Source: Alphaproteobacteria bacterium
GTDB lineage: Bacteria > Pseudomonadota > Alphaproteobacteria > CAAHEQ01 > UBA3637
NCBI GenBank assembly: GCA_017467335.1
Contig: JAFTSJ010000026.1
Span: forward strand, 1 to 35,617
Direction of reading: 5' to 3'
Length of the DNA: 35,617 nt
Shown here: positions 1 to 35,617 of the stretch, piece after piece
Layout: every line of letters starts with the position of its first letter
Numbering within the stretch: the first letter of the stretch is position 1
Notes under the pieces: generated by a model
What the model was told of the DNA's origin: nothing
Databases searched by the model: none
What the model saw: the letters and a program-made list of their open reading frames with translations, nothing else
Made by a program: the position numbers and the translations under genes

Positions 1-218
1 CAAAAAAATAATGAAAAATCAAATAATTACAAATTTTAGTTGACAACGCAATAAATCTAAAATATTATGTCAAAAAAAGGGACGTTTTTTTGACACATTT
101 TCAGAAGATAACACATTGATTTAATTGTATTTTTATTTTTGCTGTTTGAAAAAATTTCAAACGGTTTTTTGATAGTTTTTTTTTAGGGATTTTAAGAATA
201 TTTTTTCCCGATTCGTTT
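1..218. repeat. Dispersed structured repeat, copy 1
   Basis: This stretch aligns base for base with 2343-2559 in the same orientation; most positions agree by eye and indels fall mainly in A or T runs. It holds two hairpins. The first has the 10-bp stem GTCAAAAAAA/TTTTTTTGAC around a GGGACG loop, near positions 69-94. The second pairs CTGTTTGAAA with TTTCAAACGG and is followed by a T run, so it looks like a rho-independent terminator. The copy ends at CCCGATTCG near 215. It may begin before the window. No open frame is shared by the two copies, so a non-coding or mobile (MITE-like) identity is more likely than a gene. Confidence 0.75.
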
Positions 219-245
219 TTGTAAATTTATCTATACGAGGAAATA

Positions 246-356
246 CGTCACCCAGAACTTGGTTCAGGGTCTTGTGACGATAAAGCACCATGCCATAACC
301 CGATGAGATGCTGAAACAAGTTCAGCATGACAGTAGGGGGTGGTGTTCAGCATGAT
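246..356. repeat. REP-like palindromic intergenic element
   Basis: Two inverted repeats sit side by side: CGTCAC (246-251) with GTGACG (274-279), and ATGCTGAA (308-315) with TTCAGCAT (321-328) around ACAAG. A partial third unit, GTTCAGCATGATG, follows near 344-356. Palindromes built on a GATGCTGAAACAAGTTCAGC core are, as far as I know, common dispersed elements between alphaproteobacterial genes. It lies downstream of the TPR gene. It is much richer in G and C than the surrounding DNA. Confidence 0.6.
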
Positions 357-482
357 GAAAAGTGAGTGGGTCTTTGAACGATACAACACAAAAGATATAT
401 CATACCCTACGATATTTCAAAAGAAACATCCATTACAAAGATAATGATTGATTTTCCACAACTTTATTGATTAACTATCTTA
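357..482. other. Intergenic stretch, no gene seen
   Basis: This AT-rich spacer lies downstream of the TPR gene stop on the minus strand. A weak inverted repeat (TTGATT with AATCAA) next to the stop codon could end transcription, but no clear T run follows it. No open frame with a ribosome-binding site was found. Confidence 0.4.
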
Positions 483-1385
483 TCAATCAACTGATATTGA
501 TTTTAATTTCGCTGTCCATTCTTCAATATCTTTCGGCTTCAATTTGCCTTTCTTTTTAATTTGAGCAACACAAAATGCCGTCTTTGATTTAAAAATGCGA
601 CCTAAGACATAATATTTATCTTTTCCGGAAACACGTGTTTCAAATATACGCATTTGACCATCTGCTTCAACTGTGTCTAATATTGCCCCTAACTCTCTGA
701 ATTTATCGGCAGTTTTTTGATTAACCTCTTGAAAACCACCTAAACCGACAGGACTACAATGAATATCAATCATGCTTTTCCATTTATTTACATCTTCTTC
801 TTTCGGTAAATAAACCAAATGGAGTTCGGAGCCTTTCTTTTCAACCGTTATCGGACGCCATGATGTCTTTTCCATAAAAGAAATTTGCTTTAAAATATTT
901 TCTTTTTCTTCTTCCGTTACCTGCCACAAAGCACTTCGTTCTAAAATTAAGGCATCTAATTTTTCTTGATATTTTCTTTTTTCATTTTTAGACATTTTTT
1001 TTACATCAAGGGCTTTTTCATAATAAGCGATTGATGTTTCATATTTTTTTTGACCGGCATAATATTCCGCTAACAAAATCTGTAATTTCCATTCCTTAGG
1101 AAACTCATCAATCATTTTAATCAGGTAATTTTCAGCAATTTCAGCTTCATTGTTCATGAATAAAGACAAACCCAGCATATAATGAGATTTATACAATTTT
1201 TCATCGTATTTAAGAGAATTTTGAAACGCATAAACAGCATTTTGATAATCTTCATTATTATATGCCTTCATACCGGCATTAAATGCTTTTTCAGCATGAT
1301 CAACTTTATCAGCATACCCTACGCCGACAATAGAACAAACACCGAAAAATATAACCATAATTAAAAAAATTCGTTTTATTGTCAT
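483..1385 (-). CDS. Exported TPR-repeat protein
   Basis: This 300-residue protein starts with a cleavable-type signal peptide (KR, then a hydrophobic core to about residue 25, ending GYA-DK), so it should act in the periplasm or envelope. Residues about 30-135 hold tandem tetratricopeptide helices, seen in the patterns AFNAGMKAYNNEDYQNAV, HYMLGLSLFMNNEAEIAENY and AEYYAGQKKYETSIAYYEKAL. TPRs usually serve as protein-binding scaffolds. The C-terminal half (about 165-300) is a separate alpha/beta-looking region that I do not recognise. The gene lies 11 nt downstream of the LOG-family gene and is probably transcribed with it. The TPR call is firm; the specific role is unknown. Confidence 0.8.
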   Translation of the reverse strand: MTIKRIFLIMVIFFGVCSIVGVGYADKVDHAEKAFNAGMKAYNNEDYQNAVYAFQNSLKYDEKLYKSHYMLGLSLFMNNEAEIAENYLIKMIDEFPKEWKLQILLAEYYAGQKKYETSIAYYEKALDVKKMSKNEKRKYQEKLDALILERSALWQVTEEEKENILKQISFMEKTSWRPITVEKKGSELHLVYLPKEEDVNKWKSMIDIHCSPVGLGGFQEVNQKTADKFRELGAILDTVEADGQMRIFETRVSGKDKYYVLGRIFKSKTAFCVAQIKKKGKLKPKDIEEWTAKLKSISVD

Positions 1386-1396
1386 TTATTTTATCC

Positions 1397-2014
1397 CTAT
1401 TTTGATTTTATTTTTCTGCGACGACCAACCGTTCTTTCAGCAACCAATCTGTTTTCAATTTTATCTAACGCTTTGAATATTTCTTCAGGAGAACTGACAA
1501 AATCAATATAATCAATTTTATCTTGATTAAGTGTACCATCTTGCAACATATGTAATATCAATTCCCCAAAAGGTTCCCAAAAATGATTAAAATTTAAAAA
1601 AATCATTGGTTTTCTTTGAATTTCACCGGTCTGTATTGAAACAGCAAAATCAGAAATTTCATCTATCGTACCCCAACCGCCGGGACCAACCAAAATCGCT
1701 TCCCCCATTTGCATCATTTTAGCTTTACGAACAGCCAGATTTTCAACAACAATTATTTCTTCCGGTTTAAATACATCACGATTTTTACATTGTAACTCTA
1801 GCAATTTATTCGTTGTAATACCAATAACGCGTCCATTTTTATTACGAACACCCTGAAAAGCACACCCCATCATGCCTTCATCACCAATCCCATAAACCAT
1901 CGTAATATTATTTTCAGCCAGTAGTTCACCGACCCGCCTCATTGGTTCATGGTAGATAGATGAAATAGTCGGCGAAGCCCCTGCCCACACTGTAATAGAT
2001 TGATATTTTTTCAT
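1397..2014 (-). CDS. LOG-family (TIGR00730-like) nucleotide-binding protein
   Basis: This 205-residue Rossmann-fold protein belongs to the LOG/lysine decarboxylase-like family. Characterised members are phosphoribohydrolases that split the N-glycosidic bond of nucleoside 5'-monophosphates, including cytokinin riboside monophosphates. The signature PGGxGTxxE appears as PGGWGTIDE, and VRKAKM corresponds to the ERKxxM region. The usual LTxxQLGxHxKP stretch is altered to VSIQTGEIQRKP, so this copy is more divergent than the paralogue at 9180. Its start follows a GAGGAAA ribosome-binding site. A promoter sits at 2045-2072, and the TPR gene follows after 11 nt. The family is clear; the substrate is not. 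Confidence 0.82.
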   Translation of the reverse strand: MKKYQSITVWAGASPTISSIYHEPMRRVGELLAENNITMVYGIGDEGMMGCAFQGVRNKNGRVIGITTNKLLELQCKNRDVFKPEEIIVVENLAVRKAKMMQMGEAILVGPGGWGTIDEISDFAVSIQTGEIQRKPMIFLNFNHFWEPFGELILHMLQDGTLNQDKIDYIDFVSSPEEIFKALDKIENRLVAERTVGRRRKIKSK

Positions 2015-2044
2015 ATTTTCCTCTTTTTTAAATTCAATATGATA

Positions 2045-2072
2045 ATTATATTCATTTTAATTAAAATTTCAA
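2045..2072 (-). promoter_or_regulatory. Sigma-70-type promoter for LOG-TPR operon
   Basis: On the minus strand TTGAAA (2072-2067) is followed by a 16-nt spacer and a consensus TATAAT (2050-2045). It is placed about 30 nt ahead of the LOG start codon and diverges from the rubredoxin promoter. Confidence 0.65.
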
Positions 2073-2105
2073 CACAAATATTTCATAAATAAAAAGAGTC
2101 TGTCC

Positions 2106-2134
2106 TTGAAATAGAATCAATATAACCTTATAAA
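2106..2134 (+). promoter_or_regulatory. Sigma-70-type promoter for mini-rubredoxin
   Basis: TTGAAA (2106-2111), a 17-nt spacer and TATAAA (2129-2134) lie just ahead of the rubredoxin gene. A GAAAGGAGA ribosome-binding site follows, 8 nt before the ATG. Confidence 0.65.
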
Positions 2135-2157
2135 AAAAACGAAAGGAGATTTTTAAT

Positions 2158-2289
2158 ATGACAAAACATTGGGTTTGTACCATGTGTGGATATATATATG
2201 AAGATGATATTCCTTTTGAATCACTACCTCAAAATTGGATTTGTCCTATTTGCGGTGAAGACGGTAAAACCGTATTTCAACTGCAATAA
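2158..2289 (+). CDS. Mini-rubredoxin (short rubredoxin-like electron carrier)
   Basis: This 43-residue protein has the two iron-binding knuckles of rubredoxin: CTMCGYIY (Cys7, Cys10) and CPICG (Cys29, Cys32), with the aromatic residues WV, YIY and W27 typical of the family. Rubredoxins carry one electron on a single Fe(SCys)4 site in the cytoplasm. Classical rubredoxins have about 52 residues and roughly 29 residues between the two knuckles. Here 18 separate them, so the loop after GYIY is deleted, as in the rubredoxin-like tails of rubrerythrins. The gene stands alone with its own promoter, a strong ribosome-binding site and a 12-bp-stem terminator. Fold assignment is confident; its redox partner is unknown. 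Confidence 0.85.
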   Translation: MTKHWVCTMCGYIYEDDIPFESLPQNWICPICGEDGKTVFQLQ

Positions 2290-2299
2290 ACTGTAAAAC

Positions 2300-2336
2300 G
2301 TACCCCCTTTATGACTTAAAGGGGGTACACTTTTTT
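2300..2336 (+). terminator. Rho-independent terminator of the rubredoxin gene
   Basis: A perfect 12-bp stem (GTACCCCCTTTA at 2300-2311, TAAAGGGGGTAC at 2317-2328) with a 5-nt loop is followed by a run of six T. Confidence 0.92.
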
Positions 2337-2342
2337 AAAAAT

Positions 2343-2559
2343 GAAAAAAATCATGAAAAATCAAATAATTAAAAATTTTGGTTAACAAACGAAAGAACAT
2401 AAAATATTATGTCAAAAAAAAAGGGACGTTTTTTTGACACATTTTTCGAGTTAACATATTGATTTAACTATCTTTTTATTTTAGCCGTTTAAAAAAATTT
2501 CAAACGGTTTTTTTAATGTTTTTTAAGGGGATTTTAAGAACATTTTTCCCGATTCGTTT
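2343..2559. repeat. Dispersed structured repeat, copy 2
   Basis: This is the second copy of the element at 1-218, in the same orientation. Both hairpins are kept. The GTCAAAAAAA hairpin has two extra A residues, and the second hairpin pairs CCGTTTAAAA with TTTCAAACGG. The outer stem therefore stays paired although its sequence differs from copy 1, where the same position is CTG. It begins right after the rubredoxin terminator and ends at CCCGATTCGTTT. See copy 1 for interpretation. Confidence 0.75.
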
Positions 2560-2702
2560 AGGGGATATTTTTTCTTTTGATAGAGAATTATCTTTTTTGA
2601 CATCAAATCGAATTAAGCATTATTATTTTAAAATATACTCAAGAAAAGCAGACAATAATGAAAAAAATGTATCAATCGTTCAAGATAAATAAAAAAGAAA
2701 AT
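2560..2702. other. Intergenic stretch downstream of rnpB
   Basis: This spacer follows the 3' end of RNase P RNA, where the minus strand shows a T-rich run just beyond the P1 stem that probably helps end that transcript. It also holds a plus-strand promoter-like pair (see 2597-2626). A 17-codon frame starting ATGAAAAAAATG at 2658 has no ribosome-binding site and is not called. Confidence 0.4.
2597..2626 (+). promoter_or_regulatory. Possible promoter pointing antisense into rnpB
   Basis: A perfect TTGACA (2597-2602) is followed after 18 nt by TATTAT (2621-2626), which matches the -10 consensus at five of six positions. Transcription from it would enter the 3' end of rnpB in the antisense direction. 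No gene lies ahead of it before rplM. AT-rich DNA makes chance matches likely. Confidence 0.3.
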
Positions 2703-3062
2703 GTCAGATAATCCATAAGCCGGGTTTTGTTCTAGATAATCATTCGTCTTGGATAAATATTGCTATTTACCTCCAGCGACCTACCTTTCGCCGGCAGAGC
2801 AGGAACTCTCTTTTTAACATAAAATTATGTACCGTCTTTTCTTGGTCTTGCTTCCGATAGGGCTTGTCCTGCCAAACCAATTACTTGATTTGCGGTGGGC
2901 TCTTACCCCGCCGTTTCACCCTTACCACGATATACATGGCGGTTTATTTTCTATGACGCTCTCCCTCGAGTCACCTCGGCCGGACGTTATCCGGTATCGT
3001 GTTCCCGTGAAGCCCGGACTTTCCTCTAATAAATTTTATCAGCGATTATCCGATTATCTGAC
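2703..3062 (-). ncRNA. rnpB: RNase P RNA (bacterial type A)
   Basis: This is the catalytic RNA of RNase P, which removes tRNA 5' leaders. On the minus strand it shows the conserved GAGGAAAGTCCGGGC segment (3026-3012), the GGTGAAACGGCGGGGTAAGA region (near 2920) and the 3' AAACCCGGCTTATGGATTATC stretch (2728-2708). The ends are fixed by the P1 helix: GTCAGATAATC at 3062-3052 pairs perfectly with GATTATCTGAC at 2713-2703. A promoter ends 6 nt before the 5' end, which agrees with the P1 boundary. Length is about 360 nt, normal for the type. An open frame on the opposite strand here is fortuitous. Confidence 0.95.
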
Positions 3063-3068
3063 GCTTTC

Positions 3069-3097
3069 AGTTTATCGGTTTCCTTTTAAAAAGTCAA
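3069..3097 (-). promoter_or_regulatory. rnpB promoter
   Basis: On the minus strand TTGACT (3097-3092), a 17-nt spacer and TAAACT (3074-3069) place the transcription start at about 3062, exactly where the RNase P P1 helix begins. Confidence 0.75.
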
Positions 3098-3209
3098 TGT
3101 TTTTATGACATTCTTCAAAAAAATAACTTGGTCATTGAAAAATAATACATTTAAAATACGGTATAAAAATACCGCATAAAAAAATCTTTAAAAAACAAAC
3201 AAAAAGTGC

Positions 3210-3238
3210 TTGACAAATATTTTTTAAAAGTGTATAAA
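3210..3238 (+). promoter_or_regulatory. Promoter of the rplM-rpsI operon
   Basis: A full-consensus TTGACA (3210-3215), a 17-nt spacer and TATAAA (3233-3238) predict transcription starting near 3245. This excludes the in-frame GTG at 3240 as the rplM start. Confidence 0.85.
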
Positions 3239-3269
3239 TGTGCGTCTATCAGATGAAAAGGATTATAAA

Positions 3270-3740
3270 ATGACAATGAAAACAACAAAAACACTTAATC
3301 CGGCAAACTGTGACGTCAAATGGTATATGATTGACGCAACAGATTTGGTATTGGGTCGTTTAGCCAGCCAAATTGCAACAATTTTACGTGGTAAAAACAA
3401 ACCATGTTTCTCACCGAACCAAGATTGCGGTGACTATGTTGTTGTTGTAAATGCCGAAAAGGTTCAATTAACAGGACATAAATTAGATCAAAAAATGTAT
3501 TATCATCACACTGGTTATGTTGGTGGTATTAAAGGCGTTTCCGTTTCAAAACAATTGGAAGAACATCCGGAACGTGTTTTAGAAAAAGCCGTACAACGTA
3601 TGCTTTCACGTAATTCATTGGGTCGTCAACAAATGCGTAAATTACGTATTTTTGTTGGTCCGGAACACACTCATCAAGCACAAAATCCAATTGTTTTGGA
3701 TATTGCTTCTAAAAATCGTAAAAATAAAAGAGGTGCATAA
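3270..3740 (+). CDS. rplM: 50S ribosomal protein L13
   Basis: L13 is an early-assembling protein of the large ribosomal subunit. The 156-residue product shows the family's core: [17 protein letters not shown] near the N terminus, [23 protein letters not shown], then [10 protein letters not shown] and the [28 protein letters not shown] block. I chose the ATG at 3270 because AAAAGGA lies 7 nt upstream and the promoter starts transcription after the longer in-frame GTG at 3240; an ATG at 3276 is also possible. The stop overlaps the rpsI start by one base (TAATG), so the two are translationally coupled, as in most bacteria. Confidence 0.97.
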
Positions 3741-4231
3741 TGGCTACTAAACAAACAAAAGCAACATTAGAAGATTTGAAACAAGAAGTTTCCGCTTCTG
3801 CTGAACAAGCTACTCCGGTTGTCCGTGCACCAAAGAAAGATGCTTTGGGTCGTTCTCAATCCGTTGGTAAGAAAAAAGACGCTATTGCTCGTGTTATTAT
3901 CAAGATGGGTAAAGGCAACATTACAGTTAACGGTCGCACTTTGGAAGATTACTTCCCTCGTCCGGTTTTGCGTATGATTATCAATCAACCGTTTGCCGTT
4001 ACAAATCGTGAAGGTCAATTTGACGTTCAATGTAATGTTTGTGGCGGTGGTTTGTCAGGTCAAGCATATGCTTTACGTCATGGTATCAGCCGTTGTTTAG
4101 ACTTGTTTGAACCGGAATTGCACACGGCTTTAAAACGTGCCGGTTTCTTAACACGTGACTCTCGTGTTGTTGAACGTAAAAAACCGGGTTTATCAAAAGC
4201 TCGCAAACGCTTCCAATTCTCAAAACGTTAA
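3740..4231 (+). CDS. rpsI: 30S ribosomal protein S9
   Basis: S9 sits in the head of the small subunit, and its C-terminal tail reaches the P-site tRNA. The 163-residue protein has the family's [30 protein letters not shown] start of domain, the [19 protein letters not shown] segment and the basic tail ending [11 protein letters not shown], where K/R-F-SKR is the conserved end. About 35 residues of acidic, Ala-rich sequence precede the domain, as is usual in alphaproteobacteria. It is the last gene of the two-gene operon and is followed by a terminator. Confidence 0.97.
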
Positions 4232-4261
4232 TTGGAACAAATACGAAAAATTGTATTTTTC

Positions 4262-4297
4262 AATGGGTTGTGGAATTTTCACAACCCATTTTTTTTA
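4262..4297 (+). terminator. Terminator after rplM-rpsI
   Basis: An 11-bp perfect stem (AATGGGTTGTG at 4262-4272, CACAACCCATT at 4280-4290) with a 7-nt loop runs into a T tract. Confidence 0.92.
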
Positions 4298-4602
4298 TAT
4301 TGATGCTTTTTAAGCACTCTTTTGACGTCTTTAAACTATCCGTTTATGATTTTTATAAATTATTCGCAGTTTTAAAAATGTATAAGGCTTTTGAAGATGG
4401 GATATCATACTTTATTTACGGAGAAATACCTAAAAGAGAAATTATCATTGGATAATTTTACTGTTCCTGATATAGTTTATAAACTAATCTGACAGATGAT
4501 GAAATTAACGTCATTGAGAGTCATTGTACCGCTTAATGTAAATACATTTTTGATATTGATTAGCATAATAACAAATATGCTATGTTGTACATAAAAAAGT
4601 AT
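4298..4602. other. Intergenic stretch without a supported gene
   Basis: Between the rpsI terminator and the TM2 promoter I see only AT-rich DNA with minor inverted repeats (for example TGTAAATACA, and AGCAT with ATGCT near 4562-4581). One 61-codon frame opens inside the terminator hairpin and has no ribosome-binding site. Confidence 0.5.
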
Positions 4603-4631
4603 TTGAAATTTGACTGATATTTATGTAGTAT
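4603..4631 (+). promoter_or_regulatory. Probable promoter of the TM2 gene
   Basis: TTGAAA (4603-4608), a 17-nt spacer and TAGTAT (4626-4631) lie about 68 nt before the TM2-domain start codon. Confidence 0.5.
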
Positions 4632-4698
4632 ATCGGATGTAGATGTAATTAACCTACTTTATTCTAATTTTTAATATGTTGAAAAAGGAAATTTAAAA

Positions 4699-4917
4699 AT
4701 GCAAAAATCCAGATTAATCTATATTCTTTTAGCTATATTTCTCGGAGGACTGGGTATCCACAATTTTTATGCCGGATATAAAAAGAAAGCAATTACACAA
4801 ATTTTATGTGTATTTCCGGGTTGTCTGTTAGTTATTCCCGTTTTTGTTGCAATGATTTGGGTATTAGTGGATATATGTACTGTAACCCATGATGCAGATG
4901 GCGTTGCTCTTTCATAA
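4699..4917 (+). CDS. TM2-domain membrane protein
   Basis: This 72-residue protein matches the TM2 domain. Residues about 6-22 form a first membrane segment with the GGLGIHNFYAGY motif, where the HNFYAG/HRFYLG-type sequence is the family signature. A basic turn (KKK) and a long second hydrophobic segment ending in WVLVDICT follow; the W-x-x-x-D near the end of the second helix is also typical. The molecular role of bacterial TM2 proteins is not established. The start follows AAAGGAA. The gene is monocistronic, between a terminator and a promoter upstream and a shared terminator downstream. Confidence 0.85.
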   Translation: MQKSRLIYILLAIFLGGLGIHNFYAGYKKKAITQILCVFPGCLLVIPVFVAMIWVLVDICTVTHDADGVALS

Positions 4918-4931
4918 TTGATATATATAAT

Positions 4932-4961
4932 AAAAAAGCAGGAGAAATCTCCTGTTTTTTT
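4932..4961. terminator. Bidirectional terminator between TM2 gene and mutY
   Basis: CAGGAG (4939-4944) and CTCCTG (4949-4954) form a short GC stem flanked by an A run before and a T run after. It can end transcription from both convergent genes. Confidence 0.85.
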
Positions 4962-5001
4962 ATTATCATTATAACCATTTGATATAGTTATTTAAAACAC
5001 A

Positions 5002-6069
5002 TTATTGCTTCTTATTTTCAATCACATGCTTCATCACTTTTTTCATCAATGTTGAAAAAGGATAGTTTTTAAAATCGGATGCAGGAACAAATTCTCCTCT
5101 TAAAGACGAGATATTTTCATCATCTGTTCGCAAACAAACAATCGTCAATGTCAATGTAAAATGCGTAAATGTGTGCGTAACCGTCAGATTCGTTTTTTTC
5201 CATCCATTATGATTAAATAACGGATAGGAATCTTCACTATCTTGCCAAGGAAATTCATATAAGCCGGAAAGAAGCCCCTTTCCTTCCCGTTTTTCAATAT
5301 AAAAATCTCCTGCTTTATTTTGTATCAGATAAACAAATCCTGTTTTAATTTTTTTGAGTGGTTTTTTTATCAATGGAATAACATCCGTTAAATTTTGTTG
5401 ATAAGCAATACAATAATTGTTAAACGGGCATGCCTCACAAAGCGGATTGTTAGGCACACATATTGTTGCTCCTAAATCCATAATGGCAGAAGCATAATCC
5501 GCACCCTCATTTTTCGGCGTTATCGTTTGCCCTAATTGATAAATTTCTTCCTTGCTAACTTCATGTGTCATACCATACAAACGAGCCAAAACCCGAATAA
5601 CATTTCCATCAACAACCGTTTCAGGCTTATTAAACGCAAACGCACAAATACTGGAAGCCGTATAAGGACCAATACCGGGTAACTTTAATAATTCATCACG
5701 ATTTTCAGGAATTTTTCCTTGATAATTTTTTACTAAAATTTGAGCACATTCATATATTTTTTTGGCTCGTGTGTAATATCCTAATCCCTGCCATACTAAT
5801 AAAACATCTTCTAATTTGGCATTAGCTAAATCCTGAATGGTCGGAAAACGGCTCATCCAACGATTAAAATATTCATAAACGGTTTTTACAGTCGTTTGTT
5901 GCAACATAATTTCAGATATCCATACCATATATGGATTTTCATGTGCTTTTCCTTTTACTCGCCACGGCAAATCCCGACCATGTAAACGAAACCATCTCAA
6001 CAAATCACGAGAGATACGTTCTTTATCCGTTAAAATATTTTGTTGTTCAGACCGATTCGTTAATGCCAT
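5002..6069 (-). CDS. mutY: A/G-specific adenine DNA glycosylase
   Basis: MutY removes adenine mispaired with 8-oxoguanine or guanine, preventing G:C to T:A changes. The 355-residue protein has the family order. The first motif is ISEIMLQQTTV with catalytic Glu53. The helix-hairpin-helix LPGIGPYTASS leads to VDGNVIRV with catalytic Asp154. The [4Fe-4S] loop has Cys204, Cys211, Cys214 and Cys220 (C-x6-C-x2-C-x5-C). A C-terminal NUDIX-like domain that reads 8-oxoG starts at about residue 240. The start lies 2 nt after the clp-like stop with no ribosome-binding site of its own, which suggests translational coupling. It is the last gene of a three-gene minus-strand operon. Confidence 0.96.
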   Translation of the reverse strand: MALTNRSEQQNILTDKERISRDLLRWFRLHGRDLPWRVKGKAHENPYMVWISEIMLQQTTVKTVYEYFNRWMSRFPTIQDLANAKLEDVLLVWQGLGYYTRAKKIYECAQILVKNYQGKIPENRDELLKLPGIGPYTASSICAFAFNKPETVVDGNVIRVLARLYGMTHEVSKEEIYQLGQTITPKNEGADYASAIMDLGATICVPNNPLCEACPFNNYCIAYQQNLTDVIPLIKKPLKKIKTGFVYLIQNKAGDFYIEKREGKGLLSGLYEFPWQDSEDSYPLFNHNGWKKTNLTVTHTFTHFTLTLTIVCLRTDDENISSLRGEFVPASDFKNYPFSTLMKKVMKHVIENKKQ

Positions 6070-6071
6070 CG

Positions 6072-7952
6072 TTATTTTTTATGTATTTCTTTTTTAGTCC
6101 GTTTAACAGACGCTTTTTCGGTTGCAACGGTTGTTTCTTTTTCTGTTGCCGTTTCTTGCGTCAACGATGTTTCGGCATTTTCTTCGCTAAATCCGACACC
6201 GGACAAAGCACTTCTTGTGTAAATTTGAAGTTTTCGACCGGATTTATCAACATTCAAATAAACTTCATGTCCAACTTTCACTTTTTCCTGCATAATCAAA
6301 AGTGATAACGGATTTTCAACCTGATTTTGAATCAATCGTTTTAAAGCACGTACACCGAATTTTGATGTAAAGACTTCATCAACGAACCAATCTTTTGCCG
6401 TATCGGCAACCGTAATGCTGTAACCGGCTGATTGAGCCCGTTTTAACAACTTATTCAAATGAATATCAACAATTTTACGTAAATCTTCTTCATTCAACTG
6501 ATGGAACGATACAACATCATCTAACCGATTTAAAAATTCCGGTTTAAAATATTCACTTAATTTTTCCACACGCTGATAACTCGGTAAATTAGCACCAACA
6601 TTAGATGTTAAAATAATAATGGTATTTCTAAAATCAACCGTAACCCCCTTGCTGTCAGTCAAACGACCTTCATCCAACAACTGTAACATCAAATTTAAAA
6701 TATCTAAATGGGCTTTTTCAATTTCGTCAAATAAAACAACTTGAAACGGCTTTAACCGAACAGATTCCGTTAAAAATCCACCGGCTTCAAACCCCGGCAT
6801 ACCGGGAGCCGGACCAATCATACGAGATATGGATGTTCTTTCCATATATTCAGACATATCCAATCGCAATAAAGCCGTTTCGTCATTAAACATAAATTCG
6901 GCCAATGATTTTGCCAACTCTGTTTTACCGACACCGGTTGTACCGATAAATAAGAATGAACCAATCGGGCGATTCGGATCTTGTAAGCCGGAACGAGAAC
7001 GGCGTAACGCATTGGCAACAACCGTTACGGCAGAATCTTGCCCGATAACACGTTTTTTCAAATGCTGTTCAGCCATTGCCAACCGTTGCTTATCTTCTGC
7101 ATCAACTTTTTCAACAGGAATTCCCGTCCAGTCAGCAACCGTTCGATAACAATAATTGGGAGTTAAAATTAAAGAATTAGCTCCCGGAATACCTTTTTCA
7201 GCATCCATTTTGAGTAAACTACACGCATCATCAAGCAAATCCAACGCCTTAGACGGAAACGCCCGCTGTTTGATATAACGATGTGACAATTGGCAAGCCG
7301 TCCGAATACTTTCTTCCGGAATCAAAACATCATAATGTAATTCAAAATAACGCTTACGCACACGGGTAATGGCAATACTTTCATCTAAATTCGGTTCATC
7401 AATCATAATCGGTTGAATACGAGCCATAACCGCTCCGTCTTTTTCAACATATGATACATATCCGGTCGTATCTGCTTCCAAAATAATCATAATTTGATCG
7501 GATGACAAACATAACTTTAAAAACTTTGCCGTTTCTTTATTTTCAGGATTCGTATCCGTATTAACCAATAAACTTAAATCTTTTAAATACAAAATTTTTT
7601 GTTTATTGCTGTCAACAACAACTTGTATAATCCGTTTCAATAATTCATTATATTGGGCTTCTGATTTTGTATCTAACATAACCTTCGGTAAATCAATACC
7701 GACAACTTCTTTATCGCTTAAAGACAAAGGAACACCATCCGAGGCCATAAAATTGATTAAACCTTCAATCAATGCCGTTTTACCAATACCATTCATACCA
7801 ACCACAACCGGATTGCTTTTGGTACTACGCATAAGAACATGTATCAATCGTTCCAATTCTTCTTGACGCCCAACTAAATTATTTAATCGCCGAGATTTTG
7901 CCAATTGTGTATAGTTTATCAAATACCGACTAATATTAAAACCTTCTAACAT
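6072..7952 (-). CDS. Degenerate Clp/Hsp100-type AAA+ ATPase
   Basis: This 626-residue tandem AAA+ protein is related to ClpB/ClpA but lacks the N-terminal substrate domain, the ClpB coiled-coil M domain and any IGL/IGF loop for ClpP. In the first ATPase module Walker A is intact (GMNGIGKT, 52-59), but Walker B reads LYLKDL (121-126) where the family has LFIDEL, so both acidic residues are changed. The KYRG pore-loop position reads KSEA (96-99). The second module is catalytically normal: GTTGVGKT 337-344, VVLFDEIEKAH from 405, and arginine finger in PEFLNRLDD. Its pore loop is PGMPGFE instead of PGYVGYE. A charged Glu/Thr/Lys-rich tail follows residue 585. It lies 12 nt after the exported-protein gene and 2 nt before mutY. 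Family is clear, function unknown; a conventional unfoldase role is doubtful. Confidence 0.85.
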   Translation of the reverse strand: MLEGFNISRYLINYTQLAKSRRLNNLVGRQEELERLIHVLMRSTKSNPVVVGMNGIGKTALIEGLINFMASDGVPLSLSDKEVVGIDLPKVMLDTKSEAQYNELLKRIIQVVVDSNKQKILYLKDLSLLVNTDTNPENKETAKFLKLCLSSDQIMIILEADTTGYVSYVEKDGAVMARIQPIMIDEPNLDESIAITRVRKRYFELHYDVLIPEESIRTACQLSHRYIKQRAFPSKALDLLDDACSLLKMDAEKGIPGANSLILTPNYCYRTVADWTGIPVEKVDAEDKQRLAMAEQHLKKRVIGQDSAVTVVANALRRSRSGLQDPNRPIGSFLFIGTTGVGKTELAKSLAEFMFNDETALLRLDMSEYMERTSISRMIGPAPGMPGFEAGGFLTESVRLKPFQVVLFDEIEKAHLDILNLMLQLLDEGRLTDSKGVTVDFRNTIIILTSNVGANLPSYQRVEKLSEYFKPEFLNRLDDVVSFHQLNEEDLRKIVDIHLNKLLKRAQSAGYSITVADTAKDWFVDEVFTSKFGVRALKRLIQNQVENPLSLLIMQEKVKVGHEVYLNVDKSGRKLQIYTRSALSGVGFSEENAETSLTQETATEKETTVATEKASVKRTKKEIHKK

Positions 7953-7964
7953 GTTCAGACCTCT

Positions 7965-9074
7965 TTACTTATCAAATTCTTCTTCTGTTACACCGGTCAA
8001 CGTAAATGTTGTCGGTTTTCGTAACGTTTTAAAAGCCGTTTGTGCCGATTCGTAATCTTTATCCTGTATCAATCGATCTTCCATAAAGACATAAGCATCA
8101 TATGATGTTCCCCGCATCAAAGCACGCATGTAAATCGTGTTCGGATTTCCCCATAAAATTGTATCATTTTCATCGGGAAGTCCATATGTATCAAATATCA
8201 TATTCCAAAATTCTTCATGACGCTGTTTCTTTTTAGCTAAACTGGGGCGACTTGTTCCCAATGAATTATCACCCTTACTTTTATAAGCGATTTTATAGGC
8301 TACATTCATCGTATCCGGTGTGGAATATGAAACTTGTACCGTTTCTTTCGATTGAGGACGTTCATATGTTTCACGGAATACATAATGTATTTCATCTTTT
8401 TCAGCATAATTTAATACACACTGACGAATATCACTTAAAATAGTTAGTCCATGTTTTCGGCGACAAATATCGTCATAATAACTCGTTCGAAACAATGGTA
8501 TCGATTTTTCAACACGAGTCAATGTATATCCCAACTCAACCATTTCTTCATAAACGGTTTGCGTATCCATACCTAATTTTAAACCGGCGATTTTAAATTG
8601 AGATACATCATGACGATTAAGAGCTCCTGCACGGATTTTTTCACCCATAATTTGTTTTGTTCGTTCATCAATCGTTTCTGTCATCGTTACAGGTGTTTCA
8701 CGCTTAATCAATTCAGATTCGGGAATATTTTGTTCTATATACTTTTTATTTCGAGCTTTTTCCTGTGCCATAGAAGACCGAGAATCAATTTCAATTGTCG
8801 TATTCGGAAAAGGAGCAATAACCAATTTTGTTAAAGGTTCAGCATCCCGACCCAAACGGCGGCGTTTCGGTTGTTCAGATTTTTTTTCATTAACAATCGG
8901 TAAATTAGATGTATTCACCACAGTCGGCACATCTGTTTTAGAATTTAAAGATTGCTTTTCCGAAACCGTTTGACTTGGTTCAAAAGAAGAATCAGCAAAT
9001 AACGGGATGGCTTCCTGAGCCGATAAATTTTGAGTCCATAACGTAAAAAGTAAAGCAAAAGCACATTTTTTCAT
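7965..9074 (-). CDS. Exported protein of unknown function
   Basis: I do not recognise this 369-residue protein. It has a signal peptide (MKK, hydrophobic core, cleavage near LSA-QE at about residue 19), a low-complexity Ser/Thr/Lys/Pro linker to about residue 85 containing a PKRRRLGR patch, and then a folded region. Residues near 160-185 (FKIAGLKLGMDTQTVYEEMVELGY) resemble the small 'I-x-G-hydrophobic-x-LGM...GY' helix-turn motif seen in several periplasmic lipoprotein and BamE/SmpA-like folds; this is a weak resemblance. Two cysteines (in DDICRRK and RQCVLNY) could form a disulfide. The start follows AAGGA. It is first in the operon ahead of the Clp-like ATPase and mutY. Confidence 0.7.
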   Translation of the reverse strand: MKKCAFALLFTLWTQNLSAQEAIPLFADSSFEPSQTVSEKQSLNSKTDVPTVVNTSNLPIVNEKKSEQPKRRRLGRDAEPLTKLVIAPFPNTTIEIDSRSSMAQEKARNKKYIEQNIPESELIKRETPVTMTETIDERTKQIMGEKIRAGALNRHDVSQFKIAGLKLGMDTQTVYEEMVELGYTLTRVEKSIPLFRTSYYDDICRRKHGLTILSDIRQCVLNYAEKDEIHYVFRETYERPQSKETVQVSYSTPDTMNVAYKIAYKSKGDNSLGTSRPSLAKKKQRHEEFWNMIFDTYGLPDENDTILWGNPNTIYMRALMRGTSYDAYVFMEDRLIQDKDYESAQTAFKTLRKPTTFTLTGVTEEEFDK

Positions 9075-9096
9075 TCTGTATCCTTATAAATTTGTC

Positions 9097-9124
9097 TTGA
9101 CCTTTTTGTATTATACGATATTAT
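9097..9124 (+). promoter_or_regulatory. Promoter of the LOG-mlaA-mlaC operon
   Basis: TTGACC (9097-9102), a 16-nt spacer and TATTAT (9119-9124). The -10 region overlaps that of the divergent minus-strand promoter, so the two may compete for RNA polymerase. Confidence 0.5.
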
Positions 9125-9149
9125 ATACCATATTTATTGAAAGTATCAA
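9120..9149 (-). promoter_or_regulatory. Promoter of the exported protein-clp-mutY operon
   Basis: On the minus strand TTGATA (9149-9144), an 18-nt spacer and a consensus TATAAT (9125-9120), about 45 nt before the start codon at 9074. Confidence 0.55.
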
Positions 9150-9179
9150 ATAATTTATTCATAAAAGCAAGGAAAAAAT

Positions 9180-9764
9180 ATGAACACTCTTAATTCAGTA
9201 GCGGTTTTTTGTGGCGGAAGCCCCGGTCGAAAAGCAATTTATATGCAAGAAGCCCATCGTTTAGGCGAAATTTTAGCACAAAATGATATAAAACTTATCT
9301 ATGGAGCCGGAACAACCGGCTTAATGGGGTCGGTTGCAGATGGGGCTTTTTCGGAAAACGGTTATGTTATCGGAGCAACCATTCGTGAATTATACGACAT
9401 TGAAAAACCGGAAGCCATTGCTCAACGAGCTAATAAATTTGAAGTATGGGATTTAATGGCTGAACGAAAAGTATCCATGGTTGACCAATCAGACGCTATT
9501 TGTATTTTACCCGGCGGATTCGGTACAATGGACGAATTATTTGAAGTTTTAACACTCAGACAATTGAATTTAATCAAAGCCCCTATTATTGTTGTAAATA
9601 TTGATGGTTTTTATAATACGCTTGAACAATTCATTTATGAAATGATTGGTGAAGGTTTTGTAAAGCCTTATCAATTAAAATTATTATCATTTGTCAAATC
9701 TGTTGATGACGTACTGCCTGAAATTGAAAATCAAATGAAGTTAATCGCACAAGGTGAGGTTTAA
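9180..9764 (+). CDS. LOG-family (TIGR00730) phosphoribohydrolase-like protein
   Basis: This 194-residue Rossmann-fold protein is a canonical LOG-family member: VAVFCGGSPG at the N terminus, IYGAGTTGLMGSVADGA, the AERK segment, and the signature LPGGFGTMDELFEVLTLRQLN. Characterised relatives hydrolyse nucleoside 5'-monophosphates to the free base and ribose 5-phosphate. It is closer to the family norm than the paralogue at 1397. AAGGA lies upstream of the ATG. The stop TAA abuts the mlaA ATG with no gap, so the gene is coupled to the lipid-transport pair, though no functional link follows from that alone. Confidence 0.88.
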   Translation: MNTLNSVAVFCGGSPGRKAIYMQEAHRLGEILAQNDIKLIYGAGTTGLMGSVADGAFSENGYVIGATIRELYDIEKPEAIAQRANKFEVWDLMAERKVSMVDQSDAICILPGGFGTMDELFEVLTLRQLNLIKAPIIVVNIDGFYNTLEQFIYEMIGEGFVKPYQLKLLSFVKSVDDVLPEIENQMKLIAQGEV

Positions 9765-10544
9765 ATGAAAAAACATATTTTTTTGGGGATGTTATCGGGT
9801 ATCATGTTTCTGTGTTGTTCATGTGCAACAAAACCGACTCAACCGGAACAACTGAAAATTTATGAAGAAACAAATGATCCGCTTGAACCACTTAACCGAA
9901 GCATTTTTGCCTTTAATAATTTAGTGGATGATACAATTTTAAAACCAACCGCTTCCGGCTACAGAGCCGTAACAACAAAAACCATGCGAACAGGTGTCAC
10001 AAATTTTTATGACAACCTCAGCGAAACACGCAATGTCATAAACGGTGCATTACAAGCAAACCCCGAAAAAACATCAAATGCGTTCAAACGATTTATGGCA
10101 AATACGTTTTGGGGATTTTTCGGGTTAATGGACGTTGCTTCTGATATGGATATTCCTAAATATGACAACGATTTTGGTCAAACATTAGCTGTTTGGGGAT
10201 GGGAAACAAGCGATACATATCTTGTATTACCGTTAATGGGTCCGTCTAACCCTCGAGATGCGTTAGGAACAGCCGGTAACTTTATCACACCGCCATCTGT
10301 TTTAATTACAATGATGACACCCTGGACGGCTTATCCGCTCACAATAGGAAATTACGTTCAAATGCGAGAACGTTCAATTGAATTTTTAGATAATTTACAT
10401 CGTTCTTCAACAGATTATTATGCAACCGTTCGGTCAATGAGTCGCCAAAACCGACAAAAAGTTATCAACGATGCGTTAGGGCACACAGAAACACAAACCC
10501 CTAAACAATATGAATTTGACATGGATTTTGATGATTTTGAATAA
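9765..10544 (+). CDS. mlaA: MlaA outer-membrane lipid-asymmetry lipoprotein
   Basis: MlaA (VacJ) sits in the outer membrane and removes misplaced phospholipids from the outer leaflet, passing them to MlaC. The 259-residue protein has a lipoprotein signal peptide, with acylated Cys most likely at residue 20 (CCS-C-AT). The MlaA hallmarks are NDPLEPLNRSIFAFN, NFYDNLSETRNVINGALQ, RFMANTFWGFFGLMDVASDM, and the DFGQTLAVWGWETSDTYLVLPLMGPSNPRDALG block. The mature part ends in an acidic Asp/Glu-Phe tail (FDMDFDDFE). It is followed 11 nt later by mlaC. The MlaFEDB inner-membrane transporter is not in this window. Confidence 0.95.
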   Translation: MKKHIFLGMLSGIMFLCCSCATKPTQPEQLKIYEETNDPLEPLNRSIFAFNNLVDDTILKPTASGYRAVTTKTMRTGVTNFYDNLSETRNVINGALQANPEKTSNAFKRFMANTFWGFFGLMDVASDMDIPKYDNDFGQTLAVWGWETSDTYLVLPLMGPSNPRDALGTAGNFITPPSVLITMMTPWTAYPLTIGNYVQMRERSIEFLDNLHRSSTDYYATVRSMSRQNRQKVINDALGHTETQTPKQYEFDMDFDDFE

Positions 10545-10555
10545 GGAGTAACACT

Positions 10556-11158
10556 ATGAAAAAAATATTAACCCTCATTATCGGCTTATTGATGTATTCA
10601 AACAGTGTTTTAGCCGATTCACAAAAAGCGATTACTTTTGTGGAAACATTAGCTAATGATATGATTGTCGATGTTTTAGCAACACAAAAGCCAATGACGG
10701 AAAAGCTTGATTTATTTCGTGAAAAATTTCATCAGGCATTAGACTTAAAATCCATCGGTCAATTTGTTTTAGGCGTTTATTGGAGAAAAGCAACCCCAAT
10801 CGAACGAGATGAATTTATTAAAGCATTTATGGATTTTTCCACAAAATCATGGGCAGATAAATTTAATATGTATAACGGACAAAAAATTGTCTTTAAAGGC
10901 TCTCGTCCGGCACAAAAAAACCAACTTTACATTGACAGCGTTATCCAAAACAATCCACCGGTTGAAGTTATATGGCGTGTTCGGGAAAAAAATAATGAGT
11001 ACAAGATTGTAGATATTGTTGTCGAAGGTGTCAGTATGGCGATGAGCTATCGAAATGAATACACATCTTTCCTGCAACAAAATAAGGGAGATGTAGCAAA
11101 ACTCACACAAGAACTCAATCAAAAAAGTCAGGCGTTTAAATTTGCCGATGAAAAGTAA
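10556..11158 (+). CDS. mlaC: MlaC periplasmic phospholipid-binding protein
   Basis: MlaC shuttles single phospholipids through the periplasm between the MlaA complex and the MlaFEDB transporter. The 200-residue product has a clear signal peptide (MKKILTLIIGLLMYSNSVLA, cut before DS). The fold features are AFMDFSTKSWADKF, the central beta segment with YIDSVIQ and VEVIWRV, and YKIVDIVVEGVSMAMSYRNEYTSFL near the C terminus, which matches the conserved 'D-x-x-hydrophobic-EGVS...R..F' MlaC/Ttg2D end. GGAG lies 8 nt upstream of the start. It is the last gene before a strong terminator. Confidence 0.94.
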   Translation: MKKILTLIIGLLMYSNSVLADSQKAITFVETLANDMIVDVLATQKPMTEKLDLFREKFHQALDLKSIGQFVLGVYWRKATPIERDEFIKAFMDFSTKSWADKFNMYNGQKIVFKGSRPAQKNQLYIDSVIQNNPPVEVIWRVREKNNEYKIVDIVVEGVSMAMSYRNEYTSFLQQNKGDVAKLTQELNQKSQAFKFADEK

Positions 11159-11160
11159 TA

Positions 11161-11192
11161 AAAAAATCCCCTGAGATTTCAGGGGATTTTTT
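11161..11192 (+). terminator. Terminator after mlaC
   Basis: A 14-bp palindrome (AAAAAATCCCCTGA 11161-11174, TCAGGGGATTTTTT 11179-11192) with a GATT loop, directly after the mlaC stop. Confidence 0.93.
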
Positions 11193-11227
11193 AATAAATA
11201 CAAAAACAAGAAGAATTTTTATTTTAT

Positions 11228-11256
11228 TTGACATTTTTACCTGTTTATGATAGAAT
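11228..11256 (+). promoter_or_regulatory. Strong promoter of the two-gene unknown operon
   Basis: TTGACA (11228-11233), a 17-nt spacer and TAGAAT (11251-11256). Transcription should start near 11263. The downstream ribosome-binding site AGGAGGTG (11270-11277) precedes the ATG at 11282. Confidence 0.82.
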
Positions 11257-11281
11257 GAATCCGTTATACAGGAGGTGTGAC

Positions 11282-12298
11282 ATGGCTTTTATTGACTCTG
11301 AAGTGATTGACATTATTACAGATTGGACAAATCAATATCGTTATAAAAAATATGCCGATTCTTTTACGCTTTCACCTTCACCATTACCAACACAATCAGA
11401 TTTGTATAATGGAATGCCTTTCGACCCCTCTCTGTTTCTCTGGGCAGATTTAAACACAACAACGGCATTAACTCCTCCCACCCCGCAAACATCTCCCTTT
11501 TTGGATGAAAACGATTTGATTTTTTCTGAAAATACATCGCTGTCAAAATCAGATACAACAGAACCAACCGTTCATCCGGACATATTCACTTTTTCCATCA
11601 ATGACTATTATGCCATCAATCCTAATTCAAACAGTACAAACAATGTATATGGTGATGTATCTAAAACGTTATCTACCTATGCTGGTACTCAACTAACACT
11701 ACCCGATACGATAAAACCTGCCTCTACGCAAAAAGATACACATTCAACATCTGTTTCCGAACAATCTATTCTTGATGCAGCAACCCATTCTATGTATAGT
11801 CAACCATCCGTCAATGGGGATGTTACGCCATCAACATCATCTGATCATGTTTACCAAGCACAGCAATTATTATCACAGGCGAATGAACAACAAGAGACTG
11901 ATTTAAGAAAAAAGAAACTTCAAAAAGAAGCAGATGACAAAAAAATCCATGACGCCAATTTCCTCATTAAAACAAGTAATTGGATTGACGCAAATATTGT
12001 TAAACATTTGGCTGAAAACACTTCATCGCCTCTTATCGGTAAAGCGATTGAACTTGTCGGTGGTGTTTTTACCGGACTTATCAGAGTGATTGGCGAAGCG
12101 TTTGAAGATACACCAAAAACATCAAAAACCGTTCATCCCCAAAATAATCAAATTCAGCAAGCTTTGGCGAATATAGAAACTTCTGCAAATACATCAACGG
12201 CTCATCTTGAATCACAAGGGCTGAAAACAAAACTGGGAAGTCATGTTCCCGAAGGAAATGTTGTTTATCCGTATTCATCCGAATTAACAAAAAACTAA
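11282..12298 (+). CDS. Unknown Ser/Thr-rich protein with coiled coil and amphipathic helix
   Basis: I do not recognise this 338-residue protein. It has no signal peptide and no cysteine. Residues 1-25 look helical and charged. Residues about 30-190 are low-complexity, rich in Ser, Thr, Pro and Asn, and probably disordered. Residues about 190-225 form a strongly charged helix (QQLLSQANEQQETDLRKKK), probably a coiled coil. Residues 248-273 (SPLIGKAIELVGGVFTGLIRVIGEAF) are a hydrophobic, possibly membrane-seeking helix. I start it at 11282 because of the perfect ribosome-binding site and because the longer in-frame TTG at 11228 lies inside the promoter. The next unknown gene follows after 15 nt. 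The layout could suit a secreted or surface-delivered protein, but this is only inference. Confidence 0.75.
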   Translation: MAFIDSEVIDIITDWTNQYRYKKYADSFTLSPSPLPTQSDLYNGMPFDPSLFLWADLNTTTALTPPTPQTSPFLDENDLIFSENTSLSKSDTTEPTVHPDIFTFSINDYYAINPNSNSTNNVYGDVSKTLSTYAGTQLTLPDTIKPASTQKDTHSTSVSEQSILDAATHSMYSQPSVNGDVTPSTSSDHVYQAQQLLSQANEQQETDLRKKKLQKEADDKKIHDANFLIKTSNWIDANIVKHLAENTSSPLIGKAIELVGGVFTGLIRVIGEAFEDTPKTSKTVHPQNNQIQQALANIETSANTSTAHLESQGLKTKLGSHVPEGNVVYPYSSELTKN

Positions 12299-12313
12299 AA
12301 AAAGAGCAGATAT

Positions 12314-13669
12314 ATGACTGATTTTCAGTATGATAAAATGGGAACAACTCTCAAAGAAATTTCGCATAGAGAATATGTTCAATTATTGCTCAAACGGCGT
12401 GCCGTTCATTATCAGGCTGTTCATTCTTTTTTGAATGAAAATGGTTTATCCTGCCAAAATGATACGGATATTGTTGATTTATGTGTACAAGCATGCGTCA
12501 CCGCTGATGTTTTTAACAGTAATACGCCCGAACAAATTTTAAACAATTTAAAACCCTATTTATCTGATAAAGAAGCCTTAAAAAAAACTGTTCGTGATAT
12601 GGGAAAAAAAGCCCAGATTTATCGACAAGAGCTTTTTCAATCACGGCGTGTCGGGAAACTGTTAAGACGACAAAATAATCCTGTTTATCCTAATCAATTA
12701 GAACAAGGACGACTTTATATTCAAATCAATCCCATTCATTCTCTGCAAAATTTTTTACAGCATATTGTAGTTTATTTGAATAAAAGTCTGCCTCAACATG
12801 AACAATTGTCATTAAGAACGGAATTAGAAAAAACAACAACATTTTTTTGGATAACACAAGCCAAAAAAGAACAGCGAACTGGTCGTTTTTTACGCAGATT
12901 AAGAAAAGACATCAATCAATTTATTGATGAATATCAACAATTATCATTAGAGAAAAAAGAAGCCTTTTATCATCAATTATATCACACAATATCCCCTGAA
13001 TATATTTTAAATTATCCGGACGGACATCAAACCGTTAACTGCATCAAGCAATTCAATCAATCACACGGATCAAAATTTGCTGTTGACAGCATTTTATACT
13101 ATCAAATCCGTTCTATCTTAAAAGACAATCCTTCTCCGCAATATTTAATTGATAATTTAAATTATTTATCACAGGAATTAAAACTGGCATCCGATATGCT
13201 TTCGTTTCAACAGGTTACACAACCGTCCCGATTGAATATGGTTAATCATCCGGATATTGATTTACTTATTTTTTCAAAGGAAGCAACTGATTTATCCTTA
13301 ATGGCAGCCTATACTGATTTTGATGAAGTAAGTTGTATGAATCCGACTGATGTTAAGCATTTATATGTAACCCGTGATATTGGACATGGATCCATTGTTG
13401 TTTATGGTGTTAATTCTCAAAATCCCCATAAACGGTTAATGCGTATTTTATTGAAACCCTGCCATTCTGCAACAAACGATACCGTATATAGCATTGGAAA
13501 AATATATGGTCCGGCTAATTTGGCGTTTGTTCGGGCTGTGACTGATTATACACGAACTCATTTTGACCGAGCAGGCAACAGCCAAAAATTTGTTCTGCAT
13601 AATCGTCTATATACAGATAACGTTGCAACCGTTATTTACCGTTCTTCGCTTGATAATCATCAAAAATAA
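12314..13669 (+). CDS. Unknown cytoplasmic-type protein, partner of the preceding gene
   Basis: I do not recognise this 451-residue protein. There is no signal peptide or membrane segment. Residues 1-335 look mostly helical and are rich in Gln, Leu, Lys and Arg, with basic patches such as RRVGKLLRRQNN and RTGRFLRRLRKD. Residues about 340-440 form a more beta-like C-terminal domain: an SCMNPTD stretch, DIGHGSIVVYGVN, RLMRILLKPCH, and IYGPANLAFVRAVTDY. That domain reads like a compact conserved fold, but I cannot name it. The ribosome-binding site is weak, and the gene is 15 nt downstream of the previous one, so it probably depends on the same promoter and mRNA. Confidence 0.72.
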   Translation: MTDFQYDKMGTTLKEISHREYVQLLLKRRAVHYQAVHSFLNENGLSCQNDTDIVDLCVQACVTADVFNSNTPEQILNNLKPYLSDKEALKKTVRDMGKKAQIYRQELFQSRRVGKLLRRQNNPVYPNQLEQGRLYIQINPIHSLQNFLQHIVVYLNKSLPQHEQLSLRTELEKTTTFFWITQAKKEQRTGRFLRRLRKDINQFIDEYQQLSLEKKEAFYHQLYHTISPEYILNYPDGHQTVNCIKQFNQSHGSKFAVDSILYYQIRSILKDNPSPQYLIDNLNYLSQELKLASDMLSFQQVTQPSRLNMVNHPDIDLLIFSKEATDLSLMAAYTDFDEVSCMNPTDVKHLYVTRDIGHGSIVVYGVNSQNPHKRLMRILLKPCHSATNDTVYSIGKIYGPANLAFVRAVTDYTRTHFDRAGNSQKFVLHNRLYTDNVATVIYRSSLDNHQK

Positions 13670-13729
13670 TAAATAAATACAATTGATAATATATACAAAT
13701 TAAAAAAAATATAAAATTATTTATTGGAT

Positions 13730-13758
13730 TTGTCTTTTTTTACTTTACATCATATTCT
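13730..13758 (+). promoter_or_regulatory. Weak candidate promoter for the prepilin gene
   Basis: TTGTCT (13730-13735), a 17-nt spacer and TATTCT (13753-13758), each matching four of six consensus bases. It would give a leader of about 85 nt. The rest of 13670-13850 shows no gene. Confidence 0.3.
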
Positions 13759-13850
13759 GTTTCTGTTTAAATGAAACTAATCGGGTGACTTTTCTGTATC
13801 AATGTATCAATTTATCTCACAAATAAAAGCAATCGCTATACGAGTTAAAA

Positions 13851-14375
13851 ATGTTCAAAAAAATATATCAAAGAAAAATAAAAAATATATCTGAAAAAGG
13901 GAGAAGTATGGTTGAAATGCTGGGCGTTTTAGCAGTTATCGGTGTTTTAACAATGGGTGGAATTGCCGGATATGTTTTTGCTATGGAAAAGCACCGTTCA
14001 AATATTTTACTGGCTGAAATGAACGATATTCACAATCAAATTGCTTTATTGCTTTTGCGTGGTAATGTTTTCGGTATATCTTTACAAGCCCCCTATGACG
14101 GTGGAAAGTTGGTTTTATCTGATTTTGCTACGTTAAAATACGGTTGCGGACATGATGAAACAAATCCGAATCCGACTTGTTACGGCGTAAAAAAATATTA
14201 TATGTCTATCGGTAATATTCCATATGGTGTGTGTCGTGAAACAGCTCCTATAGCAAAACATTTACATTTTGCAAAAACATTAACGGTTAACAACGTTGAA
14301 AACGGTTTGTGTGCTATAAACGAAAACAACACAATTAAAATCTTATTTGAAATAGAACCTTCACGCCATTACTAA
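13851..14375 (+). CDS. Prepilin-like (type IV pilin / pseudopilin) protein
   Basis: This 174-residue protein has a short basic leader, then Gly17 followed by RSMVEMLGVLAVIGVLTMGG. That is a class III prepilin signal: cleavage after Gly17, mature Glu5 (Glu22) and a long hydrophobic helix. Residue +1 is Arg instead of the usual Phe or Met. The mature body carries four cysteines (99, 110, 128, 154), which could make two disulfides. Such proteins build type IV pili or type II secretion pseudopili. No pilus assembly genes lie in this window, so it is an orphan here. GGGAGAAGT ahead of Met20 only looks like a ribosome-binding site; it encodes GRS of the processing site. Its end overlaps the divK end by 4 nt (convergent). 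Confidence 0.85.
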   Translation: MFKKIYQRKIKNISEKGRSMVEMLGVLAVIGVLTMGGIAGYVFAMEKHRSNILLAEMNDIHNQIALLLLRGNVFGISLQAPYDGGKLVLSDFATLKYGCGHDETNPNPTCYGVKKYYMSIGNIPYGVCRETAPIAKHLHFAKTLTVNNVENGLCAINENNTIKILFEIEPSRHY

Positions 14376-14743
14376 ACAATATCCGAAACATAACGGGAAA
14401 TTGTTTGAAAAAAAGAATTGATTTCGATAGGTTTTGATATATAATCATCACACCCTGCCGACCGAATACGAACAATGTCATCTTCCATTGCAAAAGCTGA
14501 AACAGCAATGATTTTCGTATCGCAAATCGTCTTATCTGAACGAATTAAACGAGTTAATTCCAAGCCGGAAATATTAGGCATTTGAATATCCATCAAAATA
14601 ACATCCGGTTTGTATTCTTTAACCATTTGCAAGGCCTGTGTTGAATCCAAACAAGATATAACGTTATACCTTCGTGATTTCAACAAATCTGAAAATAACC
14701 GAACATTCATTTCATTATCTTCAATAATTAACACCGTACTCAT
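14372..14743 (-). CDS. divK: Single-domain response regulator DivK
   Basis: This 123-residue receiver-only protein matches DivK, the alphaproteobacterial polarity regulator acting through DivJ/PleC and DivL/CckA on CtrA. Phosphorylation-site residues are all present: acidic pocket Glu8-Asp9, phospho-acceptor Asp52 in LMDIQMP, Ser82 in AVSAFAM, and Lys104 in YISKP. EDNEMNVRLFSDLL and the AFAM-GCDDYISKPI segment are DivK-typical. There is no output domain. The start follows AGAGGAGAT. It is 45 nt downstream of rsmB; a TTGACC over the rsmB stop could be a -35 box, but no good -10 follows. Other single-domain regulators (CheY, SpdR-like) are less likely on sequence. Confidence 0.88.
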   Translation of the reverse strand: MSTVLIIEDNEMNVRLFSDLLKSRRYNVISCLDSTQALQMVKEYKPDVILMDIQMPNISGLELTRLIRSDKTICDTKIIAVSAFAMEDDIVRIRSAGCDDYISKPIEINSFFQTISRYVSDIV

Positions 14744-14788
14744 TCTAATATCTCCTCTTACTAAAAATAAGAAAAAAAAAGTAAACGG

Positions 14789-16057
14789 TCAACCTTTTTT
14801 ATGCAGTAATACAGCATAAAATCCATCTAAATCCATATTTGGTATCGTTTGTATTGCTCCCAAGTCATTACAATATTCTTTAAACCTGTCAGGAACACAA
14901 GCCCGTTCCATATTCGGATTTTTTTCCAGTATCTTTTGCACAACATGTTCGTTTTCTTCCGCCTGTAATGAACAAGTTGCATAAACCAAATATCCGTCTG
15001 CCTTTAATAATGTAAAGGCATGTTGTAATAACTGACACTGTAACAAACTTAATCGCATAACGTCATCGTATGTACGATGAAATAACAAATCCGGATGACG
15101 CCGAATTGTCCCTGTTGCCGAACAGGGCGCATCTAATAAAATTGCGTCATACAACCCATCTGTCGGGGGCGTAATTTTCAATCCGTCACAACAACAAATT
15201 CGAACACGGTCTTCAAAATGCAAGCGTTTCATATTTTCCCATAATCGTTTTAATCGATATTCTGAAATATCATACGCATCAACAAAAGCCCCTCGACTGA
15301 CTAATTGAGCCGTTTTACCACCGGGAGCAGAACAAATATCAGCAACACGTTGTCCTTTTAAATATGGAAAGAGTTGTGCCGGAATAGAAGCAGCTGCTTC
15401 TTGCACCCACCATTCACCGGTATTAAAACCCGACCGTTGTGTGATACCACCTTCAAAATCAGTCCGAACAGAATATGTTGGTAAAACATATCCATTCCAC
15501 AAATCAGCCCACTTTTCAGGCTGTTCTTTAACCGTTATATCCAAAGCCGGTGTTTTTAATAAATATTCAGCTATTGCATTTGTTTGTTCAAGCCCATAAC
15601 TTTTTTCCCAAGACAAACGTAACCAATCAGGCACATTACAAATCGGAGAAGGAATATTGATTTGACATTTTTGTCTGTCCAATTGTCGTAAAACACCATT
15701 CACAAGTCGTGTAAACGATTCTTGTTTCAAGAACCGAACCAGTTTAACACTTGTATCAACCGCAGCATGAGACGGCGTCTTTAAAAATATGATTTGTGCA
15801 ATACCCATAGACAAAACCAAACCGATATCCTGTCTTTTTTTAGGTAAAGGCTTCGATAAAAACAAAGATAAAATACGTCCAATTTGTCCGTAATGTCGTA
15901 AAACAGTCATCACTAGCAAACGAACAAATTGTTTATCAGGTTCTGATAAACAATCCAATTTCATACGAGAAAAAACATCGTCTGACGTTTTCCGTTCGTA
16001 TATAATTTCACGAAGGATACGAAAAACAGTCAGACGACTTTCAAGTGCTTTATCCAT
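14789..16057 (-). CDS. rsmB: 16S rRNA m5C967 methyltransferase RsmB-like
   Basis: RsmB (Sun/Fmu) methylates C5 of a cytosine in 16S rRNA. The 422-residue protein has an N-terminal NusB-like RNA-binding domain (about 1-130, with HAAVDTSVKLVR and LVNGVLRQL). A SAM-dependent methyltransferase domain follows, with DICSAPGGKTAQL (240-252), the DAPCSATGTIRRHPD motif (Cys312) and the catalytic ATCSLQAEENE motif (Cys362). Both cysteines of the family's two-Cys mechanism are present. It begins 3 nt after the ftsZ stop, an unusual neighbour for ftsZ, and so is tied to the division operon. Confidence 0.93.
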   Translation of the reverse strand: MDKALESRLTVFRILREIIYERKTSDDVFSRMKLDCLSEPDKQFVRLLVMTVLRHYGQIGRILSLFLSKPLPKKRQDIGLVLSMGIAQIIFLKTPSHAAVDTSVKLVRFLKQESFTRLVNGVLRQLDRQKCQINIPSPICNVPDWLRLSWEKSYGLEQTNAIAEYLLKTPALDITVKEQPEKWADLWNGYVLPTYSVRTDFEGGITQRSGFNTGEWWVQEAAASIPAQLFPYLKGQRVADICSAPGGKTAQLVSRGAFVDAYDISEYRLKRLWENMKRLHFEDRVRICCCDGLKITPPTDGLYDAILLDAPCSATGTIRRHPDLLFHRTYDDVMRLSLLQCQLLQHAFTLLKADGYLVYATCSLQAEENEHVVQKILEKNPNMERACVPDRFKEYCNDLGAIQTIPNMDLDGFYAVLLHKKG

Positions 16058-16060
16058 ATA

Positions 16061-17707
16061 TTACCGCCGTCTTAAAAATGCCGGTAAATCAACATTTTCA
16101 AACGGTACATCGCCAAATAATGTATTCGTTGTATCCATATTGTTTGATGATGGTTGAGAAGATGAAGCGGCAACTTTTTCAGTTGTCATCCGCTGATTAG
16201 CCGGTTCATTTTGAACACCGGAAGATGTTTTATCTTCTTTTTCTCTGCGACCGGACTTACCCATAAAACCGGGGAGCATTAAATCAAATAAACTACTTCT
16301 GGACACTTTGACATTTGCATCTGCCTTTTTAGATTCCATGTTGACGGTTTCTCTGACTTCAGGAACATTTTCAATCGGAATAATCGGTCCGATTTCCGGC
16401 ACTTCTTCATCAAACAACGGGGGTTGCGAAATAGGAGCCTCCGTTAATTCAATAGCCATATTATATGTGTTTTCGGATTCTGAAAAAGAAATATCATTGT
16501 GTAAATCCATACCAAAAGATTGGGCCGTTTCAAACCCTGCTTCTGATGTTGTTTCATTCATTAACGGAAATTCATCTTGTTGAATTGGCGTTTGCGTTTC
16601 TTCATCAGAAGATACATCTACCGTTTCAGGTGTTTCTTGTACAACAACATCTACTATCGGAGCCGTTGTGCGATGTGAAGAAACATACTGTTCATCATTT
16701 TTGGCTTCAATACCCGTAGCAACAACAGAAATACGAATTTTGCCATGCAAAGCTTCATCAACACACGTACCAAAAATAATATTCGCATCATCGTCCAATT
16801 CCTGACGAACACGTTCAGCTGCAAAATCAACCTCTGCCAACGTTAAATCCATACCACCGGCAATATTTAACAAAATACTTTTTGCCCCTTGAATGGAAGA
16901 ATCATCAAGTAATGGATTGGAAATAGCTTGTTCAACAGCGATTTCAGCTCTATTTTCACCACTGGCTTCGCCCGTTCCCATCATTGCTCGTCCCATAGCC
17001 GATAAAACGGTTTTAACATCTGAAAAATCTAAATTTATCATCCCTGGATTGATAACTAAATCCGTAATGGAACGAACCCCTTGACACAAAACACCATCAG
17101 CAATTCTAAACGCATCAGCAAATGTAACATTACTTGCAACAATTCGGAATAAATTTTGATTGGGAATCACAATCAATGTATCAACATATTTTTTCAATTC
17201 TTCAATACCGTTATTGGCTGTTTGCATACGCTTACGACCTTCGAATTGAAACGGTTTTGAAACCACCCCAACTGTCAAAATACCCATTTCTTTGGCCAAG
17301 CGAGCAATAACGGGAGCAGCACCCGTACCTGTACCCCCGCCCATTCCGGCCGTAATAAATAATAAATGTAATCCCTTTAAGTATTCTTGTATTTTTTCCT
17401 GAGCTTCTTCCGCCGAGGCACGACCAATTTCAGGATTAGCTCCTGCTCCCAATCCTTGTGTGATTGTTACCCCCAATTGAATTTTATCAGCAACAGCCGA
17501 ACGGGATAAAGCCTGTGCATCCGTATTGGCAACAAAAAAGGAAACTTCCCCCAAATCTGCCATAACCATATTGTTCACGGCATTACCACCGGCTCCGCCA
17601 ACTCCGATAACACCGATATTCGGCGTTAACAAAAATTCCGGTGCCGGAGATGCTAAACCGATAGACAAACCATTATCTTGTACTTCTAAAAATTCTGAGC
17701 CAGCCAT
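16061..17707 (-). CDS. ftsZ: Cell division GTPase FtsZ
   Basis: FtsZ polymerises into the Z ring at midcell. The 548-residue protein has a ~30-residue N-terminal extension, the nucleotide-binding [11 protein letters not shown] (about 35-45), the tubulin signature GGGTGTG in [13 protein letters not shown], and the T7-region [11 protein letters not shown]. From about residue 340 to 535 there is a long acidic, Pro/Gln/Ser-rich linker, a feature of alphaproteobacterial FtsZ. The end, DLPAFLRRR, is the peptide that binds FtsA and other partners. AAAGGTG lies 5 nt before the ATG. The start overlaps the ftsA end by 22 nt. Confidence 0.98.
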
Positions 17708-18933
17708 TGTGTCACCTTTCCGATAATTCCCTTGCGGGGAATGGGTTGAGTTTTAAATTTTTCATTCGTTAAACTTTTTTCTCTTATCATCGCATATTTT
17801 AACAGTCCAATGCAAGTAGAAAATGCATATGGTTCATATTGAGTTGGTAATCCACGTATCGTATCCGGCTTTCCAACACGAACCGTTCCCCCTAATAAAG
17901 CCTGCGTTTTTTCTTTAATTCCTTGCAACATGCTTCCACCGCCATTTAAAATAAGATGCTTTGTTGCAACAACAAAATATGGATACTTATCAAAAATATG
18001 ACCAATATTTTCAATAATTTCTTCTATACGAGGAATGATGATGGAAATTAAATCTGCCTGAGGAACTTGCACATTAACGCCTTCTTCCCCTAAAACAGGA
18101 ACAATCAATCGATCAATTTCATCACGAGGAGACAAAAATGCAGCCCCATGCAATGTTTTTAAACGTTCTGCAACAGCAAAAGATGTATTTAACCCACGTG
18201 TAATATCTTTAGTCAAAATATGTCCGCCCTGTGCAATCAACTCTAAATGAACTAAACCACCATCTAAAAAAACAGCAATTGATGTCATTCCGGCGCCCAA
18301 ATCAACAGCCGTTACACCAACATCTTTTTCTTCTTCCGAAACCGTAGCCAAAGCAGACGCATATGGTGTTGCAACTTTCATATCAATTGAAACATGACAT
18401 CTGTCTAAAACGGCAACCAAATTACGTGACTGTGTTTCAGGTAAGGTAATAATGTGCATATGTACACCCAATTTATTACCATATAACCCACGAGGATCCT
18501 GAACATTCGGTTCTTTATCAACACTATATGATAGAGGGAAAGAATGGATAACTTCATCCCCCTGAGCCAAACAAGAAGCAATAACACCATCAACCAATCG
18601 CTTGACATCAGATGTACTAATCGGACGTCCATCGTTAATTTCTATTTCTTTTTGAATGTGATGTGCTTTTAATTGTGTAGATGATATATTAACTATCACG
18701 TTCGTTGTTAATCGACCGGCTTGTGTGTCTGCTTGTTTTAAGGCTTCTCGAATACATTCCGTTGCCTCATCTAAATCTATGATGGCTCCGGCTTGAATAC
18801 CCTTTGCCGGAGCATATCCCGTTCCGATAACTTCCGGCACATCATCCGAACCAAAACGAACAATCAAACAGCAAATTTTTGATGTTCCGATGTCCAACAA
18901 TGTTAAAACTGACTTCAATTTCTTTTTAACCAT
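17686..18933 (-). CDS. ftsA: Cell division protein FtsA
   Basis: FtsA is the actin-like membrane anchor of the Z ring. The 415-residue protein has the ATPase-fold phosphate loops [13 protein letters not shown] (residues about 11-23) and [15 protein letters not shown], the adenosine motif [12 protein letters not shown], and the 1C domain near [11 protein letters not shown]. The C-terminal amphipathic helix [11 protein letters not shown] is the membrane-targeting sequence. It begins 9 nt after the ftsQ stop, and its last codons overlap ftsZ, giving tight coupling of the two proteins. Confidence 0.97.
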
Positions 18934-18942
18934 TTTTAACCA

Positions 18943-19761
18943 TCACTTTTTCTTTATTTGTTGCTTTTTGTCTTCCGGTTTAAAACCGTCACTGCGAATA
19001 ATCAACCTGTCCGGCAATTTTAAATCAATAACGTTAATATCCCTATCCAATATTTGTCCTGTTTCTTGAAATTCCTTTAACCGCTTTAAAGCATGCTCAA
19101 TATCCGTTTCAGGCAATCGAACAACCAATCCTTTTTCTGCATCATTCAAGTACAAATCCCATCGTCTTTTACCAACACGGACAGCAGATTTTACATATTT
19201 TTTGATAGTCGGATATTTTTCCAGTTCTTTCATCAATTGAGGCGTATGTTTCGGAGCGTCTTCCCCAACCACCAACAATACATTGGAAATAACCGTTTTG
19301 TTATCTGCTATCGGTTTTCCGTCTTCATCAATCGGCAAGTATTTTTTATGATGTTGCCATACGGCAATCGGTGTTTTTTCTTCAATCGTTATAATCATCA
19401 TATTCGGCAAACACCGTTCAACAATCACGTTGCGTACCCAAGGTAATGTCATAATTTTATCACGGGTTTCATTCAAATCAATATCTAAAATCGGCATACC
19501 CTGTGTCAAATGAAGTAAATCGTTAATATCCGAAGCTGATGTCCGATTGTGTCCTTGTATCGGAACATCACTTAATTCCAAACGGGCTTTTTCCTGAAAC
19601 AGAGAAACTGTTTTTTTGACATCAACCCAAATTTTTTTTCCCTGAGGCGTTACCGAAAACAAAGCACAACAAACAACCACAAACATCAAAACAGTTACAA
19701 AGATACGCCGTTTTAATGTCCAAAAACCTGTTTTAACCTTCTTTTTTGTTTGTTTTTTCAT
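18943..19761 (-). CDS. ftsQ: Cell division protein FtsQ
   Basis: FtsQ is a bitopic inner-membrane protein that recruits later divisome parts. The 272-residue protein has a basic cytoplasmic tail, one membrane segment (about 19-40), a POTRA domain with TSASDINDLLHLTQGMPILDID and the LPWVRNVIVERCLPNMMIITIEEKTPIAVWQ stretch typical of FtsQ, and a beta domain ending in NVIDLKLPDRLIIR. A Lys-rich tail follows. It starts 15 nt after ddl and ends 9 nt before ftsA, the standard ddl-ftsQ-ftsA-ftsZ order. Confidence 0.95.
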   Translation of the reverse strand: MKKQTKKKVKTGFWTLKRRIFVTVLMFVVVCCALFSVTPQGKKIWVDVKKTVSLFQEKARLELSDVPIQGHNRTSASDINDLLHLTQGMPILDIDLNETRDKIMTLPWVRNVIVERCLPNMMIITIEEKTPIAVWQHHKKYLPIDEDGKPIADNKTVISNVLLVVGEDAPKHTPQLMKELEKYPTIKKYVKSAVRVGKRRWDLYLNDAEKGLVVRLPETDIEHALKRLKEFQETGQILDRDINVIDLKLPDRLIIRSDGFKPEDKKQQIKKK

Positions 19762-19776
19762 GTATCGGTTCTTTCT

Positions 19777-20691
19777 TTACTCTTGACGATTGACTGCACT
19801 TTCAACCAATTGAACAACAAAATCCGTATAAGATATACCTTGCACAATTTGAAGTACTTCCGGAACAAGTGATAATGACGTCATTCCCGGATTAGCATTT
19901 AATTCCAAAAAAACACATCGATTTGTTTTTTCGTCTAACCGAAAATCGGACCTTGAAACCTGACGACATCCTAAAATCCGATGTATCGCACAAGAATCTT
20001 GACCCAATTTTTCAGCCTGCTGTTCCGTCAATTGAGCCGGAATAACATGTGTAGCCGCTCCTTGCGTGTATTTATGCTTGTAGTCATAAAACCCTTCATT
20101 CGGAATAATTTCAACAATTCCGGCAACACCTTTATCCGTAACAACGACAGACATCTCTCGTCCTTCTATATATTCCTCCATTAACCAAATTTTGTCAATA
20201 TCTCTTTCGAATAAAAATGACTTTTCGTCTTCTTTTGTCCGAATAATATAAACACCAACGGAAGATCCTTCATCATTTGGCTTTAAAACATATGGTTTAG
20301 GAAGCGTATTTCCTTGTTTTATATCTGCCAATGTTACCAATCGACCATTCGGAACGTCAATCCCTAATTGAGAAGCAATCAATTTTGTTTGCTGTTTATC
20401 CATGGATATCGCTGAAGCCAGTACATCTGAATGTGTGTAAGGAATTTGCATCATATTGAGCAAACCTTGAATACACCCGTCTTCACCATATCGACCGTGT
20501 AAAGCATTAAAAACAACATCCGGTTTCATTTGTTCCAAAGCCTGAACTAAACCGGAAATCGGTTGTTGAACATCTAACGCCATCGCATTATATCCTCGTG
20601 ATAATAACGCCTTTAAAACACACTTTCCGCTTTCAAAAGATATCATTCGTTCAGAAGACATACCGCCCATCAGAACAACAACTTTTTTCAT
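19777..20691 (-). CDS. ddl: D-alanine--D-alanine ligase
   Basis: Ddl joins two D-Ala for the peptidoglycan stem. The 304-residue ATP-grasp protein shows LMGGMSSERMIS at the N terminus, NALHGRYGEDGCIQG, YTHSDVLASAISMDKQQTK, the ATP lid KPNDEGSSVGVYI, and LELNANPGMTSLSLVPE for the metal and D-Ala sites. Its ATG overlaps the murB stop (ATGA at 20688-20691). The dipeptide it makes is used by the MurF half of the murEF gene in this same operon. Confidence 0.96.
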   Translation of the reverse strand: MKKVVVLMGGMSSERMISFESGKCVLKALLSRGYNAMALDVQQPISGLVQALEQMKPDVVFNALHGRYGEDGCIQGLLNMMQIPYTHSDVLASAISMDKQQTKLIASQLGIDVPNGRLVTLADIKQGNTLPKPYVLKPNDEGSSVGVYIIRTKEDEKSFLFERDIDKIWLMEEYIEGREMSVVVTDKGVAGIVEIIPNEGFYDYKHKYTQGAATHVIPAQLTEQQAEKLGQDSCAIHRILGCRQVSRSDFRLDEKTNRCVFLELNANPGMTSLSLVPEVLQIVQGISYTDFVVQLVESAVNRQE

Positions 20692-21647
20692 TTATCAACC
20701 CCCAGTTTTTTGACTTCCCATTCCAAACGAATGCCTTCTTTTTCTAAAACCTTAGCCCGTATTTCTTCTCCCAATTCCTCAATATCCTTTGCCGTTGCAT
20801 GACCTTTGTTAATTAAAAAATTAGAATGTTTTTCCGAAACAACGGCTCCCCCTCGATGAACACCACGCATACCAACTTTATCAATTAATTGCCACGCAGG
20901 CATACCATCGGGGTTTTTAAATGTCGAACCGGCTGTACGTACGCCTATCGGCTGACCGTTTTCCCGTTTTAAGCGATATTGAGCCATCCGTTCCGATATA
21001 ATTGATTTATCGGCTATTTGTTGTCCTTGAAAAACAGCTTTTGCAAAAATCCATTCTGACGGGAACAAACATTTACGATAAATAAACGCTTCTTGTAATT
21101 CTTCTTGTGTTAACGTTTGAACATCCCCAACCGGCGTTACAATCGTTAATTCAGTTAAAATATTGCTGATTTGAGACCCATAAGCACCGGCATTCATGCG
21201 GATTGCCCCCCCGACTGACCCTGGGATACCACATAAAAATTCAAAGCCGGATAAATTATTTTTTTCTGCCATTCGGGAAACTTCCATCAATTTAGCACCG
21301 GCACCACATGTGATTTTATTTTCTTCAACAACAATATCACTAAACTGTTTTCCCAGATGAACAGTTATACCGGGAATACCGCCATCACGAATTAACACAT
21401 TACTGCCTGCTCCCAATATTGTTAACGGAACAGGGGGCATATTCCTTAAAAACAAAGCCAAATCCTCAATGTCCGCCGGTTCAAAGTAAATTTGTGCAGC
21501 TCCACCAACCCCAAACCAATTTTTTTTCGATAACGGTTCATTTGCAGACAATCGTCCTCGTACACTTGGTAACAATTTAAATAAATTATCCTTATTCGAA
21601 AAAGGAAAACGCAGAAAATGATTCCATTTAATATTTAAAAATTTCAT
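20688..21647 (-). CDS. murB: UDP-N-acetylenolpyruvoylglucosamine reductase
   Basis: MurB reduces UDP-GlcNAc-enolpyruvate to UDP-MurNAc with FAD and NADPH. The 319-residue protein has the FAD-binding TILGAGSNVLIRDGG, CGIPGSVGGAIRMNAGAYG, catalytic Ser in AGSTFKNPDG, and the closing SNFLINKGHATAKD and RLEWEVKKLG. I start it at the ATG at 21647, four nt after the murC stop, with AGGAG upstream inside the murC end. A longer frame reaching 21728 would overlap murC and adds a non-homologous basic stretch. The end overlaps ddl by 4 nt. Confidence 0.95.
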   Translation of the reverse strand: MKFLNIKWNHFLRFPFSNKDNLFKLLPSVRGRLSANEPLSKKNWFGVGGAAQIYFEPADIEDLALFLRNMPPVPLTILGAGSNVLIRDGGIPGITVHLGKQFSDIVVEENKITCGAGAKLMEVSRMAEKNNLSGFEFLCGIPGSVGGAIRMNAGAYGSQISNILTELTIVTPVGDVQTLTQEELQEAFIYRKCLFPSEWIFAKAVFQGQQIADKSIISERMAQYRLKRENGQPIGVRTAGSTFKNPDGMPAWQLIDKVGMRGVHRGGAVVSEKHSNFLINKGHATAKDIEELGEEIRAKVLEKEGIRLEWEVKKLGVDK

Positions 21648-21651
21648 TAGC

Positions 21652-23040
21652 CTATTTCTCCTTAAACTGTTCCAACAATGCAATCGTTTGAGACGAAATT
21701 GTGCCGGCTCCCAAACAAACAACGGCATCAGCCGATGTTAAACCATGTGTAATGGTAACCAAATCCTCTAACATCGGTAAATAAACAGCTTTTGAATGTG
21801 TTAAACCTAAAACACGGGCAAAAGCCGGAGCTGTGATACCTTCCAAGGGTTCTTCTCCGGCACTGTAAACATCACAAACATAAACTTCATCCGCTTCATC
21901 AAAACAAGTCAAAAAACCATCCCACAAATCTTGTAATCGAGAATACCTGTGCGGTTGGAAAACGGCAATAACCTTTCCTTTTATATGTTCTCGAATCCCT
22001 TGCAATGTGGCTTTAATTTCAGTCGGATGGTGACCGTAATCATCATAAACCGGAACACTATTCAATGTTCCCCGATATGTCAAACGCCGTTGTATCCCTT
22101 CAAATGATGCCAACGCTTTTTGAATAATATCATCCGAAATACCCAAATATAATCCGACACAAACAGCACCCAAGGCATTTAAAATATTATGGCGACCAAT
22201 CATAGACAAACAAACATCTTTAATGTACCGAACACCGTCATCCGTTCTAATACGAATATCAAATACCTGTACCGATGATACCAATCGAATGTTACGTGCC
22301 TGTACATCGGCTTCTTCTTTGGTACCAAAAGTGATACATCTGCGATTATCAACCCGTTCGACAACTTCTCGAACAATATCATGATCAATACAGGCAATAC
22401 AAACCCCATAAAAAGCCGTACTTTTCATAAAATGTGTATAAGCATTCTTAACCGTTTCAAACGTTTTATAAAAATCCATATGTTCCGGTTCAATATTCGT
22501 TACAATGGAAATACTGGTCGGTAATTTTAAAAAAGAACCATCCGATTCATCAGCTTCAACAACAACATAATCCCCCTTCCCCAATCGAGCATTTGACCGT
22601 TCGGAATTTAATATACCGCCGATAACAAAACTCGGGTCCAATCCGGCTGACATCAGCACATGAGCAACCAATGAAGAAGTTGTTGTTTTACCATGCGTAC
22701 CTGAAACGCAAATACTTTGTTTATAATGTAAAATTTCAGCTAACATTTCAGAACGATGCCCAATTGGTAATCGGCGAAGACGAGCTTCGGCTAATTCCGG
22801 ATTCTTTTCCGTGATGGCACTGGAAATCACAACAGCATCTACATCTACGATATGAGACGCATCATGGCCGATAAAAACAGGAATACCGTTCTGACGCAAT
22901 CGCTGTGTATTTGCACTTTCTTTTGCATCGGAACCTTGAACGGCAAATCCCAAATCCAATAACATTTCGGCAATAGCACTCATTCCAATACCACCGATAC
23001 CGATAAAATGTATTTTTTGAAGCGGACATGTGAGAATCAT
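21652..23040 (-). CDS. murC: UDP-N-acetylmuramate--L-alanine ligase
   Basis: MurC adds L-Ala to UDP-MurNAc, the first stem-peptide step. The 462-residue protein has the N-terminal HFIGIGGIGMSAIAEML fold, the ATP loop GTHGKTTT (114-121), VVEADESDGSFL, NIEPEHMDFY, and the DDYGHHPTEIKATL and FQPHRYSRL motifs specific for MurC. It lies 4 nt after murG and 4 nt before murB. Confidence 0.97.
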   Translation of the reverse strand: MILTCPLQKIHFIGIGGIGMSAIAEMLLDLGFAVQGSDAKESANTQRLRQNGIPVFIGHDASHIVDVDAVVISSAITEKNPELAEARLRRLPIGHRSEMLAEILHYKQSICVSGTHGKTTTSSLVAHVLMSAGLDPSFVIGGILNSERSNARLGKGDYVVVEADESDGSFLKLPTSISIVTNIEPEHMDFYKTFETVKNAYTHFMKSTAFYGVCIACIDHDIVREVVERVDNRRCITFGTKEEADVQARNIRLVSSVQVFDIRIRTDDGVRYIKDVCLSMIGRHNILNALGAVCVGLYLGISDDIIQKALASFEGIQRRLTYRGTLNSVPVYDDYGHHPTEIKATLQGIREHIKGKVIAVFQPHRYSRLQDLWDGFLTCFDEADEVYVCDVYSAGEEPLEGITAPAFARVLGLTHSKAVYLPMLEDLVTITHGLTSADAVVCLGAGTISSQTIALLEQFKEK

Positions 23041-23044
23041 TCTT

Positions 23045-24175
23045 TTACTTTCCTTTTAAAATATGTGTAACATGAGCAACAACTTCCAATGCTGCTTTAG
23101 GACAAGCACGTTGATAGGCTCTTTCAGCGGCAACTTTTAATTCATCGGGCGTTCGCATTAACTCTAACAAACGTTGAGCCACTTGCTCCGCATTAAATTC
23201 TTTTTCATTAACAAGCCAACCGGCACCGGAATCACAAAACTGACGAGCATTTTCCATTTGATGATTATCTGCCGCTGTCGGTAACGGAACAAGAATAGCC
23301 GGACGTCCGATAACTTCCAATTCCGTAATGGTAGAAGCACCACTTCGGGCAATAACAAGATGAGATTCTTTAATCAAAGTCGGCATATCATCAAAAAATG
23401 ATTGAATAGTTACATTTTCAAAACCGTGTTGTTTATAAAAACGGATTAAATCTTCTTTATCTTCCGGTCGTGCCTGTTGCGTAATAATCAGTTTTCGTTG
23501 ATATTCTGTCGGTAATTTTGCCAAAACCTCCGGAAAACATTGGCTGAAAAATGTTGCCCCTTGACTGCCTCCGAAAATCAACAAATGAAAATTTTTCTTA
23601 TCACTCGGAAAAGGAGATTTTTCCAATGCCAAAACGGCCGGACGAGCCGGCATACCGACACGGACCTGTTTGATACCATGAGGAACCATATACGTTGGAT
23701 CGAATGAAGTTGCTATTAAACGAGCCCCGCCCGCTAACGTTCTGTTAGCCCGACCTAAAACAGCATTTTGTTCATGCAAAACAGTCGGAATACGACAAAC
23801 CTGTGCGGCAATAACCGTAGGGAAAGAGGCATATCCGCCAACACCGATAACCAATGCCGGTTTTAAACGCATTAAAAGCCAAACAGCCTGAATAGCCCCA
23901 TATACCAATTTGATACCGGCTGTTATTTTTTGAAAAAATGTTCGGCGAGCGACCGATTCAGCGGACAAATAATATGTTTGAACATTTTTTAATGAACGAA
24001 ACGCACTGCCTCTTTTATCTGTCACAAAGGCAACACGATACCCTTTTTTCAATAATGCACCCGTTATTGCTTCGGCCGGAAAAACATGTCCGCCACTTCC
24101 CCCTGTTGTCACAATGATTAACGGAGATTCTTTGGTCATTGTTTGTACCTTTTTTTGTTTTTTGTCTTGCTTCAT
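23045..24175 (-). CDS. murG: Undecaprenyl-PP-MurNAc-pentapeptide GlcNAc transferase
   Basis: MurG converts lipid I to lipid II on the inner face of the membrane. The 376-residue GT28 protein has TTGGSGGHVFPA (23-34), GVGGYASFPTVIAA, PTVLHEQNAVLGRANR, IFGGSQGATFF, and the donor-site ARSGASTITELEVIGRPAILVPLP followed by DNHQMENA. I keep the start at 24175 because GGAG lies 7 nt upstream; this gives a Lys/Gln-rich extra leader of 12 residues before a second possible Met. It follows ftsW by 14 nt. Confidence 0.96.
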   Translation of the reverse strand: MKQDKKQKKVQTMTKESPLIIVTTGGSGGHVFPAEAITGALLKKGYRVAFVTDKRGSAFRSLKNVQTYYLSAESVARRTFFQKITAGIKLVYGAIQAVWLLMRLKPALVIGVGGYASFPTVIAAQVCRIPTVLHEQNAVLGRANRTLAGGARLIATSFDPTYMVPHGIKQVRVGMPARPAVLALEKSPFPSDKKNFHLLIFGGSQGATFFSQCFPEVLAKLPTEYQRKLIITQQARPEDKEDLIRFYKQHGFENVTIQSFFDDMPTLIKESHLVIARSGASTITELEVIGRPAILVPLPTAADNHQMENARQFCDSGAGWLVNEKEFNAEQVAQRLLELMRTPDELKVAAERAYQRACPKAALEVVAHVTHILKGK

Positions 24176-24189
24176 TTAACAACTCCTTA

Positions 24190-25314
24190 TTATTCAAGAC
24201 CCCGACTAAGCGTGTGGCGTTTTGTTAATCCCAATATAATACCAAAAGCAAAACCAATTGATACAAGCGATGAGCCTCCATATGAAATAAACGGCAACGT
24301 CATACCTTTGGTTGGTAATATATTCAGTGTTGACCCCATATTGACAATAGCCTGAATTGCAATTTGTGTCAATAATCCACCAACGGCAATTTGGCAAAAA
24401 TGGTTATTTTCTTGTCGCATAAGAAAAAATCCACGTAATACGATATAAGCAAAAACCGCAATTAAAAAAACCGTTAAAATAAACCCAAATTCTTCGGCAG
24501 CAACCGCCATGATAAAATCTGTATGAGCATCAGGTAATTCATATTTAACAATACCTTCCCCCGGTCCTTTTCCGAACCAACCGGCATTTTTCAATGTTTC
24601 CAAAGATTTTTCAACCTGATATGCCGTTCCTTGTTCCGGAAACAAAAAACGATTAACCCGCTGATGGACATGGTCAAAAACAAAATAGGCCATAAATCCC
24701 ATCCCGACAAAAAATGTTGCTATTGTTCCGACAACAACCAAAGAAATACCCGATAAAAAAAGTTCTAATCCAAAAATACATGATACCGTTAAAAACATAC
24801 CGACATCCGGTTGCAACAATAATAATCCGGCAATGATAATGTATAAACAAATTGCCAACGTATATCCGGGAAATTGCTTAATCAATCGTCCTGAGGCCAA
24901 CAACCACGCACAAACAACGGCAAATGCCGGTTTTGCAAATTCAGACGGCTGTAATCCGATTCCCAAAAAATACATCCATCGTTTTGCACCTTGAATTTCC
25001 GTTCCGAACAAAACAACCCATATCATGCAAATAATGGCTCCAATCAACACCAATCCACTGATACGGCGAATTTGCTGAAATGATAAGAAAGACGTTACAA
25101 ATAAAACACCGACTGCCGGTACTAAAAATATCAACTGTCTATAAATAAAATAAAACGTTTCACGATGCGTCCGTTCAGCAACACCCGGACCGGCTGCAAA
25201 AATCAAAAAAATACCATAGAGTATTAAAACAAAAGCCCCATATAACAAACCTCTGTCTAAACTACGATAATTATCAATGATAAAACTTTGTATTTTTTGA
25301 ATAAATTTAGCCAT
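24190..25314 (-). CDS. ftsW: Septal peptidoglycan glycosyltransferase FtsW
   Basis: FtsW is the SEDS-family polymerase that works with FtsI at the septum. The 374-residue protein is strongly hydrophobic with about ten membrane segments, and has GLQPSEFAKPAFAV, LLLQPDVGMFLTV, the WFGKGPGEG motif, DAHTDFIMAVAAEEFGFI, and the closing LPTKGMTLPFISYGGSSLV. I start at 25314 (MAKFIQ) where AAAGGG lies about 8 nt upstream, 11 nt after the mraY stop. A longer frame to 25383 overlaps mraY. murD, usually between mraY and ftsW, is absent. Confidence 0.96.
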   Translation of the reverse strand: MAKFIQKIQSFIIDNYRSLDRGLLYGAFVLILYGIFLIFAAGPGVAERTHRETFYFIYRQLIFLVPAVGVLFVTSFLSFQQIRRISGLVLIGAIICMIWVVLFGTEIQGAKRWMYFLGIGLQPSEFAKPAFAVVCAWLLASGRLIKQFPGYTLAICLYIIIAGLLLLQPDVGMFLTVSCIFGLELFLSGISLVVVGTIATFFVGMGFMAYFVFDHVHQRVNRFLFPEQGTAYQVEKSLETLKNAGWFGKGPGEGIVKYELPDAHTDFIMAVAAEEFGFILTVFLIAVFAYIVLRGFFLMRQENNHFCQIAVGGLLTQIAIQAIVNMGSTLNILPTKGMTLPFISYGGSSLVSIGFAFGIILGLTKRHTLSRGLE

Positions 25315-25325
25315 AGAATGCCCTT

Positions 25326-26408
25326 TTATCGAATCTTTAATGTTGAAAGTGCCAATAATGCCAATAAAATTGAAATAATCCAAAAACGAACAACAATCGT
25401 TGTTTCATTCCAACCTTTTTTTTCAAAATGATGGTGTATCGGAGCCATTAAGAAAACACGTTTCCCTCTTAACTTATAAGAACCGACCTGTATAATGTCA
25501 CTTAATGCTTCCATAACAAAAACACCTCCGGCAATAGCCAATAAAAATTCTTGTTTGGTGGCAACTGATAAAGCCCCTAAAATACCACCCAAAGCCAACG
25601 AACCGGTATCACCCATAAAAACTTGTGCCGGATGTGCATTAAACCATAAAAATCCCAACATAGCCCCGATAACAGCACAACAAAAAACAGCCATTTCACC
25701 GGCACCGACAACATGATGAAGATTCAAATAAGAAGCATAATCAACCCGTCCGACCAAATAAGATACAACAGCAAATACAAAACAACATGTGATAACGGGC
25801 ATACTGACTAAACCATCCAATCCGTCCGTCAAATTAACGGCATTAGAACTACCGACCATAACAAATAAAACAAACGGAATATAAAAATAACTCAAATCAA
25901 TCAAGACGTCTTTAAAAAACGGGATTGTTAAAGTTGTACCCATCGGCCCGCTTTCTAAACAAATCAACCATAAACAGGCAACTAAACTAATCAAAAACTG
26001 TAAAAACAATTTGTGTCGTCCGGATATACCTTTGGAACTGTGTTGCGTTAATTTCTTATAATCATCGAATAAACCTGCCAAGCCAAAACCGAACATAACA
26101 AAAATCATAATCCAAATATAGGGATTAAATAATTGTGCCCATAATATAGTTGCAACAAAAACAGCTGTTAAAATCAAAACACCGCCCATGCAAGGCGTTC
26201 CTTTTTTGGCAAAATGCGTTTCAGGTCCTTCCTTACGAATCGGTTGACCTTCTCCTTGTTTACTTTTAAGCCAAGCAATAAATCGGGGACCAAACAACAT
26301 CATAATCACAAATGCCGTGACCAAAGCCCCGCCACTTCTAAACGTCAAATATTTAAAAATGTTTAAAAAACCAATATCTGATGAAAAAAATGACATCCAA
26401 TATAACAT
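25326..26408 (-). CDS. mraY: Phospho-N-acetylmuramoyl-pentapeptide transferase
   Basis: MraY transfers phospho-MurNAc-pentapeptide to undecaprenyl phosphate, making lipid I. The 360-residue integral membrane enzyme shows THFAKKGTPCMGG, GLFDDYKK (catalytic Asp pair), NAVNLTDGLDGL, GFLWFNAHPAQVFMGDTGSLALGG and PIHHHFEKKGWNE, the His-rich uracil-binding loop. Its ATG follows the murEF stop with no gap. It is the only phosphotransferase of the pathway in the window. Confidence 0.97.
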   Translation of the reverse strand: MLYWMSFFSSDIGFLNIFKYLTFRSGGALVTAFVIMMLFGPRFIAWLKSKQGEGQPIRKEGPETHFAKKGTPCMGGVLILTAVFVATILWAQLFNPYIWIMIFVMFGFGLAGLFDDYKKLTQHSSKGISGRHKLFLQFLISLVACLWLICLESGPMGTTLTIPFFKDVLIDLSYFYIPFVLFVMVGSSNAVNLTDGLDGLVSMPVITCCFVFAVVSYLVGRVDYASYLNLHHVVGAGEMAVFCCAVIGAMLGFLWFNAHPAQVFMGDTGSLALGGILGALSVATKQEFLLAIAGGVFVMEALSDIIQVGSYKLRGKRVFLMAPIHHHFEKKGWNETTIVVRFWIISILLALLALSTLKIR

Positions 26409-29261
26409 TTATTTTTCCCCTTTCAATACGGCAATAATCTTTTTTAAATTCATGCTGTTTGATGCTTTAACCAATACCACATCATTTTGATACAACCGAG
26501 ACATTAAAACCGGTAAAATTTCATCTGCCGTCAAGGCATATCCGCCCCGTTTTTCAACCGGTAAAACATTATAAAGTTCTTTCATAAGCGTACCGACACA
26601 AAAAACAATATCGATTTGATTTGTTTGAATGGCATTTAATAATTCACGATGATAAAAAACAGCTTCGTCTCCTAATTCCAACATATCACCCAAAACAGCA
26701 ATACGTCTGTAATTGCGATAGGCACCCAACGTACTTAAAGAAGCTTCAACGGATTTCGGATTAGCATTGTACGCATCGTCAATTAAAATGATTTTTTGAC
26801 CGGTCGGCAACCCAATTTCAGCGGGCAAACCACGTCCCTGAACAGGTTTTGTTTCAGCTAAAGTGTTCATCGCTAAATCAACACTTGCCCCGACAGCATC
26901 AACCATTGCTAAAACAGCCAATGAATTCAAAGCAAAATGGCGACCTGTAAAACCGATTTCATAATGGTAATTTAATCCATGCCAACGCATATGAACAATT
27001 GTTTTATTCGGCTCGGTATAATACGAAACCAATTCAAAATCAGCTCCCTTTTTTTCACCAAACGTAACAATATGCCGAATACCGCATTGACGGGCTTCTT
27101 CTGACAAATAATGGTATTGAGGCGATTCACTATTCAAAACAGCTGTTCCCCGAGAATCCGCATATTCAAAAATTTCACCTTTGGCAACGGCAATATCATC
27201 ATCACTTTTAAAATAAGCCCGATGAGCCGACCCTGTCATTGTAATCAAAGTATGATTTGGACGAACCAACTCTGATAAAAAGGCCATTTCGCCGAAATGA
27301 TTCATACCCATTTCTATAATAGCATATTCCGTATCTAACGGCATTTGAGATAACATTAACGGAACACCGATTTGATTGTTGAAATTGCCGGAAGTAGCAA
27401 AAACCCGTCCTTGTTTTTCTAAAACAGTACGAAGCATTTCTTTTGTAGTTGTTTTTCCGGAACTACCCGTTACACCGATAAAAACAGCTTCACTTCTCAT
27501 ACGGGCAAATCGAGCCAATGATTCCAAGGCAACCAATGTATCTGATACAATAATTTGTTTACCGGCAGGGATACCTTCCACGACATGATCAACAATACAG
27601 GCACAAGCTCCTTTATCAATAGCCGTTCCCACGTAATCATGCCCGTCTAATCTGTCTCCTTTTAAAGCAACAAACAAATCACCATACGTTAAAGTACGTG
27701 TATCAATCGACACACCGGTAGCACAAACATACGGGGAAACAGTTGTATTTAATGCCATGCTTAATTCTGTACTTCGCCATAAAATATCTTTTTTATACAT
27801 AGCCGTTAAGGATAAAATTTCCGTTTTGTCATTAAACCGATAAACCGTTGTCCCAATTGTTTGTCCTGTTTCATGACCTTTTCCGCAAACAACCAAAACA
27901 TCTCCGTCTTCTAATTCACATAATGCTTCATACAATGCTTCTAAACGGCCGTCAATATCAATCCCTTTCGGACAGGCTTCCTTAATAGCATGACGAATTA
28001 AAGCGGCGTCCTCTAAACGAGGATTATCATCCGTAATATAAACAACATCAGCTAATCGATTTGCAATTTCTCCCATTTGAGAACGCTTACCCGTATCTCG
28101 GTTACCACCACATCCGAACACACAAATCAAACGCCGTGTTGCATGCGGTCTTAATGAAATTAAAACACGTTCCAACGCATCCGGTGTATGAGCATAATCA
28201 ACAAAAACAGATGCTCCGTTTACCATATCAACCCGTTCCATCCGACCATCCGGTGCTTTTAGTGATGGTAAAACATTCATAATATCAGATATATCAGCCC
28301 CAACACCCATACATAATCCAACCGCACATAATACATTCATAACCTGAAAATCACCATATAAATTTAAATGAAATGAATATGTTTCTTTATCGGTTTTAAC
28401 AATAACATCTTGACCGGTTGATGTGGGAATACGAGAAATCAATTTTAACGTTGTGGCATTTGCTCCATATGTATAAACACGCAACCCTCTTTGCGTTATT
28501 TCTTGCAACATATCGTTAAATTCAGGTATATCCGCATTTAAAACAACAACACCGTCTGATGATGTGCGTTCCAAAAACAATTTCATTTTGGCTTGCAAAT
28601 AAGACGCCATCGTTTTATGATAATCCAAATGGTCCCGTGTTAAGTTTGTAAATCCCGTTGCTTGAAAATCAATCGCTCCAACCCGATTTTGATCTAAACC
28701 ATGGCTGGATGCTTCCAATGCAACATGTGTAACTCCCAATTGGCTCAAATGAGATAATGACTGATGTAATGTAACACTATCCGGCGTTGTCATAGAACCG
28801 TCTTGCTGATAAACAGGAGATTGTATCCCGATTGTCCCTAAACTGGCGGCTGATTTTCCGAGGGCATTTAAAATTTGTTGCACAAAATAAGAAACACTTG
28901 TTTTTCCGTTTGTTCCCGTAACGGCAATTTTTGTCATTTGAGGAGTCGGATATAAAATATCGGCTGTTTTGGCAATCATTTGACGTAAATCAGATACAAC
29001 AATAACAGGAACGGTTGTTTGAATTTCTCTGTCAGCTAACAAAAAACCGACTTTACGTTCAAGAGCAATATCCAAAAAATCCATACCATCAAATTTTTCG
29101 CCTTTAACAACGGGAAAAATATTCCCTTCTTGAATTTTATCGGCACACAAACATATTCCCGTTACATCCTTTTCCTGATAATCTGATAAGGAACTCCCTT
29201 GCGGTAAACGTATATTTTGTTCAGTCATTCCCATTTTTGTCATCAATGTTGCAAAACGCAT
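26409..29261 (-). CDS. murE/murF: Bifunctional MurE-MurF fusion ligase
   Basis: One 950-residue frame joins two Mur ligases. Residues 1 to ~487 are MurE: GTNGKTS (116-122), TTPDSVTLH, ALEASSHGLDQNR, RMERVD, the DNPR motif (412-415) that selects meso-diaminopimelate, and GKGHETGQ. Residues ~488-950 are MurF: GVSIDTRTLTYGDLFVALKG, GSSGKTTTKEM (from 599), ATSGNFNNQIGVPL, and DDAYNANPKSVEASL. The joint reads SLTA-MYKKDILW, so the old MurF start Met is kept inside, but no ribosome-binding site precedes it. I start at 29261, one nt after the ftsI stop, with AGAGGA upstream; a longer frame to 29375 lies within ftsI. Similar fusions are known in some betaproteobacteria. Confidence 0.95.
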   Translation of the reverse strand: MRFATLMTKMGMTEQNIRLPQGSSLSDYQEKDVTGICLCADKIQEGNIFPVVKGEKFDGMDFLDIALERKVGFLLADREIQTTVPVIVVSDLRQMIAKTADILYPTPQMTKIAVTGTNGKTSVSYFVQQILNALGKSAASLGTIGIQSPVYQQDGSMTTPDSVTLHQSLSHLSQLGVTHVALEASSHGLDQNRVGAIDFQATGFTNLTRDHLDYHKTMASYLQAKMKLFLERTSSDGVVVLNADIPEFNDMLQEITQRGLRVYTYGANATTLKLISRIPTSTGQDVIVKTDKETYSFHLNLYGDFQVMNVLCAVGLCMGVGADISDIMNVLPSLKAPDGRMERVDMVNGASVFVDYAHTPDALERVLISLRPHATRRLICVFGCGGNRDTGKRSQMGEIANRLADVVYITDDNPRLEDAALIRHAIKEACPKGIDIDGRLEALYEALCELEDGDVLVVCGKGHETGQTIGTTVYRFNDKTEILSLTAMYKKDILWRSTELSMALNTTVSPYVCATGVSIDTRTLTYGDLFVALKGDRLDGHDYVGTAIDKGACACIVDHVVEGIPAGKQIIVSDTLVALESLARFARMRSEAVFIGVTGSSGKTTTKEMLRTVLEKQGRVFATSGNFNNQIGVPLMLSQMPLDTEYAIIEMGMNHFGEMAFLSELVRPNHTLITMTGSAHRAYFKSDDDIAVAKGEIFEYADSRGTAVLNSESPQYHYLSEEARQCGIRHIVTFGEKKGADFELVSYYTEPNKTIVHMRWHGLNYHYEIGFTGRHFALNSLAVLAMVDAVGASVDLAMNTLAETKPVQGRGLPAEIGLPTGQKIILIDDAYNANPKSVEASLSTLGAYRNYRRIAVLGDMLELGDEAVFYHRELLNAIQTNQIDIVFCVGTLMKELYNVLPVEKRGGYALTADEILPVLMSRLYQNDVVLVKASNSMNLKKIIAVLKGEK

Positions 29262-29262
29262 A

Positions 29263-31014
29263 TTACCATCCTCTTTTATTTGCTTGTAAAGACGCATCAA
29301 TTGCCCGTTGCATATAAGCCGGTTGAGCCCATGGTTCTTCCGGTGCAATCCCCAAATACGGAGCAATTTGTTCAATAATTTTTAATCCTGTTGGTTTGGC
29401 ATTCCAACCGGCTGTATTAAAATTAAATGTTTCTTTTAATTTCTTCGGATTTTCTAACGTAACCAAAACCGCATACTTCGGATCACTCATCGGAAAGGCC
29501 GCCACAAACGTTGTACGGGATTTTCCTTCAACATACTTTCCGTTTTGAATTAAGTTAGCTGTTCCCGTTTTACCCCCAACAGCATATCCATATCCTAAAT
29601 CTTTGGGTTTGATACGCCAATTGATAACCCCCCACATCATATGTCGCATGATATCCGATGTTTTTTCAGATATAACTTGATATTCCGGTTGTCCTTTATT
29701 ACCTTCTTTTAAAAACGTCGGCACACGATAATATCCACCGTTTACCAATGCTGAAACAGCACTGATTAAATGGAGTGGTGAAACAGAAATACCATATCCG
29801 AAAGAAATATTGGCAGATGTAATTTCCGCCCACTTATTAGAACGAGGATACTGTGTTCGTGTTCGTTCCGGTAATGAAATAGGCAATGGTTCATAAAAAC
29901 CGAATCGTTTTAAAAATTCCCGTTGTTTTTGATAACCGGCTTTTAAAGCAATGCGAACTGATCCTAAATTCGATGAGTGAATTAAAATTTCAGGAACAAG
30001 TAACGGTCTGTTTTGTCCACGCCAATCCGTCAGTTTTTTACGACCGATTTGTATGGCTTGACTGGCATCATAGCTGTCTGTCGGTTTAATAACCCCCATA
30101 TCCAAACCCATAGCCGTATTAAATAACTTAAAAACAGAACCAAATTCATAAGCCCCTAACGTGGCTTTATTAAATAATTTATCTTTATCTTTGCTGTCTA
30201 ACGGTAAATTAGGATTATAATCAGGCAATGACACACTGGCTAAAATTTCACCTGTATTCACATCCATAACAATACCTAAACCACCATCTGCTTTGAAATG
30301 CTTTACTTCTTCTGATAATGTTTTTCGGACAATTTCTTGAACGGATAAATCCAATGATAATGTTAAATTTTGTTGCAAAAGCGTTTTTTCATATGCCTTT
30401 TCCAAACCGGCCGTACCGTGATTATCAATATCAACTCGCCCTAATAAATGCGAAAATAAATTACCCTGCGGATATACTCGTTTTTCACCGTCTGTTTCCT
30501 GTAAAAAATAATATCCAAGCCAATTGATAGCATTTTGTTCGGTTGGTGTAATATTTCTTTTAATATAACGAAAGTTTGTATTTTCATTAAGTTTTTCAAG
30601 AATTTCTTTTTCCGTTACATCCGGTAAAACTTTTGCCAATTCTCGGGCAACATTTAATCGTTCAGATGATTTAACCTTTTTAGGATTAACGGATAAATCC
30701 TTTGTCGGTACACTGGTTGCCAAAATCATACCGTTTCTATCCAAAATATTGTATCTGGTAAAATCAACATCTGTTTTCAAAACAGACGGTATAAACTGAC
30801 GAGCATGATAATTCATAACGCTTAACTGAAATAAACGAGCCGTAATTATCAAAAAACAAACTGCAAAAACAACCATAACAAAGGTTATACGTCCTCGTGC
30901 TTTTTCAAGGACACCCCGTGTTGTCGCATCTAAACACTTATATCGATCCATGGATGTCTGGGGAACCTCCATTCCGACATAATAAAAAACTTCTTTTTTT
31001 CGCTTAAAAAACAT
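29263..31014 (-). CDS. ftsI: Septal transpeptidase FtsI (PBP3)
   Basis: FtsI cross-links septal peptidoglycan. The 583-residue protein has a ~40-residue cytoplasmic N terminus, one membrane anchor (about 41-60), the pedestal domain starting ARLFQLSV...YNILDRNGMILATSVP, and the transpeptidase domain. The three active-site motifs are Ser293-V-F-Lys296, Ser347-Ser-Asn349 and Lys482-Thr-Gly484. The tail after residue 555 (GIAPEEPWAQPAYMQR) is lineage-specific. It overlaps the ftsL stop by one base (TGATG). Confidence 0.96.
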   Translation of the reverse strand: MFFKRKKEVFYYVGMEVPQTSMDRYKCLDATTRGVLEKARGRITFVMVVFAVCFLIITARLFQLSVMNYHARQFIPSVLKTDVDFTRYNILDRNGMILATSVPTKDLSVNPKKVKSSERLNVARELAKVLPDVTEKEILEKLNENTNFRYIKRNITPTEQNAINWLGYYFLQETDGEKRVYPQGNLFSHLLGRVDIDNHGTAGLEKAYEKTLLQQNLTLSLDLSVQEIVRKTLSEEVKHFKADGGLGIVMDVNTGEILASVSLPDYNPNLPLDSKDKDKLFNKATLGAYEFGSVFKLFNTAMGLDMGVIKPTDSYDASQAIQIGRKKLTDWRGQNRPLLVPEILIHSSNLGSVRIALKAGYQKQREFLKRFGFYEPLPISLPERTRTQYPRSNKWAEITSANISFGYGISVSPLHLISAVSALVNGGYYRVPTFLKEGNKGQPEYQVISEKTSDIMRHMMWGVINWRIKPKDLGYGYAVGGKTGTANLIQNGKYVEGKSRTTFVAAFPMSDPKYAVLVTLENPKKLKETFNFNTAGWNAKPTGLKIIEQIAPYLGIAPEEPWAQPAYMQRAIDASLQANKRGW

Positions 31015-31565
31015 CAGGGATCTTTCCTCCCTTTCTTATCTTTATTGCTCCACACGTAATCAGCCTGCGAATGCCCTTTTAAACGGCTTTTTGTTTCATC
31101 TGATTTTTGAGAAACAGATTTAGCACTTTGTGCCAATGAATCCAGATTCGGTTTTGCTTTAACAGACATCTTTTTTGATACGGATAAAAATTCCTTTTGC
31201 GTTGATTTAGATTTTTTTTGTTCTTTTTCTTTGTTTAATTTGTCATCTTCCGTTTCAATAACTTCAACAAGACCTTCATCTTCACGAGGACGCATCGGAA
31301 TATCCGTTAATGTAACCAATTGTTCCGGTTCAATCATAGCCCAATTTGTCTGTGTTTTTACCAATTCTTTAAGTCGAGCCGGTGAATTAAAATAAGCCCA
31401 TTCTGCTTCTAACATATGAATTTCACGCTTATTTTGTAAAATTTCACGATGTATCTGATGCAAATGACGTTCTTCGGCTTTAACCTGATATTTCAACACA
31501 AACAATGAAACACCCGATAATAAAGCAATAAACAAAAAAAACGCATTGATAATAATTTTTTTCAT
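31014..31565 (-). CDS. ftsL: Cell division protein FtsL (alphaproteobacterial type)
   Basis: FtsL is a small bitopic divisome protein that pairs with FtsB and FtsQ. The 183-residue product has a membrane segment (about 5-25), then a coiled-coil with REILQNKREIHMLEAEW and the YFNSPARLKELVKTQTNWAMIEP segment typical of the alphaproteobacterial FtsL family. After about residue 90 there is an unusually long Lys/Ser-rich tail that probably is disordered; many FtsL proteins end near 100-130 residues. It overlaps rsmH by 4 nt (ATGA). Confidence 0.88.
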   Translation of the reverse strand: MKKIIINAFFLFIALLSGVSLFVLKYQVKAEERHLHQIHREILQNKREIHMLEAEWAYFNSPARLKELVKTQTNWAMIEPEQLVTLTDIPMRPREDEGLVEVIETEDDKLNKEKEQKKSKSTQKEFLSVSKKMSVKAKPNLDSLAQSAKSVSQKSDETKSRLKGHSQADYVWSNKDKKGRKDP

Positions 31566-32494
31566 CTATCCTCCAATCGAACGGCACATCTCAACTTGGC
31601 GGAATGAGAACGAGGATTGGCATTTAATTCTGTTTCATCGGCAACAATCGGTTTACGTGTGATAACCTGAAATATATCTTTTTTAACAGGCATATTGTTC
31701 GTGATACAATATCTGTTTTCGTTCGGACGTAATGCAGAATTTTGAATCATAAAATTCTTAACGATTCGATCTTCTAATGAATGAAACGTAACAACAACCA
31801 AACGCCCACCGGTTTTTAATAATCGTATTGAAGAATCAAGAGCTCGTTCCAATTCACCTAATTCATCATTCACGTATATCCGTAAAGCCTGAAATGACCG
31901 CATGGCACTATCTGACCCATCTTTAGGTTTCGACATAACACGATGAATAATGTCCGTTAAATCTGCCGTTGTTTCAATAACCTTATGTGAACGAAACTGA
32001 CAGATTGCCCGAGCGATACGCCGAGAAGACCGTTCTTCCCCATACAAAAACAAAATATCAGCCAATTGTTTTTCAGATAAAGAGTTGACAACTTCCTTGG
32101 CCGTTATTCCTTCACATGACATACGCATATCCAACGGTCCGTCAAATCGAAAAGAAAAACCTCTATCCGGTTGATCGATTTGCATAGATGAAACACCTAA
32201 ATCTAAAACAATTCCATCCACTTGCTGTGTTATACGTTTTTCCATATTGCCGAAACAATCAAAAATAAATTTAAACCGAGACCCAAATTCATTTTGAAAT
32301 TGTTCAACTGTCGGCAAAACAGTCGGATCCCGATCAAAGGCAAATACATCATTTTCAGGATGAGCATTTAAAATGGCTCGTGTATAACCACCGGCTCCAA
32401 ATGTTCCATCAACAAAACATCCGCCGTTTTGACATGCCATATGTGTTAAAACCGGCTTCAATAAAACAGGAATATGTGGTATGTTTTGTTGCAT
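31562..32494 (-). CDS. rsmH: 16S rRNA m4C1402 methyltransferase RsmH (MraW)
   Basis: RsmH methylates N4 of C1402 in the 16S rRNA decoding centre. The 310-residue protein has HIPVLLKPVL at the N terminus, SAM-binding VDGTFGAGGYTRAIL, the LDLGVSSMQIDQPDRGFSFRFDGPLDMRM block, and VVTFHSLEDRIVKNFM. It is the first gene of the division cluster here. mraZ, which normally precedes it, is missing; the region upstream holds the ndk terminator. No strong ribosome-binding site or convincing promoter was found ahead of it. Confidence 0.96.
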   Translation of the reverse strand: MQQNIPHIPVLLKPVLTHMACQNGGCFVDGTFGAGGYTRAILNAHPENDVFAFDRDPTVLPTVEQFQNEFGSRFKFIFDCFGNMEKRITQQVDGIVLDLGVSSMQIDQPDRGFSFRFDGPLDMRMSCEGITAKEVVNSLSEKQLADILFLYGEERSSRRIARAICQFRSHKVIETTADLTDIIHRVMSKPKDGSDSAMRSFQALRIYVNDELGELERALDSSIRLLKTGGRLVVVTFHSLEDRIVKNFMIQNSALRPNENRYCITNNMPVKKDIFQVITRKPIVADETELNANPRSHSAKLRCAVRLEDR

Positions 32495-32564
32495 GGTAAC
32501 GTTTCTTTGTCGCTAAATAATGTATTTCGGTTTATAATATATGAGCATTCTACCCCTTTTTACC

Positions 32565-32599
32565 ACAAAAAGCCGTGTATAAACAGCACGGCTTTTTGT
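32565..32599 (-). terminator. Terminator after ndk, upstream of the dcw cluster
   Basis: A 13-bp palindrome (ACAAAAAGCCGTG 32565-32577, CACGGCTTTTTGT 32587-32599) with a 9-nt loop lies 20 nt beyond the ndk stop on the minus strand. Its T run is within the distal arm. Confidence 0.85.
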
Positions 32600-32619
32600 A
32601 TTGCATGAAAAGCCGTTAT

Positions 32620-33042
32620 TTAACCGACAATTTCATTAACACTAAACCATTGAGCAATTTCACGAGCAGCTGATTCCGGAGAATCTGATCCATGAACGGA
32701 ATTACATCCTTTACTTTCAGCAAATTCAGCCCGAATTGTGCCGGGTTGTGCTTCCGCCGGATCTGTTTTACCCATGACCTGACGATAAGCTGAAATTGCA
32801 TTTTCTCCTTCCAAAACCTGAACAACAACGGGAGCAGATGTCATAAATTCAACCAGCCCGTCAAAGAACGGTTTTCCCATATGTTCAGCATAAAAACGTT
32901 CAGCTTGTTCACGGGTCATTCGAACACGTTTTTGAGCAACAATCCGTAAGCCGGCCGATTCAATTTTTGCATTGATAGCCCCTGTTAAATTACGAACCGT
33001 TGCATCCGGTTTAATAATCGAAAATGTTCTTTCTATTGTCAT
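32620..33042 (-). CDS. ndk: Nucleoside diphosphate kinase
   Basis: Ndk balances nucleoside triphosphates by transferring the gamma phosphate through a phospho-histidine. The 140-residue protein has the [11 protein letters not shown] start, [38 protein letters not shown], and the active-site [15 protein letters not shown] with catalytic His117. I start at 33042 where AAAGGAGAT lies ahead of MTIERTF; a frame reaching 33111 adds a non-homologous leader. It has its own terminator and a promoter candidate at 33083-33111, so it is a separate unit from the division cluster. Confidence 0.97.
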
Positions 33043-33082
33043 TTTTATCTCCTTTAACACAACAATTTTAAAGATGGGCATA

Positions 33083-33111
33083 CGGTAACATGAAACACAT
33101 CTTTTTGTCAA
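33083..33111 (-). promoter_or_regulatory. Candidate ndk promoter
   Basis: On the minus strand a perfect TTGACA (33111-33106) is followed after 17-18 nt by TTACCG/TACCGT, a poor -10. It sits about 40 nt ahead of the ndk start. Confidence 0.4.
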
Positions 33112-33157
33112 GGCGGATTAAACATTTTTCCCGATATTTTCATCAATTCCTATATTC

Positions 33158-33193
33158 AAAAAAAATAATCTTCGTTTCGCAACGAAGATTATT
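33158..33193 (-). terminator. Terminator of the small Cys-peptide transcript
   Basis: A perfect 13-bp stem (AATAATCTTCGTT 33164-33176, AACGAAGATTATT 33181-33193) with a 4-nt loop is followed, on the minus strand, by a run of six T beyond the stem. It lies 45 nt beyond the stop of the 10-codon gene, and no other minus-strand gene explains it. Confidence 0.85.
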
Positions 33194-33238
33194 CATCAAA
33201 AGACCAGACATACGCCTGTATTTCTTTTGCTTAAAGAA

Positions 33239-33271
33239 CTATTTTTTTGTTCCGCAACCACAGCCCGGCAT
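33239..33271 (-). CDS. Ten-residue Cys-x-Cys peptide gene (MPGCGCGTKK)
   Basis: A 10-codon frame encodes MPGCGCGTKK and stops with TAG. It is backed by a very strong ribosome-binding site, AAAGGAGGGG (33287-33278), with 8 nt between GGAGG and the ATG, one of the best in the window. A promoter candidate at 33315-33343 and a perfect terminator at 33158-33193 define a transcript of about 150 nt with nothing else in it. The frame is open upstream to two Met codons (MMFGKEGIY), but those begin ahead of the ribosome-binding site. The C-G-C motif could bind a metal or be a processed peptide; function is unknown. It could instead be a leader-peptide sRNA. Confidence 0.6.
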   Translation of the reverse strand: MPGCGCGTKK

Positions 33272-33314
33272 GTATATCCCCTCCTTTCCGAACATCATCG
33301 TATCTCACAAAGAT

Positions 33315-33343
33315 TATGTAATTTGCAAAATAGCACTTGTCAA
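33315..33343 (-). promoter_or_regulatory. Candidate promoter of the Cys-peptide gene
   Basis: On the minus strand TTGACA (33343-33338) has TACATA at 17 nt (33320-33315) or CATAAT at 19 nt. Its -35 box overlaps that of the divergent lipoprotein promoter on the other strand. Confidence 0.5.
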
Positions 33344-33365
33344 CCCATATAAGATTTGCTATGAT
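33337..33365 (+). promoter_or_regulatory. Promoter of the lipoprotein-ELM1 operon
   Basis: TTGTCA (33337-33342), a 17-nt spacer and TATGAT (33360-33365). The predicted start, about 33372, falls right at the ATG at 33373, implying a leaderless mRNA. Confidence 0.65.
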
Positions 33366-33372
33366 ACAAAAC

Positions 33373-34131
33373 ATGAAAAAATATTTATGCTTACTTTTTG
33401 TTTTTCTGTTGACCGGTTGTGCAACATCCAATCCGTTGACAGACTTTCGTTTTCAGACACAAACCGTACCACCTTATATTGTCGCAAGTTGGCATCAAAT
33501 CAATCAGGTCGGAAAACCTATCCGAATTTATATTGAAGGTGATGGTAACGCCTTTGATGCTCACGGCTATCCAACAGATAACCCAACACCGAATAGTGAT
33601 TTTTTGCGTCAAATTGCCGCTCGTGATCCTAATCCGAACGTTGCTTATTTAGGCAGACCGTGTCAATATATGTTAGCAGGCGACTGTTCTGTAAAAGATT
33701 GGACAACTGGACGTTTTTCACCACAAATCGTCAGCAGCATGAATCAAGCAATCAATGCTCTGATGAAAAAAGCCCAAACAAATAAGGCTGTTCTCATCGG
33801 TTATTCAGGCGGAGCACAAATTGCCGGTTTAATTGCTATTCAAAATCCTCGTATTAGTGAAGTTATCACAATTGCCGGTGTATTAGATGTGGATGAATGG
33901 GCTTCTTATCATCATGATACACCGCTATCGGATTCATTAAATCTGTATGATTACAAAAAATCGTTTGATAAAATAAAACAACGCCATTATGTCGGTGGCA
34001 AGGATACGGTTGTTCCACCTCAATTAACACAAAAATTTGTTTCAAACCCATCAACCGTTATCATTGTCCCCAAAGCAACACATAATAAAGGATATGAATC
34101 CATATATAATGAACTGTATCAAGATAAATAG
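33373..34131 (+). CDS. Lipoprotein with alpha/beta-hydrolase fold
   Basis: This 252-residue protein has a lipoprotein signal peptide (MKKYLCLLFVFLLTGC, lipobox LTGC, acylated Cys16). The body looks like an alpha/beta hydrolase: IRIYIEGDGNAFDAHG as the oxyanion strand, nucleophile Ser in the elbow GYSGGAQIAG, acid in YVGGKDTVVP, and a late His in ATHNKGYE. The substrate is unknown; an ester or acyl hydrolase is likely. I start at 33373 because the signal peptide begins there. There is no ribosome-binding site, and the promoter's -10 box ends 7 nt before it. The ELM1-like gene follows after 7 nt. Confidence 0.82.
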   Translation: MKKYLCLLFVFLLTGCATSNPLTDFRFQTQTVPPYIVASWHQINQVGKPIRIYIEGDGNAFDAHGYPTDNPTPNSDFLRQIAARDPNPNVAYLGRPCQYMLAGDCSVKDWTTGRFSPQIVSSMNQAINALMKKAQTNKAVLIGYSGGAQIAGLIAIQNPRISEVITIAGVLDVDEWASYHHDTPLSDSLNLYDYKKSFDKIKQRHYVGGKDTVVPPQLTQKFVSNPSTVIIVPKATHNKGYESIYNELYQDK

Positions 34132-34138
34132 GTGAAGC

Positions 34139-35092
34139 ATGTCAAAAACCGTTTGGATTTTAGCAGATGATCGTGCCGGTAATGTTAATCAATTATTGGG
34201 GGTTGCCAGTGCATTGGATTGGGAAACGAAACGCATTGATATTCGCTATACTGATTTTGTTAAATTACCAAACATTATTCGGGATAAAACACTCATCGGT
34301 TTAACAAAAAAAAGCCGTTCCCTTTTACAACAACCCTATCCTGATATTGTATTAAGTGCCGGTCGCCGATCGTTTCCCATAGCCCGTTGGATACAAAAAA
34401 AATCACATAATAAAACAAAAATCATTCAATTGATGAATCCCGGTTACAAAGGATTTTGTGAAACGGATTTAATTATTTTACCCACACATGACCAATATAA
34501 AAAACAACAAAAAAATGTTTTCATCGTCACGGGAACACCCCATCAATTAACATCAGAAAGATTACAAACGGAACGACAAAACTGGGAACCTTTTTTCAAA
34601 AAATATCCACACAAACGATTGTCATTGATTGTTGGTGGGGCGACAAAAAACAATCCGTTCACACTTGAAATGGCGAAACAATTATTATCTGCCGTTCAAA
34701 AATTAAATCCGGCTTCCGTTTTGGTAACAACTTCACGACGAACACCGCCTGAAATTGTTTCTTTTTTGCAAAGTCACTTACCACCTCAAACAACTTATTT
34801 TTATACATTCGGTTGTGCGGATAAAAATCCGTATTTTGGTTTAATTTCTTGTGCAGATATGATTATGGTAACGGGTGATTCAATGTCAATGTGTTCCGAA
34901 TGTTGTTCAACAACTGTTCCTGTTTTTATTTTTGCCCCCGATGAAATGATAAGCGAAAAACATAAACGTTTTCATCAATCACTTTATGCGGACGGATTTG
35001 CCTTACCGGCCGGCTCTGATATTCAAGCAGTTAAAGGCAATTTCAATCCTGCCCAACAAATTGCTGAAAAAATAAAAGAATTATTTAAATAA
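34139..35092 (+). CDS. ELM1/DUF1022-family protein
   Basis: This 317-residue protein belongs to the ELM1-like family, first named for a plant mitochondrial fission factor and common in alphaproteobacteria. It opens with VWILADDRAGNVNQLLGVA, has PDIVLSAGRRSFPIARWI, QLMNPGYKGFCETDLIILPTHD, a second Rossmann-like half with LIVGGATKNNPF and LVTTSRRTPPE, and the closing MVTGDSMSMCSECCSTTVPVFIF. The two-domain shape recalls GT-B glycosyltransferases, but no reaction is established. It is the second gene of the operon, with AGGTGAAGC ahead of its ATG, and is followed by a terminator. Confidence 0.9.
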   Translation: MSKTVWILADDRAGNVNQLLGVASALDWETKRIDIRYTDFVKLPNIIRDKTLIGLTKKSRSLLQQPYPDIVLSAGRRSFPIARWIQKKSHNKTKIIQLMNPGYKGFCETDLIILPTHDQYKKQQKNVFIVTGTPHQLTSERLQTERQNWEPFFKKYPHKRLSLIVGGATKNNPFTLEMAKQLLSAVQKLNPASVLVTTSRRTPPEIVSFLQSHLPPQTTYFYTFGCADKNPYFGLISCADMIMVTGDSMSMCSECCSTTVPVFIFAPDEMISEKHKRFHQSLYADGFALPAGSDIQAVKGNFNPAQQIAEKIKELFK

Positions 35093-35127
35093 AAACATAA
35101 TATAACAATTTTATCCCATGTGTAAAA

Positions 35128-35157
35128 AAAAGACGATACTATAACATATCGTCTTTT
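35128..35157 (+). terminator. Terminator after the ELM1-like gene
   Basis: AAAAGACGATA (35128-35138) pairs perfectly with TATCGTCTTTT (35147-35157) around an 8-nt loop. Confidence 0.85.
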
Positions 35158-35224
35158 AGTTATTTTTTATTCTTCAATACATTATTTTTTTGTTTTTCAA
35201 AAAACGTAACCATTACGAAAAAAA

Positions 35225-35264
35225 GCCTCAAAAAAGGAACGTTTTTTTTAACGTTTTTGAAGGA
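35225..35264. repeat. Imperfect AT-rich inverted repeat
   Basis: The stretch CCTCAAAAAAGGAACG...AACGTTTTTGAAGG is an imperfect palindrome. It recalls the first hairpin of the 217-bp repeat (A run, GGNACG, T run) but the flanks do not match well. Confidence 0.35.
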
Positions 35265-35308
35265 GATTATTCGAATCTGTACAGTCTATAAATAAAAAGA
35301 ATATTATT

Positions 35309-35342
35309 ATAAAAGATGAGCCAAAACCGACTCATCTTTTAT
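35309..35342. terminator. Terminator of the partial Cys-rich gene
   Basis: ATAAAAGATGAG (35309-35320) and CTCATCTTTTAT (35331-35342) form a 12-bp stem with a 10-nt loop, 22 nt beyond the stop of the minus-strand gene. The T-rich side on the minus strand is interrupted. Confidence 0.65.
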
Positions 35343-35364
35343 CTTATCAAAGCCGAATATAAAT

Positions 35365-35617
35365 CTATTGACGGCACATAATTTTATCTTCTATTGTTTC
35401 GACATAACGATCACTGCATTGTGTACATAAATTTCGGGCATCTTGCGAATCGGGAATTTCAGTGTCATTAGCCGTACACGAAACCCGTTGACCTGATAGG
35501 TTGATAAAATGCTGTGTCGGTGTTGCTGTTTGCGAACAATACCAATCCGTTACACCGTTATTTTGTTTTGAAAAGGCAACACGACCACTTTCTCGACATA
35601 AGGTTTTAGATTGTTCA
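35365..35617 (-). CDS. Partial Cys-rich protein, C-terminal end only
   Basis: The frame is open from the window edge to TAG at 35365 and gives 83 residues with six cysteines, in the spacing ...LCRESG...WYCSQT...VSCTAN...LCTQCSDR...MCRQ-stop. Its start lies outside the window. I do not recognise it. The Cys content and many Thr, Gln and Asn suggest an exported, disulfide-bonded protein; a pilin-like or surface protein is possible, given the Cys-bearing prepilin elsewhere in the window, but the N terminus is not visible. A hairpin terminator follows it. Confidence 0.65.
   Translation of the reverse strand, partial: EQSKTLCRESGRVAFSKQNNGVTDWYCSQTATPTQHFINLSGQRVSCTANDTEIPDSQDARNLCTQCSDRYVETIEDKIMCRQ

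Follow-up and report, generated by a model that had tools for sequence, protein, structure and literature searches.

A ten-residue peptide, MPGCGCGTKK, is almost certainly the product of a real, translated gene of its own in the window, that is, the whole 35,617-nt stretch of alphaproteobacterial DNA analyzed here. The mini-gene occupies positions 33239-33271 of the minus strand (11 codons, with the ATG start at 33271 and the TAG stop ending at 33239), and the case for its translation rests on comparison across one alphaproteobacterial order, uncultured and from the gut, in which 30 of 43 genomes, belonging to eight of 13 genera, keep the frame with synonymous changes. Genes this short fall under the standard annotation cut-off, and most short frames are indistinguishable from noise; here, selection on a ten-residue product becomes visible once genera are compared, and its chemistry is testable.

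Evidence for a Translated Mini-Gene

Searched at the DNA level, 58 related genomes returned high-scoring short matches that are centred on the Shine-Dalgarno sequence and the frame and translate to MPGCGCGTKK, MPGCGCGTKKK, or near variants. By pattern search, the form MxGCGCG was found in 20 of the 43 genomes of the order, and relaxing the core pattern brought in ten more, all of genus g3 and mostly with longer forms, which gives the total stated above; a further match to the looser pattern, in G016, was false. In this collection the order, possibly the RF32/CAG-239 lineage, coincides with the family, at 43 genomes. A peptide-profile search, which is weak for short forms, covered these 43 genomes as well. 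Weak profile matches in G010, G025, and G016 and a second one in G060 were rejected, as they either had no start preceded by a Shine-Dalgarno sequence or lay in other frames of ordinary genes.

Codons were compared in 29 aligned loci (a further locus, in G032, is a duplicate of that in G026 and was left out). The five invariant core codons (Cys, Gly, Cys, Gly, and Lys) vary at the third position, but never at the first or second. The first Cys is encoded by TGT in 16 and TGC in 13 loci, the first Gly by GGA (14), GGT (13), GGC (1), or GGG (1), the second Cys by TGC (14) or TGT (15), the second Gly by GGA (18), GGC (7), or GGT (4), and the Lys by AAG (15) or AAA (14). At the Thr codon, the sole change is to Ser, and both TAA and TAG are in use as stop codons. 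Such exclusively silent change in the core argues for a translated frame. The locus hence combines codon-level selection with a ribosome-binding site and a terminator of its own, as expected of an independent protein-coding gene.

The signals around the frame are equally well defined in the window. The Shine-Dalgarno sequence AAAGGAGGGG (33278-33287, minus strand) lies 6 nt before the ATG and is purine-rich and mostly of the GGAGG type in 18 independent loci. Further upstream, a TACATA -10 element (33315-33320, minus strand) is separated by a 17-nt spacer from a TTGACA -35 element (33343-33338, minus strand). Downstream of the stop codon, an intrinsic terminator with a 14-pair stem and a U run (33163-33194, minus strand) closes the unit; of 29 loci, 26 have a terminator-like hairpin after the stop codon, its stem differing in sequence among them. 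Compared with shuffled sequences, the predicted 154-nt RNA of the mini-gene folds with z = -3.2, mostly because of this hairpin.

An earlier note, made from the single sequence, had described the frame together with a promoter, a strong ribosome-binding site, and a terminator, each of which is present, and had read them as a deliberate stand-alone gene, in agreement with the recurrence of frame, Shine-Dalgarno sequence, and terminator in the 30 genomes. It had also proposed that related genomes keeping promoter and terminator without the frame would speak against the gene; the comparison favoured the frame. Three further points, described below, are absent from the note: that the -35 box is held in common with a lipoprotein gene running the other way, that longer relatives contain three or four Cys, and that the family is restricted to a single order.

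The Peptide Family and its Distribution

The short members of the family comprise MPGCGCGTKK, MPGCGCGTKKK, MDGCGCGTKKK, MPGCGCGTKKGK, MPGCGCGSKGTKK, and MPGCGCGCGTKKK, while the forms of genus g3 run to 17-27 residues (e. g., MAENQDCGCGTKKGSKK, MADCGCGCGTKKGGKPKDSKK, MNLDGCGCGCGTKKPSKPKDSKK, and MAKIKGCDCGCGTKKGPKK). Constant throughout is an internal CGCG followed by T/S and K, that is, a core CGCG(T/S)K, together with a lysine-rich tail of variable length; the number of Cys-Gly repeats also varies, so that a peptide holds two to four Cys. The earlier note had raised heme, beside soft metals, as a possible ligand; the CP heme motif is absent from the family. The longest form, MAESKDCGCGCGTKKGGTKKGEAKKDC (locus L107, G058:C28:8924-8995), has an extra C-terminal Cys, and its locus lacks the -35 box TTGACAAG discussed in the next section.

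Across 84,980 bacterial and archaeal species, an exact-pattern scan for the short form yielded 17 hits, every one of them in uncultured alphaproteobacteria, though its patterns target the short form and would miss the longest forms, whose spread could be wider. Where a source is named, it is the gut of sheep, roe deer, or yak, and the 'Lapin' sample names of other hits suggest rabbit. No hit outside the order was obtained in a class sample of 385 and a phylum sample of 398 genomes, with patterns to which the longest forms would likewise be invisible. Likewise, the short form was found in none of 2.9 million viral contigs, and the peptide had no match in plasmid and phage collections.

The earlier statement that no family with this sequence is known holds, as searches of Pfam and NCBIfam gave no match; with the long forms as queries, neither these libraries nor the PDB sequences returned one. 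The peptide family is new to the libraries searched, and literature searches on the peptide itself found nothing relevant. Ten residues are no record for a gene, since mccA of microcin C7 is a natural gene of seven residues. The GMSC catalogue takes in very short frames, with a minimum of 30 nt (PMC11364881), so that the mini-gene sequence may already be present there unannotated.

A -35 Box Shared with a Divergent Lipoprotein Gene

Divergently from the mini-gene runs a gene for a lipoprotein with a weak match to FSH1-type serine hydrolases (PF03959; 33373-34131, plus strand), which is followed on the same strand by one for an ELM1-like protein (PF06258; 34139-35092). A lipoprotein homologue lies divergently upstream of the mini-gene in 28 of 29 loci and within 145 bp in 27 of them, the two start codons being about 80-145 bp apart. 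The ELM1-like gene follows the lipoprotein gene in 16 of the 17 lipoprotein-bearing loci of the 8-kb set, which includes the window.

Between the two genes, a single -35 box, TTGACAAG (33336-33343), appears to serve two divergent promoters, as judged from the arrangement of the elements: it reads TTGACA toward the mini-gene and TTGTCA toward the lipoprotein gene, and its exact sequence is found in 27 loci. On the lipoprotein side, the -10 element TATGAT (33360-33365, plus strand) is spaced 17 bp from the common box, and among 18 independent loci TA is found at exactly this distance in all 18 and TAnnnT in 16. Toward the mini-gene, TA stands at 17 bp in 12 of the 18 loci (other spacings: at most seven), and its -10 element, otherwise degenerate, is better conserved in position than in sequence. 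With a -10 element on either side of a common box, both at a spacing of 17, the locus has the layout of a bidirectional promoter, strong on the lipoprotein side and with a looser -10 on the peptide side. As the lipoprotein promoter is the better conserved of the two, much of the conservation of the TTGACAAG box could be owed to it. The ATG of the lipoprotein gene follows only 7 nt after its -10 element (window 33337-33373), a gap that suggests a probably leaderless lipoprotein mRNA, whereas an extreme Shine-Dalgarno sequence precedes the gene on the other side.

This arrangement resembles the bidirectional promoters described by Warman et al., in which one pseudo-symmetric sequence gives rise to two divergent RNAs (PMC10268837, PMC12825309). 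In the usual case, however, a -10 element is held in common, with start sites 18 bp apart, and published bidirectional promoters mostly share this element (PMC10268837), whereas here it is the -35 box. The common -35 box would thus represent a clean natural bidirectional promoter of less usual geometry.

The association between the two genes is close, albeit not absolute. In G033, the mini-gene is located elsewhere, away from the lipoprotein gene, and has retained its Shine-Dalgarno sequence and terminator. In G058, the lipoprotein homologue is a fragment of about 41 residues, about 1.2 kb from the mini-gene. At the g3 loci L106, L108-L112, L114, and L115, similarity of the neighbour to the lipoprotein hydrolase is limited to roughly the first 143 residues of the latter, and a full-length copy is present elsewhere in most of these genomes. 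In several genera without the mini-gene, other genes occupy the region upstream of the lipoprotein gene; at L059-L063 (genera g5 and g8), for example, a ferredoxin-like gene runs into it on the same strand, so that the divergent promoter is lost. At L131 (G018), the start of the lipoprotein gene adjoins an apparent tmRNA gene. As for structured RNAs in the window, an Rfam scan recovered bacterial RNase P RNA alone (RF00010; 2700-3061, minus strand).

A Putative Thiol or Metal Peptide

Concerning function, we see about an even chance that the mini-gene specifies a free-standing CxC thiol peptide, strongly translated and cytosolic, that serves as a binder of soft metals or iron-sulfur units or as a disulfide exchanger, a proposal drawn from the sequence features and from analogy. 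RNA polymerase would start at the promoter whose -35 box is common with the lipoprotein gene and, judging by the anatomy of the locus, produce a monocistronic RNA of ~150 nt that would end at the intrinsic terminator just past the stop codon. The near-consensus Shine-Dalgarno sequence would then load ribosomes and yield the ten-residue peptide in quantity, translation as such being indicated by codon conservation. Since Pro occupies position 2, methionine aminopeptidase is expected, following an established rule, to trim the Met and leave PGCGCGTKK(K), which presumably stays in the cytosol because it has no signal sequence. The thiols of the Cys-Gly-Cys unit would be the working part, their acidity conceivably raised by the lysine tail, and may act either by soft-metal or iron-sulfur binding or by dithiol-disulfide exchange.

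A CGC peptide in free form shows disulfide-isomerase activity and has a potential of -167 mV (PMC2672033), and RKCGCFF, which is longer and has added basic residues, is more efficient than the CGC peptide (PMC5238392). A-type Fe-S carriers provide Fe-S ligands through their C-terminal tail, in which two Cys are essential (PMC7144353). Two Cys in ten residues make an incomplete metal site, so that metal binding would need two peptides or a partner. The conserved neighbourhood of the mini-gene contains no metal, redox, or Fe-S gene.

No A-type Fe-S carrier was found in the 22 genomes of the order sampled, with the controls scoring, and glutathione synthetase was recognized in none of 21; two hits to the latter were read, from sequence and neighbours, as other ATP-grasp proteins. 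These absences suggest that there is room for a ribosomally made thiol or metal peptide, yet they are no proof of one. Genera g5, g7, g8, g9, and g10, which lack the mini-gene, are also without A-type carriers and glutathione synthetase, and the peptide is thus dispensable in the order and not an obligatory or simple replacement. A strict substitution for glutathione or A-type carriers is accordingly not supported, as the absence is order-wide and includes the gene-less genera.

A bolder version of this proposal, which we offer tentatively and as possible rather than probable, is that a gut order without glutathione synthetase and A-type carriers uses a ten-residue Cys-Gly-Cys peptide as free thiol or as Fe-S or soft-metal cofactor, that is, as a genetically encoded low-molecular-weight thiol from one of the shortest stand-alone protein genes known. 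If the free dithiol were abundant, the cell would owe its thiol or metal buffer to the ribosome instead of to peptide-ligase enzymes.

Alternative Explanations

Among the other readings of the locus, the one that survives best, though unlikely, is that the peptide forms a miniature zinc knuckle, equipped with a lysine tail and binding RNA or the ribosome, akin to half a SEC-C motif (CxCG(S/T)xKK). The core C-G-C-G-T-K-K-K agrees with the SEC-C consensus over its first half, a lysine-rich tail suits nucleic acid, and forms with three or four Cys exist; the short forms, however, lack the second pair of zinc ligands, and a profile search of PDB sequences gave no match. Complete SEC-C motifs are moreover present on SecA-sized frames in all 22 genomes sampled, so that the peptide replaces nothing there, and a substitution for the SecA tail is ruled out.

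Distinctly unlikely, too, is a small regulatory RNA whose frame is translated but in which the RNA or the act of translation is what matters, be it a dual-function RNA or a trans-acting leader such as peTrpL. The short monocistronic RNA with its terminator would suit this idea, and trans-acting leader peptides have precedent (PMC7298713). Yet the coding part, with its silent-site changes, is the most conserved part, whereas the 5' UTR and the terminator stems diverge and no obvious conserved seed is seen besides the Shine-Dalgarno sequence. The leader peptide in a regulatory RNA that the earlier note had offered as its alternative is thereby disfavoured: the peptide is conserved, unlike the RNA beyond Shine-Dalgarno sequence and terminator, and 12 of 17 loci have a convergent gene downstream.

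Size and Cys-Gly pattern could also point to the precursor of a modified or secreted peptide (a RiPP, metallophore, or signal), a possibility raised from the single sequence that the family makes improbable: it has no conserved leader part, no signal sequence, and no modification enzyme or exporter conserved alongside, and phage, plasmid, and viral collections held no match.

Highly improbable is a cis-acting leader or attenuator that senses the charging of Cys, Gly, or Thr for the downstream gene, here ndk (32620-33042, minus strand). In the window and four further loci, the mini-gene and the gene after it have the same orientation, but a constant same-strand gene was not found; downstream genes differ in identity and are mostly convergent, which excludes a general cis-attenuator, and ndk is simply the gene that follows in this genome.

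Finally, that the frame is a by-product of selection on the lipoprotein promoter alone is scarcely credible: although non-coding conservation is highest in the -35 box and the lipoprotein -10, the frame begins some 80-145 bp away from the start codon of the lipoprotein gene, its silent-site pattern reveals codon-level selection, and G033 keeps it, with its signals, away from the lipoprotein gene.

Comparison with Known Systems

The copper-responsive upstream ORF CruR is likewise a small translated Cys-containing ORF and meets a soft metal, but it combines a CXXC sensor with a RAPP arrest motif and regulates, in cis, the genes that follow it (PMC9426467). The mini-gene has neither a CXXC nor a C-terminal RAPP and heads no operon, which sets it apart from the DUF2946 uORFs. 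Metallothioneins are small, cytosolic, and built on Cys-x-Cys repeats with Lys; they contain many more Cys and residues, however, and the peptide, with two to four Cys, has no sequence-family match. With the SEC-C zinc motif (PF02810), the peptide shares the residue order CxCG(S/T)xKK, yet SEC-C needs a second C-H/C pair, which is missing in almost all forms of the free peptide, and no profile match places it in that family.

The two-Cys C-terminal tail of A-type carriers (IscA/SufA/ErpA, PF01521), which binds Fe-S, has a CGCG arrangement as well. Unlike the peptide, these carriers are folded domains of about 110 residues with a third Cys; a Pfam scan of the long forms was empty, and the short form has only ten residues. 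As a putative thiol-redox peptide, the mini-gene product can by analogy be compared with the designed CGC peptides of Woycechowsky and Raines and with RKCGCFF, which similarly present a free, short Cys-Gly-Cys dithiol next to basic residues. Whereas those are designed molecules and serve in protein refolding in vitro, the mini-gene product would be a natural counterpart, expected in the cytosol.
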